A program made the position numbers and the translations under genes. A stretch of 64,000 bases of DNA from Halalkalibacter suaedae (GTDB lineage Bacteria > Bacillota > Bacilli > Bacillales > Bacillaceae_D), in NCBI RefSeq assembly GCF_017939705.1, contig NZ_JAGKSQ010000001.1, forward strand, positions 248,001 to 312,000. The letters are read 5' to 3'. Below are positions 1 to 64,000 of the stretch, one piece after another. The notes under the pieces are model-generated. The model ran no database searches. It was not told the origin of the DNA and saw nothing but the letters and a program-made list of their open reading frames with translations. Positions within the stretch are counted from its first letter, which is position 1, and each line of letters opens with the position of its first letter.

Positions 1-764
1 TGAAGAACAATACTGCTCATTTCAAGTGGCTCAATTCGATAGACAAAAGCTAACCTGCTAATAGCTTGTCTTACTTCTGTAGTAAAAATTTCGCTTGGAT
101 TAACCGATCTTGAGACACTTTTTTCTAGTGTATCAAAGTCAAAATCATGATCAAAAGTAAGAGATGATGATGATGCTTTTGTTATAAGTTCTTGCCCTGA
201 ATCAATCGTTAGGGCATTACTCGTTTCTGATTTCAGGTTGGAAACCATTTCAGAATGATGTAGGGATGCAAAGACTTCATCAAATGCATACGTCGTTTCC
301 GTATATTCATCCTTATCAACTGCATCAAGGATAAATCGTTCACGAAGCTGCCTATAATGGGTCTTACCAAGCCGGTTGAAAAGATAAACACTTAACACAT
401 CATTTTCAAAAAACTGTTTTGGTGTCATCGGCGGCTGAAGTTCATATAGATAGGTTGTACCTTCATCATCCTTACGCTTAAACGTCTTCAATAGCCCAAT
501 ACCCTCAAGCTTCTTTCGCTCTTCAAAAATAACCTCTAAAGAAGTCCCGAGAAGCAGCATCAGCTGTCTATGCGTTTGTTCACGACTCCAATACTGATCT
601 TTCTCCAACTGAGCTAAAAGGGTTCCATAAAAGCTATTGGCAATCGCCCCAATTAACGGCTGATAGAGCAACGTTAATGTTAGCTGGTCCAACTCTGTTA
701 TATACTGGCTTGTACGAACAGAAAAGCGATCAACTGGTAGAAGTTGCTTCCAATGCCAAGTCAT
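1..764 (-). CDS. dnaB: DnaB, replication initiation and membrane attachment protein (N-terminal part, runs off the window)
   Basis: DnaB of Bacillus acts at oriC and in replication restart, helping DnaD and DnaI load the replicative helicase. The reverse-strand frame is open from an ATG at 764 to the window edge, giving about 254 codons with no stop. The start reads MTWHWKQLLPVDRFSVR, close to the family N-terminus (WKxxLPVDxxxV), and is followed by a typical LYQPLIGxIAxSxY stretch. An AAGGG Shine-Dalgarno lies a few bases upstream. It is 74 nt downstream of nrdR, the usual Bacillus order, and is probably co-transcribed with it. The C-terminal half and dnaI lie outside the window. Confidence 0.9.
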   Translation of the reverse strand, partial: MTWHWKQLLPVDRFSVRTSQYITELDQLTLTLLYQPLIGAIANSFYGTLLAQLEKDQYWSREQTHRQLMLLLGTSLEVIFEERKKLEGIGLLKTFKRKDDEGTTYLYELQPPMTPKQFFENDVLSVYLFNRLGKTHYRQLRERFILDAVDKDEYTETTYAFDEVFASLHHSEMVSNLKSETSNALTIDSGQELITKASSSSLTFDHDFDFDTLEKSVSRSVNPSEIFTTEVRQAISRLAFVYRIEPLEMSSIVL

Positions 765-838
765 CTTTATCCCTTCTTTCTCTTGGTGTAGAAAGAGTAA
801 AAAGAGCTTGCAGCATTATTTTGCTTTAAGCTCCTTCG

Positions 839-1297
839 TTACTCACTCTTATTCATAAGCTCTGTTAATTCTTTTATAAACACATTGATGTCTTTGAATT
901 GTCGATAAACAGAAGCAAATCGAACATAAGCCACATCGTCAACATCCGCTAATCTTTCCATAATTAGCTCACCGACATCATGACTTTCCACTTCATTCTT
1001 CCCTAAGTTACGAAGCTCACGTTCTGCTCCGTTTACAATCTGTTCTAGTGTTTCTAATGGTACCGGTCTTTTTTCACATGCACGAATCAAGCCTCTTAAT
1101 AGTTTATCTCGGTCAAATTCCTGTCGTGTACCATCTTTTTTAACGACAATAAGCGGAACTTCCTCAACCATTTCAAATGTTGTAAACCGATGGTTGCAGT
1201 CCTCACACTCACGACGGCGTCTAATTGATCGTCCTTCATGGCTTGGCCTTGAGTCGAGCACACGCGTTCCATTATATTGACAAGCTGGACATCGCAT
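839..1297 (-). CDS. nrdR: Transcriptional repressor NrdR
   Basis: NrdR is the nucleotide-sensing repressor of ribonucleotide reductase genes. The 152-residue product has the family length. It begins with a zinc ribbon (C3, C6, C31, C34) carrying the basic RSIRRRREC stretch, followed by an ATP-cone domain from about residue 49 to 139 that binds ATP/dATP. The ATG at 1297 is preceded by GGAG at good spacing. It lies immediately before dnaB, as in B. subtilis (ytcG). Its target NrdR boxes would be at nrd genes, none of which are in the window. Confidence 0.95.
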
Positions 1298-1368
1298 GAA
1301 ATCATCTCCACTAATTTAAACTAGCATTGTCATAATCATATAAAAAAAGATGAAATAAGACAAGTGTA

Positions 1369-1770
1369 CTACAATAGTTCTTTCCCTAATCCAGATCCAA
1401 TATATGTGAGTTCCTTATCTATCTTCTTGTACATATCTAAGACAACTTTTTGACTGTGACCTAAATCAGTAGGAAGGGACGTATCAGTTGAACATGATAA
1501 GTCAATTGCTGTTTTGAATGGTTTAACTGTAATAATGGTTAACACAAGCATCTTTCGCTTGCCTTTCTTCATTTTCGCAACAATTTCTCCACGCTCGACT
1601 TCAGATCTAGCAATTTCCCAGCCCGATTGAACTAAGATCGGTTCAAGTGCTTGCATTGCTTTATCCTTTGTTGTTTTATAATAACGTGTTTGTAGGTCCT
1701 TCACATTATGCTCTTCAGTCGTTTCAGTTCTAATACTAAAGAATCGTTTAACATTATCTAGCAATCCCAT
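1369..1770 (-). CDS. Conserved small cytosolic protein of unknown function
   Basis: A 133-residue protein that I cannot assign to a characterised family. It has no signal peptide or membrane segment. It begins MGLLDNVKRFFSIRT, is rich in Lys and Thr, and contains a hydrophobic stretch flanked by basic residues around 70-88 (KKGKRKMLVLTIITVKPFKT). This pattern suggests a compact alpha/beta fold. The start has an AAAGGGA Shine-Dalgarno. It sits 71 nt upstream of nrdR on the same strand and may share its transcript. Codon use looks like that of its neighbours, so I take it as a real gene. Confidence 0.75.
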   Translation of the reverse strand: MGLLDNVKRFFSIRTETTEEHNVKDLQTRYYKTTKDKAMQALEPILVQSGWEIARSEVERGEIVAKMKKGKRKMLVLTIITVKPFKTAIDLSCSTDTSLPTDLGHSQKVVLDMYKKIDKELTYIGSGLGKELL

Positions 1771-1938
1771 GAAATCGTCCCTTTCCCCTATGTTCTTATC
1801 TCTATCATACCATAATTACTATTCAAGCTGTTAGACAATCAGTATAGAAAGATTTGTAGAATCGACGTATACTAAATCCTCTTAACTTTCCCATAGCTAG
1901 GCAGTCGACAATTATGTAAGGGTAAGTTGCCAGCATGG

Positions 1939-2069
1939 CCATGGTAAGATGCTGCGACTCCGCTACCGGGATGGGGGCACGTTTTCCGCAGGCGGGCGTG
2001 GAACTAACCGGCTCTTCCGGTGGATTTCCACCTGCCCTTCCTCCTGCAGGAATCGGCCCTCCCATCCCG
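1939..2069 (-). repeat. Dispersed repeat family B, copy B1
   Basis: GC-rich palindromic element of about 103-130 bp, in reverse orientation relative to B2 and B3. It is bounded by inverted arms CGGGATGGG (read on the minus strand) and CCCATCCCG at 1967-2069, and contains the hairpin ACCGG-AAGA-CCGGT. The conserved flank GTAGCGGAGTCG...CCATG continues to about 1939. Short open frames on both strands here are products of the repeat. It fills part of the 680-bp gap between speD and the unknown gene at 1369. Confidence 0.75.
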
Positions 2070-2202
2070 TACGCTTTGTTCAAGAAAATATAGAATTCTC
2101 CTTCCTCTTAAACCGCCTTTGTACTAACAATTGCGAGGAAAAATAGATCATTCTATGTCAAGAATATTGGCCATTAAAAATGGGAAACCAATTAAAAAGC
2201 TC

Positions 2203-2240
2203 AAAAACGCCCTTGAGAATCATTTCTCAAAGACGTTTTG
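2203..2240 (-). terminator. Probable rho-independent terminator after speD
   Basis: On the minus strand TTGAGAA and TTCTCAA arms with flanking AAAACG/CGTTTT pair around a short loop and end in a T run. It lies about 210 nt beyond the speD stop, with repeat A1 between them. Confidence 0.6.
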
Positions 2241-2244
2241 TCTA

Positions 2245-2435
2245 AGGTCTAACTAAAATACCAAACAAATCAATACATAGCGGATGAAATATACGTAGAC
2301 TCCTGCGGGATCTAAAAGCCAAGGGTGAGACCCCACAGGCGTAGCCGAGGAGGCTCACCGGTTCCCCGCGGAAAGCGAAGTATATTTCAGGAGCGGTTTA
2401 CATCAGCTATCTTGTTCGGATTTTCGTTTAATATT
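2245..2435 (+). repeat. Dispersed repeat family A, copy A1
   Basis: About 190 bp matching the other family A copies over the core GCGGATGAAATATACGTAG...GACTCCTGCGGGAT...GAGACCCCACAGG...CCGCGGAAAGCGAAGTATATTTCAGGAGCGG. Inner inverted arms TGAAATATAC/GTATATTTCA are intact. Unlike A2-A4 it lacks recognisable terminal CTGGGACA arms, so it may be an older copy. No gene is visible inside. Confidence 0.8.
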
Positions 2436-2450
2436 TGACCGGCCTCTTTG

Positions 2451-2831
2451 CTACAATGTTTGAACCTTTGATTTCATAATTTTAATGGGTCCCATCCCTC
2501 TTGGTACCTCGATGACTTCACTTGTTGTTGAGTCAAGAGCTTCGGCGATATACGTCGATGCGATGTTTGGATCCAAATGACCACAAGTATACACATCAAT
2601 GCTTGCATAACCATGTTCAGGAAAACTATGGATCGTTAGGTGTGATTCCGAAATAATTACAACTCCACTTACTCCTAGGGGAGCGAATTTGTGAAAGGCA
2701 ACTTCTCTCACCTCTGCTCCAGCTTTGAGTGCAGCATCAACAAAAACCTGTTCAATGAAACTGATATTATTTAATTTATCAACATTGCATCCCCAAAGTT
2801 CAGCAATGACATGACGCCCCATCGTGTCCAT
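2451..2831 (-). CDS. speD: S-adenosylmethionine decarboxylase proenzyme
   Basis: Makes decarboxylated S-adenosylmethionine, the aminopropyl donor for spermidine synthesis. The 126-residue product is a class 1B (Bacillus-type) enzyme. Autocleavage between E62 and S63 (motif [13 protein letters not shown]) would generate the pyruvoyl cofactor on S63; H68 and C83 (VYTCG) are the expected catalytic residues. The first ATG at 2831 matches the family N-terminus (MDTMGRHVI) and has AAGGGGGA 8 nt upstream. In B. subtilis gapB lies between coaE and speD; here a 213-nt leader occupies that place. Confidence 0.95.
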
Positions 2832-3044
2832 ACTTTGAGTCCCCCTTCACAGAAAAATTCATGCCTTTAACAGCATGTAATACGTTAAATCACATGGGGG
2901 AAGTTAGTCCAAAAAGGGTCTAACCCGTTTTGCAATCTAACCAATATACTTTCAAAAAAATGGAATGTAACCAAGTTGTAAGTGATTCTTCACATTGGCT
3001 CGTGAACTTAACAATATGGTTAGCTTTTTCAGCTACTAACATAA
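2832..3044 (-). promoter_or_regulatory. speD 5' leader/intergenic region with hairpins
   Basis: Between coaE and speD. On the minus strand there is a GTTAG/CTAAC hairpin at 2903-2924 and a CATGC/GCATG hairpin nearer the gene, plus a TAGCT-type hairpin just after coaE (3018-3040). I see no convincing -35/-10 pair and recognise no known riboswitch. Confidence 0.3.
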
Positions 3045-3641
3045 CTATACAGGAATGTCCCAGTTTTTTAAAATCGCATGTAGCTGATTCTCTGTCTCCA
3101 AAATAGATCCACCGTTATCAATAATCGCATCTGCACGAGCCTTTTTATCAATTAAAGCTTGTTGTGATAAGATTCGTGATAATGCGGCTTCCTTGTTGAT
3201 GTTATCTCTTTCCATCAATCTAAAAAGCTGAGTGTCCTCGTCAACATAAACAAGCAATACTTTTTCAACAAGGTGAAAAAGATTGCTCTCGTATAGTAGA
3301 GGGATATCATATACAATCGTTTGAAAACCGCTAGCAAGATAGTGCTCCTTCTGTTCATTCATTCGCTTTCGAACAGCAGGGTGAACAATTTGATTTAAGA
3401 CATCTCTTTTTTTTTGATCAGAAAAAATAATTTCACCAAGCTTCTTCCTCTTAAGAACCCCATCGCTGTCGAGGACCTCAGAACCGAAATGAGAAACAAT
3501 CTGTTTCAAGCACTCCGTTCCTGGTTCAACCACTTCTCTCGCAATTACGTCAGCATCAATCACTGGGAGACCCAGTGATTTAATCATTCGACTAACTGTT
3601 GATTTCCCGCTAGCAATACCGCCCGTTAAGCCTATTAACAT
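3045..3641 (-). CDS. coaE: Dephospho-CoA kinase
   Basis: Catalyses the last step of coenzyme A synthesis, phosphorylating the 3'-OH of dephospho-CoA. The 198-residue protein starts MLIGLTGGIASGKST, a P-loop at residues 7-15, followed by the family DADVIAREVVEPG segment and a lid region with YDIPLLYE. Length is normal. It is 16 nt downstream of ytaF in the order polA-mutM-ytaF-coaE, the standard Bacillus cluster, and is probably translated from the polA operon mRNA. Confidence 0.95.
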   Translation of the reverse strand: MLIGLTGGIASGKSTVSRMIKSLGLPVIDADVIAREVVEPGTECLKQIVSHFGSEVLDSDGVLKRKKLGEIIFSDQKKRDVLNQIVHPAVRKRMNEQKEHYLASGFQTIVYDIPLLYESNLFHLVEKVLLVYVDEDTQLFRLMERDNINKEAALSRILSQQALIDKKARADAIIDNGGSILETENQLHAILKNWDIPV

Positions 3642-3657
3642 TGTCGATCTCCTTTAT

Positions 3658-4293
3658 TTAGAAACTACTTATACCAAGAATGATCAGAAGTAGCCCAGGA
3701 ATGAACGAAAATTTCTTGATCCATTTAGAATCTGCAAACTTACGCCCGCTCTTCATTCCGAGTGAAACAAATAATGCACTCATTAATGCAACACTTAAGG
3801 CCATTAAAAACGGAGAAAAGCCAATTAAGGCAGCTCCAATACCTGCACCAAAAGCGTCGAGTGACAGAGCAATACCGAGTAAGATCGCTTCTCTACCAGT
3901 AATTGTCCCCGAATGATCTAAATCAGCAGTCATCGGCTTTCGCAGAATCCTAATTACTACACCTAATACCTTGATCTCAAAATTTAAAATAATTTCATCT
4001 TCTTTAGTTATTTCCTTATTTTCAGCAGGTCTGACTGCTTGATAAGTAGCCCATGCACCGATTAGGACTAAAATAATACCACCAATCATCTCTGAAACTG
4101 CAGGAGACAAATACGTTTGGATAAAGTTTCCGAACACCATTGCAATTAATATTGATGTAGCCGAACAACCGGCTATAAATAACAATGATCGTATCGGTAA
4201 TTTCATTTTTCTTAAACCGTATGTTAATCCTACCCCGAAGCTGTCAAGACTAACGGCCAAGGCAAGTGCGAGTAGGGAAAGAATTCCAACCAT
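3658..4293 (-). CDS. ytaF: Sporulation membrane protein YtaF (MntP-like fold)
   Basis: A 211-residue integral membrane protein with about six hydrophobic segments arranged as two homologous halves; each half carries an acidic intramembrane motif (LDSFGVG near residue 17, LDAFGAG near 145). This matches the MntP/cation-efflux-like superfamily to which Bacillus YtaF belongs. Its transport substrate is not established. A polar linker at about 90-125 contains DLDHSGTITG, which resembles a calcium/EF-loop sequence. It lies between mutM and coaE as in B. subtilis. The GGAAGGGG ribosome site may be partly paired in an upstream stem (4298-4347). Confidence 0.88.
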   Translation of the reverse strand: MVGILSLLALALAVSLDSFGVGLTYGLRKMKLPIRSLLFIAGCSATSILIAMVFGNFIQTYLSPAVSEMIGGIILVLIGAWATYQAVRPAENKEITKEDEIILNFEIKVLGVVIRILRKPMTADLDHSGTITGREAILLGIALSLDAFGAGIGAALIGFSPFLMALSVALMSALFVSLGMKSGRKFADSKWIKKFSFIPGLLLIILGISSF

Positions 4294-4297
4294 CGTT

Positions 4298-4347
4298 ATA
4301 AGCCCCTTCCATTTAGAACGTTACGATAGTATATGGTTAGGGCTTAT
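4298..4347 (-). promoter_or_regulatory. Stem that could mask the ytaF ribosome binding site
   Basis: In the mutM-ytaF gap the minus strand reads ATAAGCCC (4347-4340) and, 34 nt later, GGGCTTAT (4305-4298), an 8-bp perfect inverted repeat. The second arm includes the last G residues of the ytaF Shine-Dalgarno. It may tune translation or be a weak processing stem. Confidence 0.35.
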
Positions 4348-4358
4348 CTAAAGTACTG

Positions 4359-5183
4359 TTATTTTTGACAGTTCGTGCAAAAATGTGTTCCTCTTCCTCC
4401 GACAACCGTCTTTGTCACAGGTGTTCCACAATTAGGACAATCCTCACCTTTTCGACCATAAACAGCTAGTTGCTGCTGAAACATCCCCATCTCGCCTTGG
4501 CCATTCACATACGATTTGACAGAGCTGCCACCTAAGTCAACAGCCTCCTGTAATGTGTTAATGATTGCTTTGTGAAGAAGCACGACTTCTTGATCGTTCA
4601 GCGATGCCGCTTCTCTATTTGGTAAAATCCCTGAACGAAACAACGCTTCATCTACATAAATATTACCAAGACCTACAACAGTTTTCTGATCTAATAACAC
4701 GACTTTGACATTTCTTGTTGTCTTTTGAAATGCTCCTCTTAATACATCAACTGTAAACATTTCTGAAAATGGTTCAACACCTAGCTGAGACAAAGGCATG
4801 GAATTCTGCTCAGTCCCCTTTTTAAAAAGGTGCATCGTCCCAAACTTACGAACATCCTGATACCTAAGCTCAGTCCCATCAGTAAAACTGAAAATGACAT
4901 GGGTATGTGCAGTTAGATCCTCGCCAGCTTGAAATAGACCGTATCTTCCTTCCATTCGTAGATGAGAGACTAAAGTGATATCATCTAACACAAACAAAAG
5001 AAACTTAGCCCTTCTTTCAACTTCATGAATTGTTTGTCCAATCAAAGCCAGTCTGAATTGCTCGGGATCATCTGGCTTTTTCACAATATTAGCCCATTTG
5101 ACCTCAACATCCTTAATTGTTTTGTTTAATACAAGTTGACGTAATGTACGCCTTACTGTTTCAACCTCAGGTAATTCAGGCAT
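4359..5183 (-). CDS. mutM: Formamidopyrimidine-DNA glycosylase (Fpg)
   Basis: Bifunctional base-excision repair enzyme that removes 8-oxoguanine and cuts the abasic site. The 274-residue protein starts MPELPEVE; processed P2 is the catalytic nucleophile and E3 the acid. A C-terminal zinc finger uses C249, C252, C269 and C272, preceded by the helix-two-turn-helix. AAGGAGAG lies upstream of the ATG. It starts 12 nt after the polA stop, so the two repair genes are almost certainly co-transcribed. Confidence 0.96.
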   Translation of the reverse strand: MPELPEVETVRRTLRQLVLNKTIKDVEVKWANIVKKPDDPEQFRLALIGQTIHEVERRAKFLLFVLDDITLVSHLRMEGRYGLFQAGEDLTAHTHVIFSFTDGTELRYQDVRKFGTMHLFKKGTEQNSMPLSQLGVEPFSEMFTVDVLRGAFQKTTRNVKVVLLDQKTVVGLGNIYVDEALFRSGILPNREAASLNDQEVVLLHKAIINTLQEAVDLGGSSVKSYVNGQGEMGMFQQQLAVYGRKGEDCPNCGTPVTKTVVGGRGTHFCTNCQK

Positions 5184-5195
5184 GTACCTCTCTCC

Positions 5196-7823
5196 TTACT
5201 TTGCGTCGTACCATGTATCCCCAGAAGAAACATCTACTTTTAACGGTACATGTAGTTCAACTGCATTTTCCATGACATCTCGAATCAATTCCAACATTTC
5301 ATCATGTTCTTCTTCAGGTACTTCAAAGATTAATTCATCGTGCACTTGTAATAGCATTTTACTTTTCAGTTGGCGTTCGTCCATTTTGTCAGCCATATGA
5401 ACCATTGCCTTCTTAATAATATCAGCAGCGGTTCCTTGAATCGGTGTGTTCATTGCTGTACGTTCAGCAAAGCTACGCTTATTAAAATTACGACTCGTCA
5501 AATCGGGAAGGTAGCGTCTACGATGAAGCAAAGTGGAGACATAACCATTTTCTCTAGCCTTTTCGACGATCGAATCCATATATTCCTTAACCTTAGGGTA
5601 GCTTTCAAAATATCTTTCAATAAATTGTCCAGCTTCCTTTCTTGTGATGCCTAGATTTTGCGAGAGACCAAAATCACTAATACCATAAACAATACCAAAG
5701 TTAACAGCTTTCGCACCTCTTCGCATCGAGGATGTGACCTCCTCTTCGCTAACATGAAAGACATCCATTGCCGTTTTCGTATGAATATCCATATCATGCT
5801 GGAACGCCTCGATTAATCCATCATCCCCTGCAATATGAGCAAGGACTCTCAATTCAATCTGGGAGTAATCGGCTGCAATCATTTTCCAACCCGGTTCTGA
5901 AGGAATAAAGGCTTTACGGATTTTTCTTCCTTCCTCCAGTCGGATCGGGATATTTTGCAAATTAGGGTCTGTTGAACTCAAGCGTCCTGTTTGTGTCAGT
6001 GCTTGATTATATCTCGTATGAATTTTGTTCGTCTCATCTTTAATAACCTTAAGTAGCCCTTCAATATATGTCGAATTTAATTTACCTAATTGTCGGTAAT
6101 GAACAATGTATTCAACGATTTCATGCTCTTCAGCCAATTTTTCAAGTACATCAGCTGATGTTGAATAACCTGTCTTTGTTTTCTTGAGAGGTGGTAAGCC
6201 AAGTTTCACAAAGAGAATCTCTCCTAATTGCTTTGGTGAGTTAATATTGAATGCCTCGCCAGCTAATGAATGAATTTTCTGCTCTAATTCCTGAAGTCGA
6301 TTATTTAGATCCTCACCCATTTGCTCAAGCTGCTGTTTATCAACCTTTACCCCATTTTTCTCCATATGTCCAAGCACAATCGATAAAGGCATTTCTAGTT
6401 CCGTATAGAGCTTTTCTTGTTCGTTTTCTTGGAGTTCCTTTTCAAATACTGGCTTTAGCTGATAGACCGCTTCTGCTTTTCGAACAAGATGTTCAGCTAG
6501 CTTATCGATCTCGGGAACCTTTTGCTTTGCCCCTTTACCGTAAATGAATTCATCTGCCTGAACAATTGATTTTCCTTGTCTTGATGCGACTTCATGAATA
6601 TCATGAGTTGCAAGGGATGGGTCAAGTAAATACGAGGCCATTTGTAAGTCAAACTCAACACCTTCGAACATAATTCCTTTCCAGCCAAGGGCAACAACAG
6701 AACGTTTAGCATCAAATACCCATTTCTTTTTCGTTTCATCATTGGCCCATTCAACAAATGCAGTTGACTCTAATGCTGTTTCCGTTTTTATGAAAAAACG
6801 ACCATTTTCATTCACAATTGCTATTCCTTCAATAGTAGCTTGATGATAGTTTTCACTTAATACTTCTACAATGACAGAGGATTCGTTGGCGAGATGCTTG
6901 TCCGTAATCTGATCAACAATAGAAAAAGAAATTTCTTCTACCTCCTCCTCCACAGCTGATTCTTGATCGAACTTCGAAAGCAATGAAGTGAACTCAAGTT
7001 CTTTTAGTAAACCTACAACCTTATTTGTTTCATAATCACCAAATGTATACTGATCGAATGATTCTTCAAGCGGAACGTCAACAAATATTGTTGCTAATTC
7101 TTTGCTCATCAATGCTTGTTCACGATTTTCTTCTAATCGCTCTTTCATTTTCTTCCCGGAAATTTGATCAATTGACGAAAGGACCTCTTCTACGGTTCCA
7201 AATTCCTTCAAAAGCTTCAATGCTGTCTTCTCACCAATACCAGGAACTCCAGGGATATTATCTGAACTATCGCCCATTAACCCCTTCATATCGATGATTT
7301 GTTTAGGGGTAATTCCATATACTTCATCTAGATGAGCGATATCATATGCCTCAACATTTGTAATTCCTTTTTTCGTAAGAATAACGGTTACTTTGTCTGA
7401 GATTAATTGCAGTAAGTCTTTATCACCTGAATAAATCTTCACTTCCCAATCTTCTTTTTCACCAGCTTGTTTTGCCAAGGTTCCAATAATATCATCGGCT
7501 TCATAATTCTCTGCCTCATATCTAGATATGTTAAATGCATCTAGAAGCTCCCTAACTAATGGGAATTGTTCTGATAATTCAGGTGGAGTCTTTTGGCGTC
7601 CTCCCTTATATTCACTGTATGTTTTGTGACGAAATGTTGTTTTTCCAGCATCAAAAGCGACAAGCATATGTGTCGGTTTTTCCTCCTCAATAATCTTAAA
7701 TAGCATCGTTGAAAAACCGTATACTGCGTTTGTGTATACACCTTTTTGATTGTTTAATAAAGGCAGGGCGAAGAAAGCACGATAGGCTATACTATTTCCA
7801 TCTATTAATACGAGCTTATTCAA
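5196..7823 (-). CDS. polA: DNA polymerase I
   Basis: Replaces RNA primers and fills repair gaps. I place the start at the TTG at 7823 (MNKLVLIDGNSIAYRAF, 875 aa) because the GAGAGGAG ribosome site lies inside the longer frame that begins at 7841. Domains: 5'-3' exonuclease (about 1-290, YEADDIIGTLA and GDSSDNIPGVPGIG), a 3'-5' exonuclease-like domain (about 300-465) and the polymerase (DYSQIELRVLAH, RRGAKAVNFGIVYG, VHDELIFE). The middle domain lacks the acidic DxE motif of active proofreading domains, as known for Bacillus and Geobacillus Pol I. It heads the polA-mutM-ytaF-coaE cluster. Confidence 0.96.
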   Translation of the reverse strand: MNKLVLIDGNSIAYRAFFALPLLNNQKGVYTNAVYGFSTMLFKIIEEEKPTHMLVAFDAGKTTFRHKTYSEYKGGRQKTPPELSEQFPLVRELLDAFNISRYEAENYEADDIIGTLAKQAGEKEDWEVKIYSGDKDLLQLISDKVTVILTKKGITNVEAYDIAHLDEVYGITPKQIIDMKGLMGDSSDNIPGVPGIGEKTALKLLKEFGTVEEVLSSIDQISGKKMKERLEENREQALMSKELATIFVDVPLEESFDQYTFGDYETNKVVGLLKELEFTSLLSKFDQESAVEEEVEEISFSIVDQITDKHLANESSVIVEVLSENYHQATIEGIAIVNENGRFFIKTETALESTAFVEWANDETKKKWVFDAKRSVVALGWKGIMFEGVEFDLQMASYLLDPSLATHDIHEVASRQGKSIVQADEFIYGKGAKQKVPEIDKLAEHLVRKAEAVYQLKPVFEKELQENEQEKLYTELEMPLSIVLGHMEKNGVKVDKQQLEQMGEDLNNRLQELEQKIHSLAGEAFNINSPKQLGEILFVKLGLPPLKKTKTGYSTSADVLEKLAEEHEIVEYIVHYRQLGKLNSTYIEGLLKVIKDETNKIHTRYNQALTQTGRLSSTDPNLQNIPIRLEEGRKIRKAFIPSEPGWKMIAADYSQIELRVLAHIAGDDGLIEAFQHDMDIHTKTAMDVFHVSEEEVTSSMRRGAKAVNFGIVYGISDFGLSQNLGITRKEAGQFIERYFESYPKVKEYMDSIVEKARENGYVSTLLHRRRYLPDLTSRNFNKRSFAERTAMNTPIQGTAADIIKKAMVHMADKMDERQLKSKMLLQVHDELIFEVPEEEHDEMLELIRDVMENAVELHVPLKVDVSSGDTWYDAK

Positions 7824-7887
7824 ATTAACTGCTCCTCTCATTGTCTAACTATGTACATATATTGTAGCATAGCCTGCTAAAAAGATG

Positions 7888-7935
7888 AAAAAAGAGGAAA
7901 CCTGATTTAGAGCGACATGGCTCTTTGGTTCCCTC
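7888..7935 (-). terminator. Rho-independent terminator after hflC
   Basis: Minus-strand hairpin GAGGGAACC...AGAGC / GCTCT...GGTTTCCTC followed by TTTTTT. It separates hflKC from polA. Confidence 0.8.
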
Positions 7936-7944
7936 AAACAAATA

Positions 7945-8880
7945 TTATTCTGTGTAGCCCATTAAGATCCTCGCATATGGCGAATCTGCTGGTAGGACAA
8001 TGACCGTTTCTCCGTTAATTGTCTTTTCATATGACTGCAATGTTCGATACAGCTGATAGAATTCTGGATCTTGGCCAAAGGTTTCATTATAGATTCGAGC
8101 AGCCTCTGCTTCACCCTCACCTATAATCTCATTTGCGTCTGCATTCGCTTTAGCAACCATTTCCTTTACTTCACGATCAGTATTTGCTTCAATTCGATTA
8201 GCATCTGCATCCCCTTGTGATAAATACTCCTGTGCCTTCGTTTCGCGTTCAGAAATCATTCTGCGATATACCGCTTCTTCGTTTTCTTTCGGCAAATCTG
8301 TTCGCTTCATTCTTACATCAGTTAAATATACTCCATAATCACCACTAGCAAGGGCGTCATTTACACGCTCTCGAACTAAATCATTAAAGCTTCCTCTAGA
8401 CGTATCTTTTTCATTAATAATTTCTTCAAAATTAAGCTGACCTAGCTCAGCCCGAATCGCAGAGAAGATTTGTTCACCCATAATCGCTTCAACTCTTTCA
8501 ATCGTTACCCCGTTTGAGATCATGAGTTGTGGATCTTCAATCCTCCAAACTGCATAGTGATCGGCTAACATTCGCTTTTTATCTTTTGTATTAATTTCAG
8601 CAGGTGGAATATCATAAATCATTTGATATTTAGGCAATGTAGTCACAGACTGAATGAAGGGGATCTTATAGCTTAGTCCGGGTTCATCTTCAATTCGAAC
8701 CACTTCGCCAAATTGACGCACAATCTTGTATTGTCCTTGCTCTACAATAAACAGATTACTTAATAATGTTGCAACAATCACAATCAAAATAATCGCCACG
8801 GCAACAAGCTTCCCATATCTTCGCCACTCATCACTTGGACGTCTTTTTTCATTTAAATCGACAATATTATCATCACTCAT
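7945..8880 (-). CDS. hflC: HflC-like SPFH/prohibitin-family membrane protein
   Basis: HflC with HflK forms a large membrane assembly that, in Escherichia coli, surrounds and modulates the FtsH protease. The 311-residue product has a cytoplasmic N-terminus, one membrane segment (about 25-44), an SPFH/Band 7 domain (EQGQYKIVRQFGEVV to about 210), a charged Ala-rich helical region with ADANRIEANTDREV, and the C-terminal FYQLYRTLQSYE segment typical of HflC. Its ATG overlaps the hflK stop (TAATG), so translation is coupled. To my knowledge B. subtilis lacks this pair at the polA locus. Confidence 0.9.
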   Translation of the reverse strand: MSDDNIVDLNEKRRPSDEWRRYGKLVAVAIILIVIVATLLSNLFIVEQGQYKIVRQFGEVVRIEDEPGLSYKIPFIQSVTTLPKYQMIYDIPPAEINTKDKKRMLADHYAVWRIEDPQLMISNGVTIERVEAIMGEQIFSAIRAELGQLNFEEIINEKDTSRGSFNDLVRERVNDALASGDYGVYLTDVRMKRTDLPKENEEAVYRRMISERETKAQEYLSQGDADANRIEANTDREVKEMVAKANADANEIIGEGEAEAARIYNETFGQDPEFYQLYRTLQSYEKTINGETVIVLPADSPYARILMGYTE

Positions 8881-9830
8881 TAATTTGTTCCTCCTTCCGC
8901 TGTCGTCTGCTGCTGTCTTTCAAGCGGACGAATAGGTAAGTAATTAACAGTATCATTTCCATCCATAATGTAGATTTCTGTATCTGGTAAAACACTATCT
9001 AATGTCTCAAGAATAAGACGCTGTCTCGTCACTTCAGGATTTACCAAATATTCATTATAAAGAGCATTAAACTTAGCAACATCTCCACGAGAATTCTCGA
9101 TTCGTTCGGTACGTGTACCTTCTGCTCTAGACATAATCGCATCAATTTCCCCTTTTGCTTCGTTAATTAATTGATTACGATATCGATCAGCTTGATTGAC
9201 TTTCGTTAGTCGCTCTTCCCGTGCATCTGTCACCTTAGTGAAAGCACGCCTTACCTCCTCTGTCGGTAATTCAACATCTTGAAGCTTTACATCCTGGATG
9301 CTTATTCCAATTTCATAGACTTCTAGCAAGGTAACTAGCTTTTCAAAAACCTCTGCTTCAATCGCAGGACGTTGGTCAGTCAAGGCATCATCTACTTTAG
9401 AGCTCCCTATTACACCACGTAATGTTGCTGAGGTCGCATCATGAAGAATTTGTTCTGGCTTTTCTGTACTGTATAGATATTTCTCAGGGTCAGTAATTCT
9501 CCACTGAACAGCTAAATCAGCAAAAATTATGTTCTCATCCCCTGTAATCATTTTCGCCTCATCCGAAAATTCAACCACTTCTCCGCCTTCTTCTTCATAA
9601 CCGACTTGGAGATTATATGTTCCTCTTGATAAAATAACGACTCGTTGAATCGGCCAAGGCATCTTAAATTTCAAGCCTGGCTCAGTAATGGTTTCCTCTA
9701 CTTTACCAAAGGTAATTAAAGCCGCCTGCTCTGACTCATCAACGGTATACCAGCCCGTAATGAGGAAAAGTGCTAAAATCGCAATACCAACTAAGGAGAT
9801 AAATCCTACTAATAATTGCTTTATCGTCAT
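8880..9830 (-). CDS. hflK: HflK-like SPFH/prohibitin-family membrane protein
   Basis: Partner of HflC. The ATG at 9830 (MTIKQLLVG, 316 aa) is preferred over the TTG at 9833 because of its spacing from AAAGGGTGA. It has an N-terminal membrane helix (about 7-28), a Band 7 domain beginning DESEQAALITFGKVEETITEPGLKFKMPW in two blocks, then a helical Glu/Arg-rich segment and a polar tail ending in QQQTTAEGG. It lacks the long Gly/Pro-rich N-terminus of proteobacterial HflK. hflK and hflC form a two-gene operon ended by the terminator at 7888. Confidence 0.88.
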   Translation of the reverse strand: MTIKQLLVGFISLVGIAILALFLITGWYTVDESEQAALITFGKVEETITEPGLKFKMPWPIQRVVILSRGTYNLQVGYEEEGGEVVEFSDEAKMITGDENIIFADLAVQWRITDPEKYLYSTEKPEQILHDATSATLRGVIGSSKVDDALTDQRPAIEAEVFEKLVTLLEVYEIGISIQDVKLQDVELPTEEVRRAFTKVTDAREERLTKVNQADRYRNQLINEAKGEIDAIMSRAEGTRTERIENSRGDVAKFNALYNEYLVNPEVTRQRLILETLDSVLPDTEIYIMDGNDTVNYLPIRPLERQQQTTAEGGTN

Positions 9831-9937
9831 CAAATCACCCTTTCCTTACCTATTTGTAAACATATACGAATAAATGAATCGATCGGTTTCATTTATCATT
9901 ATAATACTGAGAAATGAAGATCATGCTTTCATAAATC

Positions 9938-10181
9938 AAAACAGGCTGGGACAAAAGTGATTTAACTAAAAGAAAATCCGAACAATGATAGCTGGCGAAA
10001 GTAAACCGCTCCTGAAATATACTTCGCTTTCCGCGGGAAGCCGGTGAGCCTCCTCGGCTACGCCTGTGGGGTCTCACCCTTGGCTTTTTCATCCCGCAGG
10101 AGTCTACGTATATTTCATCCGCTATGTGATTGCTTTGTTCGGTATTTCAGTTAGACACTTTAGTTATGTCCCAGCCTGTTT
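9938..10181 (-). repeat. Dispersed repeat family A, copy A2
   Basis: About 244 bp, reverse of A1 and A4. Ends are perfect 15-bp inverted arms AAACAGGCTGGGACA (left) and its complement (right, TGTCCCAGCCTGTTT). The inner core again has GTATATTTC/GAAATATAC arms and CCGCGGGAAGCCGGTGAGCC. It lies in the 595-bp gap between hflK and phoR; the rest of that gap holds the hairpin ACCCC...GGGGT at 10205-10230 and the candidate PhoP-controlled transcript. Confidence 0.85.
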
Positions 10182-10240
10182 GCTCTGCGGCTAGAAGCTC
10201 TTTTGAACCCCCGACATAGCCAGGGGTTTTCTAAACCATT

Positions 10241-10276
10241 GAAAAAAAGAACGAAAGCAATTAATGCCTTCGTTCA
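10241..10276 (-). terminator. Strong rho-independent terminator between phoR and hflK
   Basis: Minus strand GAACGAAGGCA-TTAAT-TGCTTTCGTTC followed by TTTTTTTC. It lies about 150 nt past the phoR stop, long for a simple operon terminator. It would also end the candidate small RNA. Confidence 0.85.
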
Positions 10277-10353
10277 TAATGGGGATGTAACCTACGGCAG
10301 AATGAAGGGATGAATCATCATTCGCCATGGGATAGATAAAACCGTTCGTAATT
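10244..10353 (-). ncRNA. Candidate PhoP-controlled small RNA (hypothetical)
   Basis: A transcript starting after the -10-like TATATT at 10365-10360 and ending at the terminator at 10241 would be about 110 nt. It has no Shine-Dalgarno; the only ATG (10328) opens a short frame that would read through the terminator. The segment CCTTCATTC (10308-10300) can pair with GAACGAAGG, the 5' arm of the terminator, offering an alternative fold. This is inference from sequence only. Confidence 0.35.
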
Positions 10354-10369
10354 CATTTTAATATACAAT

Positions 10370-10408
10370 ATTTAAGCTAGAATGAACCTATTGTAAATAT
10401 TGTGTAAA
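10370..10408 (-). promoter_or_regulatory. Putative PhoP box: four hexamers at 11-bp spacing
   Basis: Minus strand reads TTTACA, TTTACA, TTCATT, TTAAAT, each starting exactly 11 nt after the last (10408, 10397, 10386, 10375). The first two fit the B. subtilis PhoP consensus TT(A/C/T)A(C/T)A perfectly and the others are degraded. TATATT follows at 10365, placing the box at about -55 to -17, the arrangement known for PhoP-activated promoters. Confidence 0.5.
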
Positions 10409-10425
10409 TTCCGAACAAATTCGAC

Positions 10426-12195
10426 CTATTCCTCAAAGGAGCGACTAAAGAAAATAGAAAAGGCTGTGCCCTTTCCTGGCTCACTTTCAACACTAATTCT
10501 GCCATGATGTGCTTCAACGAGATGCTTTACAATCGCAAGTCCTAATCCAGTTCCACCTGAGTTTCGACTTCTTGCACGATCCACCCGATAAAAACGTTCA
10601 AAAATTCGCGGAAGCTCACTTTCACTAATTCCAATTCCGGTATCACGTACTTGCAACATCACATTCTCATCTGAATCCCCATCTAATGTGACTAGAATCT
10701 TCCCTCCAGCTTGGGTATAGGTGATGCCATTATTAATCAAATTGATTGCAATTTGTTTGATTCGTTCCGGATCTCCTTTAATTGAACAATCCCCACTTGT
10801 GATTAACTCTAGGTCAATCTTCTTTTCGTTAGCTTTATCTCTTAACAAGACAACTACATCTTCTATAATGGCTTTGACATTCGTTTGTTGCCAATTAAGC
10901 TTGAAATATTGTTGCTCAATTCTTGATAATTCAAGCAAGTCATGAATCAACCCTTGTAAGCGCTCACTCTCTTTATAAATAATACCAAGAAATTTCCCTC
11001 TAAGCTCCTCTGTATGCATCGCCCCATCAAGAAGAGTTTCTGTAAATCCTTTTATTGAGGTAACAGGTGTTTTCAACTCATGAGAGACATTTGCAACAAA
11101 ATCTTTTCTAACTTGCTCGAGCTTTTTTAACTCGGTAATATCATGTAAGACTAAAGCAATCCCTTTTAGTTTTCCACTATCACTAACAACAGGAGCACCA
11201 TACACATCGAAATGACGAATTTCTAATAGAACAGGAAAACTGATTTGTTTTCTTTGTCTTTTTTCAGTTATAAAGACGTTCTGTATGATCTTAATAAGCT
11301 CTTTATGCCTAATGACATCATGATACAATTGATTTACCCAAAGTTCTGTGTTTTCCTCAAAAATAAGTTGACACGTGCGATTAATAAGGGAAATATCCCC
11401 TCTAGTATTTATCAGAATTAGGCCACTTCCCATATTTTCAATTAATGTCTCCATGCGTTCCTTTTGGGCTTGATGGCGCCTAGTTAATTGCTCCAAATTA
11501 TAAGCTAAAACATTGATTGATTTAGATAATTGACCAATTTCATCCTGATTCCCTTCAAAGGTCCTTGCTTTAAAATTACCTTCTGCAAGTTCAATAGCAA
11601 CAGAGGTCGCATTCTCAATAGGTTCAATCATTTGGTTTGCTAATCGATACGTGATAAATACGATAATAACAAAAGCTAATGTAAAACAAATACTAATGAT
11701 CGTCCAAATTGATTGAGTCATTTCTGACATACGATCAGTTGATAAGCCTAACCGAAAATAGCCAATCGTTTCGTTATCTTGTTTAACCCCTACAGCATAA
11801 TAGAGCAACTCGTCTTCAACCGTAGTACTATAACGAATTTTGGAGCCATCGTTCCCATTGATCAGTTCTTGTATTTCAGGTCGATCTAGGTGGTTCTCCA
11901 TTAATATCGGGTCCGTAGAAGACTCACCAACGACGGTTCCATCTAAGGCGATAATTGTAACTCTAGCATCAAGCCTATCAGAGATGATCTCAGCTTGACG
12001 TTGCGAGAGTATTGGATCAATTCCGTCTTTTGATACGAGGTCTGAAGCCAAATGTGCCTCTTTTTCAAGTCGGTCCTTCATATTGTTCTCGTAATGATCT
12101 CCATAAATATGACCAGTGACAAAACCTAGACCAGCCATGACTAGCATTGTAATTGCTAGAACGGATAGGACTAATTTAAAACGAAGTCTATGCAT
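10426..12195 (-). CDS. phoR: Phosphate-responsive sensor histidine kinase PhoR
   Basis: Membrane kinase of the PhoPR phosphate-starvation system. I choose ATG 12195 (MHRLRFKLVLSVL, 589 aa) over an upstream TTG because GAGGAG lies just before it. Order: TM1 (about 6-26), an extracytoplasmic sensor region of about 130 residues, TM2 (near 165-185), HAMP, a PAS domain, HisKA with the phospho-acceptor His in VSHELKTPVTSIKG, and HATPase_c with N (INNGITYT), DTGIGI and GGTGLGLAIV boxes. The start overlaps the phoP stop, so the two are translationally coupled. Confidence 0.93.
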   Translation of the reverse strand: MHRLRFKLVLSVLAITMLVMAGLGFVTGHIYGDHYENNMKDRLEKEAHLASDLVSKDGIDPILSQRQAEIISDRLDARVTIIALDGTVVGESSTDPILMENHLDRPEIQELINGNDGSKIRYSTTVEDELLYYAVGVKQDNETIGYFRLGLSTDRMSEMTQSIWTIISICFTLAFVIIVFITYRLANQMIEPIENATSVAIELAEGNFKARTFEGNQDEIGQLSKSINVLAYNLEQLTRRHQAQKERMETLIENMGSGLILINTRGDISLINRTCQLIFEENTELWVNQLYHDVIRHKELIKIIQNVFITEKRQRKQISFPVLLEIRHFDVYGAPVVSDSGKLKGIALVLHDITELKKLEQVRKDFVANVSHELKTPVTSIKGFTETLLDGAMHTEELRGKFLGIIYKESERLQGLIHDLLELSRIEQQYFKLNWQQTNVKAIIEDVVVLLRDKANEKKIDLELITSGDCSIKGDPERIKQIAINLINNGITYTQAGGKILVTLDGDSDENVMLQVRDTGIGISESELPRIFERFYRVDRARSRNSGGTGLGLAIVKHLVEAHHGRISVESEPGKGTAFSIFFSRSFEE

Positions 12196-12910
12196 CAAAC
12201 TGCGGCTCCTCAAGTTTATATCCTAGGCCACGTATTGTTTTGATGTAGATTGGTTTCTTTGTATTTGGTTCAATCTTTTCACGAAGGTGGCTAATATGAA
12301 CATCAACAATCCTTGTGTCACCTACAAACTCATAGTTCCAAACGGCATTTAATAATTGGTCTCTCGTTAATACGCGTCCTTTATGATTACCAAGATAGAG
12401 AAGTAGTTCAAATTCTTTTGGCGTTAAATCAAGTGATTGATTTTGATAATGAACCTCGTAATTATCTGGATAAATGTGAACGTCACCACATGTAATGACA
12501 TTTGCTTCAACACTTATTGTATCATCATCAACGATTTTTAATTGACTTACTCTTCGAAGGATCGCTCTTACTCTAGCAACCACTTCTCTTGGACTAAAAG
12601 GCTTTGTCATGTAATCATCTGCCCCTAGCTCCAAACCAAGAACTTTATCAAACTCATCATCTTTAGCTGTCAGCATCAGAATCGGTAGATGTATCTTATT
12701 CTCTCGAAGTCTCTTACAAACATCTAATCCATTTACCTCAGGAATCATTAGATCAAGCACCATTAAATCAAATGGTTTTGATTCAGCTAATTTCAGTGCT
12801 TCTGCTCCATCAGAAGCTGTAACTACTTCAAAACCTGCTTGCTCCAAATTAAATTGCAATAAGGTTGCAATCGATTCTTCATCATCTACAACTAATAAGC
12901 GTTTTGTCAT
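12188..12910 (-). CDS. phoP: Response regulator PhoP (OmpR family)
   Basis: DNA-binding partner of PhoR that controls phosphate-starvation genes. ATG 12910 (MTKRLLVVDDEE, 240 aa) follows GGAGGAGAACC; the longer frame from 12937 lacks a ribosome site. The receiver domain has the acidic pair in VVDDEE, the phospho-Asp in LMVLDLMIPE and the Lys in MTKPFS. The C-terminal winged helix (about 135-235) ends with the conserved TIRGLGYKLE. A TATAAT at 13007-13002 could be its -10, but the -35 is poor. Confidence 0.95.
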   Translation of the reverse strand: MTKRLLVVDDEESIATLLQFNLEQAGFEVVTASDGAEALKLAESKPFDLMVLDLMIPEVNGLDVCKRLRENKIHLPILMLTAKDDEFDKVLGLELGADDYMTKPFSPREVVARVRAILRRVSQLKIVDDDTISVEANVITCGDVHIYPDNYEVHYQNQSLDLTPKEFELLLYLGNHKGRVLTRDQLLNAVWNYEFVGDTRIVDVHISHLREKIEPNTKKPIYIKTIRGLGYKLEEPQFDA

Positions 12911-13049
12911 GGTTCTCCTCCAAACACATTTACTCAATGTGAGTCAATTGTAACGATTATCCATCCAGAACGTCCATCCCATTTTTTATCTCTTTTAATC
13001 AATTATAGCAATTTTGAATGTATTCTACTATTTCTTTTTCAGATTAAAT

Positions 13050-13086
13050 AAAACCCTCTTTTTTCATAGTGAAAAAAGAGGGTTTA
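13050..13086 (-). terminator. Terminator after mdh (symmetric)
   Basis: AAACCCTCTTTTTTC-ACTAT-GAAAAAAGAGGGTTT, a near-perfect 15-bp hairpin followed by TTAT on the minus strand. It separates citZ-icd-mdh from phoPR. Confidence 0.85.
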
Positions 13087-13095
13087 AAATCATGA

Positions 13096-14037
13096 TCATT
13101 CTGGGAGTGCTGACATTACATTTCTAACAGACTCAACAGATTTTGCGAGGGCTTCTCTTTCATCCTCTGTTAAATCCAATTCAATAATCTTCTCAATTCC
13201 GTCTCCACCGAGAATGGTCGGTACACCAACATAAAGATCTTCATAACCATATTCACCCTCAAGATAAGCAATTGTTGGCAAAATACGTTTTTTATCTTTA
13301 ATAATAGCTTCGACCATTTGTGTAAGAGATGCTGCTGGAGCGTAGTATGCACTTCCGTTACCTAATAGTCCGACAATTTCACCGCCGCCTTTACGAGTAC
13401 GCTCGACAATTGCATCGAGACGCTCTTTAGGCATCAACTTCTCAAGAGGTATACCACCGGCAAATGAATACCGAATCAGTGGAACCATATCATCACCATG
13501 GCCTCCAAGAACGAACCCAGTTATGTCTTCAACGGAAAGATTTAACTCTTGAGCCACAAATGTGCGAAAACGAGCTGTATCTAATACACCAGATTGACCC
13601 ATAACTCTGTTTTTCGGGAAGCCTGATTCTTTAAATACTGTATATGTCATCGCATCAGCAGGGTTTGTTAATACGATGATATAACAATTCGGAGAATACT
13701 TAACAACTTCCTTCGTTACAGCTTTCATGATGCCCGCATTGGTATTTACAAGATCATCTCTACTCATCCCTGGCTTACGTGCAATTCCTGCCGTAATAAC
13801 AACCACATCTGAGTCCTTCGTATCCTCGTAACTTGATGTTCCGATGATTGTAGAATCAATACCGATTACCGGAGTCGCTTCAAGCATATCAAGGGCTTTG
13901 CCTTTTGTCGGGCCTTCCATCTGTGGAATATCAACAAGGACAACATCGCCTAGTTCTTTTTGTGCGACCATTAGAGCAGTTGTCGCACCAGTGAAGCCGC
14001 CACCAATAACGGAAATCTTTCTACGCTTTATTGCCAT
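13096..14037 (-). CDS. mdh: Malate dehydrogenase
   Basis: Oxidises malate to oxaloacetate with NAD+ in the TCA cycle. The 313-residue protein belongs to the LDH-like MDH family: N-terminal Rossmann [10 protein letters not shown], catalytic His in [10 protein letters not shown], Asp in NPADAMTY, and the Arg in [11 protein letters not shown] that selects malate over lactate. GGAGGAG precedes the ATG. It is the last gene of citZ-icd-mdh, 27 nt after icd. Confidence 0.96.
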
Positions 14038-14064
14038 GATTTAATCTCCTCCACTATAGCTTAA

Positions 14065-15333
14065 TTATAGGTTGTTGATTAATTCTGTAGCAAAACCTGA
14101 GCAAGAAACTTCTGTAGCACCATCCATTAGACGAGCAAAGTCATAAGTAACTACTTTACTTGCAATTGTTTTATCCATTGAAGCCATGATCAAATCTGCT
14201 GCTTCATTCCAGCCAAGGTGACGAAGCATTAATTCACCTGAAAGAAGAACAGAAGAAGGGTTCACCTTATCAAGTCCAGCATACTTAGGTGCTGTACCAT
14301 GTGTCGCTTCAAAAATAGCATGTCCTGTATCGTAGTTAATATTTGCACCTGGAGCGATACCGATACCACCAACTTGTGCAGCTAATGCATCAGAAATATA
14401 ATCTCCGTTTAAGTTCATTGTTGCAACAACATCAAACTCTTTCGGTCTAGTTAAAATTTGTTGTAAGAAGATATCTGCAATTGAATCTTTAATGATAATT
14501 TTGCCAGCAGCTTCAGCAGCATCTTGTGCTTTATTTGCAGCATCCTTACCTTCAGACTCAACTAACTTATCGTATTGTGCCCACGTGAATACCTTATCAC
14601 CAAATTCACGTTCAGCTACTTCATAGCCCCAGTTCTTAAACGCTCCTTCAGTAAATTTCATGATGTTTCCTTTATGAACAAGCGTTACGCTCTTACGTCC
14701 TTCATCTAAAGCATACTGGATAGCAGCGATAACTAAGCGTTCAGTTCCTTCTTTAGATACTGGCTTGATTCCGATACCAGATGTTTCAGGGAAACGAATT
14801 TTTGTTGCTCCCATTTCATTTTGAAGGAAATCGATCAGTTTTTTCACTTCATCAGAACCTTCTTGGAACTCGATTCCTGCATAGATATCTTCAGAGTTCT
14901 CACGGAAGATAACCATATCTGTATCTTCAGGACGTTTAACAGGTGAAGGTACACCTTGGAAGTAACGAACTGGACGTAAGCAAGTATAAAGGTCTAGCTC
15001 TTGACGAAGTGCCACATTTAGTGAGCGGATCCCTCCACCAATTGGTGTAGTTAATGGACCTTTGATTGCAATCATGTATTCACGAACAGCTTCAAGAGTC
15101 TCATCTGGCAGCCATGAACCTGTTTCATTAAATGCTTTTTCACCAGCTAAGATTTCTTTCCAAACAATTTTCTTTTCCCCATTGTATGCTTTGTCAACTG
15201 CAGCATCCAATACACGTGAAGCTGCTTTCCAAATATCAGGACCAATTCCATCACCTTCGATATAAGGGATAATTGGGTTATTTGGAACATCAAGAACACC
15301 ATTGTTTACTTTAATTGTTTCTCCGTTTGACAT
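14065..15333 (-). CDS. icd: NADP-dependent isocitrate dehydrogenase
   Basis: Oxidative decarboxylation of isocitrate to 2-oxoglutarate. The 422-residue length and motifs are those of the prokaryotic NADP enzyme: [18 protein letters not shown] with the substrate-binding Ser, [11 protein letters not shown], and the signature [19 protein letters not shown] near 310-330. ATG 15333 follows AGGAGG at 9 nt. It is the middle gene of the citrate branch operon; the 94-nt gap from citZ shows no terminator. Confidence 0.96.
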
Positions 15334-15427
15334 TACGCATGACCTCCTAATTGTTTTAAAAAACTTTCTTTCTAATGGAACGTGAAAAAATCTATGTATA
15401 TGGGGGCAATACCCCCATCATACGCTA

Positions 15428-16543
15428 TTATCGTTGATCAATTGAAACATAGCTTTGTTTTTGTGGGCCAACATACTCTGCTCGTGGACGAATCAGACGG
15501 TTATTACTATATTGCTCTAAAATATGAGCCAACCAGCCTGAAGTACGACTAACAGCAAAGATTGGTGTGAAAAGATCACTCTTAATACCTAAACTATGAT
15601 ACACACTAGCAGAATAGAAATCGACATTTGGCAAAAGACCCTTTTCACCAGTCACAATTTCGTTAATCTTTGTCGACATTTCATACCACTTTGTTTCACC
15701 AGTGATTTCTGTTAGACGCTTAGACATGTCTTTTAGATGCTTCGCACGTGGATCACCTTTTTTATAAACACGATGTCCAAAGCCCATAATTTTTTCTTTG
15801 TTGTCCAATGCTTTTCGAATATAAGGTTCAACATTTTCAACCTTATCAATTTCTAAGAGCATATTCATTACCGCTTCATTAGCTCCCCCATGAAGAGGAC
15901 CTTTTAATGCACCAATAGCAGCAGTAATACCTGAATAGACATCAGACAACGTGGCAACACAGACTCGAGCAGTAAAGGTAGAGGCATTTAACTCATGGTC
16001 AGCATGTAACACTAATGCCTTATTGAACGCATCAACTGAGATATCATCAGGCTCATTTCCAGTTAGCATATATAGAAAATTAGCAGCAAAGCCCAAATCT
16101 TTACGTGGACTTACTGGTTCTAGACCTTCGCGGATTCGAGAAAACGCTGTCACAATCGTAGGGATTTGTGCTTGAATCTTGATTGCCTTAAGATGATTCG
16201 CTTGTTCTTCCATAACGTCTGCGTTTTCATCAAATAATGCCAGACTTGAAATTGCCGTGCGTAAAGCAGCCATTGGATGAACCTTTCCAATTGGATAAGT
16301 TTTCATTTGGTCAATAACCTCTTTAGGTACTTCTGCATGATTTGCTAGTTCCGAAGTTAATTGACTCAGTTCAGCTTCTTTTGGTAATCGTCCATTCCAT
16401 AAGAGGTAAATAACCTCTTCAAAACTCGCATTATCTGCTAAATCATCAATATCATATCCCTGATAGGTAAGGACACTTTCGATTATAGAGCTTACACTTG
16501 ATGTTGTTGCTACAATACCTTCTAGACCACGAGTTGTACTCAA
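15428..16543 (-). CDS. citZ: Citrate synthase II
   Basis: Condenses acetyl-CoA and oxaloacetate. 371 residues, the short Gram-positive type. Catalytic residues are visible: His in LHGGANEAVMN, His in GFGHRVYK and Asp in NVDFYSASVYH. Translation starts at a TTG (16543) placed after AAGGAGAGG; the next residues STTRGLEGIVA fit the family N-terminus. It heads the operon with icd and mdh. The upstream promoter lies within a large inverted repeat. In B. subtilis this gene is repressed by CcpC and CcpA; I saw no convincing site for either here. Confidence 0.95.
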   Translation of the reverse strand: MSTTRGLEGIVATTSSVSSIIESVLTYQGYDIDDLADNASFEEVIYLLWNGRLPKEAELSQLTSELANHAEVPKEVIDQMKTYPIGKVHPMAALRTAISSLALFDENADVMEEQANHLKAIKIQAQIPTIVTAFSRIREGLEPVSPRKDLGFAANFLYMLTGNEPDDISVDAFNKALVLHADHELNASTFTARVCVATLSDVYSGITAAIGALKGPLHGGANEAVMNMLLEIDKVENVEPYIRKALDNKEKIMGFGHRVYKKGDPRAKHLKDMSKRLTEITGETKWYEMSTKINEIVTGEKGLLPNVDFYSASVYHSLGIKSDLFTPIFAVSRTSGWLAHILEQYSNNRLIRPRAEYVGPQKQSYVSIDQR

Positions 16544-16649
16544 ATTAACCTCTCCTTTTCTCTATTGTATTGTTCTAAACTAGTAAATGCTTACATTTCA
16601 TTACAATCTAAAAAAGCATTTATGCAAGTAGCTGTCTTATGTAAAAAGA

Positions 16650-16758
16650 ATGACTCACAAGTTTCATTATAACGATTAATTACACTTTTGTGAACGTTTT
16701 AGCTTAAACTTCTTTACCAATTTATTAACTCGGATTTAGAAATACACTTGTGAGTCAT
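16650..16758 (-). promoter_or_regulatory. citZ promoter enclosed by a 13-bp inverted repeat
   Basis: On the minus strand TTCACA (16694-16689), a 17-nt spacer and TATAAT (16671-16666) form a good sigma-A promoter. It is enclosed by ATGACTCACAAGT (16758-16746) and ACTTGTGAGTCAT (16662-16650), perfect inverted arms 83 nt apart; the second arm begins near +1 and is followed by TTCTTTTT. The arms could form a fxsA read-through terminator or be paired operator sites. Confidence 0.65.
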
Positions 16759-16769
16759 TTATTAGGTGT

Positions 16770-17165
16770 TTATCTTCTATTCATAATAATGAAATTTCCA
16801 TTTTTGATCATACGATTTATCAATTTTGTTAACAAAACTTTAGCCGTCGCTCTCGTTTGAGGAATTAGCAAAAAGAAACCAATCGCGTCGGTTATAAAAC
16901 CAGGAGTTAGTAGCACAACACCGCCTACTAGGATACATACACCGTCTAGAATAACTCCACTTGGCAGCTGCCCTTGTTGCATCTGTAACTGAGCTAATTT
17001 AATCGTCTGTAGTCCTTCCTTCTTAGCAAGCCAAGCTCCTAGAACACCTGTACCAATAATTAAAGCAATGGTTGGCCAGACACCTAATGTATTTCCAGAA
17101 ACGATTAGAAGAGCGATCTCTAGAGCTGGGACAAGAATGATAAGTATCAGCAATAATCTAAACAT
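16770..17165 (-). CDS. fxsA: FxsA family membrane protein
   Basis: A 131-residue membrane protein of the FxsA family, named for suppression of phage F exclusion in E. coli; its normal role is not established. It begins with a hydrophobic helix (about 2-23), then the family core GTGVLGAWLAKKEGL, a second hydrophobic hairpin (about 72-100) containing LLTPGFITDAIGF, and a basic tail ending RMIKNGNFIIMNRR. AAGGAG precedes the ATG. It lies between pyk and citZ; B. subtilis has further membrane genes here that are missing. Confidence 0.9.
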   Translation of the reverse strand: MFRLLLILIILVPALEIALLIVSGNTLGVWPTIALIIGTGVLGAWLAKKEGLQTIKLAQLQMQQGQLPSGVILDGVCILVGGVVLLTPGFITDAIGFFLLIPQTRATAKVLLTKLINRMIKNGNFIIMNRR

Positions 17166-17197
17166 CTCATGCTCCTTTTTTGTATAGAATCTTTTTA

Positions 17198-17233
17198 AAA
17201 AAAGAAAAAGAGAAGGGGACTCCCTTCTCCTCT
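17198..17233 (-). terminator. Terminator after pyk
   Basis: Minus strand GAGAAGGGAGTCCCCTTCTC followed by TTTTTCTTTTTTT, just beyond the pyk stop. Confidence 0.85.
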
Positions 17234-17239
17234 CTCTAA

Positions 17240-18994
17240 TTATAGTACACTCGTGTGACCTCTGTAAATATTACCGCGTGAACTATCAACAGTAATCTCT
17301 TCGCCTTCTTTAAATAAATCAAGTGCTTCTTCTACACCAACGATCACTGGTGTACTTAAGCTTAATCCTACAACAGCTGCATGTGAAGTTAATCCACCTT
17401 CAACAGTAATAACTGCTGCCGCTTTTTCGAACGCAGGAATCATATCTTTGTCTGTGCTGAAAGTAATTAGAATTGATGTTTCAGTTGTTTTTGCATTTGC
17501 TTCTTCAGCATTCTTAGCAATGACAACACGACCAGCCGCAGTTCGACCACCAATTCCTTGGCCTTTTGCTACTACTTCGCCAATAACATGAACCTTCATG
17601 ATATTTGTTGTTCCCGTTTCATTAATTGGTACACCAGCAGTAATGACAACCAGGTCACCTTGCTTGATCGAACCATTTTGAAGTGCATAGTCAACCGTTG
17701 ATTCAAACATCTCGTCAGTTGATGCTGCCGTTTTACCTAGAACAGGAGTTACCCCCCAAACTAGATTTAACTTACGAACAACCTTTTCACTACTTGTCAC
17801 AGCGATAATCGGTGAAAGCGGACGATATTTCGATACAACTCGAGCAGTATGACCACTTTCTGTAGCTGATAAAATTGCAGCTGCCGATAAATTCGAAGCA
17901 GTATGTGCAACAGATTGACCAATCGCACTCGTAATTGATGTATTAGCTTCCTTTGTTTTCTTTCTTAAGATCGCTTCATAGTTCAATGCTTTCTCCGTAC
18001 GTGTAGCTATATTATGCATCGTTTGAACTGACTCAACTGGGTAGTCCCCAGCAGCTGTTTCACCAGAAAGCATAATAGCATCCGTTCCATCGAAAATCGC
18101 ATTAGCAACATCACTTGCTTCAGCACGTGTTGGACGTGGATTGCGTTGCATAGAGTCAAGCATTTGAGTTGCAGTAATAACAGGTTTAGCAGCTGTATTA
18201 CACTTCTTAATCAACTCTTTCTGTACAAGAGGTACTTCCTCCGCCGGAATTTCAACCCCTAGATCTCCACGTGCAACCATTAGGCCGTCAGACACTTCTA
18301 AGATTTCATCGATATTATCGACACCTTCTTGGTTTTCAATCTTAGGAATAATATGGATTTCACTACCATCATTTGTATCAAGCAATTCACGAATTTGAAG
18401 AACATCAGATGCACGTCTTACGAATGATGCAGCAATGAAATCTACACCTTGCTCAATACCAAATTTGATATCTGCTGTATCCTTTTCTGTAATTCCTGGT
18501 AGGTTAACACTTACATTAGGTACGTTAACCCCTTTCTTGTTCTTCAACGTGCCGTCATTCATTACCTTAGTGACAAGCTCGTTATCTCTAATTTCAGTAA
18601 CTTCTAGCTCAATTAAGCCATCATCTAACAAAATCTTAGAACCTGGATGCACATCATTAACTAGACCAGGGTATGTAACAGAAATCTTCTTATTATTACC
18701 TACTACTTCTGTCATTGAGACGACTAGCTCTTCACCTGTTCTTAACTCTGCAACTCCACCCTCAAGTGTTTGTGTGCGAATTTCAGGTCCTTTTGTATCA
18801 AGAAGAATCGCTACTTTCTTTCCAGTCTGCTCTGAAGCAATTCGAATGTTTTTAATTCGGTTACCGTGTTCTTCGAAATCTCCGTGAGAAAAATTCAAAC
18901 GAGCAACGTTCATTCCAGCCTCTATTAACGCAACAAGTTTTTCAACCGATTCACTTACAGGTCCTATTGTACAGACAATTTTTGTTTTACGCAT
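17240..18994 (-). CDS. pyk: Pyruvate kinase
   Basis: Final ATP-forming step of glycolysis. The 584-residue protein starts [12 protein letters not shown] and contains the active-site signature with Lys/Glu ([15 protein letters not shown]), [10 protein letters not shown] and ATQMLDSM. The last 110 residues or so form the extra PEP-utiliser-like mobile domain ([21 protein letters not shown]) found in Bacillus and Geobacillus pyruvate kinases, so the length is as expected. It is 37 nt downstream of pfkA and forms the glycolytic pfkA-pyk operon. Confidence 0.97.
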
Positions 18995-19031
18995 AAATGC
19001 CTCCTACTTTCTTCTTATCCTAGTTTTTATA

Positions 19032-20024
<993 letters not shown>

Positions 20025-20183
20025 TTAGAAAAGTTCCATGCTTCGCTTTAATAGCATGTGTACTTTTACCCTCAATATATCATAATACCCCTAAATTAAT
20101 TCTCACTACCATTAAATTTAACATCGTACCCGAGTTTAAAAATACCACTTTAACTTAATAAACACAATACAGATACTACCAAA

Positions 20184-20220
20184 AGAAAAACTACATTCTC
20201 AAGTGAGAATGTAGTTTTTC
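20184..20220 (-). terminator. Terminator after accA
   Basis: AAAACTACATTCTCA-CTT-GAGAATGTAGTTTTTC on the minus strand, starting directly after the accA stop; a near-perfect hairpin with a T run. Confidence 0.9.
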
Positions 20221-20221
20221 T

Positions 20222-21199
20222 TTATATAATAGGTATGGCATCGTTTACATGTGTATATTGTCCGATTTTTTTGTATTTTTGATAACGTTGTTCAACAAGT
20301 TCATCTTCACTTAATTTGGATAGCTCAGCCAAAGATTGCTCTAATGTCACATCAATTTTTTTCGCTTGTTCAGCAATATGTCGATGTGCACCACCCTTGA
20401 CCTCACTAATAATTTCATCAATGATTCCTAACTCTTTTAAATCGGGTGCTGTAATTTTCATTGACTCCGCTGCTTTCTGTGCAAGTGATGCATCCTTCCA
20501 CAACAACGCAGCTGCACCTTCTGGTGATATTACGGAATAAGTGGCGTTCTCTAGCATATGTAAGTGATTACCTACACCAAGTGCAAGTGCTCCACCACTT
20601 CCCCCTTCACCAATAACAATACATACAATCGGAACAGTGAAACCAGCCATTTCTAACAAATTTCTAGCAATCGCTTCACTTTGGCCTCTTTCCTCAGCTG
20701 CTTTTCCAGGATAAGCCCCTTTTGTATCAATAAAACAAATAATCGGTCGCTGAAATTTCTCTGCTTGTTTCATTAAACGCAACGCCTTGCGGTATCCTTC
20801 TGGATGAGGCATTCCGAAATTTCGGTAAATGTTTTCCTTCGTATCTTTTCCCCGTTGATGTCCAATCACCGTCACTGGCTTCCCTTTATACTTGGCAATC
20901 CCGCCGACAATTGCAGCATCATCGCCATACAATCGGTCCCCGTGCATTTCTAAGAAATCGGTAAAAAGATGCTCAATGTAATCACAAGTTGTCGGTCTTT
21001 CATTGTGTCTTGCAATTTGAACTCTTTCCCAAGGCTGTAGATTTCCATAGATATCCTTTTCCAACTGCTCTAGTCGGGACTCTAGCTTTCTAATCTCATC
21101 CGATAAATCAATTTCTTTTTCTTCAGTAAACGAACGAAGCTCAGAAATTTTATTTTTCAGTTCGATAATTGGTTTCTCAAACCCTAAATCATTTGCCAT
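20222..21199 (-). CDS. accA: Acetyl-CoA carboxylase carboxyltransferase subunit alpha
   Basis: With AccD transfers CO2 from carboxybiotin to acetyl-CoA, making malonyl-CoA. ATG 21199 ([11 protein letters not shown], 325 aa) has GAAGGAGG 8 nt upstream and overlaps the accD stop by 11 nt, showing coupled translation in a 1:1 complex. The crotonase-fold core carries [22 protein letters not shown], and the oxyanion [12 protein letters not shown] stretch. The longer frame to 21217 has no suitable ribosome site. Confidence 0.97.
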
Positions 21200-22052
21200 T
21201 AGAGAAACCTCCTTCATGTATATCTAAAATTTTTGTTAACGTATCCTTCATCTCGTTTCTAGGAATAACACGATCTAATTGACCATGCTTTAGCAGAAAC
21301 TCGGCTGTTTGGAAATCATCGGGAAGCTCTTGCCTAATTGTCTGTTCAATAATCCGTCTACCCGCAAAACCAATTAACGCCTTCGGTTCAGCAAAATTAT
21401 AATCTCCTAAAGAAGCAAAGCTAGCAGACACACCACCTGTTGTTGGATGGGTCATAATTGATAAAAAGAGTCCCCCCTTTTTACTTAGCTTTTGCAAGGC
21501 TGCACTTGTCTTTGCCATTTGCATTAAACTTAGAACACCTTCCTGCATTCTCGCTCCACCTGAGGCAGAAAATAATAATAACGGTGCCTTACGTTCAATC
21601 GCTTCCTCAACCGCTTGGGTGATTTTTTCACCAACAACAGAACCCATACTTCCCATTCGGAATCTTGAATCCATGACAGCGATCACTGCTTTAAATCCGT
21701 TAATCGTTCCATACCCTGTCACAATTGCTTCGTTTAGTTCTGTTTTCGTTCGATCTGCTTCTAATTTCTCTTCATAAGTAGGGAAATTTAAAGGATTCAG
21801 ACTCAGCATGTCCTTATTTGTTTCAACGAAAGAGTCTTCATCAAACAAACTAGCAATTCGCTCATAGGCTGTCATTCGATGATGAAAGCCGCATGAGTCG
21901 CAAACGAGAAGATTTTTCTTTAATTCTTTTGTATACATAATTGTTCGGCAAGAAGGACACTTCGTCATCAAACCTTCAGGTACCTCTTTTTTTGCTCGTT
22001 CAGAGGGAATCGTCGCATATCTCTTTTTTTTCTTTAGGAAATCTTTAAGCAT
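21189..22052 (-). CDS. accD: Acetyl-CoA carboxylase carboxyltransferase subunit beta
   Basis: Partner of AccA. The 287-residue protein has an N-terminal four-cysteine zinc ribbon (CPSCRTIMY and CDSCGFH, about residues 32-54), then the crotonase fold with [11 protein letters not shown] and [21 protein letters not shown] ribosome site precedes the ATG. It is 75 nt downstream of the GntR regulator with no visible terminator, so the regulator and accDA probably form one unit. Confidence 0.97.
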
Positions 22053-22127
22053 TCTTCCACCTCACTGGACTTCTATCACTTTTTGGATTGTATGGTTTCT
22101 ATACTCTATTTATTACAGAACAAATAG

Positions 22128-22793
22128 TTAAAATCGACTATTCATTAAATGTTTCGTCAGGGCATCAACCGCCGCTATCTGATCACGGCGTTGTAACGCT
22201 TGATAAATTTCATCATGTTCATCGATCGCTATAGGCACTCGACCTTCTCTTTGCAACGATTTCTGCAACGCTACTTTATTGTATTGAACGAGTGAAATCC
22301 ATATATTGAAGAGTAAACGATTTTGACAACCTTCTACAATGGTCTTATGGAACAGATAATCCTCTTCAACTGGCCATTCACCGTGAAGCCATTCTTCCTT
22401 AGCACGAGTGATATACATCGATAACTGCTCAATCGCTTCATCAGTCATTCGTTCGCACGCTAATTTCAATGCCTCAATCTCAACAATCTTTCTCGTTTCA
22501 GAAAGATCATTTTCAGCTTTTTCGTCTTTAAGTAAAAAAGATAAAAGAATATCTACTAATCGGTAACTGTTTACTGGTTTAATGAATGTACCTTCGCCAC
22601 GACGGGTTTCTATAAAATCTAGCAGTTCTAAAGCTCGAAGTGCTTCTCGCACAGACGATCGTCCGACATCCAAGCGGTCGCTCAGTTCTCTTTCAGACGG
22701 AAGGCGGTCTCCTTCCTTTAACTGATCGGCATAAATAATCTCATTAATTTGTTTAATAACTTCAATATACACTTTAGGCTGTTCAACTGCCAT
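22128..22793 (-). CDS. FadR-subfamily GntR transcriptional regulator
   Basis: A 221-residue regulator: winged helix at about 5-75 (GDRLPSERELSDRLDVGRSSVREALRAL in two blocks, GTFIKP) and an all-helical FCD ligand domain at about 95-215 with candidate metal ligands (DYLFH, the His of DEHDEIYQAL and KHLMNS). The ligand is unknown. In related bacilli a similar regulator accompanies malic enzyme ytsJ in this locus; here ytsJ is absent and the gene sits directly before accD. A TNGTN3ACNA-type site in its promoter suggests autoregulation. Confidence 0.88.
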   Translation of the reverse strand: MAVEQPKVYIEVIKQINEIIYADQLKEGDRLPSERELSDRLDVGRSSVREALRALELLDFIETRRGEGTFIKPVNSYRLVDILLSFLLKDEKAENDLSETRKIVEIEALKLACERMTDEAIEQLSMYITRAKEEWLHGEWPVEEDYLFHKTIVEGCQNRLLFNIWISLVQYNKVALQKSLQREGRVPIAIDEHDEIYQALQRRDQIAAVDALTKHLMNSRF

Positions 22794-22974
22794 TGGGCAT
22801 TATCACCTCGGTTTTCTATTACATTATGATTTATCGCCAATAATAGCAAGTTTTTGGTATATTCTACGACTATTGCTGAACAACCTTTTTCTAATGTCGA
22901 ATATGTAATACCACTTCCTATTCTATGGCTTTTCATACTCTCCCTTTTAGAACCGTTCTTTCGTATCCTCGAAT

Positions 22975-23025
22975 TGGTCTGACCACTTGAAAACATTCTT
23001 AATTATATAGAACTTTTCCCTACTA
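22975..23025 (-). promoter_or_regulatory. Promoter and FadR-type operator of the regulator-accDA unit
   Basis: Minus strand: TTGGCT, 17-nt spacer, TATAAT (23007-23002), then the perfect palindrome TGGTCAGACCA (22985-22975) just after the expected start. The palindrome fits the FadR-subfamily consensus TNGTNNNACNA exactly, and its place at about +10 to +20 would block transcription. About 180 bp of leader follows before the regulator gene. Confidence 0.65.
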
Positions 23026-23037
23026 GCCAAGTAGTAT

Positions 23038-26000
23038 TTATCGACGTAATCTGACATGCTCTTCTCCTAATAACTGCTTTAATTGAATTAAGCACTGTTC
23101 ATTTGGACTCACTTTATACTCATCAGATAAGTGTTTTGTTGCCTTAGTTTGCTCATAGAATAAAATAACCGATGTCGATCCTTTATGCTGGTGTAGAACC
23201 TTTTTGACTTCATTTAGTAGCTCTGGACTTTTCCCCGAAGTAATTCTTAAAAACAACCGCTCATTCTCAGCCGAGGTCCCCCCTAATGTATTGAGCGGGA
23301 TAATACGGTCTACAATAATTTGTCTTCTTTTGTTAGAAATATCAGTACGGCCTTCAACAAAAAACAGCTCTCCTTCAGTTAATTGATGTTCGAGCTTCTT
23401 CCATGCAATCGGAAATAGTGTAAGGTCAGCTTCCTCCGATTCATCAATCAACTTGGCAAATCCCATTGGGTCTCCTTTTTTAGTTCGAATTCTTTTGACC
23501 CCACCTAATAATCCAGCAACCCTTATTTGGCCTGAATGTACAAAGGCCTGCTTAATTGTCACCCTCCCTAATTTCTTTAACTGTTCGAAATAAGGTTCAA
23601 TTGGATGCCCAGACAAATAGAACCCTAGCGCTTCTTTTTCAAACTCTAGTTTTTCTTGATCTGAAAAAGGGGGGATTCCTTTATCATAGTCAGGTACTTG
23701 GACATCCAGGGTGAATAATCCTTCTGTCTCCTGCTGAAATTGCTTCACACTTTGAGCAAATTGAACGGCAGAATCGACCGAATAGAGTAATACAGCTCGA
23801 TCCTCGCCAAATTCATCCATTGCACCTGCCTTAATAAGACTTTCGATCACTTTCTTCGTTACACCCGCTCCAACATGGAGAGTAAAATGAAAGAGATCAT
23901 CAAGTTTATTTTGCTTTCGTTTCATCAGAATTTCCTTTACAGCCTGCATCCCCACATGAGCAATTGGCAAAAGTCCAAAGCGTATTGATTTTCCTTCGAT
24001 TGAAAATAACGCCTCACTTTGGTTGATTGAAGGAGGTAGAATATCAAACCCTGCTTCTTTGCATTCTTGAATTAATTGGGCAAGCTTCTCGTGTTGATGC
24101 CATGTAGATGATAGTAATGCCGTAAAGAAAGCTAGTGGGTAATGCACCTTCAAATAAGCGAGTCTATAGCTTATTAAGCTATAGGCAACGGCATGACTTC
24201 GGTTAAATCCATAATCAGCAAAACGTTCAATTAATGAAAAGACATCAGATGCAACATGATTGGAATACCCTTTTTGTTCAGAACCTTTGATAAAAGCCAT
24301 TCGTTGCTGCTCTAGTTCATTCTTTTTCTTTTTACTAATAGCCCTTCGCAGAATATCTGCCTCTGCTAGAGAAAAATCGGCCATCTTCGAAGAGATTTTC
24401 ATAATTTGCTCTTGATAAATGACTACTCCATACGTATTCATTAAAATCTCTTCCAAATCAGGATGAGAGAAAGTAATTTGTTCTTCTCGATGCTTTCTTT
24501 TAATATAGGACGGGATAAATTCCATTGGGCCTGGTCTGTAGAGAGCATTTACAGCAACAATATCTTCAAATTCAGTCGGTTGAAGATTCGTTAACACTCT
24601 TCTCATTCCAGTTGATTCAAGCTGAAACACACCGGTCGTTTCTCCCTTTCCTAGTAATTCAAATGTTTTCTTATCATCTAGTGGCAGGTCTTCAAGACTA
24701 ATCACTTTGTTCTCTGATGTCTCTATGTTACGAATGATTTGTTCTAATAGCGTTAAATTACGTAAACCAAGAAAATCAAATTTAAGTAGCCCTAATTCTT
24801 CGACAACATCCATCGTTGCTTGAGTCAATGATATTCCTGTTGAACCCGACTGTAGTGCTAGAATATCCGTTAGTGGCTTATCGCTAATGACAACACCTGC
24901 CGCATGAGTCGAGGCGTGCCTAGGAAGCCCTTCAAGCCGAATCGAGAACTCCCATAATTGCTTAGCCTCTTCTGATTGGGCGATCAGCAAAGAGAGTCGT
25001 TCACTTTCTGCAATTGCTTTCTTTAGAGTGGTCCCAGGGGTCGAAGGAATTTCTTTGACGATTTGTTCAATGACATATTGCTGCACACCAAGTGCCTTAC
25101 CAACGTCACGCACAACCGCCTTCGCAGCTAGTGTCCCAAAAGTGATAATCTGAGCAACATGGTCCTTCCCATATTTTCGTTGGACATAGTCAATAACTTC
25201 ATCCCTTCGATGGTCCGGAAAGTCAATATCAATATCAGGCATTGAAACACGCTCATGATTTAAGAAACGTTCAAATAATAAATCATATTTCAATGGATCA
25301 ACATCGGTAATCTCAAGTACATATGCAACAAGAGACCCTGCTGCCGAACCTCTTCCAGGTCCAGTTAGAATACCTTGGTTTTTACTGAAATTCATAAAGT
25401 CCCAAACAATAAGAAAATAGTCACTAAACCCCATTCGAGTAATAACCGAAAGCTCTTCTTCTAACCTTGCTTGAATAGTCTCTGTTATTACATCAAATCG
25501 TTTTCGAGTACCTTGCTCACATAATCTTCTTAGCTTTTCAACCGACCCTTGTTCACCTGAAGGATATTTGGGCAATTGAATATGACCAAGATCTAATTTG
25601 ACTGTACAGCGTTCAGAGAATAATTGTGTATTTGCTAATGCCTCTTCATTGCCTTCAAATTGCTGTTCAAGCTCTTTCGGACTTTTTAAATAATACGATT
25701 GTTCTCTTCTCGATAATGGATATTCATCTGCTTTTTTTCCTTCTCGAATGGATCTAGCCACTTGGTATGCCCCTGCATCATCCTTTTCCAAAAAATAAGC
25801 AGGGTGGGAGGCTATAAGAGTCAACCCAGTTGCGTTTGCAAGTTCACATAAATATCGGTGCTTCCTATCATCCTGTTTAGAATCTCCTTGCAATTCAATA
25901 AAGCAATTTTCATAATCAGCGAACCACTCTTTAACAAGAGCAATAGCCTCAGCCACATCACCATTTTCTAGAGAGAGAGTAATAGGCCCATCGATATAGG

Positions 26001-26367
26001 GTAAAACAACAATTAGATCACCTATATACGGCAACAATTCTTCTTTGGTTAAGAAACGAGCCTTTTCTTCTTTATGACAAATCAGCGTTGAGAGCTTCAT
26101 CAGATTTGCATAGCCTTGTTTATTTTTAGCATAGACGCGAAGCATTTTATTCATGTTATTAATCTGTATCGTTAATCGAAGTCCAAATATCGGTTCAATC
26201 CCAAACTTAAGACAGGCCCGATAAAATGGTACAGCTCCATACATGACATGGTAATCAGAGAGTGCCAATGCTTGATACCCTAAATCTTTTGCCTTTTCAA
26301 CTAATTTCTCAATACGATTAGTTGAAGATAACAGACTAAATTCACTTACTACATCAATAGGAATCAT
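23038..26367 (-). CDS. dnaE: DNA polymerase III subunit alpha, DnaE type
   Basis: Error-tolerant replicative polymerase that in B. subtilis extends RNA primers before handing over to PolC. The 1109-residue product has an N-terminal PHP-like domain, the C-family polymerase core (GPGRGSAAGSLVAYVL, MPDIDIDFPDHRRDEV with the catalytic Asp residues), a helix-hairpin-helix region and a C-terminal OB fold. The PHP metal motifs are degenerate (VVSEFSLL where HxS is usual; ASHPAYF where GDxH is usual). Start ATG 26367 follows GAGGAGG. It is divergent from ytrH. Confidence 0.95.
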   Translation of the reverse strand: MIPIDVVSEFSLLSSTNRIEKLVEKAKDLGYQALALSDYHVMYGAVPFYRACLKFGIEPIFGLRLTIQINNMNKMLRVYAKNKQGYANLMKLSTLICHKEEKARFLTKEELLPYIGDLIVVLPYIDGPITLSLENGDVAEAIALVKEWFADYENCFIELQGDSKQDDRKHRYLCELANATGLTLIASHPAYFLEKDDAGAYQVARSIREGKKADEYPLSRREQSYYLKSPKELEQQFEGNEEALANTQLFSERCTVKLDLGHIQLPKYPSGEQGSVEKLRRLCEQGTRKRFDVITETIQARLEEELSVITRMGFSDYFLIVWDFMNFSKNQGILTGPGRGSAAGSLVAYVLEITDVDPLKYDLLFERFLNHERVSMPDIDIDFPDHRRDEVIDYVQRKYGKDHVAQIITFGTLAAKAVVRDVGKALGVQQYVIEQIVKEIPSTPGTTLKKAIAESERLSLLIAQSEEAKQLWEFSIRLEGLPRHASTHAAGVVISDKPLTDILALQSGSTGISLTQATMDVVEELGLLKFDFLGLRNLTLLEQIIRNIETSENKVISLEDLPLDDKKTFELLGKGETTGVFQLESTGMRRVLTNLQPTEFEDIVAVNALYRPGPMEFIPSYIKRKHREEQITFSHPDLEEILMNTYGVVIYQEQIMKISSKMADFSLAEADILRRAISKKKKNELEQQRMAFIKGSEQKGYSNHVASDVFSLIERFADYGFNRSHAVAYSLISYRLAYLKVHYPLAFFTALLSSTWHQHEKLAQLIQECKEAGFDILPPSINQSEALFSIEGKSIRFGLLPIAHVGMQAVKEILMKRKQNKLDDLFHFTLHVGAGVTKKVIESLIKAGAMDEFGEDRAVLLYSVDSAVQFAQSVKQFQQETEGLFTLDVQVPDYDKGIPPFSDQEKLEFEKEALGFYLSGHPIEPYFEQLKKLGRVTIKQAFVHSGQIRVAGLLGGVKRIRTKKGDPMGFAKLIDESEEADLTLFPIAWKKLEHQLTEGELFFVEGRTDISNKRRQIIVDRIIPLNTLGGTSAENERLFLRITSGKSPELLNEVKKVLHQHKGSTSVILFYEQTKATKHLSDEYKVSPNEQCLIQLKQLLGEEHVRLRR

Positions 26368-26483
26368 CTTGACTACACCTCCTCTACTCTAAATTGTTTC
26401 TCTAAAGCTTGTCATAAATCATGAAATATCCGCTTATACATGTAGTAATCGTGAAATTGTTTTTTGACGAAAGGATGAGTCCC

Positions 26484-26822
26484 ATGCTTAATCGAGAATT
26501 TTTAGCCACAATCATTATCGATTTCTTCGTAGCCTTTGGTGTCATCATAGGAGGAGCTATCATTGGGGCTATTGGGGCCTTTCTAATCGGGAAGCCTCCA
26601 TTAGCCGTCATGCAGAACTTAGCTGGCAATTTAAAAATATGGGCAATCGTTGCCGCCATTGGTGGAACCTTTGATGCAATAACTAGTATCGAACGCGGGC
26701 TATTTGAAGGGACTCACGATGATATATTCAAAACTGGTTTTATGATATTCGCCGCCTTATGCGGAGCTCAGGCTGGTACTTCACTTATTCAATGGCTGGT
26801 TGGGGAGTCGTTATCCTCATGA
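26484..26822 (+). CDS. ytrH: Sporulation membrane protein YtrH
   Basis: Mother-cell (sigma-E) sporulation protein in B. subtilis. ATG 26484 (MLNREFLATIIIDFF, 112 aa) follows AAAGGATGA; the longer frame from 26421 has no ribosome site. The protein has two or three hydrophobic helices with Gly-rich stretches (GVIIGGAIIGAIGAF). It overlaps ytrI by an ATGA junction and diverges from dnaE, as in B. subtilis. I could not place a clear sigma-E promoter upstream. Confidence 0.9.
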   Translation: MLNREFLATIIIDFFVAFGVIIGGAIIGAIGAFLIGKPPLAVMQNLAGNLKIWAIVAAIGGTFDAITSIERGLFEGTHDDIFKTGFMIFAALCGAQAGTSLIQWLVGESLSS

Positions 26823-27325
26823 GAATCCCACCATTCTATGAACGAAAAACATTTCAACGCTTCTTTGCCGGCTGCATCCTGGGAGTCCTTCTAGGATGGA
26901 CCTTTTTTATTTACCAATATGGACAGGTATACAATGAGCTAGTACTTCGGCTGTCAGAACAACAAGCAATCATCGAAAACCTTGAAGAGAGAATTGAAGA
27001 GCTTAACAGTGAGCAAAGCAAATTAAATGAAGAAAATCAAAAGAAACTAACAATCCAAGAAATTGAAATTGAATTCAATAATGACAGGCGTCTAAGGCTT
27101 AATCAGCTAACCCTTCTAGAGTTAAGAAAACAAGTACTAGAGGAAATTCAGCATATTGAACGGAAGGATCTAGAATCTGTGGCTAATACGAAAGATTTGT
27201 TAATTAGCACCCTTGAAAACAAAGTATTTGTGATCGATCAAAATCGTTTTCAAGTGAAAGTGGACGGAATCTTTCTTTACACGAAGACACAGATACAATT
27301 AACGATTATCCCATCTAGTACTTAA
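26819..27325 (+). CDS. ytrI: Sporulation membrane protein YtrI
   Basis: ATG 26819 overlaps the ytrH stop (ATGA), giving 168 residues, the usual length. It has a single N-terminal membrane anchor (about 12-32, FFAGCILGVLLGWTFFIYQ) followed by a long Glu/Gln/Leu-rich coiled coil (about 40-110) and a short beta-rich C-terminal part. It works with YtrH in sporulation; biochemical role unknown. It converges on nrnA with only 13 nt between stops and no strong terminator. Confidence 0.9.
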   Translation: MRIPPFYERKTFQRFFAGCILGVLLGWTFFIYQYGQVYNELVLRLSEQQAIIENLEERIEELNSEQSKLNEENQKKLTIQEIEIEFNNDRRLRLNQLTLLELRKQVLEEIQHIERKDLESVANTKDLLISTLENKVFVIDQNRFQVKVDGIFLYTKTQIQLTIIPSST

Positions 27326-27338
27326 GATCGTAAACTAG

Positions 27339-28262
27339 TTAAGTCGTTGCTTTGATTAATTTCAATATAATTTCCTCTGTTTCTGCCCATGAATAGGCGG
27401 TTGCTCCTGCCGCCATTGGGTGTCCACCCCCATGATGTTGTGCAGCAATTGTATTTATCACAGGTCCTTTTGAACGTAATCTTACCCGAATCTTATCATT
27501 TTCTTCAACAAAGAAGACCCATGTTAACAAGCCCTCCACATCTGAAAATGCATTCACAAGTTGAGAAGATTCTGCTGAGGTCACCCCGAATGTAGTGAGG
27601 ATCTCCTTTGTTAGCCTAATCACACCGACACATTCTTCTAAGACAACAAAATGTTGAAGAATATAGCCTTCTAGTCGGGTTATTTTAAGCTCTTTTTTAT
27701 GTAAATTTGAATAAAATGCATTCTGATCAAATCCTTGTCCAATTAATAAACTTGCTCGCTTTAGTGTCGCAGGAGTCGTATTCGTATACCTAAATCTACC
27801 TGTGTCACCGACAATGCCTGCATACAATAATAACGCAGATTCTGAACTAATGGCCATTTGAGTTGTCATGATAAATTGAACAATCATTTCACTCGTTGAG
27901 CTAAAGGAAGTGTCGACCCAACTTAGATCACCATAAGCCTCTTCGTTTGGATGATGATCGATTTTTATTAGAGCACCTCCGTTGGAATAACGTTTATCAC
28001 TAATTCGATCGGTATTAGCTGTGTCGCATACGATCACAAGTGCTTCCGCATATTCGTGATCACCGACCTCTTGCATTCGACCTAAGAAAGTAAGAGAAGG
28101 TTCCTCTTCCCCTACAACGTAAATTACTTTCTCCGGGTAATGCTCTCTTAATACCTGTGCCAGCCCAAGTTGAGAACCAAGTGCATCCGGATCTGGACGT
28201 TCGTGACGATGGATAATAATCTTCTCATATTGCTCAATTAACGCGTGAATGGTTTCAATCAT
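27339..28262 (-). CDS. nrnA: Oligoribonuclease / pAp phosphatase NrnA
   Basis: DHH-family phosphoesterase that degrades nano-RNAs and dephosphorylates 3'-phosphoadenosine 5'-phosphate. I prefer ATG 28262 (MIETIHALIEQ, 307 aa), 7 nt after GTGAGG, over ATG 28268. Motifs: HRHERPDPDALGSQ (motif I), CDTAN (II), IDHHPNEE (III, the DHH), and the DHHA1 substrate motif GGGHPMAAGA near the C-terminus. Gene order with ytrHI, ytpI and ytoI matches B. subtilis (ytqI). Confidence 0.94.
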   Translation of the reverse strand: MIETIHALIEQYEKIIIHRHERPDPDALGSQLGLAQVLREHYPEKVIYVVGEEEPSLTFLGRMQEVGDHEYAEALVIVCDTANTDRISDKRYSNGGALIKIDHHPNEEAYGDLSWVDTSFSSTSEMIVQFIMTTQMAISSESALLLYAGIVGDTGRFRYTNTTPATLKRASLLIGQGFDQNAFYSNLHKKELKITRLEGYILQHFVVLEECVGVIRLTKEILTTFGVTSAESSQLVNAFSDVEGLLTWVFFVEENDKIRVRLRSKGPVINTIAAQHHGGGHPMAAGATAYSWAETEEIILKLIKATT

Positions 28263-28359
28263 GTTCATTCCTCACTCTCTGTTCATATTTCCTTCACTAG
28301 CATAATCTCTTCGCTAACGTTACAATAGATTCTAGAATCAACTGAAGCAGGAGGATCTT

Positions 28360-28644
28360 ATGGGAAAAATTTTTATTATTATTGTGGTTCTTGCCGCTGT
28401 TTTTTACCTATATAACAAAGTAAAAACATGGCGAACACCAGACTCTTTGATTAAACGTATATATGAAACTAAAACGACACTATCCTTAGCTGTTTTCTTG
28501 ACTGCCTTTGGAGCAAACTTACTTTCCTCACCTAGAACTACAATTGATTGGATCGTCGGGATTGTCTTTGTTGTTTTAGGGGTAATTAACGGGATTCATG
28601 GCTATAAAGCATATCGCCATTACACTCCACAATTAGAACAATAA
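28360..28644 (+). CDS. ytpI: Small membrane protein YtpI
   Basis: A 94-residue protein with three hydrophobic segments (about 3-19, 42-55 and 63-80) of the YtpI family; function unknown. AGGAGG precedes the ATG. It is divergent from nrnA and convergent with ytoI; a hairpin with TAAGCCTGCTA arms follows it. Confidence 0.85.
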   Translation: MGKIFIIIVVLAAVFYLYNKVKTWRTPDSLIKRIYETKTTLSLAVFLTAFGANLLSSPRTTIDWIVGIVFVVLGVINGIHGYKAYRHYTPQLEQ

Positions 28645-28663
28645 TACAATTACGAAATATACA

Positions 28664-28696
28664 TTAAGCCTGCTAATTTATCTCATAGCAGGCTTA
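28664..28696. terminator. Shared hairpin between convergent ytpI and ytoI
   Basis: TAAGCCTGCTA and TAGCAGGCTTA, an 11-bp perfect inverted repeat with a 10-nt loop. T runs are weak on both sides. Confidence 0.6.
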
Positions 28697-28708
28697 TACC
28701 TTGAACAA

Positions 28709-30016
28709 CTATTCAATAAGCTGGGCTCTCATGATTGCCTTGCCAACAATAACTTCCTCGTGATATAGCTCTACATCAATCTTTCCATGCTTACGTCCTA
28801 TTTCTAAAACCTTTGGTAAGATATGAAGCGTACTTTCAATCTGTACTGGTTTAATAAAATACAATGTAATATCCTCAACGACTAAATCGCCCTTTTTATG
28901 CTTTCGTAACACTTGTCGACCTACTTCGGTCACGATCGTCGTCATCACACCATAGGAAATTGATCCGAGTTGATTCGTCATTTGCGGAATAATTTCACAT
29001 ATGAATGATAGACGATCACCAGAGGAGCGATCTTCAATTCGACTAGTCACTATTTCTTCAATTGTTTCTCCAACATGCGGCTGGCGCTGAACCATCTGCA
29101 ATGCTTTGAGCACATCTTGCCTACTAACCACTCCAATTAGTTTACTCGCTTGATCAATCACGGGTAATAACTCAATCCCTTCCCAAACGAGCAAATGAGC
29201 TACTGTAGCGATTGATGTTTGTTCTTTAACGACGATCGGGTTACTTGTCATCACTTTCTCAATTGGGGTTGATTTAGATGCTCCAAGCACATCCTTTGCT
29301 GCAACCATTCCCTGGACCTTCATCTGGGCATCAATTACGGGATAACGACTATGCCCTGTTTTTTTATTTAAATCATGCCACTTCTCTACTGTATTTTGCA
29401 TAGTCAGATAAAAGGTATTTACAATTGGAATAAGGATATCATCGACTAATACAATTTCTTTTTTTATTAATTGATCATAAATGGCTCTGTTAATCATTGC
29501 AGCTACGGTAAATGTGTCATAGCTCGTTGAGATAATTGGCAACTCAAGCTGATCAGCTAACTTAATAACTTCACTACTTGTATCAAAGCCACCAGTGATT
29601 AACACCGCTGTTCCAGCTTCTAGACCGACCTTATGTACTTGATCACGATTCCCGACAATGAGTAAATTGCCTGCCTCTACATAACGCATCATTGCATCAA
29701 GCTTCATTGCCCCAATGACGAAGCGATTAAGTGTCTTATGTAATCCCTTTCGTCCACCTAATACCTGTCCCTCAACAATATTTACAACTTCGGCATAAGT
29801 AAGCTTTTCAATATTTTCTTTCCGTTTCTTTTCAATCCGAATCGTCCCGACACGTTCAATTGTACTAACAAGTCCTTGATTCTCAGCTTCCTTAATTGCC
29901 CGATAAGCAGTACCTTCACTCACGAGTAGAGCTTTCGCAATTGACCGAACTGAAATCTTTTCACCTATTTGTAACTTTGTAATATAGCCTATAATTTGTT
30001 CATGCTTTGTAGCCAA
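28709..30016 (-). CDS. ytoI: YtoI: HTH-DRTGG-CBS-hotdog regulatory protein
   Basis: A TTG at 30016, 6 nt after GTGGAGG, gives 435 residues (ATKHEQIIGYI), matching the family; the frame to 30100 is unsupported. Order: winged helix (about 1-60, ISVRSIAKALLVSEGTAYRAI), DRTGG domain (about 75-180), two CBS domains (about 195-310), which usually bind adenosine nucleotides, and a hotdog/thioesterase-like fold (about 335-430). The precise role is unknown; a CBS-gated nucleotide-sensing regulator is plausible. Confidence 0.9.
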   Translation of the reverse strand: MATKHEQIIGYITKLQIGEKISVRSIAKALLVSEGTAYRAIKEAENQGLVSTIERVGTIRIEKKRKENIEKLTYAEVVNIVEGQVLGGRKGLHKTLNRFVIGAMKLDAMMRYVEAGNLLIVGNRDQVHKVGLEAGTAVLITGGFDTSSEVIKLADQLELPIISTSYDTFTVAAMINRAIYDQLIKKEIVLVDDILIPIVNTFYLTMQNTVEKWHDLNKKTGHSRYPVIDAQMKVQGMVAAKDVLGASKSTPIEKVMTSNPIVVKEQTSIATVAHLLVWEGIELLPVIDQASKLIGVVSRQDVLKALQMVQRQPHVGETIEEIVTSRIEDRSSGDRLSFICEIIPQMTNQLGSISYGVMTTIVTEVGRQVLRKHKKGDLVVEDITLYFIKPVQIESTLHILPKVLEIGRKHGKIDVELYHEEVIVGKAIMRAQLIE

Positions 30017-30148
30017 TATAAGCCTCCACATACTTTTCCAATTTCTAATAATATAACTATAGTATACGTCTATGTAATTGAAGGAGCAAGGACTTCCCAT
30101 GACCCTCTTAGCTTACCGTACAACCTCTCCGCGATAAGCCTTTCTTCT

Positions 30149-30196
30149 GAAAAAGAGCGTTATGAAACGTCTTTTCACGTTCATAACACTCTTTTG
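30149..30196 (-). terminator. Terminator after ytkL
   Basis: AAAAGAGTGTTATGAACG-TGAAAAGA-CGTTTCATAACGCTCTTTTT on the minus strand: a long stem of about 17 bp with a T run, directly after the ytkL stop. Confidence 0.9.
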
Positions 30197-30197
30197 A

Positions 30198-30881
30198 TTA
30201 CAATTCCATGCTTTCACCGCTCTTAAGGAATAAACCTTTTTTGCCTGATAAATTCTCTGTGAACTCGACTGGATCCTGTTCAATTCCAGGAAACGTATTG
30301 TAATGAATTGGAACAACACGCTTGGCCTGTAACCATTCAGATGCAGTTGTCGCATCTTCAGGTCCCATTGTCAAATTATCCCCAATAGGCAGGAAGGCAA
30401 CATCAATGATATTCCGCTCTCCAATGACCTTCATATCTCCAAATAACGCAGTATCTCCAGCATGGAAAATGGTCTTCCCCTCAGCCTGAAATAATATTCC
30501 GGCTGGCATGCCTGTATAAACGATCTTCTGTTCTTCTTCAATAATATAAGACGACCCATGGAAAGCTTGAGTTAATTTAACATTACCAAAATCAAATTGG
30601 TGTGCCCCACCAATATGCATTGGGTGACAACGTACGCCTTGCCAACCTAAATAGGTTGCCAGTTCGAATGTCGCAACAACAAGAGCGTCATTTCGTTTTG
30701 CAAGTGCAACTGTATCTCCAACGTGATCATTATGTCCGTGTGTTAATAAGATAACATCAACCTTTAAAGTATCAGGATCAAGATCGGTTAAAGAATTGCC
30801 AGTTATAAATGGATCAATAATAATTCTAGTCTTTCCTGTTTCAATTAGAACGACTGAGTGACCATGATAACTAATTTTCAT
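30198..30881 (-). CDS. ytkL: Metal-dependent hydrolase YtkL (metallo-beta-lactamase fold)
   Basis: UPF0173-type hydrolase. ATG 30881 ([14 protein letters not shown], 227 aa) follows AAGGAG by 9 nt and gives the family length. Metal ligands are visible: HGHS near residue 7, [10 protein letters not shown] (HxHxDH), a His in [13 protein letters not shown] and the closing His in [10 protein letters not shown]. The substrate is unknown. It is the last gene before the 1.2-kb repeat-filled region. Confidence 0.92.
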
Positions 30882-31045
30882 ATGTATCTGCTCCTTCATT
30901 TAAATAGTTTCTTATTCTGCTTATTATACAATAATTCCTCATTCACGTATTCTTTCCTGCTTATCCCTGAAAGATAACCCTTTAATATTTGTTGATTTTC
31001 CTCTTTCCATTAGGATGGAAGGACCTATTGCTGTAGGAAGAATAG

Positions 31046-31790
31046 GGCTCATAATAATGTTGATTAAGTTCATAACTCTGCAGATCCCGCTCATAACGAT
31101 CCTAAATCCGCTCATAAACCTCTACATCCCGCTCATAATTAGACCAGTCTCTTGAGATACAGAACATTTCGGTGGCTTGAAAAGTGACTTCTTCAGAAAA
31201 GCCTGAGGAACTGGTTGGAATTTGGGTAACATAGCGGGTGTAAGAGTGCATATTGAATAAAAAGCCAGCATTCAATGAAAAATGATCACTTTTTCATAAA
31301 TCTAGTTTCAACACGGATGTTAGTCAAATAATAAAAGTTACGTACGTATCAGTTGCTAGATCGAAGCTGGGCAGGCTCATAATAGTCGGGATTGGGCTCA
31401 TAACTCTGTACATCCCGCTCATAACGATCCTAAATCCGCTCATAAACCTCTACATCCCGCTCATAATTAGACCAGCCGCATGAGAACAGAACATTTCGGT
31501 GGTTCGAGAAGTGTCTTCTTCAGAGAATCGTGAGGAACTGGTTGGAATTTGGGTAACATATTGCATGATAGAGTACATATTTGAATAAAAAAACATCCAC
31601 TTCAATGAAAGTTATCCTTTAAATTCATATATCTTGATTCAGCATCGATGTCAGTAACATGATAAGAGATAGATACGTCTCAAGTTCTAGTTCGGGCTAG
31701 GCGGCTCATAATAGTTAGGATCGGGCTTATAACTCTGTGCATTCCGCTCATAACTATCCCAAATCCGCTCATACTCGTTGCACGCCTTCT
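31046..31790 (+). repeat. Tandem 328/329-bp duplication carrying a 21-bp periodic GCTCATAA array
   Basis: GCTCATAA-type octamers occur at exact 21-bp steps: 31047, 31068, 31089, 31110, 31131; again at 31375, 31396, 31417, 31438, 31459; and 31704, 31725, 31746, 31767. The three arrays are themselves 328 and 329 bp apart; 64 bp from 31084 is identical to that from 31412, and the spacer (GGAACTGGTTGGAATTTGGGTAAC and more) is also repeated. The third unit is truncated. Nothing else resembling a gene is visible in the 30882-32062 gap. Confidence 0.9.
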
Positions 31791-31860
31791 ATGAGAAACC
31801 CACTCATAGCAAGGCTTAAGAGAATGCAACGGTTTCGCTCATTGCTTAAAGGCCATTAAA

Positions 31861-31962
31861 AAAGGGCAAATGGAAATCCACTGGCGAAGCCAGTTAGTTC
31901 CATGCCTTTCTGCGGAAAGCGTGCCCCCCATCCCGGTAGCGTAGTCGGAGCGACTTACCATG
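31861..31962 (+). repeat. Dispersed repeat family B, copy B2 (left end truncated)
   Basis: Matches B3 from GGGCAAATGGAAATCCA onward, with the hairpin ACTGGC-GAA-GCCAGT where B3 has ACCGGC-GAA-GCCGGT: both sides of one base pair changed. The right arm CCCCATCCCG and the flank GTAGC...CCATG are present; the left CGGGATGGG arm is missing. Confidence 0.75.
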
Positions 31963-32062
31963 AAAACTATTCTTTCGTTAGTAATCATCTACCTTCCTTT
32001 CTTATTTCTACATTTGATGATATCGTAAATAGAGATAATCGCATTTAAAAGGAGACAAATTG

Positions 32063-33163
32063 ATGATTGAACAGCGTTTAAGCTACCTCAAACAACACTT
32101 ACAACAAAATGACATTGGCATGGCATTTATCCAAGGCAAAGCAAATCTTTTTTACTTTACTGGATTCCGATGTGAACCACACGAACGTCTCGTTAGCTTG
32201 ATGGTCTTTCCAAATGCTGAACCCTGCCTCGTATGTCCTAATATGGAAGTTTCTCTTGCAAAGGAAGCTGGTTGGCAGTTAGACATCATTGGCTACAGTG
32301 ACCATGAAAACCCTTGGGAGAAAATTCAGCAGTTCACAAGCGATATTTCATTTCAAGGAACCATGCTCGGAATTGAAGGAGAGCTACTTTCATTCTCTAG
32401 AGCAGAACAGCTAAAGAACGCGTTCCCCCTTACTGAATGGACAAAGCTTGACAATATATTCATGGATCTGAGACTTATCAAAAATGAAAAGGAAATCTCA
32501 GTTCTTAGAGAAGCAGCAAAGCTGGCTGATTTCGGAGTCGAAGTCGGAGTTCATGCCCTTCAGTCTGGTCGAACTGAAATGGAAATCCTATCAATGATTG
32601 AATTTGAATTAAAGAGGAAGGGTATTTCTGAGATGTCTTTTGGTACACTTGTGTTAAGTGGCGAGCAGTCAGCAAACCCACACGGGAAACCAAGTATGAA
32701 AACCATTCAAAAAGGGGAATTTATCCTATTTGATTTAGGTGTCGTTTTAGAAGGGTATTGTTCTGACATTACTAGAACTGTTGGGTTTGGGGCAATTTCT
32801 GATGAGCAACAGAAGATCTATAACACGGTCTTAAAGGCACAGCTAGATACACTCGAAATGTGCAAGGAAGGTACAATTCTCGGAGAACTTGATAGAAAAG
32901 CTCGTTCGATTATCACAGATGCCGGCTATGGGGATTTTTTCCCTCACAGAATTGGACATGGTCTTGGAACTGAAGTTCATGAGCTCCCCTCTCTGAATGA
33001 AAATAACAGTGATGTGTTAAAGGTCGGCATGTGCTTTACGATTGAGCCAGGAATTTATGTGCCGAGTGTCGGCGGCGTCCGGATTGAAGACGATGTACTG
33101 ATTACTACTGATGGATACGAGTGCTTAACAGCCTATCCAAAAGAATTGCAAATGATTAAATAA
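32063..33163 (+). CDS. M24 family metallopeptidase (Xaa-Pro dipeptidase-like)
   Basis: Predicted cytoplasmic aminopeptidase P/prolidase. ATG 32063 follows AGGAG by 8 nt (366 aa); a TTG one codon earlier is less well placed. An N-terminal creatinase-like domain (about 1-125) is followed by the pita-bread domain with all five metal ligands in order: Asp in LFDLGVV, Asp in CSDITRT, His in HRIGHGLG, Glu in TIEPGIY and Glu in RIEDDVLIT. It resembles B. subtilis PapA/PapB, but I cannot say which. It stands alone, with its own terminator. Confidence 0.88.
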   Translation: MIEQRLSYLKQHLQQNDIGMAFIQGKANLFYFTGFRCEPHERLVSLMVFPNAEPCLVCPNMEVSLAKEAGWQLDIIGYSDHENPWEKIQQFTSDISFQGTMLGIEGELLSFSRAEQLKNAFPLTEWTKLDNIFMDLRLIKNEKEISVLREAAKLADFGVEVGVHALQSGRTEMEILSMIEFELKRKGISEMSFGTLVLSGEQSANPHGKPSMKTIQKGEFILFDLGVVLEGYCSDITRTVGFGAISDEQQKIYNTVLKAQLDTLEMCKEGTILGELDRKARSIITDAGYGDFFPHRIGHGLGTEVHELPSLNENNSDVLKVGMCFTIEPGIYVPSVGGVRIEDDVLITTDGYECLTAYPKELQMIK

Positions 33164-33175
33164 AACGAAACAGAA

Positions 33176-33220
33176 CCCTATTGAACAGGCTTGAAGTCCG
33201 TTCAATAGGGCTTTATTTTT
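33176..33220 (+). terminator. Terminator after the M24 peptidase
   Basis: CCCTATTGAAC...GTTCAATAGGG hairpin followed by CTTTATTTTT, 12 nt beyond the stop. Confidence 0.9.
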
Positions 33221-33244
33221 CTTCAATTAGACTAAGACTGATTA

Positions 33245-33616
33245 CTATGAATTCCATACCCATGTAAATAATTCGCCTTCCTCATTTATAAACCGAATAT
33301 CCATGCGTATTAAATTCGGATAGCGTTGCTGAGCTCTTTTAAGGAGATCATCAACCTTCTCTTCTTCATCAACCTTTAATAAGTCGACAATTTCATTTAC
33401 CTTGTCTTTTGCTTTGTTTCCAGTTATAACATGCTCTTCTTCCCCGTACTTGTATCGACTAGGACTAGCATATTCCCATTGATAGTTCGTTCCTTCTTCT
33501 ACGAACATGACTCTAATTGATGCTGCAGCTGGATCCTTCGCTTGAGCTTCTAACGTTAACACCAAACTACTAGATACCAACATGAAAGCAGCAACAAGAA
33601 ATATCCATTTTTTCAT
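33245..33616 (-). CDS. Small secreted protein of unknown function
   Basis: ATG 33616 (MKKWIFLVAAFMLVSS, 123 aa) follows GAGGTGAGCATA; the longer frame from 33646 lacks a site. A Sec signal peptide is clear, with a likely signal peptidase I cut after LEAQA (about residue 26). No lipobox cysteine is present. The mature part is small, acidic and Lys/Glu-rich with RVMFVEEGTNYQWEYASPSRY, a helix around KAKDKVNEIVDLL and a C-terminal beta-rich segment (DIRFINEEGELFTWVWNS). No family recognised; it may be an envelope or spore-coat associated factor, but that is a guess. Confidence 0.7.
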   Translation of the reverse strand: MKKWIFLVAAFMLVSSSLVLTLEAQAKDPAAASIRVMFVEEGTNYQWEYASPSRYKYGEEEHVITGNKAKDKVNEIVDLLKVDEEEKVDDLLKRAQQRYPNLIRMDIRFINEEGELFTWVWNS

Positions 33617-33667
33617 TATGCTCACCTCATTCATAAGATGTAACATAAAATGGAATTTTATACATAA

Positions 33668-34426
33668 TTACCGATAACGATTTATAACATCAACACCACC
33701 TGTTACTTCCAGAACCGTCCCTGTCACCATATCTGCATTCTCGTCACACAAAAATAAAATAGCACGAGCTATGTCCTCTCCTGTTCCAGATCGCCCAATT
33801 GGTGTTTCATGATCTTGATGGACTCTCGCTTCTTCTATTGTCGCTTCCTTCATTTCACCTAGAATGTTTCCTGGACAAACCATATTAGCTGTAATTCCAT
33901 ATTCCGCTTCTTCAATCGAAACAGTTTTCATCAGTGAGACAAGTCCCACCTTTGCAGCTGCATAGGCAGAGCGATAAATCCATCCAGGAGCACTATTAGC
34001 TCCTTGAAATCCATATGTAATAATTCTCCCAAATTGTTGTTTTCGCATGATTGGTACGATTTTTCTTAAGAGATGATAAACGGCACTTAAATTCCCTTCG
34101 GTCATTTCATACCATTCTTCTTCGCTATAATCGACAAGCTTCTTCCGTTCAAATACGTAAGGCCCTGCATTATTAACTAAAATATCAATTCTACCAAATC
34201 TCTCAAAGGCATTCTCCACTGCTTCGTAAATTTGCTCTTTTTTGGTCACGTCAACTTGAATAAACTGAAGTTTCTCGTCATAGGCTTTCCACTTTTCACG
34301 AAGTGCAGTAATTACATTTTGATCACTTCGGTATGTAACTGAGACAGAGTAGCCCGCTAATAATAGTGATTCCGTTACTTGAACTCCAATCCCCTTTGTC
34401 CCAGCAGTAATAAAGGCATGCCGCAT
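33668..34426 (-). CDS. ytkK: Short-chain dehydrogenase/reductase YtkK
   Basis: A 252-residue classical SDR: cofactor motif TAGTKGIG (about 7-14), NNAGPY, catalytic Ser region and YRSAYAAAK with the Tyr/Lys pair. FabG-like in overall form, but substrate unknown. ATG 34426 has a GAGAGGTGG ribosome site. Its position between ytkL and argH fits B. subtilis ytkK, though here an M24 peptidase, a secreted protein and the repeat region intervene. Confidence 0.85.
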   Translation of the reverse strand: MRHAFITAGTKGIGVQVTESLLLAGYSVSVTYRSDQNVITALREKWKAYDEKLQFIQVDVTKKEQIYEAVENAFERFGRIDILVNNAGPYVFERKKLVDYSEEEWYEMTEGNLSAVYHLLRKIVPIMRKQQFGRIITYGFQGANSAPGWIYRSAYAAAKVGLVSLMKTVSIEEAEYGITANMVCPGNILGEMKEATIEEARVHQDHETPIGRSGTGEDIARAILFLCDENADMVTGTVLEVTGGVDVINRYR

Positions 34427-34491
34427 TCAAGTTCCACCTCTCCTCTAAACTAACCTACGATAAAATCATACTATGTTTTACGGAGATAGTA

Positions 34492-34547
34492 AAAAAAGAG
34501 AACACACTCAGGAGGTTAATTTTTTCCCATTGAGTGTGTTCTCTTTT
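34492..34547 (-). terminator. Terminator after the 49-codon gene
   Basis: AGAGAACACACTCA ... TGAGTGTGTTCTCT, a 14-bp perfect stem with a 26-nt loop, followed by TTTTT on the minus strand. Confidence 0.85.
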
Positions 34548-34559
34548 CTGTTTCATTCT

Positions 34560-34709
34560 TTATTTTTTAGTTTTTTCGTATTGTTGATCCATTTCGTCTT
34601 GATGACGTTGCTCTAACGTACCATGGCTATAAGAATCCATCACTTGTTGATGTACATCCATTTCTCCCTGTGCATCATAAATTCCGCTTGTTAATTTATG
34701 CTCTTTCAT
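34560..34709 (-). CDS. Very small hydrophilic protein (49 aa), unknown
   Basis: A short reading frame starting at ATG 34709 behind a strong AGGAGGAGG site and ending at TAA 34560: begins MKEHKLTSGIYDAQGEMD, is rich in Gln, His, Glu and Lys, and has no membrane segment. A dedicated terminator follows directly, and the position between argH and ytkK corresponds to the small ytzD of B. subtilis, so I regard it as real. A stem CTAGGTTT/AAACCTAG abuts the ribosome site. Such small polar proteins in bacilli are often sporulation-associated, but no evidence is visible. Confidence 0.75.
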   Translation of the reverse strand: MKEHKLTSGIYDAQGEMDVHQQVMDSYSHGTLEQRHQDEMDQQYEKTKK

Positions 34710-34785
34710 GGCATATGCCTCCTCCTAGGTTTATTCCAACAAACCTAGTATTCGGCAGATCCTGACATTTTATGTGAGAGAAGGC

Positions 34786-36156
34786 TTATAAAAGTTCTTT
34801 TACTTTTGCTAATGCCAATTTCACTTGATCAAAACCAGTTCCGCCGGCACTATTTCTTCTGGCAACAACTGTCTTCGGATCAAGCACGTCATAGATATCC
34901 TTTTCAAACAATTCACTTGCCTCTTGATAATCTGTGAAAGGCAAATCAAGTAGAAAGACTCCTTTTTGGATCGCAACTAAGACAAGTTTTCCAACAACTT
35001 CATGTGCTTGTCGAAATGGCATTCCTTTTGTGGCTAAGTAATCTGCGAGTTCAGTCGCATTAGAAAAGTCGTTGTGAACAGCCTTTTCCATAGTATCCTT
35101 ATTGACAGTCATTGTTTCAATCATTCCCGCGAAGATATTTAACGATCCCTTGACGGTTTCAACTGTATCGAACATTCCTTCTTTATCCTCTTGCATATCC
35201 TTATTGTAAGCGAGAGGGAGACCCTTTAATGTTGTTAATAATGAAAAGAGGTTCCCATATACTCGTCCTGTCTTTCCACGAATAAGCTCTGCCATATCAG
35301 GGTTTTTCTTTTGTGGCATAATGCTGCTACCAGTCGCGAAGGTATCATCCATTTCGACAAATTGAAATTCCTGTGTTGACCACAAAATTAATTCCTCGCA
35401 AAGACGAGAGAGATGCATCATAATGAGGGAAGAGTTGCTAAGAAATTCAACGATAAAATCTCTGTCACTAACTGCATCTAGACTATTGTGATAGATATCA
35501 TCAAACCCTAATAGTTCAGCTGAATAAGCACGGTCAATAGGAAACGTCGTCCCAGCTAATGCCCCTGCCCCAAGTGGTGAGATGTTAACACGCTTGATGC
35601 TGTCCTCTAGACGCCCGTAGTCTCGTTCAAGCATCCAAAAATACGCCAACAAATGATGGGCAAACGAAACAGGCTGTGCCCGTTGTAGGTGGGTATAACC
35701 CGGAATAATGGTTTCTACATGTTCCGTCGCTTGTTGGTAAATCGCAGTTTGAAGTTTTTTAACTCCATCCATGATTTCCTTAATTTGATTTCGCAAATAT
35801 AAATGCATGTCTGTTGCCACTTGATCATTTCGGCTTCGTCCTGTGTGTAGCTTTCCGCCGACAGGACCAATTTCATCGATAAGATGTTTCTCAAGATTTA
35901 AATGGATATCCTCTTGCTGGACAGAAAACTCCAACTCGCCCTTTGCTGCTTTTTCACGAAGAACACCAAGTCCTGCTTTAATTTGTTCTACTTCATCGGC
36001 TGGAAGGATGCCACATTTGCCTAACATCGTTACATGGGCAATGCTTCCTTCAATATCCTCATTTACTAATGCTTGATCGAAGCCGATCGATGCACCAAAT
36101 GCATCGACCCACTCCTCTGCTGTTTTTGTGAAGCGTCCACCCCAAAGCTTTGACAC
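34786..36156 (-). CDS. argH: Argininosuccinate lyase
   Basis: Cleaves argininosuccinate to arginine and fumarate, the last step of arginine synthesis. The start is a GTG (36156) whose G is the last base of the argG TAG stop; AAGGAGG lies 10 nt upstream. The 456-residue protein has the fumarase/aspartase superfamily signature [12 protein letters not shown] near 280, plus [13 protein letters not shown] and TVMTLHRAQ-like region [14 protein letters not shown]. Translationally coupled to argG. Confidence 0.97.
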
Positions 36157-37367
36157 TAGTTTGTGACCTCCTTCTTTTCCTTATTAACCATGCTATTAAC
36201 CTTTGTAGAAAGTCCCCATAATGAAATGAAGCCAACTGCTGCACCGTGATCAAATTCATCATCAGTTGAGTATGTCGCAAGCTTTTCATTATATAGTGAG
36301 AAAGGAGATTTACGTCCTTCAACAATGGCATGACCTTTGAATAATTTCACACGAACAACGCCTGTGACCGTCTTTTGTGTTTCTTTTAGAAACGCTTGAA
36401 GTGCTGGTTGAAGTGGAGAAAACCAAAGCCCATCATAAATTAATTCAGATAGTTTCTTAGCAATAACTGGCTTGAAGTGTGCAACCTCTTTCGTCAATGT
36501 AATATCTTCTAATTCTTTATGTGCTTTTATTAGAGTCATTGCACCTGGACACTCGTATACTTCACGAGACTTAATTCCAACAAGTCGATTTTCAACATGA
36601 TCAATACGTCCAACCCCATGCTTACCAGCAACTTGATTTAATTCTAGAATTAAATCATCTAATTGATATGATTTTCCGTTAATAGAAACCGGGACTCCTT
36701 GTTCAAATCCAATTTCTACAATATCAGCTTGATCTGGTGCATCCTCAATAGAAACTGTTAACTCATATGCACCCTCTGGAGGAGTTGCCCATGGATCTTC
36801 TAAAATTCCACACTCATTTGCACGTCCCCATAAGTTTTGATCGACAGAGTAAGGATTATCTAAATCAACTGGAATTGGTACATTATTTGCTTTTGCGTAA
36901 GCGATCTCTTCGTCACGAGACCAACCCCATTCTCTTACTGGTGCAAGTACTTTTAAGTTTGGATTTAGAGCTTGAATCGACACCTCAAACCGTACTTGGT
37001 CATTTCCTTTTCCAGTACATCCATGTGCAACAGCCGCAGCTCCTGTCTGTTCTGCAATCTCAACTAATTTTTTTGAGATTAGCGGGCGAGAAAGAGCCGA
37101 CACGAGTGGATACTTTTCTTCATACATTGTATGTGCCTGAAGTGCTGGTAAAACGAAATCCTCTGCAAATTCCTTCTTTGCATCAATAGAGTATGATTCA
37201 ATTGCACCAACGTCTAGAGCCTTTTGTTTAACGAAATCAAGGTCTTTGCCTTCACCAACATCAAGTCCTACAGCAATAACATCGTATCCTTTATCTGCTA
37301 ACCATTTAATCGCAACAGATGTATCTAATCCGCCTGAATATGCTAATACCACTTTTTCTTTACTCAT
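36156..37367 (-). CDS. argG: Argininosuccinate synthase
   Basis: ATP-dependent condensation of citrulline and aspartate. 403 residues, normal length. The PP-loop AYSGGLDTS at about 9-17 and the [13 protein letters not shown] and EWGWSRDEE stretches are conserved. It heads the argGH operon; upstream are two ARG-box-like palindromes for the ArgR/AhrC repressor. Confidence 0.97.
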
Positions 37368-37380
37368 TTCTCATTCCCCC

Positions 37381-37498
37381 AGTGAATATTCATACTTAAA
37401 ATATTATTTTTATACAAGCACATCCAAAAAAAGGGGTGCTCATATTTAGCACTTTATAATGTATAAAACCAACTACATTTCTTATTAATATTCATTAC
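37381..37498 (-). promoter_or_regulatory. argG control region: two ARG boxes and a terminator-like hairpin
   Basis: Minus strand TATGAATATTCACT (37394-37381) and AATGAATATTAATAAG (37496-37481) resemble ArgR/AhrC half-site pairs (TGAATNNNNATTCA). Between them GTGCT-AAATATG-AGCAC is followed by CCCTTTTTTT (37453-37426), a short terminator-like structure in the expected leader. The nonamer AGCACCCCT occurs twice. I could not settle on the promoter hexamers; TATAAA is near 37454-37459. Confidence 0.5.
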
Positions 37499-37599
37499 TT
37501 TAACAGGGGTGCTTGGTTTTGGCAAGTCATTTTTATTCTTTTTTTATGAATTAATTTTCTTTTTCATTTTAATAAAAATACGTTTTTCAGATAAATAAA

Positions 37600-37633
37600 A
37601 GGATGATCTAGACACTTACTTCTAGATCACCCT
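37600..37633 (-). terminator. Terminator after the EcsC-like gene
   Basis: GGTGATCTAGA-AGTAAGTG-TCTAGATCATCC then TTTTATTT on the minus strand. Confidence 0.88.
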
Positions 37634-37639
37634 GCTTTT

Positions 37640-38458
37640 TTATGCATTTTCTTCTAATAATCTTCTTTTTTGATAGAAATGTTGACCGACCTCAATAACC
37701 TGTTGAGATAAACGATAATTCATCCCGGCTCCTAGTGCGATCCCTAGTAATGGCACGCCCTGTATCAATTTTTTTCTCAGCATAGTAATAACAAAGCTTT
37801 TCGCTAGCTGAGAAGACATCTGTTGAAGCCATTGCTCGTTGAATACTGTTTCATCTCCTTGATAGAAGATTTGATCATGCTGATGCTCTTCAACCTCCTG
37901 CCAAAGCCTGTCCCATTCTGAATGTTGGTACGCTTTAGGTAATGTCGCAATATGAAAAAGCTTTAGCATGACCATCTGCTCCATTGGATGTCGACTATCG
38001 TAACCATAAACAAAAGAGAGATGTTGTAATGAACGTAATTGAATGATTGCAAGTGCAGGAAGATCAGCGAGTAACAGGAATAAACCACCCATTCCTGTTA
38101 ATCCACCTTGACCAAATGATAACAAGCGTTGTTTTGCCATTAACTGTTCAGCCAGATAGTCTAGTTTTTCTATTGGTAATCTTCGTAAATCGTCTACAGA
38201 AGAAAGCGATGAATCAAAAATTCTTGCATGTGTAATAACGCGTCTTTTCGTTTCTTCAAATGACCGACTCTGTAATAACCATGATTGTAAATGTGCCAAA
38301 CAACTATCCATTTTAGCTAGCCATTTTTCCTTTTTCTCTTCATTAATTTTTGAGAGCATGCGTTCATGGTAATAATGATACGATTGTGCTACATCACTAC
38401 TCTCTATTAGAAAATAGCGTTCTTCCCATTCTTGTAATTCACTTAATCTGTCACTCAC
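37640..38458 (-). CDS. EcsC family protein
   Basis: Start GTG 38458 (SDRLSELQEWE, 272 aa) lies 9 nt after AAGGAGG and overlaps the upstream gene by 8 nt; the longer frame to 38560 is unsupported. The EcsC domain is recognisable from FGQGGLTGMGGLFLLLADLPALAIIQLRSLQHLSFVYGYD in pieces, a hydrophobic re-entrant-like core at about 115-155, and a second hydrophobic segment GVPLLGIALGAGMNYRLSQQV near the end. Function of the family is unknown; it is named from the B. subtilis ecsABC transporter operon. Confidence 0.85.
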   Translation of the reverse strand: MSDRLSELQEWEERYFLIESSDVAQSYHYYHERMLSKINEEKKEKWLAKMDSCLAHLQSWLLQSRSFEETKRRVITHARIFDSSLSSVDDLRRLPIEKLDYLAEQLMAKQRLLSFGQGGLTGMGGLFLLLADLPALAIIQLRSLQHLSFVYGYDSRHPMEQMVMLKLFHIATLPKAYQHSEWDRLWQEVEEHQHDQIFYQGDETVFNEQWLQQMSSQLAKSFVITMLRKKLIQGVPLLGIALGAGMNYRLSQQVIEVGQHFYQKRRLLEENA

Positions 38459-39416
38459 TATGATCTTCCTCCTTATCTTTTTTCGTGTACAATTTCCGTT
38501 TAAACATTGGAGAGTAAGTCCACGGTTCTCGAGCGTGTTCTTGAAGTATATCAAAGCCATGCAGTAACGTATTCATTTGTTTAAGATGATAGAAAAAGAT
38601 CGCTTCAGCTGTTTTGGGAGAGACAGCACTTCCATAGCCTTGAGACACTTCACCAAACTGACTAGCGACACAGTGCTTAAGTCTTAATAATTCGGGATTA
38701 TCCCTTGCGATTCCTGCTTCTTTTGCTGCATCATAGATTAGTTCTAGGCTGAGAGGTAAGTGTCCTATTAGTTCACCAACTGTCGTGTGTTCTGGAGCAA
38801 TTGCCTCTGTAAACAACTGTGTTTTACCAACATCATGTAACAAACAAGTAGCTATTACAATATCTTTATTGATATAAGGATAGAGGGGAAGCAGTTGGTA
38901 GGCACTTTTAGCAGTGTGAACAACATGCTCAAGTAGCCCCGCATAATAGGCATGGTGATACATTTTTGATGCAGGAATGGTTGTAAATCGATCGCGGAAC
39001 GATCGCTGCCCAAATACCTGTTTGATAATAGCACGAATTGTTTCTGATTCAATTTCTTCCATTAGAAGTCTTAAATCTTGCCAAAGGTCCTCTCGTTGAA
39101 CACCTTTTCTTGCTAACAACTCAGTCACGTTTACTTTATCATCCTCAGTTGCTAATCTAATTCGATTAATATGTAATTGCCTTTTTCCTCGATATCTTTC
39201 CATCGTTGCTTCAATCTTTACGATCACTTTACGATCAAACATCGATTTTTGTTCATTGGTAATATCCCAAAGGCGTGCTTGTATGTGCTCAAGATTACGT
39301 TCTAATAAGAAAGTAGCATAGTCGCTTCCGTTTGATGCTTGTTTTATCTCTCTTTCACGAATAAAAAAGAAATCAGTAACGACGTCTCCCTCACTAACAT
39401 CCAGAATAGACTGCAT
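38451..39416 (-). CDS. YhaM/Cbf1-type 3'-5' exoribonuclease (OB fold plus HD domain)
   Basis: ATG 39416 (MQSILDVSEGDVVTDFFFIRERE, 321 aa) follows GGGGGAT. An N-terminal OB-fold nucleic-acid domain (about 10-90, LWDITNEQK) precedes an HD phosphohydrolase domain (about 155-280) with YHHAYYAGLLEHVVHTAKSA, CLLHDVGK and LKHCVAS, the arrangement of the YhaM exonuclease. Family members trim short RNA 3' ends. It is coupled to the EcsC-like gene by overlap. Both genes resemble ones clustered elsewhere (ecsC, yhaM) in B. subtilis. Confidence 0.88.
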   Translation of the reverse strand: MQSILDVSEGDVVTDFFFIREREIKQASNGSDYATFLLERNLEHIQARLWDITNEQKSMFDRKVIVKIEATMERYRGKRQLHINRIRLATEDDKVNVTELLARKGVQREDLWQDLRLLMEEIESETIRAIIKQVFGQRSFRDRFTTIPASKMYHHAYYAGLLEHVVHTAKSAYQLLPLYPYINKDIVIATCLLHDVGKTQLFTEAIAPEHTTVGELIGHLPLSLELIYDAAKEAGIARDNPELLRLKHCVASQFGEVSQGYGSAVSPKTAEAIFFYHLKQMNTLLHGFDILQEHAREPWTYSPMFKRKLYTKKDKEEDHSE

Positions 39417-39487
39417 CAAATCATCCCCCCTTAAGCTCTCTCTCTACTCTATGCTATACATATTGTCCGGAATGACAAGACTTAAAT

Positions 39488-39540
39488 GAAAAAAGGATGT
39501 CCCTAGTGGCTATTCTTTGCCTTTTAGGACATCCTTTTAA
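39488..39540 (-). terminator. Terminator after ackA
   Basis: AAAAGGATGTCCTAAAAGGC ... GGGACATCCTTTTTT, a 12-bp outer stem with T run, directly beyond the ackA stop. Confidence 0.88.
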
Positions 39541-39551
39541 CTTAGAATACA

Positions 39552-40739
39552 CTACTGAGATAATCTTACAGTATCTCTGGCAATCATTACTTCCTCATTT
39601 GTTGGAATGATTAGTACTTTAACAGGTGAATGTGGATAGTTAATGAATGCTTCCTTTCCACGTACTTTGTTTAAGGCTGGATCCCAGTACACGCCCATAA
39701 ATTCAAGTCCTTTTAACACTTGTTCACGGATCACATCACTATTCTCACCGATTCCAGCCGTGAAAATAATCGCATCAACTCCACTCATTCGTGCAGCGTA
39801 TGAACCAATATACTTATGAATTCTTGAAGTAAAGACATCGAGTGCAAGCTGAGCACGAGAATTGCCAGCTTCAGCCTGACTCACAATATCTCTTAAGTCA
39901 CTTGAAAACCCTGAAACACCAAGTAAACCACTTCTCTTATTAAGTGTATCAAGTACTTGATATGCATCTTGATTTGTTTTCTCCATAATGTATGGAATAA
40001 GTGCTGGGTCAATATTACCTGAGCGCGTACCCATTGTTACACCTGCAAGTGGTGTGAAACCCATTGATGTATCGATTGACTTTCCACCTTCAATTGCAGC
40101 GATACTTGCACCATTACCTAAATGACAAGATAATAGACGTAGCTGTTCAATTGGACGACCTAGTAATTCAGCCGCACGCTCTGAAACATATTTATGTGAC
40201 GTACCATGGAAACCATATTTGCGAATACCATAGTCCTCATAGTATTCATAAGGTAAGCTATATAAATAAGATGCTTCTGGCATCGTCTGATGAAAAGCAG
40301 TATCAAAAACAGCCACTGCTGGAACATTTGGTAACACATCTTTAAATGCTTTAATTCCTACAATATTTGCCGGGTTATGCAAAGGAGCTAATTCAGAAAC
40401 TTCTTCAATTCCTGCCAGAACCTCGTCAGTTATTAACACAGAATCATTAAATTTTTCACCGCCATGTACAACACGATGTCCAATACCATCGATTTCATCC
40501 AGGGATGCAATTATACCTAGACCTGTTAATTTCTCAAGTAAAATCTTCACTGCTTCAGCATGATTTGGAATCGCTCGTGTCTCTGATTGCTTCTTTCCTT
40601 CTACTTCAATCGAAAACACACCATCCTCTAAACCAATACGTTCAACCAAGCCTACAGTCAGAACTGTTTCTTCTGGCATAGTAAGTAATTGGAACTTTAA
40701 AGATGAGCTACCTGCATTTATTGCAATAATTTTTGACAT
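39552..40739 (-). CDS. ackA: Acetate kinase
   Basis: Interconverts acetyl phosphate + ADP and acetate + ATP in overflow metabolism. 395 residues; signatures [16 protein letters not shown] at the N-terminus, [11 protein letters not shown], and [11 protein letters not shown] in the ASKHA ATPase fold, with [11 protein letters not shown] near the end. AAAAGGAGC precedes ATG 40739. In B. subtilis it is CcpA-activated; the upstream sequence has only imperfect cre-like sites (for example ATAAGCGAAAAACA), so I do not call one. Confidence 0.97.
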
Positions 40740-40883
40740 TCTTTAAACCCGCTCCTTTTAAAATAGATCATATATCATTTAAGCACCACGACAAATTCTT
40801 TTCAAGGATATTCTCCTTATTTCACTGTTTTTCGCTTATATTCATTCTATTCAGAAAGGTAAAGCCTTACATTATTCAGACAC

Positions 40884-41876
40884 TTACATTATACCCAGTT
40901 CAGATGAAAACCACTTATTAATTTGTTGAATCATATCAGCTAGTGCTTCTTTCTTTGAAAAGGAAGGTAGTTCTGCAAGTAATGCCTGTTGTGGTTGAAT
41001 AATATCCGAACCTTTTTTCTGTAGCATAAAAATACTCTTACCGTGTTGTTCTGCCTGAAACATACTATCAGGTAGCTTTAGTAAACCTAAAATGGTTGCT
41101 TCTTTTTTGATAAATTGGTGGAGGCTTTGAGCCTGCTCACTTTCAAATAAAAAATTAGGAACAACAAAGAATAAAAATCCGCCATCCTTTGTTTTCTTCA
41201 GCGCTTGTTCAATCATAAGGTGGTGAATAAAAGAATGCCCTTCAGCTGCATTTAGATTATACGAACTTGCCACGTCATCTTTCGGATAAAACCCAACCGG
41301 AAGATCTGTAACAACCAGGTCAACCTCTGGAATGGCAAGTGGCTCAATACTATCTTGATGAAATAAATCGAGTTCATGTTTTTGTAAGTTCGCATTTACA
41401 AATGCTAACTTCACCAACGTTTCATCCACTTCAAATCCCTTTGCAACCATCTTGGTTGTTGAATGATTTAACAAGGCACTAACTAAATTACCTGAACCTA
41501 CAGCCAAATCAAGTAATGTAACAACTTCCTTTTTATGTATCACTTTATTAACAAGATAACTCAAAAATAGACACACGGCATCTGGAGTCATTGAGTGGTG
41601 GGACTGAACGGCTCCCTTCATTCCTTTTAGAACAGCAAGCTGGTAAGCTTTGCGAATGTCTTCTGGCTCGTATTCGCTATCGCTGCTAACATCCTCTAAG
41701 AAATCTGCCAAAGCCTTTACCTTTTCATCCGTAAGTGGTTGGCAGACATCTTTTTGAAAAAGATTCTCCCCAGCCTCTGCCAGGCCCTCTAGATAAGTGG
41801 AAGTCCAGTTCTTTTCTAAATATGTCGCTGTTTCATCTAAGTAAGAAAATAATCTTTCAATTTCTGTTTTTTGCAT
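40884..41876 (-). CDS. ytxK: YtxK, class I SAM-dependent methyltransferase-like protein
   Basis: A 330-residue protein related to N6-adenine DNA methylases of type I systems. Motif I is intact (LLDLAVGSGNLVSAL, about 122-136), but the catalytic motif IV reads TDLPVGFYP where NPPF/Y is usual, so substrate or activity may differ. A helical N-terminal domain (1-90) precedes the fold. There is no specificity or nuclease subunit nearby. Order with tpx and ackA matches B. subtilis. Confidence 0.9.
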   Translation of the reverse strand: MQKTEIERLFSYLDETATYLEKNWTSTYLEGLAEAGENLFQKDVCQPLTDEKVKALADFLEDVSSDSEYEPEDIRKAYQLAVLKGMKGAVQSHHSMTPDAVCLFLSYLVNKVIHKKEVVTLLDLAVGSGNLVSALLNHSTTKMVAKGFEVDETLVKLAFVNANLQKHELDLFHQDSIEPLAIPEVDLVVTDLPVGFYPKDDVASSYNLNAAEGHSFIHHLMIEQALKKTKDGGFLFFVVPNFLFESEQAQSLHQFIKKEATILGLLKLPDSMFQAEQHGKSIFMLQKKGSDIIQPQQALLAELPSFSKKEALADMIQQINKWFSSELGIM

Positions 41877-41905
41877 GTATTATCCATTCCTTTTACTTCA
41901 ACAAA

Positions 41906-41939
41906 AAGAAGCCTGCTGCCAAAAACAGTAGGCTCCTTT
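41906..41939 (-). terminator. Terminator after tpx
   Basis: GGAGCCTACTGTTTTTGGCAGCAGGCTTC followed by TTTTT on the minus strand. Confidence 0.85.
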
Positions 41940-41949
41940 TCGTAAGAAT

Positions 41950-42450
41950 TTATTTTGCTGTTTTGACAGCCTCAATAGCCATTTCATAATTTGGATGATT
42001 TGTTGCTTCTGCTACATATTCAACGTATGATATTTTATCATTAGAGTCAATAACAAAAACAGCCCGAGTCAATAAACGAAGCTCCTTAATTACCACTCCA
42101 TATGCTTGTCCGAAAGATAAGTCACGATGATCTGATAATGTACTTACCGCTTCAAGTCCTGCAGCAGCACACCAACGTTTTTGAGCAAATGGTAGGTCAA
42201 CACTTAATGTAAGCACCTCTACATTTTCAAGTCCTGCAGCTTCTTCATTAAAACGTCGAGTTTGTTGGTCACACACTCCCGTATCAATAGATGGAACAAC
42301 ACTAATTAAGCGTTTTTTTCCTTTTGAATCGGCTAAAGTTACCTCAGATAGATCATTTGCTAGAACAGTAAAATCAGGTGCTTGATCCCCAACTTTCACT
42401 TCACTACCTAATAAAGTAACTGGATTATTCTTAAATGTTACTTGTGCCAT
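41950..42450 (-). CDS. tpx: Thiol peroxidase (atypical 2-Cys peroxiredoxin)
   Basis: Reduces peroxides with thioredoxin as donor. 166 residues; peroxidatic C60 in [15 protein letters not shown] and resolving C94 in QKRWCAAAG, the spacing expected for Tpx. AGAGGAGG precedes the ATG. It lies between ytxK and ytfJ, as in B. subtilis, with separate terminators on both sides. Confidence 0.96.
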
Positions 42451-42542
42451 TAAACTTCCTCCTCTACCGTTTGTGTTCTATGTACAGATTCATTTTACAT
42501 GAAAGAGAATAAAAATAACAACATTTGGAACCTAAAATTAAC

Positions 42543-42570
42543 AAAAAAAGAATGGGCATTGCCCATTCCA
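42543..42570 (-). terminator. Terminator after ytfJ
   Basis: GAATGGGCAATGCCCATTC followed by TTTTTTT on the minus strand. Confidence 0.9.
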
Positions 42571-42575
42571 TTTTG

Positions 42576-43094
42576 TTACATTGTTGAATTTGGGTTATTG
42601 AAGTTGGTGTTATTTGGATCAAAAGACGTATTTGTCGTTGTTGTTTGGTTTGTAGGCTGTTGTTGTGCAGTTGTTGACTGGTTAGTGGCATTTTGGTTCT
42701 GACCACCTTGACCATTTTGACCACCAAGCATTTGTTGAATCTTATCAACTACTTGCGGAGCAAAGTCAAGAAGCTTCTCATAAAGATGTGTATTGCTATC
42801 AAGATGTACCATTTTTACACCTTGGCTACTTACAACTAAGAATGCGATTGGTGTAATAGATACACCACCACCACTACCTCCACCAAATGGATGCTTGTGC
42901 TCTTCATCATTGTGATGCTCAATTACAAATTCACTACCACCAGCAGCAAACCCAAATCCTACTTTTGAAATTGGCATGATTACACTACCATCAGGAGTTT
43001 CTACCGGATCCCCTACGATGGTATTTACATCTACCATTTCTTTTAAATTTTCCATTGCTGTTTTCATTAAACCTTGGATTGGATGATCTGTCAT
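42576..43094 (-). CDS. ytfJ: Spore germination-associated protein YtfJ (GerW family)
   Basis: 172 residues. The conserved part (1-115) begins DHPIQGLMKTAMENLKEMVDVNTI and contains the Gly-rich FGFAAGGSEF and PFGGGSGGGVSITPIAFLVV blocks of the GerW/YtfJ family, whose B. subtilis member is needed for efficient germination in L-alanine. The last 50 residues are a low-complexity Asn/Gln/Thr tail (for example TAQQQPTNQTTTTNTS), which varies in this family. GGAGG precedes the ATG. Probably co-transcribed with ytfI, 19 nt upstream. Confidence 0.92.
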   Translation of the reverse strand: MTDHPIQGLMKTAMENLKEMVDVNTIVGDPVETPDGSVIMPISKVGFGFAAGGSEFVIEHHNDEEHKHPFGGGSGGGVSITPIAFLVVSSQGVKMVHLDSNTHLYEKLLDFAPQVVDKIQQMLGGQNGQGGQNQNATNQSTTAQQQPTNQTTTTNTSFDPNNTNFNNPNSTM

Positions 43095-43113
43095 GACTAT
43101 TCATTCCTCCTGA

Positions 43114-43773
43114 TTACATATTTTCTTCAACCGAATGTGACTGCTTAAACTTCGGTCTTCTTCTCCAATGTTTAAGCAACATTAGACCTGCAATCATAGC
43201 TTGTCCGATTCGAAACGAAATCATGCAAGAAAGATTCGTATGTGTAATCATCATTTGAAAATGTGGGTCTACAGATAGTTTTGGCATTTGCTGAAATCGC
43301 ATATACTTTGACAACACACCGACAATTGCCCCTTTCAATGACCATACAACCCCTGTCAGCTGGGCCGTATAAGCGGCATCAGCGACACCAATTCCTGAAT
43401 GCCATTCGAAATTATGGACCTTAACTTTTTTTAGAAAACGTTTGATAATTTTATGTAACCCAACTACATGATCCAAAAAATCCCGCAACAATCTTAATTT
43501 CTCAACTACAATTTGTGGTGTAATTCGCCCTTTTTTCTTTGATTCGGTTGGTCCAATCTGTTGTTCTTCTTCTACTTCAAGTGAAAAGGAATCATCATCG
43601 AGTTTAATAACTGGAGCTGAAAAGGTATACACCCTTATCCACCAAACATAAACCTTGACTTCAAGTAAATCATCGTCCTTACGATGACGATACATCGTTT
43701 GCACTTTCACTTTTGTGACAATTATTATACAAAAAAGAATAAGCAGTATAGCAATGATTATCATCCAAGTCAT
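43114..43773 (-). CDS. ytfI: YtfI, DUF2953 membrane-anchored protein
   Basis: 219 residues with an N-terminal membrane helix (about 2-22) then a DUF2953 soluble domain. A polar charged region around 70-85 (EEEQQIGPTESKKKGR) follows, then the domain core with VHNFEWHSGIGVADAAYTAQ and a hydrophobic segment near 185-205. It always accompanies ytfJ in bacilli; function unknown, presumably sporulation or germination related. GGGGAGAT precedes the ATG. Confidence 0.88.
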   Translation of the reverse strand: MTWMIIIAILLILFCIIIVTKVKVQTMYRHRKDDDLLEVKVYVWWIRVYTFSAPVIKLDDDSFSLEVEEEQQIGPTESKKKGRITPQIVVEKLRLLRDFLDHVVGLHKIIKRFLKKVKVHNFEWHSGIGVADAAYTAQLTGVVWSLKGAIVGVLSKYMRFQQMPKLSVDPHFQMMITHTNLSCMISFRIGQAMIAGLMLLKHWRRRPKFKQSHSVEENM

Positions 43774-43855
43774 AATATCTCCCCTAGACGGTTCTATTGT
43801 AAATAGTCTCTCCCGCTTCTCAGAAAAATAAACCTGTTATTTATCGCCACGAGAT

Positions 43856-43898
43856 AAGAAAAACCACCGAAAAGGAAGAATGTCTCTTTTCAGTGGTC
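43856..43898 (-). terminator. Terminator after yteJ
   Basis: AAGACCACTGAAAAGAGA...TCCTTTTCGGTGGTTTTTCTT on the minus strand: stem ACCACTGAAAAG/CTTTTCGGTGGT with T run. Confidence 0.85.
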
Positions 43899-43909
43899 TT
43901 GTCTAAAGC

Positions 43910-44446
43910 TTATTTGTTTGTATCTAGGAGGTCACTTTTTTCAAACACGACATACGTATCAGCAATTAAATCATGAAGGCCCTGTTTTTTAGTCGTAAAG
44001 GCAATAAATAAATAGATGACTCGCAACATGAAAAATAATTGATGAATAAGACGCCCGACCCCTTCTCTGAAAATAACTTGAGTCCAAGTTAAGTCACTTC
44101 CATTTGTTGAGATCACTTTCAAGCCTAATACCATTTTCCCTAATGTTTGCCCGTAATATTTCGTCATTAGTGCAAAATAGAGAAAGAACACAGACGCTGA
44201 TAGGAGCATATACGGTGAAAAGATCAAGTCATTAACACCGATAAGCCTTAAAGGAAAACTAACCAGTCCATTTATTGATAGGACAACAAGTGCATCGAGC
44301 AAATAGGCCCATAACCGCATCCAAAATCCTGCAAAATGTAAGGAATTCACCTTTGTACTTGGAGGTTTTATGATCGGCCGATTCACCCTCGCACGTAGAC
44401 GTCCATTCACATAGCGCGGTGATTGTCGTTCAGTGAATGCTACCAT
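43910..44446 (-). CDS. yteJ: RDD family membrane protein YteJ
   Basis: 178 residues with three hydrophobic helices and the RDD pattern: FAGFWMRLWAYLLDALVV (Arg and Asp in the first helix) and later GQTLGKMVLGLKVI and FREGVGRLIHQLFF. Some RDD proteins have been linked to ion transport, but YteJ is uncharacterised. It is 11 nt after sppA on the same strand; in B. subtilis sppA-yteJ is an operon for lantibiotic resistance in which YteJ inhibits SppA. Confidence 0.9.
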   Translation of the reverse strand: MVAFTERQSPRYVNGRLRARVNRPIIKPPSTKVNSLHFAGFWMRLWAYLLDALVVLSINGLVSFPLRLIGVNDLIFSPYMLLSASVFFLYFALMTKYYGQTLGKMVLGLKVISTNGSDLTWTQVIFREGVGRLIHQLFFMLRVIYLFIAFTTKKQGLHDLIADTYVVFEKSDLLDTNK

Positions 44447-44457
44447 CTCACTACCTC

Positions 44458-45447
44458 CTATTCCGTATATAAATATTTAAGTGTTGGAGAACGATCACTG
44501 GATAAAAATGTTTCTAATATAGATAATTCATGATCAGATTTAACTAACTCTTGTAGGGTCATTGAAAACAGACTAGGTATGCCGCCTTGTGCTTCATATT
44601 TTACGACCGGGTAATCGGCATCTAGATATTCCTTCATCATTGCAATCGTATCGTCAAAACTCCCGATATCATCGACAAGATCAAGTTCTAATGCCTGCTT
44701 CCCACTATAGATTCGACCATCTGCTACTTGTCTGACAAATTCTTCAGATAATCCTCTACCCTCCACAATGATTCGAACGAATTCATCATACGATTCATCA
44801 ATAATAGATTGAAGAATTTCACGTTCCTCGTCAGTCATCTCTTTCGTTGGTGACATAATATCCTTAAATTCACCGCTTTTTATCGTGTTAACTTTCACTC
44901 CATACTTTTCTGCTAATTCACTGACATTGATTGACTCCATAATGACTCCAATTGAACCAGTGATCGTTTGAGGGTTGGCAATGATCCGATCTGCCGGTGC
45001 TGCGATATAATATCCTCCAGAAGCAGCCATACTCCCCATAGAAATAAATACGGGTTTGTCATATTCCTGCTGTGCCTCAACAATTCTGTCATAAATCTCA
45101 GCACTTTCGACAACTCCGCCTCCTGGTGTATCAACTCGAATAATAATTCCTTCAACGACAGGATCCTCAGCAGCATGTTCAATTTGCGATAAGAAGGTTT
45201 GATGATTATAACCAGCAGCAGCAAACAAGCCTGTGTCTCCGGTATCTTGAATTGTTCCATTTAATTCCAATACTGCAATTTTGCCTGTTACGTCTGCCCC
45301 CTCTTCAATTGGTTGCTGAATCCAGTCTTGAGCGATTTCAGATAGTACATTGGAATCATTCCCCATCGTCTGAACTGTGTTTGCCACAACAAATACCGTC
45401 AATAGCATAGCAACGGCAATCAATGCTAACCATCGTTTTCTACTCAA
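44458..45447 (-). CDS. sppA: Signal peptide peptidase SppA
   Basis: Membrane serine protease that degrades cleaved signal peptides. I choose TTG 45447 (SRKRWLALIAVAML, 329 aa), 9 nt after AAAGGAG, over ATG 45471. One N-terminal membrane segment (about 5-25), then the S49 domain with the catalytic Ser in SMAASGGYYIA and the general-base Lys downstream (RIYSGKQALELDLVDDIG). GSIGVIMES is also conserved. Divergent from the NAD kinase gene. Confidence 0.94.
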   Translation of the reverse strand: MSRKRWLALIAVAMLLTVFVVANTVQTMGNDSNVLSEIAQDWIQQPIEEGADVTGKIAVLELNGTIQDTGDTGLFAAAGYNHQTFLSQIEHAAEDPVVEGIIIRVDTPGGGVVESAEIYDRIVEAQQEYDKPVFISMGSMAASGGYYIAAPADRIIANPQTITGSIGVIMESINVSELAEKYGVKVNTIKSGEFKDIMSPTKEMTDEEREILQSIIDESYDEFVRIIVEGRGLSEEFVRQVADGRIYSGKQALELDLVDDIGSFDDTIAMMKEYLDADYPVVKYEAQGGIPSLFSMTLQELVKSDHELSILETFLSSDRSPTLKYLYTE

Positions 45448-45541
45448 GTAGTCGTACTCCTTTCCGTACATTCATTCATTATGTATACTGAGGATATAAT
45501 AACATAAACCATTTAAGAAATAATATTGTAGGAGGTCAATT

Positions 45542-46342
45542 ATGAATAACGGAGCTAAGAATGTTTTTTTATTTTATAAGAAAACGCCTGAGATGGAAGA
45601 AATAAGTAAGACGATTACTGAAGAAGCAAAGTCATACGGATACCATATTGTCTCAAATGCAAAAGATGCTCAAATCATCATAAGTATAGGTGGGGATAGT
45701 GCTTTCTTACAGGCTGTGCAGAAGACAAATTTCCGTGAAAATTGTAATTATGTTGGCATTAGCACAGATTCTCTTGGTTTTTATACAGATTTTACAATTA
45801 ATGAATCTAGGGAATTGTTTAACTCATTACAAGAAGAGCAAATCTCTATAAGACAAGCCCCTGTATTAGAGGTCATTATTAACGAAGAAACACCTTTCTA
45901 TTGTTTAAATGAATGTACCATTCGTTCAAATGTCATCAAATCATTTGTTATTGAAGTATTCATTGATGATATGCATTTTGAAACCTTCCGCGGTGATGGC
46001 ATGATTGTCTCAACACCTTCAGGTAGTACGGGATACAGCAAATCCGTTCGTGGTGCTGTCATTGATCCAGACCTACCTTCCTTACAAGTTAGTGAAATCG
46101 CCTCACTTAATAACAATAGTTACCGGACACTTGGTACATCCTTTATTTTGGGACCTAATCGCAAATTAACACTAGAAGTCGTCCAAGATGGCAACGACCA
46201 TCCAATTATTGGTGTTGATAATGAAGCTTTAAGTATCCGTCACGCCAAACAAATTCATCTCTCATTGGCGAATAGGGAAATAAAAGTAGTACAAAAGCAA
46301 GAACACTCTTTTTGGAAAACCGTTCAAAAAACGTTTGTCTAA
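45542..46342 (+). CDS. nadF: NAD kinase (second Bacillus type)
   Basis: Phosphorylates NAD+ to NADP+. 266 residues, with AGGAGG before ATG 45542. It matches the second NAD kinase of B. subtilis (ytdI/ppnKB) by position beside sppA. Motifs: NECTIRS (the NE/D adenine site) and GDGMIVSTPSGSTGYSKS. The usual GGDG at the phosphate site reads GGDS (SIGGDSAFLQ), although the catalytic Asp is kept. Downstream are repeats A3 and B3. Confidence 0.92.
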   Translation: MNNGAKNVFLFYKKTPEMEEISKTITEEAKSYGYHIVSNAKDAQIIISIGGDSAFLQAVQKTNFRENCNYVGISTDSLGFYTDFTINESRELFNSLQEEQISIRQAPVLEVIINEETPFYCLNECTIRSNVIKSFVIEVFIDDMHFETFRGDGMIVSTPSGSTGYSKSVRGAVIDPDLPSLQVSEIASLNNNSYRTLGTSFILGPNRKLTLEVVQDGNDHPIIGVDNEALSIRHAKQIHLSLANREIKVVQKQEHSFWKTVQKTFV

Positions 46343-46354
46343 ATGTTCGAATAT

Positions 46355-46596
46355 GAAGAGGCTGGGACAAAAGTGATTTAACTATAGAAAATTCGAACAA
46401 TCATGGTTGGCGGACGTTAACCGCTCCTGAAATATACTTCGCTTTCCGCGGGAAGCCGGTGAGCCTCCTCGGCTACGCCTGTGGGGTCTCACCTTTGGCT
46501 CTTCATCCCGCAGGAGTCTACGTATATTTCATCCGCTACATGATTGCATTTTTCGGTTTTTCATTTAGACCCTTTAGTTTATGTCCCAGCCTCTTC
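46355..46596 (-). repeat. Dispersed repeat family A, copy A3
   Basis: 242 bp with perfect 15-bp terminal inverted arms GAAGAGGCTGGGACA. The core is nearly identical to A2 (TCCTGAAATATACTTCGC, CCGCGGGAAGCCGGTGAGCC, GGAGTCTACGTATATTTC). The outer four bases differ from A2 yet are symmetric within this copy. Confidence 0.88.
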
Positions 46597-46700
46597 TTCA
46601 GACTTTATATAAAAAGGTCAGGATAAAAGTATTAGCAAACTATTTCAATCTCATGGCAGAGAAGTTGAAGGAATTTCGATTTATCCTCTAATTAAGCGGA

Positions 46701-46833
46701 CGGGATGGGTGGGCCGACTCCTGCAGGAAATAAGGGCAAAATGGAAATCCACCGGCGAAGCCGGTTAGTTCCATGCCCTCTGGCGGGTGCGTGCCCCCCA
46801 TCTCGGTAGCGGATTCGAAGCTCTTATCATGGC
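46701..46833 (+). repeat. Dispersed repeat family B, copy B3
   Basis: Arms CGGGATGGG (46701) and CCCATCTCG (to 46805) enclose TCCTGCAGG, the hairpin ACCGGC-GAA-GCCGGT and GTGCCCCCC. The conserved right flank ends near CATGG. Together with A3 it fills most of the 579-bp gap between the NAD kinase and ytcJ genes. Confidence 0.8.
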
Positions 46834-46890
46834 ACCTCACACTAATATCAAAAACTTGTCGGATTTGTTCCAGAGAGACTTTGAGCTGAA

Positions 46891-46922
46891 GAAGGTAACT
46901 CCTAAGTCACCTTCTTTTTTTC
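46891..46922 (+). terminator. Terminator on the plus strand at the end of the NAD kinase/repeat region
   Basis: GAAGGTAACTCCTAAGTCACCTTC followed by TTTTTTTC. Its T run marks it as a plus-strand terminator, 550 nt beyond the NAD kinase stop; it ends against the ytcJ stop. Confidence 0.75.
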
Positions 46923-48517
46923 TATAAATTATTTTGATACATGATCGACCCGTCGACGACGGTCATTAATACCTTTGAATTAGGAATTTCATCAGCGTCA
47001 ATCTGACAGAGATTCTGATCAAGGATTGTAAAATCAGCGACAAATCCCCTATCAATTACTCCGCGTGTATCCTCTTTTTCAATTGCATACGCACTTCCGC
47101 TAGTAAAAAGTTGGATTGCTTCAAATGGGGTTAGCTTTTGATCAGGTAAATAACCTTCATGTTTGTCAGTCTGTTGCTTTCTCGTCACTGCTGCATGGAT
47201 CCCTAGTAACGGGTCAACAGGTTCAATAGGAGCATCTGAACCACCCGCACAGGCAAGACCAGCATTAAGTAGCGTTTTCCAAGCAAATGAATAAGACAAT
47301 CGCTCACTTCCTAATCTGTCAATGACCCACGGGAAATCTGAGACAACAAAACGTGGTTGTAGATCTAAAATGACAGGGAGCTTTTGCATTCTCTCAATTA
47401 ATTCCTCATTTGCGACTTGTACATGGATGAGTCGATCTCTTCCACGAGTAAGGGGGTATTTTTCAATCGCTGTTAAAGCGAAATCTAGTGCCCCATCTCC
47501 AATTGTATGAATGGCAACAGGGCGATTCTTTTCTCGCGCTCTTTTAACAATAGCATGTAGTGTTGCTTCGGAATGCATCGCAACACCAGATGTCGAAGGA
47601 TCATCTGTGTATGGAGCTTGTAACAATGCCGTACGACCGCCTAATGCCCCGTCAGCAAATAGCTTAACAGCACCTAACTCAATAAAAGGTGTGACCTCAC
47701 CAAAATCGTAGCCATTCTCCTCCATTTCATTTACTGCCTCATGATGGACTAGAAGATGTGCTCTAAACTTCTTATCCTTACCATTTATCGTTTTTAAAAA
47801 TTGATCAAACGTTTGTTTAAACCCATTATAATATGCTAAATCCTCTGTATGACCGCCCACAAGTCCTTTTTCTAGAAGATCATCGATAGCCAATGTTAAT
47901 GCTTGTCTTAGATAAGCTTCCGTTACATTAGGTATCACTTGTTTCACTAGTTCTGTCGCAGCATCTAACAAGTAGCCTGTCGGTTCTCCGTATTCATCTC
48001 TAACGATGACACCACCCTCTGGATCCTCCGTTTCCTTCGTTATTCCAGCTAGCTTTAACGCTTCTGAATTCACTAGCGCTGCATGTCTGCAAACTCTTGT
48101 TATGTACAACGGATTATTTGGTGCAATATCATCGAGTTCATGTCGATGGAAAATTTTCTGATCAGGGAAATTATTTTCATTCCATCCCTCCCCTAATACC
48201 CATTCGCCACTTGGCAGTTCACTAGACTTTTGCCTAAGGTTATAATCTATTTCATCAGCCGATAGCATATTAGATAAATCTAATCTGATGATTTTCTCTC
48301 CGTGTCCTATTAAATGTAAGTGACTATCGACAAATCCCGGATAGACATAGCCACCCATCACATCTTGCCACTGTTGTATTTCTTCCTTGTACTTATTAGT
48401 TAATTCTTCCTTTGAGCCAACATCAATGATAATGCCATTCTTTACAAATAGTGCCTCAACCGATTCATTTTCAGCTCTCATTGTTAAAAATGTCCCATTA
48501 TACCATAAAGTTCCCAT
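46922..48517 (-). CDS. ytcJ: Amidohydrolase YtcJ
   Basis: Metal-dependent amidohydrolase family 3 member. I prefer the third ATG (48517, MGTLWYNGTFLTM, 531 aa), 7 nt after AGGAGG. Metal-site motifs are present: GFVDSHLHLIGHG, a His cluster in HIDRH-like RHELDDI and VAIHTIGDGALDFAL, and GSDAPIEPVDP near the C-terminus. Substrate unknown; family members act on amide or N-acyl compounds. Position between the NAD kinase and SASP genes agrees with B. subtilis. Confidence 0.9.
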   Translation of the reverse strand: MGTLWYNGTFLTMRAENESVEALFVKNGIIIDVGSKEELTNKYKEEIQQWQDVMGGYVYPGFVDSHLHLIGHGEKIIRLDLSNMLSADEIDYNLRQKSSELPSGEWVLGEGWNENNFPDQKIFHRHELDDIAPNNPLYITRVCRHAALVNSEALKLAGITKETEDPEGGVIVRDEYGEPTGYLLDAATELVKQVIPNVTEAYLRQALTLAIDDLLEKGLVGGHTEDLAYYNGFKQTFDQFLKTINGKDKKFRAHLLVHHEAVNEMEENGYDFGEVTPFIELGAVKLFADGALGGRTALLQAPYTDDPSTSGVAMHSEATLHAIVKRAREKNRPVAIHTIGDGALDFALTAIEKYPLTRGRDRLIHVQVANEELIERMQKLPVILDLQPRFVVSDFPWVIDRLGSERLSYSFAWKTLLNAGLACAGGSDAPIEPVDPLLGIHAAVTRKQQTDKHEGYLPDQKLTPFEAIQLFTSGSAYAIEKEDTRGVIDRGFVADFTILDQNLCQIDADEIPNSKVLMTVVDGSIMYQNNL

Positions 48518-48586
48518 CATCATTCCTCCTCATCTTGTTCTTTTATCCTGCCAGAACTTTAATCGACTTGCAAATTATAAACAGCA

Positions 48587-48618
48587 CAAAAAGGAGAGTG
48601 CGTCAGCACCCTCCTTTA
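48587..48618 (-). terminator. Terminator after the SASP gene
   Basis: AAAGGAGGGTGCTGACGCACTCTCCTTTTTG on the minus strand, just past the stop. Confidence 0.9.
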
Positions 48619-48635
48619 AATCCATCATTTTATAA

Positions 48636-48848
48636 TTATTGTTGTTGATAACCACCCATTTGCTGTTCAGCCATTTGAACAAGACGCTTAGTAATTTCAC
48701 CACCAACTGAACCGTTAGCACGTGAAGTTGCATCAGCACCAAGTTGAACACCAAATTCAGAAGCGATTTCATACTTCATTTGATCTAAAGCTTGTTGTAC
48801 ACCAGGTACAAGAAGTTGGTTTGAGTTTCCGCTGTTGTTACTTGCCAT
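48636..48848 (-). CDS. sspA: Alpha/beta-type small acid-soluble spore protein
   Basis: Coats and protects spore DNA in the A-like form and is degraded at germination. ATG 48848 ([16 protein letters not shown], 70 aa) follows GGAGGTGAGAGAC; the longer frame to 48899 would pass through the promoter. Conserved helices are evident ([18 protein letters not shown], with the GPR protease site at the E-F/G region, and [21 protein letters not shown]). Symbol assigned by position and type; several paralogues are expected elsewhere. A good sigma-G promoter lies upstream. Confidence 0.93.
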
Positions 48849-48871
48849 GTCTCTCACCTCCTTTGTACTCA

Positions 48872-48902
48872 TAGAATGAGTCGGAAGTGGCCAAAACATG
48901 CA
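48872..48902 (-). promoter_or_regulatory. Sigma-G promoter of the SASP gene
   Basis: Minus strand TGCATGT (48902-48896), 17-nt spacer, CATTCTA (48878-48872), close to the forespore sigma-G consensus (TGHATRW / CATWMTA). It lies about 25 nt before the ATG. Confidence 0.75.
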
Positions 48903-48945
48903 AATTTCTTTACTGGTAATTGTTGTGAGTGCTAAAATTCATTGA

Positions 48946-50151
48946 TTAAAATAGGCTTTCTATTTCTTCTTTTGCCGCTTTTGTACCCGATATAACAACC
49001 TTCTCGGTTCGATTAACTGCATCATTCACATACGTTTCAATATCTAGGTACTGTTCAAATTTATTTGCATGTTCACGCTTCGGTTTTGTCTTCGAATCAG
49101 GCGGTAAGAAAATGGTACAGCAATCTTCGAAAGGTAAAATAGAGGTCTCGTACGTTCCTATTTTTTCCGCAATTGAAATCACTTCTAATTTGTCCATCGT
49201 AACGAGAGGACGGATAATAGGTAATGTTGTTACTTCATTAATAGCATTCATACTATGAACGGTTTGACTAGCAACTTGTCCAAGGCTTTCGCCTGTCGCT
49301 AATGCGAGAATCCCTTCATTATTTGCTATTTTTTCACTAATTCTAAGCATCATTCTTCTCATAATTGTCATTTGAAAATTACTAGGCATTTCTTCGCGAA
49401 TATGTTTTTGAACGTCTGTAAACGGAACTAGATGCAAAGTGATGTCACTGCCGAATTTAGTTAGAGATTGGGCCAAATCCATTACTTTTTGTTTTGCACG
49501 TTCATTTGTATAAGGTGGACTATGGAAATGAATTGCCTCAATTTTCGCACCACGCTTCATTGTTAAATATCCGGCAACAGGACTGTCAATTCCTCCAGAT
49601 AAAAGAAGAAGTACTTTTCCACTTGTACCAACAGGAAGTCCTCCTGCACCTGGGTAAACTCCAGCTGTTAGATAGGTTGCTGCTTCTCTAACTTCAACAC
49701 GAATATTTAAATCAGGATTGTGAACATCTACTTCAATCCCATCTGTATTCGCTAGAACATATCCGCCAATTTGGTGATTTAGTGTTTGAGAGTCAATCGG
49801 AAATGGTTTGTATGCTCGTCTTGTCGTGACCTTAAAGGTTTGGACGGTTTCATGATGCTCCTTCAATACCTTAAGTGCACCTTCCTGCATCTTTTCTAAA
49901 TCATTTTCGACCTTTAGAGCTAAACTGAATGAATGAATACCAAAGATCGTTTGTAGCTTTTCTACAACACGATTATGGTCCTCTCCATTCAGTTCAATAA
50001 TAATTCGACCGTAAGTTCTCTTAACGGAAAGATTTGCAATTGGTTTCAAACTTATTCTTATATTTTGCAGCAGTTGCTTTTCAAATGATGATCGGTTCTT
50101 TCCTCTAAGTGCCAGTTCACCAAAGCGAACTAGGATATGATCATATGTCAT
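48946..50151 (-). CDS. thiI: tRNA 4-thiouridine synthase ThiI
   Basis: Adds sulfur to U8 of tRNA and supplies sulfur for thiazole. 401 residues: N-terminal ferredoxin-like domain, THUMP (about 60-165) and a PP-loop ATPase with [16 protein letters not shown] near 180. There is no C-terminal rhodanese domain, normal for Bacillus ThiI, which takes sulfur from the neighbouring desulfurase. Cys residues in [12 protein letters not shown] remain. The ATG overlaps the desulfurase stop by 4 nt. Confidence 0.95.
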
Positions 50152-51290
50152 GGGCGAATAACCTCCAATAATTCCGGTATAATAATACGTAACTGATGTA
50201 CTAAATGTTCAACCTCTAGATTCGTTGTCTCGTATGAGAAACTGACCCTAATTGCTGAATTTGCTCGTTCATCTGAAAAGCCCATGCCTTTTAAAACATG
50301 ACTAGGTTCACTTGCCTTTGAAGAACAAGCCGATTTTGTTGAAACATAGATTTCTTTTTCTGCGAGTGCCTGAACGATCACTTCTGGCTTTAGGGATAGG
50401 ACAGAGAAATTAACAATATGTGGTGCACCATCAGTTGGACTATTTATAACAACTTCCTCGATTGTTTTAAGTCTGTTAATAAATTCTTCTCTTAATTTAT
50501 ATAGAGATTGATTCAACTCAACCCTTTTTTCTTCAACAAGCCTTAATGCTTTAGCCATTGCAACAATTCCTGCAACATTTTCAGTTCCTGTTCGCAATCC
50601 AAATTCTTGTGAACCCCCATGAGTTAAAGCCTTAATATTTAACCCTTTACGAATGTAAAGAAAACCACTACCTTTTAATCCATGTATTTTATGTGCCGAC
50701 CCTGTACATAGATCTACCTTTGCCTCAGTCAGATCCAATGGAACCTTCGAAAGGCCCTGGACATGGTCAACATGGAAATAAATCGTCCGGTATTCATTTA
50801 ACACTTTGCCAATTTCCTCAATTGGTTGAATAGCACCTGTTTCATTATTTACATGGTGAATTGAGACAAGTATCGTGTCATTTCTGATTTCCGAGTATAG
50901 ATCCTCAAGCTTAATCTTACCTAATGAATCAACATCTAGATACGAGACCTCAAATCCATCCATTTCAAGTTCTTCAAAAACCTTTAATACAGACGCGTGT
51001 TCAACCCTTGTTGTAATTAGATGCCTTCCTCGATTTTTCCTGGCATATGCTGTTCCTTTTAGTGCTATATTATTCCCTTCTGTACCTCCAGAAGTGAAAA
51101 TAATTTCATCACTGTCTACACTCAGTGTAGTAGCCATTCTTTTTCGAGCTTCTGTCAAAAGCCTTTCAGCCTTTACTCCTAAAGAATGAAGTGAAGACGG
51201 ATTTCCAAAATAAGTCGTAGCCACTTCTGTAAATGTATTTATAACTTCATTGTAAGGTTTGGTTGTTGCACTATTGTCTAAATAAATCAA
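50148..51290 (-). CDS. nifZ: Cysteine desulfurase dedicated to ThiI (NifZ type)
   Basis: PLP enzyme that moves sulfur from cysteine to ThiI. 380 residues from a TTG start (51290) behind GGGGGG. N-terminal [14 protein letters not shown] Lys in [17 protein letters not shown] and catalytic Cys in [14 protein letters not shown]. The ATGA overlap with thiI and the conserved pair nifZ-thiI point to a dedicated partner rather than a general iscS. Confidence 0.93.
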
Positions 51291-51421
51291 TATATCCCCC
51301 CCTTACTTGTTTTAAGCATTCATTTATGTTAGCACAATATTGCAAAATAACAAGTGAATATAACTAAGGTTACAGAACTTTCCTTTCTCAATAAAGGAGC
51401 AGTCTTTTTCAAAACGAATAT

Positions 51422-51456
51422 AAAAATGTCCCAAAAGTCATTGGACCTTTAGGACA
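51422..51456 (-). terminator. Terminator after ezrA
   Basis: GTCCTAAAGGTCCAATGACTTTTGGGAC then ATTTTTA on the minus strand, 6 nt past the stop. Confidence 0.75.
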
Positions 51457-51461
51457 CTCTA

Positions 51462-53147
51462 TTATGCCGGCATATATTCCTCAACAATACTGATGACATC
51501 TGGTTCAAATGGCTTAATTGCATCGACAGCACATTGAAGGGATTCCTCGTATTCGTACTGTCTAAATAACTGCTCTGCCTCGTTTAGCTGTTCATTCACC
51601 TTTTGACTTTTACTTCGGTACCGGTTTCCATACTGAATCACCTTTTCTGTCAGTTCGACTCGATGGATCAGTTCTGTAATCTGAACATTATTCTCTTCAA
51701 CCATAGACACCGCTTCTTTCACGAGAGCATTAACTTGTCCTAGTTCAAGTGGAATCTGATCTAATTGTTGAAACGCTTCTATTAACTTCTGTTCTGATTC
51801 ATTTAATTTTTCGATAAAAGCCACTGGTAGCCCTGGAATATTGCTTTTCTTCAGAATTCTTTTCGTATCGAGCATCTTATCGCGAAGATATTCTAGGGTT
51901 TCTTGTGCTTTCCACTCTTCTTCCCTCATTGCAAATAAAGTCGCCTTCTCTTCATCAATTTCGTCGAGAAGATTTTTCATTTGCTCTTGCCATTCATCAA
52001 CAAGTTCCCTAATCGACGTAAACGTCTGTTTGTCCTGCTCAATTAGATCAGTGAGTACAAAAAGCTGTCCCGATAACTCTTCAACTCCATTTCTCATTCT
52101 CTTTTGTGCAGAAAGTTGCTTTTGAGGGATAAGATAACTCTCTTGAATAGTTAATGTTTCGGCTAAAAGAGCATCCACTTCATCTCGTCCTTGTTGGATT
52201 AGCTTCTCTAATTGGTCATGCTTTACTTTTACATATTGCTTCGATTCGACTTCAAATTCAAGAACTTCGTATAGTTTTTCTAACTGGTCAACCTGTTCAG
52301 AAACTCTCTCTTCTACACCTTCACATTGGAGGTTAGTGACCTTTTCCCTCAAACTAGCTAGATTGCCCTCAATCGATTCCAGCTGAGTAGGAATTGAGAA
52401 GGCCTCAAGCTGATAGCCGTCCTCTTCCATTTCAGCGATGCCACGTCTAATTTCTTTAAGATCAGCCGGTATGACCATATCAATCTGAACAAGTAGTTTA
52501 GGATAGGTTTCAAGAAGGTTTTCTACTTCGCCCATTTGAGAATTGGACTGAACTAGAAATTCTCTAGCTTCAATATAACTCCCATCGTTCGTTGAAGCAT
52601 CATATGATTGAAGCATCTGCTCAATATCTTCTACTTTGTTCTTAAATGATGGGAACCCTTCTCCGATAGAGGCCCTTTTCTTTGATAGCGTTTCAGTTAG
52701 TTCCATAAATCTATGTCGAACAATATCAATTTCTGATCGATTGTATTCTTCACTTTCAATTAAGATTTGAATATCAGCTAGCATTTTCGTAAGTTGATCT
52801 TCAATCCCATTAAGTCGGTTTTCCGTTACCGACAATAGTTGTTTCGCTTTAGAAAAACGATGCTTTGAAGCAAAATCCTCAATATCGAACAACTTTTCTT
52901 CAATATCTGGTAAGATAACCCCAACGATATCATCCCATTCTGTTCTCCATGTTTCGAATTTTTCTTCTGTCTGTCCTGACATTTGTAATTTCTTGACCTT
53001 CCCAATTTCATCTGGTATCGGCCTATGTAAAATATCATTTTTCCATTCTTCAAGTCGATCCACTTCTTTATATGTCCGCTTTCTTAATATCATACTCGCA
53101 CTAATTAGAATAAGAATAATGGCAAAAGCCAGAAAAAAATAATTCAT
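51462..53147 (-). CDS. ezrA: Septation ring formation regulator EzrA
   Basis: Membrane-anchored inhibitor of FtsZ assembly that keeps Z rings at midcell. 561 residues, standard length: a short extracytoplasmic N-terminus and one membrane helix (about 2-21), then several spectrin-like coiled-coil bundles to the end, rich in Glu, Leu and Gln. The C-terminal segment has the QYGNRYRSKS patch (QNR region) important in B. subtilis EzrA. AAGGGAG precedes the ATG. Gene order nifZ-ezrA-hisJ agrees with B. subtilis, except that braB is absent. Confidence 0.94.
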   Translation of the reverse strand: MNYFFLAFAIILILISASMILRKRTYKEVDRLEEWKNDILHRPIPDEIGKVKKLQMSGQTEEKFETWRTEWDDIVGVILPDIEEKLFDIEDFASKHRFSKAKQLLSVTENRLNGIEDQLTKMLADIQILIESEEYNRSEIDIVRHRFMELTETLSKKRASIGEGFPSFKNKVEDIEQMLQSYDASTNDGSYIEAREFLVQSNSQMGEVENLLETYPKLLVQIDMVIPADLKEIRRGIAEMEEDGYQLEAFSIPTQLESIEGNLASLREKVTNLQCEGVEERVSEQVDQLEKLYEVLEFEVESKQYVKVKHDQLEKLIQQGRDEVDALLAETLTIQESYLIPQKQLSAQKRMRNGVEELSGQLFVLTDLIEQDKQTFTSIRELVDEWQEQMKNLLDEIDEEKATLFAMREEEWKAQETLEYLRDKMLDTKRILKKSNIPGLPVAFIEKLNESEQKLIEAFQQLDQIPLELGQVNALVKEAVSMVEENNVQITELIHRVELTEKVIQYGNRYRSKSQKVNEQLNEAEQLFRQYEYEESLQCAVDAIKPFEPDVISIVEEYMPA

Positions 53148-53313
53148 ACGAGACTCCCTTCTGTGACTGTAATAAAATAGATGCTATAGTACTCATTTAT
53201 CAAAAATCGACAAGATATCGCTTTTTTACGCTTTTTATTCTTAATTATGATACCATGAAAATACCTATTTTGTATGTTTTTTTTAAGGATTACACGCATT
53301 TGGAGGGATTGTT

Positions 53314-54150
53314 ATGATTTATGATGGACATGTACACACCCCGTTCTGCCCTCATGGCACATCGGACAGCATGTATGCTTATTGTGAAATGGCTGTAAAG
53401 CATAATCTGAAAGGGATCACTTTTGCGGAGCACGCTCCACTTCCACCTTCTTTTGTCGATCCTACACCTAATCAAGACAGTGCGATGTTTCTTTCACAGC
53501 TCCCTGCCTATTTCAATCAGATTAAAGAAATGAAAAAAGAGTTTAAAGGCCATTTGATCATTTCTACAGGTTTGGAAGTGGATTATATTGAGGGATTTGA
53601 ACTTGAAACGAAGAAGTTCCTTAATGAATATGGACCGTTACTTGATGATAGTATTCTATCGGTGCATTTTCTGAAAATCAATGATGACTACGTTTGTATT
53701 GACTATAGTCCCGAAGTGTTTGCTCAAGCTGCTATTGAACTAAAATCAGTAGAAAACGTTCATCACCTCTACTACCAGACAGTCCATTCATCGATTAAGG
53801 CTGATTTAGGAGCCCATAAACCAACAAGAATTGGACATATGACATTGGCTAGAAAGTTCCATAAGAAATTCCCAGTAACTGAGTCTTTTTCAGAAATAAC
53901 CAACGGCATTTTGTTAGATATTATAAAAAAAGGATATGAGCTCGACTATAATGGAGCTGGCTCGATCAAACCATTATGCCGGGAACCCTATCCAAATAAA
54001 CAGGTACTAAACAGAGCAATTGAATTGAACATACCACTGGTCTATGGATCTGATGCACATCAAGTGAAAGAGCTGTTGAATGGCTTTGAACAACTTAATA
54101 AAGAGGCACGATTACAGCAGCCGAGTAGGTTAGATGAGTTGGGCAGATAA
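53314..54150 (+). CDS. hisJ: Histidinol-phosphatase HisJ (PHP family)
   Basis: Dephosphorylates histidinol phosphate in histidine synthesis. 278 residues, with GGAGGG before the ATG. PHP metal motifs: DGHVHTPFCPHG at the N-terminus, EHAPLPPSF (about 49), HFLKIND and YGSDAHQVKEL near the end. It lies away from other his genes, as in B. subtilis (ytvP). Its 3' end overlaps the convergent refZ gene by 21 bp, so the two mRNAs are complementary there. Confidence 0.93.
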   Translation: MIYDGHVHTPFCPHGTSDSMYAYCEMAVKHNLKGITFAEHAPLPPSFVDPTPNQDSAMFLSQLPAYFNQIKEMKKEFKGHLIISTGLEVDYIEGFELETKKFLNEYGPLLDDSILSVHFLKINDDYVCIDYSPEVFAQAAIELKSVENVHHLYYQTVHSSIKADLGAHKPTRIGHMTLARKFHKKFPVTESFSEITNGILLDIIKKGYELDYNGAGSIKPLCREPYPNKQVLNRAIELNIPLVYGSDAHQVKELLNGFEQLNKEARLQQPSRLDELGR

Positions 54151-54780
54151 GGATGATTGGTAAGGTTGACTTTTTACTTCGCCACATAACCAAGTGTGAA
54201 CCCACCTTGTCAGATGTTCCATGTATCTATCAATGAAATAAGGTTCATTCGAAGAAAGCTGGTATAATTCCCTTAAGTAATGCGGGGATAGATAAGGCAT
54301 TGTAATCATTGTTCTTAAATGAATAATTACATAATCAACGGGCTGCCTTTGAAACTCCCCCCCTGTCATTCCCCTCTTAATTAATTGCTCAAACTCATGC
54401 TTTTCCTTTCTAAGGTAAGTCGACATTAACTCTCTAACTAACACAGAATCAAGGGTCATTTCCCGGTGGACCATTCTTGCAACCAAATATTGTTTAGACT
54501 GGTACTCAAGCAAGGCCCTTATGACCTGTAACAGTAAATCCTTCAATGATTCGCTTTCCTTTTGTAGCTCACTTTCTAGTATGTGTAGATAATCTTCAAA
54601 AAACTGTATAATTAATTGTTCATATAACCCTTTTTTCCCTCCAAAATGATAGGAGATAAGTGCCACATTAACGTTTGCTTTCTGAGCGATATCCCTTACA
54701 GAGGTTCCAGCATAGCCTTGAGTGTGAAACAAGCGAATAGCAGCATCTAACATTTTTTCCTTAGTCGTTTCCTTCTTCAT
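54130..54780 (-). CDS. refZ: TetR-family regulator RefZ
   Basis: DNA-binding protein that in B. subtilis adjusts FtsZ ring position at the start of sporulation. 216 residues; TetR helix-turn-helix at about 10-55 (MLDAAIRLFHTQGYAGTSVRDIAQKANVNV in two blocks, ALISYHFGGKKGLYEQ), then a helical regulatory domain. AAAGGGGTGA precedes ATG 54780. Identification rests on the position between hisJ and ytsP plus the N-terminal sequence. I did not find a clear RefZ-binding motif in the 160-bp gap before ytsP. Confidence 0.9.
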   Translation of the reverse strand: MKKETTKEKMLDAAIRLFHTQGYAGTSVRDIAQKANVNVALISYHFGGKKGLYEQLIIQFFEDYLHILESELQKESESLKDLLLQVIRALLEYQSKQYLVARMVHREMTLDSVLVRELMSTYLRKEKHEFEQLIKRGMTGGEFQRQPVDYVIIHLRTMITMPYLSPHYLRELYQLSSNEPYFIDRYMEHLTRWVHTWLCGEVKSQPYQSSLSAQLI

Positions 54781-54863
54781 CTAATTTCACCCCTTTAGTA
54801 TAAAGCGTTCGACTTTTTCGTACATAGTCCTTTAAACTTCCCTCGACAATACTAAGAAACTTT

Positions 54864-54892
54864 TTGACAAATTTCTTATTTTGTCTTCTAAT
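54864..54892 (+). promoter_or_regulatory. Sigma-A promoter of ytsP
   Basis: TTGACA (54864-54869), 17-nt spacer, TCTAAT (54887-54892); about 46 nt before the GTG start. The TTGACA sits inside an AAGAAA...TTTCTT inverted repeat (54855-54877). Confidence 0.7.
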
Positions 54893-54938
54893 AAATAGTA
54901 TGTAAAATGACAACAAGATGACTAAGAGGAGTGGTTAG

Positions 54939-55418
54939 GTGTTTGAGACAAAGAAGTATAACGGAACAATCAGTGAACAATATCAGTTAGTAACAAAGCA
55001 ACTATCTGCATTGCTGACTGGAGAAACAAATGTCATTGCTAACTTAGCAAATGCAAGTGCACTCCTATCACAATTTCTCCCTAATATAAATTGGGTTGGC
55101 TTTTATTTATTAGAAGAGGGAGAACTAGTATTAGGTCCCTTTCAAGGGTTACCTGCATGTGTACGTATTCCTATTGGAAAAGGAGTATGTGGAACTGCAA
55201 TAGCAAAAGAAACGACGATCCGAGTAGATGACGTCCATGAGTTCCCCGGACATATTGCTTGCGATGCAGCTTCGCGATCTGAGATCGTCATCCCACTTCG
55301 TTCGGGTGATAAAATCATTGGCTTACTCGACATTGATAGTCCAATAACCTCCCGCTTTACAGCAGAAGATCAATCTCATCTAGAGATCTTTGTAAAAGAG
55401 TTAGAAAAGCATATTTAA
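54939..55418 (+). CDS. ytsP: Free methionine-(R)-sulfoxide reductase (GAF domain, YtsP)
   Basis: GTG start 54939 behind AGAGGAG, 159 residues. A single GAF domain with NWVGFYLLEEGELVLGPFQG and three cysteines C74 (LPACVRI), C84 (GKGVCGTA) and C108 (HIACDAASRSEI) in the pattern of the fRMsr enzymes (E. coli MsrC, yeast YKG9), which reduce free methionine-R-sulfoxide. The catalytic cysteines are all kept, so it is likely an active enzyme rather than a sensor. Confidence 0.92.
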   Translation: MFETKKYNGTISEQYQLVTKQLSALLTGETNVIANLANASALLSQFLPNINWVGFYLLEEGELVLGPFQGLPACVRIPIGKGVCGTAIAKETTIRVDDVHEFPGHIACDAASRSEIVIPLRSGDKIIGLLDIDSPITSRFTAEDQSHLEIFVKELEKHI

Positions 55419-55423
55419 TATTA

Positions 55424-55464
55424 AAAGGTATGAAAGGTGCTTTTATACACCTTCCATACCTTTT
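55424..55464. terminator. Bidirectional terminator between ytsP and the GGDEF gene
   Basis: AAAAGGTATG-AAAGGTG...CACCTT-CCATACCTTTTT, a stem of about 15 bp with A and T runs on both sides; serves both convergent genes and overlaps the 3' end of the cyclase gene. Confidence 0.88.
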
Positions 55465-57689
55465 TCTTTGTTCCAATCACTAACAACCACTTGGTTTTTC
55501 CCTGTTTCTTTTGCTCTGTATAATGCTTGATCCGCCTCTTTGAATAAATGATCTAACGACGGTGGGTTTTTATATGCACTCCAATGTGAAACCCCTATAG
55601 AGACTGTAACCCTTGGACTTGTTTCAATTGCTACCGTTTGAACAATTCGTTCAGCTATGGTGATCGCGATGCTTAGTTCAACCCTCGGAAGATAAATGGC
55701 TAATTCTTCTCCACCCCATCTGGCAGCAATATCATCGGTACGAATATTTTTTTTCATTACATTTGCAACTTGAATAATAATATCATCACCGACTTGATGA
55801 CCAAATGTATCATTAATTAGCTTGAAATTATCGATATCTAAAAGTAAAAAAGCACCTTGTCCATCCTTGTACATAGAATCTTGAATTCGCTCGTCAAGGT
55901 GACTACGGGAATATAATTTCGTTAGATGATCCGTGATGACTAATCTCTCGAGCTCCTCATGAAGCATTGAATTTGTAAAAGCTAATGTCGAATGGTGGAC
56001 CAACGATTGCAAAAGTTTAAAATTTTCAAAAGTAAAATAATAAGGAAGTCGATGAACAGCCAACACCATTCCTTTTAATTCATTACTTTGTATCATTGGT
56101 ACGACCAGCATCGACTTATACTCAGTCAAATATTGCTTTTCTTGACTTTCTAAATCACCAAAATAGATCGGATCTTTTTCACGCTTCATTTTGGTGATTA
56201 ACGAATCAAGTTTCACTTGTGTGTCCTCTTTCAAGAATAGCTCTGTACTACCTTCTAATACAGTCGATTCTCCCTTTGGATGAAACATAATAAATCCTAC
56301 ATGCTCCGCACCAAATGACTCAATAATTTGTTGAACCATGAAGTTAATCGTATCAGCTAATCTCAAGTTTAAATTTAACTGATGAGACGTCTCATTAATT
56401 AGTTGCAAATCATGAATTAAGTTACGCGATTGTTGATATAGTTCCGCATTCTCCAGTGCATTCCCACCAGTGTCTGCCAACATCTGAATAAAATCAATTT
56501 CTGACCTTGGTAATATCACTGTCTGAGAAGACTTAATTTCCATGACCCCATAGACGCCCTGCTTTCCTCTTAAAGGAACATATAGCGTCATTCGTTCACC
56601 CGTTTGATCAATTTGAATATCCCCTGTTAAATATGCATGTTCTACAATCTTATTCCCAGTTTCTTCACCGTAAGTAAGCGGCTTCGTCGGGATATCAGCT
56701 TTTACCTTCCACTCCTGTGAAAGCAGGAGGTGGACGAGAAAACTAGGATATGCTGTATGAAGAGCATCGATAATCTCACCAAGTATCTCTTCAATATTCA
56801 TCGTCGAATGAAACTTCTTCGTAACTTGCATTAGAATATTTCTACGTTTGGTTTTCTTGTTTTCTTGCTCTAGAATATAACCCTTTTTGAAAAGAGGAAG
56901 CAGTTCATTGAACCAATGACTATAACTGTTCCTCGCTGCTAAAATTTCACCTTTGTCTTCGAACAAGAAGAAACAGGCGGCAACTAATTCATCCTCAACA
57001 AAAATTGGACAGCCTAAACAATGAGTCGCAATCTCACCAAATAATGATTCGCCATGAACGACTCGTAATTGTTCCTTCATATTATCGTCAAATAAAAGCA
57101 GGAGATCAGTATGATTTATTCTTCGCTGCAAGTCACCCTTTAAGCTAATGAAGCAATCATCATGTTTTTCGAAAATTAATAGTTTGTTTTTCCTTTGACA
57201 ATGCTTTTGATAGCAGGAAGCAAACGCCTTTGTTAACACAGAAAATTCAATTTCAAAATTAGCTTTAATTAGCAGATCTTTAAAATGAATCCCTTCGCCT
57301 TCTTCAATAAAAGCTACGAAGCCAACAACTAAACCTTTTAGAAATGCACGTAACTCTATTTCTGATTGGGATGTCGAGTCAAAAATCATTCCTAAATATA
57401 ATTGGTTTTCGCCATCATACCCACTAAAAGGTACCGCAATTTGCGTGTAATCATTGAATTTATTGACTAAAGGATTGTTTTGAAAAACTCTCTCAAAAAA
57501 TTGGATAGGCTCAATCATCCTATCAGGGATATCGCCTAACCTATGCATAGTAAAAATACGATTAGTAGAGGCAATAAAAATAACAGTCTGTTTAAAAGAA
57601 GGCGTGTGAACATCTATATCCGAAACTAGTTCTTTTAAGTAAGAACTATACTTTTGCAAACGACTCTCGAAAAATGTAAGTTTATCCAT
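55443..57689 (-). CDS. dgcP: GAF-GGDEF diguanylate cyclase (DgcP/YtrP)
   Basis: Predicted to make cyclic di-GMP. ATG 57689 (MDKLTFFESRLQKY, 748 aa) follows GGTGG; GTG codons just upstream are possible. The first 580 residues contain GAF-like sensory domains (around 300-420 and 430-570). The C-terminal GGDEF domain has DIDNFKLINDTFGH, active-site GGEEL (A-site slightly varied), and an RTDD inhibitory I-site five residues before it. No membrane segment is obvious, so it is probably cytoplasmic. Position next to ytsP and rpsD matches B. subtilis ytrP. Confidence 0.9.
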   Translation of the reverse strand: MDKLTFFESRLQKYSSYLKELVSDIDVHTPSFKQTVIFIASTNRIFTMHRLGDIPDRMIEPIQFFERVFQNNPLVNKFNDYTQIAVPFSGYDGENQLYLGMIFDSTSQSEIELRAFLKGLVVGFVAFIEEGEGIHFKDLLIKANFEIEFSVLTKAFASCYQKHCQRKNKLLIFEKHDDCFISLKGDLQRRINHTDLLLLFDDNMKEQLRVVHGESLFGEIATHCLGCPIFVEDELVAACFFLFEDKGEILAARNSYSHWFNELLPLFKKGYILEQENKKTKRRNILMQVTKKFHSTMNIEEILGEIIDALHTAYPSFLVHLLLSQEWKVKADIPTKPLTYGEETGNKIVEHAYLTGDIQIDQTGERMTLYVPLRGKQGVYGVMEIKSSQTVILPRSEIDFIQMLADTGGNALENAELYQQSRNLIHDLQLINETSHQLNLNLRLADTINFMVQQIIESFGAEHVGFIMFHPKGESTVLEGSTELFLKEDTQVKLDSLITKMKREKDPIYFGDLESQEKQYLTEYKSMLVVPMIQSNELKGMVLAVHRLPYYFTFENFKLLQSLVHHSTLAFTNSMLHEELERLVITDHLTKLYSRSHLDERIQDSMYKDGQGAFLLLDIDNFKLINDTFGHQVGDDIIIQVANVMKKNIRTDDIAARWGGEELAIYLPRVELSIAITIAERIVQTVAIETSPRVTVSIGVSHWSAYKNPPSLDHLFKEADQALYRAKETGKNQVVVSDWNKEKGMEGV

Positions 57690-57926
57690 TAATTCCACCA
57701 CCACACACTTCTTTATGAATAGTCTAAAGGTCCCTTAGCATTCTCTCACTCTTCTTGTTTTATCTCTGTTACTGAAAGAAAATCCAGTCTTGAAGCTCTT
57801 TTCTATAATAAAATCAATATAGGTCTTTGTACATCAATTATAAAACAACTTTTTCCATTTTACTATGAATGATCCTCGCTATTTCAATCTTCTAAGTCAC
57901 CTTACACTATATGTATACATCTTGTG

Positions 57927-58150
57927 TTGACTTTATCCTTATTCATTCGTATAATGGAATTTGTGTGAAATAAGACAGCCAACGTAAACATTCTTTGGTT
58001 TCATTTTGTTCCTCGACTGCGGCTGAATCAATCGAGGTGCATCACGTAACTTCAGCTGTCGAAGCGAAGATGCATGAAGGCGAAATGATCTTAGTTTGAG
58101 ATTACAGGTTGTTATTTTGCAACAACAAAATAACAAGGAGGAGTCAAATT
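57927..58150 (+). promoter_or_regulatory. rpsD promoter and S4-binding leader
   Basis: TTGACT (57927-57932), 17-nt spacer, TATAAT (57950-57955): a strong sigma-A promoter. A leader of about 190 nt follows with complementary segments (CTCGAC...TCGAGG; TTCAGCTGTCGAAG; GTTATTTTG-CAACAA-CAAAATAAC at 58108-58133) ending at the AAGGAGGAG site. The rpsD leader of B. subtilis is a known S4-bound autoregulatory RNA; this one occupies the same place. The 57690-57926 stretch shows nothing clear. Confidence 0.75.
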
Positions 58151-58753
58151 ATGGCTCGTTATACAGGTCCATCTTGGAAATTATCTCGTCGTTTAGGAAT
58201 CTCTCTAAGCGGTACTGGTAAAGAATTAGCAAAGCGTCCGTATGCTCCAGGGCAACACGGTCCAAACCAACGTAAAAAACTTTCAGAATATGGTTTACAA
58301 CTTCAAGAAAAGCAAAAGCTTCGTCACATGTACGGTGTGAATGAGCGTCAGTTCCGCAACATCTTTGATGCTGCTGGTAAAATGAACGGAATTCACGGTG
58401 AAAACTTCATGCTTTTACTTGAGTCTCGTTTAGATAACTTAGTTTACCGCATGGGTCTTGCTCGTACTCGTCGTGCAGCTCGCCAACTTGTAAACCATGG
58501 TCATATCACAGTAGATGGTGGACGTGTTGATATTCCATCATATCGCGTGAAGCCAGGACAAGTTATTGCAGTTCGTGAAAAGTCACGTAACCTAGATATC
58601 ATTAAAGAATCTCTTGAAGGAAATGACTTCGTTCCTGCTTATGTAACATTCGATGCAGAAGCACTTCAAGGAACTTATACTCGTTTACCAGAACGTGCTG
58701 AGCTACCTGCTGAAATTACAGAAGCTCTTATCGTCGAGTTCTACTCTCGTTAA
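58151..58753 (+). CDS. rpsD: 30S ribosomal protein S4
   Basis: Primary 16S rRNA-binding protein and, in Bacillus, regulator of its own gene. ATG 58151 ([16 protein letters not shown], 200 aa) follows AAGGAGGAG; the earlier ATG at 58109 is in the leader. It has the S4 domain ([23 protein letters not shown] in parts, [10 protein letters not shown]) and high codon bias. No zinc-binding cysteines are present (no CxxC motif). It stands alone, with its own terminator. Confidence 0.98.
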
Positions 58754-58761
58754 TAAGAAGA

Positions 58762-58790
58762 AAACCAGTCCAATGGACTGGTTTTTCTTT
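58762..58790 (+). terminator. rpsD terminator
   Basis: AAACCAGTCCAATGGACTGGTTTTTCTTT: 10-bp stem with T run. Confidence 0.92.
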
Positions 58791-58798
58791 GTTCCAAA

Positions 58799-59050
58799 AT
58801 AAAAGAGACTGAGACATAACTAAAGTGTCTAACTGAAATATCGAACAAAGCAATTACGTAGCGGATGAAATATACGTAGACTCCTGCGGGATGAAAAAGC
58901 CAAAGGTGAGACCCCACAGGCCTAGCGTGATGCGGCTCACCGGCTTCCCGCGGAAAGCGAAGTATATTTCAGGAGCTGTTTACGTCCGCCAACTATCTTT
59001 GTTCGGATTTTCTATTAGTTAAATCACTTTTGTCCCAGTATCTCTTTTAT
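58799..59050 (+). repeat. Dispersed repeat family A, copy A4
   Basis: Orientation as A1. The ends ATAAAAGAGACTGAGACA and TGTCCCAGTATCTCTTTTAT are inverted over about 18 positions (one mismatch, one 2-nt gap) and again differ from A2 and A3. The right arm runs into the last bases of tyrS, where it may serve as that gene's terminator. Confidence 0.85.
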
Positions 59051-60288
59051 TTTTTTAATTTAATGAATTTTCTTTTCCCTACTTGAATAATCATTCCATC
59101 TTCTATCTCAACTTGCAACTGAACATCCTCTACCTTCTCTTCATTCAGTTTCACTCCACCATTTTGCACCATTCGTCTCGCTTCTCCTTTAGAACTTAGC
59201 ATATTTAGTTCAACTAGAAGATCGACAATCCAAATCGGTGATTCACCATTCCAAGTTACCTCTGGAATATCTGTAGGAAGTGAGCGTTTTTGGAATACCG
59301 TCTGGAAATATTCTTTTGCTTCCTTAGCAGCTTGTTCACCATGATACATTTCAACTAGCTTAGCACCAAGATTCATTTTGGCATCTCTCGGATGAATGCT
59401 ACCATCCTCCAGTCCTTGTTCAAGCTTCTCAATCTCTTCCATTGGAGTATCTGTCGCTAATTTATAGTATTTAACCATAAGTTCATCCGGAATCGACATT
59501 GACTTACCAAAGATTTCGTTCGGCGCTTCATCAATTCCAATATAATTTCCTAATGACTTAGACATCTTTCTTTCACCATCAAGACCTTCAATTAAAGGAA
59601 GCGTTAATGCCACCTGCTTTTCTTTTCCATATGCATCTTGAAGATGTCTACCCATTAATAGATTAAATTTCTGATCTGTACCACCTACTTCAACATCACA
59701 TTCTAATGCAACCGAATCATATCCTTGCATAAGCGGATAGAAGAACTCATGAACCGAAATAGGCTGTCCCGATTTATAACGCTTTTCGAAATCATCTCTT
59801 TCAAGCATACGAGCAACAGTCATATTCGCTGAGAGCTTCACAACATCTTCAAAATTCAATGGTTTAAGCCATTCAGAGTTGTAGTAAATTTTAACTTTAT
59901 CCATATCAAGTACTTTTCCATATTGCTCAACATAGGTCTCAGCATTTTTCTTTACTTCTTCATCCGTTAATTGCTTACGTGTTTCAGATTTGCCTGTTGG
60001 GTCGCCAATTCTACCTGTGAAATCGCCAATAAGCATTTGAATCTCATGACCTAATTCTTGAAACTGCCGTAACTTATGTAGGGGCACCGTATGACCGATA
60101 TGAACGTCTGGAGCAGAAGGATCCATTCCCAACTTGATTTTAAGTGGTTTCCCTGTCAAAACAGACTTAGTAATCTTCTTGCGGAAATCGTCTTCTGGAA
60201 TAATTTCAACTACTCCTCTTTTCAAGTGAGCAAGTTGTCTTTCTACTTCCGCTTGTTGTTCAGTAGTTAATACCTTTTCCTGTTCCAT
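59047..60288 (-). CDS. tyrZ: Tyrosyl-tRNA synthetase, TyrZ (KMSKS) type
   Basis: Charges tRNA-Tyr. Class I core with HIGH at residues 63-66 ([10 protein letters not shown]) and KMSKS in [13 protein letters not shown]-terminal S4 domain ([20 protein letters not shown]). The intact KMSKS marks it as the TyrZ/TyrS2 subfamily rather than TyrS, which has KFGKT. Of three close starts (TTG 60297, ATG 60294, ATG 60288) I prefer 60288 (MEQEKVLT), 10 nt after AGGAGG; 60294 is possible. It occupies the usual tyrS place between rpsD and acsA and is controlled by a Tyr T-box. Confidence 0.92.
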
Positions 60289-60305
60289 TATCATCAATCC
60301 TCCTA

Positions 60306-60545
60306 TAAAATAAAAAAAGACCCCTCCCTATAAAAGGGACGAGGACCTCGCGTTACCACCCTTGTTGAAGAAAAGAGAATAATCTTTTCAACCACTTAAT
60401 TACGATAACGGTATTGACCGTTCTTCTCAAATAAAAGAAAAGCTCCAGGCTGTAATTCATCCATATCCTATGCACTGATTCACACCACCATCAGCTCTCT
60501 AAAGCAGGGAAGACAGGATTACTTCGACCATTCAACGCTTATTAT
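60306..60545 (-). promoter_or_regulatory. T-box riboswitch (tyrosine) upstream of the tyrosyl-tRNA synthetase
   Basis: Minus-strand leader of about 240 nt. Stem I ends around GAATTACAGCC with specifier TAC (Tyr) at 60454-60452. The T-box core GGGTGGTAACGCG is at about 60362-60348, followed by the terminator stem GGTCCTCGTCCC...GGGAGGGGTC and TTTTTTT. Uncharged tRNA-Tyr pairing with TGGT would favour antitermination. A TTGACA at 60594-60589 may be the -35. Confidence 0.93.
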
Positions 60546-60644
60546 ATTCAGTTCCAATGCTTTCTTTTTATCATATTCATTTAGATGTTGTCAATATTAC
60601 AATTTTCAAATACAAAAAATTCCATTCCCGCCTTCGACAGCGTG

Positions 60645-60653
60645 TGATATAAT
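60645..60653 (+). promoter_or_regulatory. Extended -10 promoter of the PBP gene
   Basis: TGATATAAT (TGn plus TATAAT) lies 29 nt before the ATG; no good -35 is visible. It is back-to-back with the T-box promoter. Confidence 0.55.
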
Positions 60654-60682
60654 ATATGAGGAAATTAGGAGGTATATAATAT

Positions 60683-63532
60683 ATGAAGAAATATAGCTCG
60701 ATTGTCATAGAAAAAGTTAGAATGGTATCGAAAAAGCTATACATTAGAAACATATTTCTATCAATAGGAATTACATATCAAGTATTCTGGAATCTATTTT
60801 TAATTGGTCTTGTACTTGGTTGTATGTTTGTATTCTTTCTTGGTGGTACTGCTGCCGGCTATTTTGCATCTCTAGTAAAAGATGAACCTCTTCGTTCTGC
60901 CGAAGAAATGAAATTAGCTATCTATGACTACGAGGAAACGAGTCAAGTCTTTTTTGCTAACAACGTTTTTCTTGGTGAACTTCCTTCAGACATTGAACGC
61001 CATCAGATTTCATTAGATCAAATCTCAGACCATGTTAAAGATGCCCTTATTGCAACGGAAGATGAATACTTTTATGAGCATGATGGAGTCGTCCCAAAAG
61101 CAATTATGCGAGCAACTTTTCAAGAGATTGCAAACTCCTCTTTACAAACAGGTGGGAGTACATTAACTCAACAATTAATTAAAAACCAAATTTTAACTAG
61201 CGAAGTTTCATTTGACCGAAAAGCAAAAGAAATTCTCCTCGCAATGCGGATAGAGAATTTTCTCGAGAAGGATGAAATACTTGAAGCTTATTTAAACATC
61301 GTTCCATTCGGTAGAAATGCTTCTGGTCGTCAAATTGCTGGTATTCAAGCTGCTGCCCAAGGAATATTCGGAGTAGATGCTAGTGAGCTATCGATACCTC
61401 AAGCAGCTTATATTGCTGGTTTACCACAAAGTCCCTTTGGCTACACTCCTTTTCTAGGTGATGGGACTGTTAAAGAAAATCTTGAACCTAGTATTAATCG
61501 TATGAATATCGTACTTTCTCGAATGCATGAAGCCGGTTTTATCACAGAAGAGCAGCTAGAAGAAGCACGTTCGTATGACGTTCGAGCAAACTTCACAACG
61601 GCATCTGCTGCACCAATTGAACAATTCCCTTACTTGACATATGAAGTATTGGATAGAGCCGCAGATATACTAATTGAACAAGAAATAAAGAAAAACAATA
61701 TTAATCTAGAAGAATTATCAAATGAAGAGCAAGTTGAAGTTCTGCAGAGTTATAGGGAACAAGCAGAGAAGAAGCTCAGGGGTAATGGTTACCGGATTCA
61801 TACAACAATAGACAAAGATATCTATTTATCTATGCAGGAATCGATTCAAGACACTAATTTGTTTGGAAGAACAAAAAATGGAGAACAGGAGCAAGTTGGA
61901 GCTGTTTTAATTGAAAATAGTACTGGAGCAATTAAAGGCTTTGTTGGAGGTCGAGAAGAAGGTGGCGATGACCACTATAACCATGCTACACAAGCTAGAA
62001 GACCTAATGCCTCCACAATGAAACCACTCCTTGCTTACGCACCAGCAATGGAAATTGGAGCTGTCCAACCAGGCATTGTAGTTCCAGATACAGAAGAATT
62101 TTATGCTAGTGGCAAAGAAATAAATAACTTTGATTTCCGTCATTTAGGACTTTTATCAGTTAGAGAATCATTAGCTAGATCACGTAACGTTCCAGCTATT
62201 AGATCCTACAAAAAGGTTCCTTATGAACAAGCTAGAAATACATTATTGCAGTTAGGCTTTTCAATTCCTTCAGATGCTCCCTATGAGTCCTCTGCTCTAG
62301 GTGCATTAGATGTAACAGTTGAACAGAATACAAATGCCTATGCTACGTTTGCAAATAATGGTACCTTTGTTCAATCGTATATGATTGAACGGATCGAAAC
62401 AACCGATGGTGAAATTGTCTATGAAAATGAGCCGATTACACGAGAAGTCTTTTCGCCACAAACATCGTATCTGATGATAGATATGATGAGAGATGTTTTA
62501 CGCGGAGTAGGAACAGCCTCTTCCGTACCAGGAAGACTCTCTTTCTCTGCTGATTGGGCTGGAAAAACAGGAACATCTCAGGATTCAAAAGATTCATGGT
62601 TTGTTGGAACTAATCCTAATGTGACACTTGGTGTCTGGATTGGGTATGATGATCAACAAGAAATCGAAGGTAATTCAGGATCACGCACACAACAAATTTG
62701 GGCAAATTTAGCTAATTCAGCCTATTCAATCTATCCAGAATTAATGGCACCGACTAACAGATTCGAAGTCCCAAGCGGTATTGTAAGCAGGTCAATTTGT
62801 AGTTTAACTGGACTTCTACCATCAAGAATTTGTCAAGAAGCTGGATTAGTTACAACAGATCTATTTAATGCGAAATTTGTACCACAAAAAACAGATGATA
62901 GCTTAGAAAATACTAGATATGTCACAATAAACGGGGTAAATTATTTAGCATTAGATTCGACCCCAGTTGAATTTACCGAAGAAGGTGTAATGATTTCTGA
63001 AGATTTCTGGGATATTGATGACATAGGAGATTATTTACCAGACTCAATGAAAAGCTTAGTGACTGGAACGAAAGCAACTCCTAATAATGGTAGAGCTCCA
63101 GGTAGTGTTAACAATGTATCAATTAGTGGTCAAACCTTAACCTGGTCTACTCATCCAGATAACGATATAGTCGGCTATAAAGTATATAGGGCAGAAAATG
63201 GATCAACTAATTACCAACTAATTTCAAATGTAGTAGGAAATGAAACGACTAGCTTTACTATTCGTGGAAGTGCGTATTCCTATTATGTTACTGCTGTCGA
63301 TTCTGCTGGTAGAGAATCTAGTCGGTCCGCACTAGCCGAGGGCACAGATTACGTACCTCAAATAATAGTGCCAGAGCCTGAACCTAAGCCAAAGCCTGAA
63401 CCTGAACCTACTGATGATGAAACACCTGAAAATGATGGTGATAATAGTGGGGAAGAAAATGAAAACGATGAAGGAAATGGAAACAGTAGTGGTAACGATA
63501 ATGATAATGATGACAACCCTGTAGACAATTGA
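60683..63532 (+). CDS. Class A penicillin-binding protein (PBP1A family) with FN3 domain
   Basis: Bifunctional peptidoglycan glycosyltransferase/transpeptidase. 949 residues; AGGAGG before the ATG. A cytoplasmic N-terminus and one membrane helix (about 35-60), a GT51 domain (catalytic E126 in TEDEYFYEHDG, GGSTLTQQLIKN), then the transpeptidase with S444-x-x-K (NASTMKP), S500-R-N and K628-T-G-T. A fibronectin type III domain follows (about 800-890) and an acidic, Pro/Asn/Glu-rich tail. All catalytic residues are present. Its B. subtilis counterpart is uncertain, so I give no symbol. Confidence 0.92.
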   Translation: MKKYSSIVIEKVRMVSKKLYIRNIFLSIGITYQVFWNLFLIGLVLGCMFVFFLGGTAAGYFASLVKDEPLRSAEEMKLAIYDYEETSQVFFANNVFLGELPSDIERHQISLDQISDHVKDALIATEDEYFYEHDGVVPKAIMRATFQEIANSSLQTGGSTLTQQLIKNQILTSEVSFDRKAKEILLAMRIENFLEKDEILEAYLNIVPFGRNASGRQIAGIQAAAQGIFGVDASELSIPQAAYIAGLPQSPFGYTPFLGDGTVKENLEPSINRMNIVLSRMHEAGFITEEQLEEARSYDVRANFTTASAAPIEQFPYLTYEVLDRAADILIEQEIKKNNINLEELSNEEQVEVLQSYREQAEKKLRGNGYRIHTTIDKDIYLSMQESIQDTNLFGRTKNGEQEQVGAVLIENSTGAIKGFVGGREEGGDDHYNHATQARRPNASTMKPLLAYAPAMEIGAVQPGIVVPDTEEFYASGKEINNFDFRHLGLLSVRESLARSRNVPAIRSYKKVPYEQARNTLLQLGFSIPSDAPYESSALGALDVTVEQNTNAYATFANNGTFVQSYMIERIETTDGEIVYENEPITREVFSPQTSYLMIDMMRDVLRGVGTASSVPGRLSFSADWAGKTGTSQDSKDSWFVGTNPNVTLGVWIGYDDQQEIEGNSGSRTQQIWANLANSAYSIYPELMAPTNRFEVPSGIVSRSICSLTGLLPSRICQEAGLVTTDLFNAKFVPQKTDDSLENTRYVTINGVNYLALDSTPVEFTEEGVMISEDFWDIDDIGDYLPDSMKSLVTGTKATPNNGRAPGSVNNVSISGQTLTWSTHPDNDIVGYKVYRAENGSTNYQLISNVVGNETTSFTIRGSAYSYYVTAVDSAGRESSRSALAEGTDYVPQIIVPEPEPKPKPEPEPTDDETPENDGDNSGEENENDEGNGNSSGNDNDNDDNPVDN

Positions 63533-63540
63533 TAGTAAGG

Positions 63541-63577
63541 GAAACGCTCAGTCGGAAAAACCCGCTGAGCGTTTCTT
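63541..63577 (+). terminator. Terminator after the PBP gene
   Basis: AAACGCTCAG-TCGGAAAAACCCG-CTGAGCGTTTCTT: 10-bp perfect stem, weak T run. Confidence 0.75.
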
Positions 63578-63638
63578 ATGGTCTTCTCTAATCAATGTGC
63601 CAATGTAAATTCTTTGACTTCTTATCAAACAATAATAA

Positions 63639-63690
63639 ACAGAGGTCAGGACATAACTAAAGTGTCTAACCGAAATACTGAACTTTTATT
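63639..63690 (+). repeat. Dispersed repeat family A, remnant A5
   Basis: GAGGTCAGGACATAACTAAAGTGTCTAACCGAAATACTGAAC matches the left end of A4 (GACATAACTAAAGTGTCTAACTGAAAT) in two blocks, then stops before the GC-rich core. TTCCAGCCTC follows at once and may be what is left of the right end. Confidence 0.65.
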
Positions 63691-63736
63691 CCAGCCTCGC
63701 TAAACTGTTTTTTCTTTTAAGAGTTGTATTGAAACT

Positions 63737-63771
63737 AAACCCCTCTCTAATAATTTTGAGAGGGGTTTAAA
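63737..63771 (-). terminator. Terminator after acsA
   Basis: TTAAACCCCTCTC-AAAATTATTA-GAGAGGGGTTTAG on the minus strand: 13-bp stem. Confidence 0.85.
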
Positions 63772-63786
63772 ATATTCAAGTATTCT

Positions 63787-64000
63787 TTAATCTTCCATCG
63801 TAGACAAATCACCTGTTGGTAGATCTAATTCCCATGCCTTTAACACTCGTCTCATAATTTTTCCACTACGCGTCTTAGGTAACTTCTTTCGAAATTCGAT
63901 TTCTCTAGGTGCTGCATGGGCTGCAAGACCACTTTTCACAAATGAACGAATTTCTTCTTCAAGCTCATTGGACATTTCGTATCCATCTCTTAATGCGATA
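63787..64000 (-). CDS. acsA: Acetyl-CoA synthetase, C-terminal end (runs off the window)
   Basis: Activates acetate to acetyl-CoA through acetyl-AMP. Only the last 70 residues or so are present: open frame to the window edge reading ALRDGYEMSNELEEEI, then AHAAPREIEF and LPKTRSGKIMRRVLKAWE, the conserved A10 motif with the Lys (in SGKIMRR) that AcuA acetylates in B. subtilis. Stop TAA/ATT region at 63787. Gene order tyrS-acsA matches B. subtilis, with a PBP gene inserted. Confidence 0.93.
   Translation of the reverse strand, partial: IALRDGYEMSNELEEEIRSFVKSGLAAHAAPREIEFRKKLPKTRSGKIMRRVLKAWELDLPTGDLSTMED

Follow-up and report, generated by a model that had tools for sequence, protein, structure and literature searches.

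The DNA analysed here, called the window, is a stretch of 64,000 nucleotides from Halalkalibacter suaedae. Three arrays of GCTCATAA-type octamers occupy window positions 31047-31774, which correspond to C11:279047-279774 of its own genome, G000. They sit in the gap of a divergent gene pair, where no listed ORF of 80 aa or more covers them. The features of the region are as follows.

30198..30899, minus strand: left neighbour gene from the ORF list, which by the look of its sequence we take to be a metallo-hydrolase
31047..31138, plus strand: array 1, five octamers (GCTCATAA four times, GTTCATAA once) at exact 21-bp steps
31142..31269, plus strand: spacer of unit 1, matching the spacer profile with E 1.2e-20 (this spacer is itself among the 28 rows of the profile)
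31213..31269, no strand assigned: imperfect inverted repeat inside the unit-1 spacer (GGTTGG ... CCAGC)
31375..31466, plus strand: array 2, five exact octamers at 21-bp steps
31485..31591, plus strand: spacer of unit 2, matching the spacer profile with E 5.3e-10
31704..31774, plus strand: array 3, four octamers, two of them exact and two (GCTTATAA, GCTCATAC) with one mismatch each
32060..33163, plus strand: right neighbour gene from the ORF list, presumably Xaa-Pro peptidase-like by the look of its sequence

The array starts lie 328 and 329 bp apart. The spacers of units 1 and 2 are 83% identical over 105 nt (31159-31263 versus 31486-31590), and the third unit is an array alone, with no spacer behind it. 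The original prediction had described octamers recurring five, five and four times at exact 21-bp steps, in units 328 and 329 bp apart whose remainder is duplicated as well; re-reading the coordinates bears this out, except that its start at 31046 is one base early and should be 31047. The unit-1 spacer is an element-specific sequence common to dispersed copies elsewhere in the genome. Its inverted repeat is the GGCTGG...CCAGCC block of the element, where, at many other G000 loci among the matches listed, the spacer profile also matches the opposite strand. Behind the arrays, at window 31860-31950 and again at about 16680-16790 of stretch L058, lies a second dispersed repeat (AAGGGCAAATGGAAATCCAC...CCAGTTAGTTCCATGCC...CCCATCCCGGTAGCGTAG); a third kind, CTTTCCGCGGG...CCCGCAGGAGTC, adjoins an array in stretch L049.

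The original prediction had proposed searching the genome for the 21-bp-phased octamer. The search returned 398 octamer pairs at exactly 21 bp in G000 (71 forward, 327 reverse) and 262 triples at the same step, against 0 pairs for a control in which the octamer was read backwards. In a sample made up of the window and 20 stretches around octamer places, chains of at least three octamers number 124 in at least 37 loci, with five octamers in 98 chains, four in 16, three in 9 and six in 1. Consecutive exact octamers less than 60 bp apart in this sample are spaced by 21 bp (388 times), 20 bp (once) or 41-42 bp (25 times), and no other spacing occurs. Most loci are tandem series with a period of mostly about 238 bp (range 146-330), apart from two gaps of more than 1 kb. 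The spacers are homologous between loci and carry the imperfect inverted repeat with GGCTGG and CCAGCC ends. By simple ORF picks the loci are nearly all intergenic; short reading frames run across many arrays, a 217-aa frame overlaps an array in L047, and a 422-aa frame starts within an array edge in L049. In the congener G017, the orthologous site of one convergent gene pair (proteins 56% and 70% identical) has no array, and only about 60 bp with a terminator separate the genes, compared with five arrays in G000. Array loci are dense at C11:636-829 kb (L041-L051), often one per 5-10 kb, and the genes of that region have few orthologs in the compared 400 kb of G017.

Seventy-three pairs of neighbouring tandem units in G000 were aligned, pairs less than 75% identical being left out. 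Octamers differ at 53 of 2844 sites (1.9%), the 13-bp gaps between them at 416 of 3673 (11.3%) and the spacers at 1213 of 9729 (12.5%), so that octamers diverge six times more slowly than gaps; the gaps evolve like spacer, while octamers and step are held. Indel events number 30 in arrays versus 229 in spacers. Because the arrays had been chosen by their octamers, a search by spacer alone was also run over the fetched stretches (E<1e-9); it found 92 of 95 spacers next to arrays with four or more octamers, and the remaining three next to arrays of three. Judged from these aligned units, the octamers are under purifying selection in place.

Protein coding was considered and rejected. Two of the six reading frames are always stopped, by the TAA of the core and, on the opposite strand, by TGA. 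For the remaining four frames, the arrays with a stop number 41, 72, 43 and 42 of 98, against shuffled-gap means of 55, 58, 47 and 57 (SD 4-6). Two frames are thus stopped less often than the shuffles (41 versus 55, SD 4, and 42 versus 57, SD 5), which a weak consensus of the gap itself may explain, one is stopped more often (72 versus 58) and one about equally (43 versus 47). No frame is open in most arrays in the way that a gene would require, unit lengths, about 238 bp but also 187-330 bp, are not kept to multiples of three, and relatives use steps of 20 bp. The suggestion of a heptad-coding repeat in decay therefore falls, with stops in 41 to 98 of 98 arrays depending on the frame. Simple slippage, which the original prediction would have accepted had the 21-bp step not been conserved in other copies or relatives, is rejected as the whole story because unlinked loci and other genera show the step and the core again; as a plain VNTR the family would sit badly with the divergence of core and gap (1.9% versus 11.3%) and with the recurrence of the core in 37 loci. 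The unit is, as had been said, not CRISPR-like: a CRISPR repeat is 21-50 bp long with unique spacers, and here an 8-bp core alternates with 12-13-bp gaps partly shared between units.

Arrays of the same kind, with a step of 20 or 21 bp, occur in related Bacillales. The exact triple is absent from 40 other genomes of the window's GTDB family. Among 398 genomes sampled from the class, 13 have an octamer pair, G000 included, and seven of the 13 have one pair only; in family f18, a pair occurs in 63 of 261 genomes, with up to 377 pairs in genus g97. The reversed control is positive in three genomes of the class sample, one of which (G255) has 92 pairs, and in nine genomes of f18, six of which have 9 to 107 pairs. 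These positives are real arrays of another core. The unit in G255 consists of AATACTCGCGGA and about nine bases at a 21-bp step (for example at C19:11234-11745, 92 pairs). A search of the order with a degenerate core was positive in 41 of 249 genomes and turned up species-specific cores such as GCTCATAG, GCTCGTAA, GCTCGCAA and ACTCGTGA; its control is not clean, because the reversed version is positive in 22 genomes. A scan of GTDB contigs gave 31 stretches with arrays or repeats, in Sporosarcina, Lysinibacillus, Ureibacillus, Sutcliffiella, Oceanobacillus and also Bacillus methanolicus; several further stretches, from Bacteroidales, an archaeon and elsewhere, are ordinary tandem repeats. Octamers in 40 stretches from 11 other genomes, picked around places among the matches listed, lie 20-21, 39-42 and 60-63 bp apart, and the GTDB loci additionally show distances of 18, 19 and 43 bp. 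Arrays are long and locally homogeneous in some species, and their number within one genus ranges from 0 to 377 pairs. The search of relatives that had been proposed thus finds phased arrays again in other Bacillales genera at 20 or 21 bp. The accompanying idea that all octamers face one side of the helix does not generalize, because several species use 20 bp.

The 224 proteins encoded next to 119 array loci, for which 17 stretches were taken from the 31 of the GTDB scan, were compared all against all. One standout family emerged, with nine entries representing five genes, each from a different genome. Families ranking after it were seen in four and three genomes, and a number of the pairs are just orthologous loci in related species. 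The standout family is NERD (PF08378), which matched the four of its five proteins that were run with E 3e-21 to 5e-11. A Scopulibacillus protein encoded directly after an array, in a stretch (L013) outside the loci of this comparison, also matches PF08378. No Pfam model other than PF08378 matched the five NERD proteins, and none of them proved to be a Y1 (HUH) transposase. The G000 gene (C1:96682-97671, product of 330 aa) lies between GCTCATAA arrays. NERD genes likewise lie between two arrays in G581, G589 and S. aquimarina, and in G576 an array directly follows the gene. In G000 and G576 the NERD stop codon falls within the first octamer of the array behind. In G000 the units adjoining the NERD gene share their spacer with the dispersed units, so the two are copies of one element; the shared 238-bp unit speaks for an origin of the sites probably by copying and not by convergence.

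The aligned NERD proteins are conserved at the C-terminal end and show two CxxC pairs and a D-xn-ExK motif, the latter absent in G576; among 60 NERD proteins, 57 have D-xn-ExK and 58 the two CxxC. The N-terminus is a predicted PD-(D/E)XK-type nuclease domain. The C-terminus may be HTH-like, to judge from sequence and a structure model of the Scopulibacillus protein, which was built from two sequences and is poor, with a mean pLDDT of 41. In that model the C-terminal 80 residues or so (pLDDT blocks of 51-78) form strands, three helices and a strand, an arrangement that is at most compatible with a zinc ribbon and a winged helix. When solved structures were searched by profile, the only matches were weak ones to zinc ribbons, the best being ribosomal L37Ae (E 0.009).

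The linkage between gene and array was then measured without reference to any core. An alignment of NERD proteins (A1), built from GCTCATAA-type loci with three of its five proteins from Sporosarcina-type GCTCATAA loci, matches 237 of 261 genomes of f18, often more than once, and 28 of 41 genomes of the window's family. We took 60 loci, 30 from each family and the best one or two per genome, and searched them for any octamer chained at 19-22 bp, the core being left unspecified; the detector requires four units, among them three exact octamers, and overlooks arrays that are short or decayed. Arrays occur at 43 of the 54 loci with A1 E<1e-60 (52 genomes) and on both sides at 23 of the 54. By family, this amounts to 26 of 30 loci in f18 and 17 of 24 in the window's family, three of the latter both-sided. 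Eleven of the 54 close loci, the second copy in G000 (L217) among them, have no array at threshold, and the six weaker loci (A1 E>=1e-60) have none.

Ordinary 4-kb tiles served as control. Only one of 129 (100 of them from G017) holds an array, and that tile bears the core of the NERD locus in its own genome. Half-overlapping tiles of array-rich genomes give a background of 25 of 180 (G246) and 26 of 108 (G622), with arrays at both ends in 2 of 180 and 0 of 108, respectively, and in 0 of 180 tiles of a further control. Chains of the GCTC/GATC type run forward relative to the NERD gene in 62 cases and in reverse in none. The cores at NERD loci are diverse, including GCTCATAA, GCTCATAG, GCTCTATC, GCTCAAGA, GCGCGCAA, GTCCAAAG, GCCGAAAA, CGATGTAT and others. 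In genus g97, at least 20 GCTCATAA pairs are found in nine of the nine genomes whose best NERD match has E<=1e-139, compared with five of 57 others; these counts cover 66 of 68 genomes, the two omitted having no pair, and are inflated by species relatedness.

Paralogs within one genome have cores of their own. Genome G622 has at least eight matches to A1; six of the loci were read, and five have arrays, with five different cores: GCTCAAGA, AACGAGCG, GAGAACTC, ACGCATAA and TTACCACC. In 240 kb of this genome, 10 of 14 dispersed arrays match one of the five paralog loci, at least two of the ten in part of the core only (L238, L246), and four match none of those read. Foreign NERD loci share such an octamer in about 11% of comparisons. 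The core at the NERD locus is also the core of dispersed arrays in G017, where the one dispersed locus in 400 kb carries it in six of six chains and at most one foreign NERD locus has it, and in G246, where GCTCATAG is the core at the NERD locus and likewise in all 16 dispersed arrays seen in 400 kb. With G622, the agreement extends to three genomes. Genome G246 is weak evidence on specificity, because between 3 and 26 of 59 foreign NERD loci contain its octamers as well.

Across 43 loci, core similarity correlates with protein similarity (Mantel r 0.48, reached in 0 of 2000 permutations, a result inflated by species relatedness), and among protein pairs less than 45% identical it hardly correlates with identity (r 0.11, 0.07). 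In a tree, the G000 protein groups with its own family and not with the Sporosarcina proteins that have the same core. Core identity therefore does not simply follow protein phylogeny, and the notion that the core just tracks the NERD tree is weakened. In two relatives, weak matches to the G000 element were inspected and put down to chance.

In G000, 27 loci have both neighbours called: 14 have both in the same sense as the array, 8 are convergent and 5 divergent, and none has both opposed to the array. The 43 array loci of 11 other genomes comprise 24 convergent, 9 same/same, 6 opposed/opposed, 3 divergent and 1 open-ended. A terminator-like structure separates the upstream same-sense gene from the array at 21 of 26 loci in G000 and 21 of 34 elsewhere, counts that come from a home-made scan with no control set, on gene calls that are simple ORF picks. 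The original prediction had also asked how the phased arrays are oriented relative to the origin. In G583, a single contig of 3.2 Mb whose origin we place near its end on the assumption of B. subtilis gene order, 17 of 21 loci, all eight convergent ones included, are oriented with the replication fork, and in G000 orientation agrees with local GC skew at 30 of 37. The opposite orientation holds for four of four loci in G576, four of five in G123 and two of three in G428, where one of three agrees with skew. Orientation polarity is thus real within some genomes, with a sign that is not universal, and a general replication polarity is discarded. Arrays in G000 crowd the left arm by the origin (C11 636-829 kb, C1, C28); dnaA is at C28:9689, and stretches of C28 and C1 match the origin end of G017. 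An origin-anchoring role, which this crowding brought to mind, was rejected, since in G583 the arrays are spread along the chromosome.

We think it probable that the scattered arrays are the DNA sites to which a chromosomally encoded NERD-family protein is cognate, in an arrangement resembling that of RAYT and REPIN with unrelated parts. The C-terminal domain of the NERD protein would read the octamer, one molecule per 20-21 bp or two helical turns, so that an array of direct repeats would align neighbouring molecules head to tail in contact. We infer that the nuclease binds and cuts at or near the arrays and that the units would thereby be copied, locally multiplied and spread to other intergenic sites, the outcome being a nuclease with a private repeat family. 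More tentatively, it is possible that in this clade of Bacillales NERD proteins each paralog reads its own octamer and seeds and maintains its phased arrays across the chromosome, and that the specificity of its DNA-reading end shifts quickly enough for a single genome to contain several independent nuclease-array pairs. Points against this role for NERD include the 11 close loci that have no array, the background of arrays in array-rich genomes, the tree, G576, which has arrays though its protein lacks the catalytic segment, and the recurrence of other neighbour families in up to four genomes. The protein-binding platform of the original prediction gains indirect support from the constraint on the octamer, from the 20/21-bp step in several genera and from the presence of a candidate protein between arrays.

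The main rival, which we consider rather unlikely, is a platform serving the host, in which NERD or another protein bound to the arrays has a chromosomal task where genes end, such as forming a boundary of convergent genes or relieving supercoils, the spreading of arrays being merely where the sites came from. The convergent setting of 24 of 43 loci in other genomes against 3 divergent, the terminator-like structures ahead of arrays (21 of 26 and 21 of 34), the orientation with replication in G583 (17 of 21) and, by skew, in G000 (30 of 37), and the purifying selection that appears to act on octamers in place would all suit such a role. It accords poorly with a range of 0 to 377 pairs within one genus, with the reversed sign of orientation in G576 (4/4) and G123 (4/5) and with the different cores kept by paralogs of one genome; the gene-end bias is weak in G000 (8 convergent, 5 divergent) and would be left equally by selection against harmful insertions. 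A role in defence, with arrays restraining the nuclease or marking self while DNA lacking or carrying arrays is attacked, seems improbable. Phage-defence proteins do include NERD domains, the NERD protein has weak partial matches to the MAD6 and PglW models, and the patchy distribution and quickly diversifying, multi-paralog specificity would fit. Against this, no full-length model matched when three NERD proteins were compared with PADLOC and five with NCBIfam, a scan of viral contigs with one protein, sensitive to close relatives only, gave no relative, and a plasmid scan gave two weak matches.

A passive satellite, that is, tandem repeats grown by slippage with no partner protein and an incidental NERD linkage, is already disfavoured and, we judge, highly improbable. 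The long, locally homogeneous arrays of some species and the tandem 238-bp units, which resemble local duplication, are what it would predict; constraint confined to the octamer, the lack of off-step distances, paralog-specific cores and the both-sided linkage at 23 of 54 close loci versus 2/180, 0/108 and 0/180 control tiles are not. Finally, we find it hard to credit that the array acts as RNA, transcribed and read by an RNA-binding protein or small RNA. Where the context is co-directional the array lies in the sense of the genes in 14 of 14 cases in G000 and 9 of 15 elsewhere, and core variants between species are often transitions, both of which such an element could explain. It would have no need of an exact two-turn step, and of the 60 loci whose upstream gene runs in the same sense, 42 have a terminator-like structure ahead of the array (no control set). 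RNAalifold gave no consensus fold for the spacer, the sole Rfam match in the window lies away from the arrays, and in L043, L049 and L055 nothing at the arrays exceeded the gathering score. That sole match is a T-box leader (RF00230, 132.9 bits) at window 60332-60544 on the minus strand; the array-bearing stretch L043 contains a c-di-GMP-I riboswitch at 10708-10796, also on the minus strand.

Among known systems, RAYT genes have flanking repeats and species-specific repeat families. As summarized in PMC3116915, they resemble the present case in that a nuclease gene goes together with copies of a short repeat that is also scattered between genes, and in that repeat groups belong to particular enzymes; here the dispersed repeat borders the nuclease gene at 43 of 54 close loci, at 23 of them on both sides. 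The differences lie in the parts. The enzyme here is a NERD protein of predicted PD-(D/E)XK type and RAYT is a Y1/HUH transposase; REP sequences are palindromic or inverted doublets, whereas the cores here are non-palindromic octamers directly repeated in a 20-21-bp phase, with an inverted repeat, an imperfect one, only in the G000 spacer. By analogy, then, the array-NERD pair would work like a RAYT/REPIN system, of which it is no member.

Plasmid iterons and centromere arrays of the ParR/TubR type consist of direct repeats about two helical turns apart that are bound head to tail, and they occur once or a few times per replicon beside rep or par genes. The present arrays differ in numbering dozens per chromosome, with one set adjoining a nuclease gene. 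The TAACTGA repeats of Beggiatoaceae, as presented in the abstract of PMC4679880, are similar in being direct intergenic repeats of a short conserved heptamer, patchy across distant taxa; they differ in standing mostly just before start codons, and the abstract names no DNA-cutting partner. Non-CRISPR interspaced arrays (Altae-Tran et al. 2023, PMC10910872) are likewise associated, apparently without cas genes, with the gene of a nucleic-acid enzyme, and differ in their hypervariable spacers and in the small RNAs that cover them. Section 15 of that paper describes two systems, an AddB-like nuclease/helicase and a GGDEF locus, and NERD is absent from the non-CRISPR arrays treated there; in the main text NERD occurs once, in the legend of a figure about putative CRISPR auxiliary genes.

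NERD domains have been on record for some two decades. Among the open-access papers listed we found no report of these arrays or of a link between NERD and arrays, and no natural DNA target for the family; PMC9040797 (2022) states that, to the knowledge of its authors, the role of NERD in bacteria had never been studied. The evidence points to an undescribed partnership of a nuclease and its DNA landing sites. The genomes themselves would display the likely NERD target, in some species as dozens of sites per chromosome and with different words per paralog, so that an unmodified gene together with its own array would suffice for a direct test of what NERD does. If the proposed reading is true, a second, unrelated enzyme class would join those bacterial nucleases that have a private repeat family, and a DNA-reading code could be worked out from dozens of natural nuclease/site pairs.

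Several minor observations concern the NERD genes and their surroundings. A GGDEF/EAL gene adjoins the NERD arrays in G000 (L052, 9109-10794), and a transporter-like family adjoins arrays in three genomes (L079, L143, L009); these neighbours recall the GGDEF-MFS array locus in section 15 of PMC10910872. According to PMC12802215, a NERD gene adjoins upp in B. methanolicus MGA3. Other NERD matches in G000 lie at C27:252406-253380 (L217, with a stop and no array at threshold) and, more distantly related, at C9:9918-10787. The S. aquimarina copy (L016, 3925-4971, minus strand) is broken in its N-terminal part, and NERD genes that are split or interrupted, with partial matches adjacent, occur also in G003, G004, G016, G021, G022, G024 and G036, as expected of a family subject to gain and loss.
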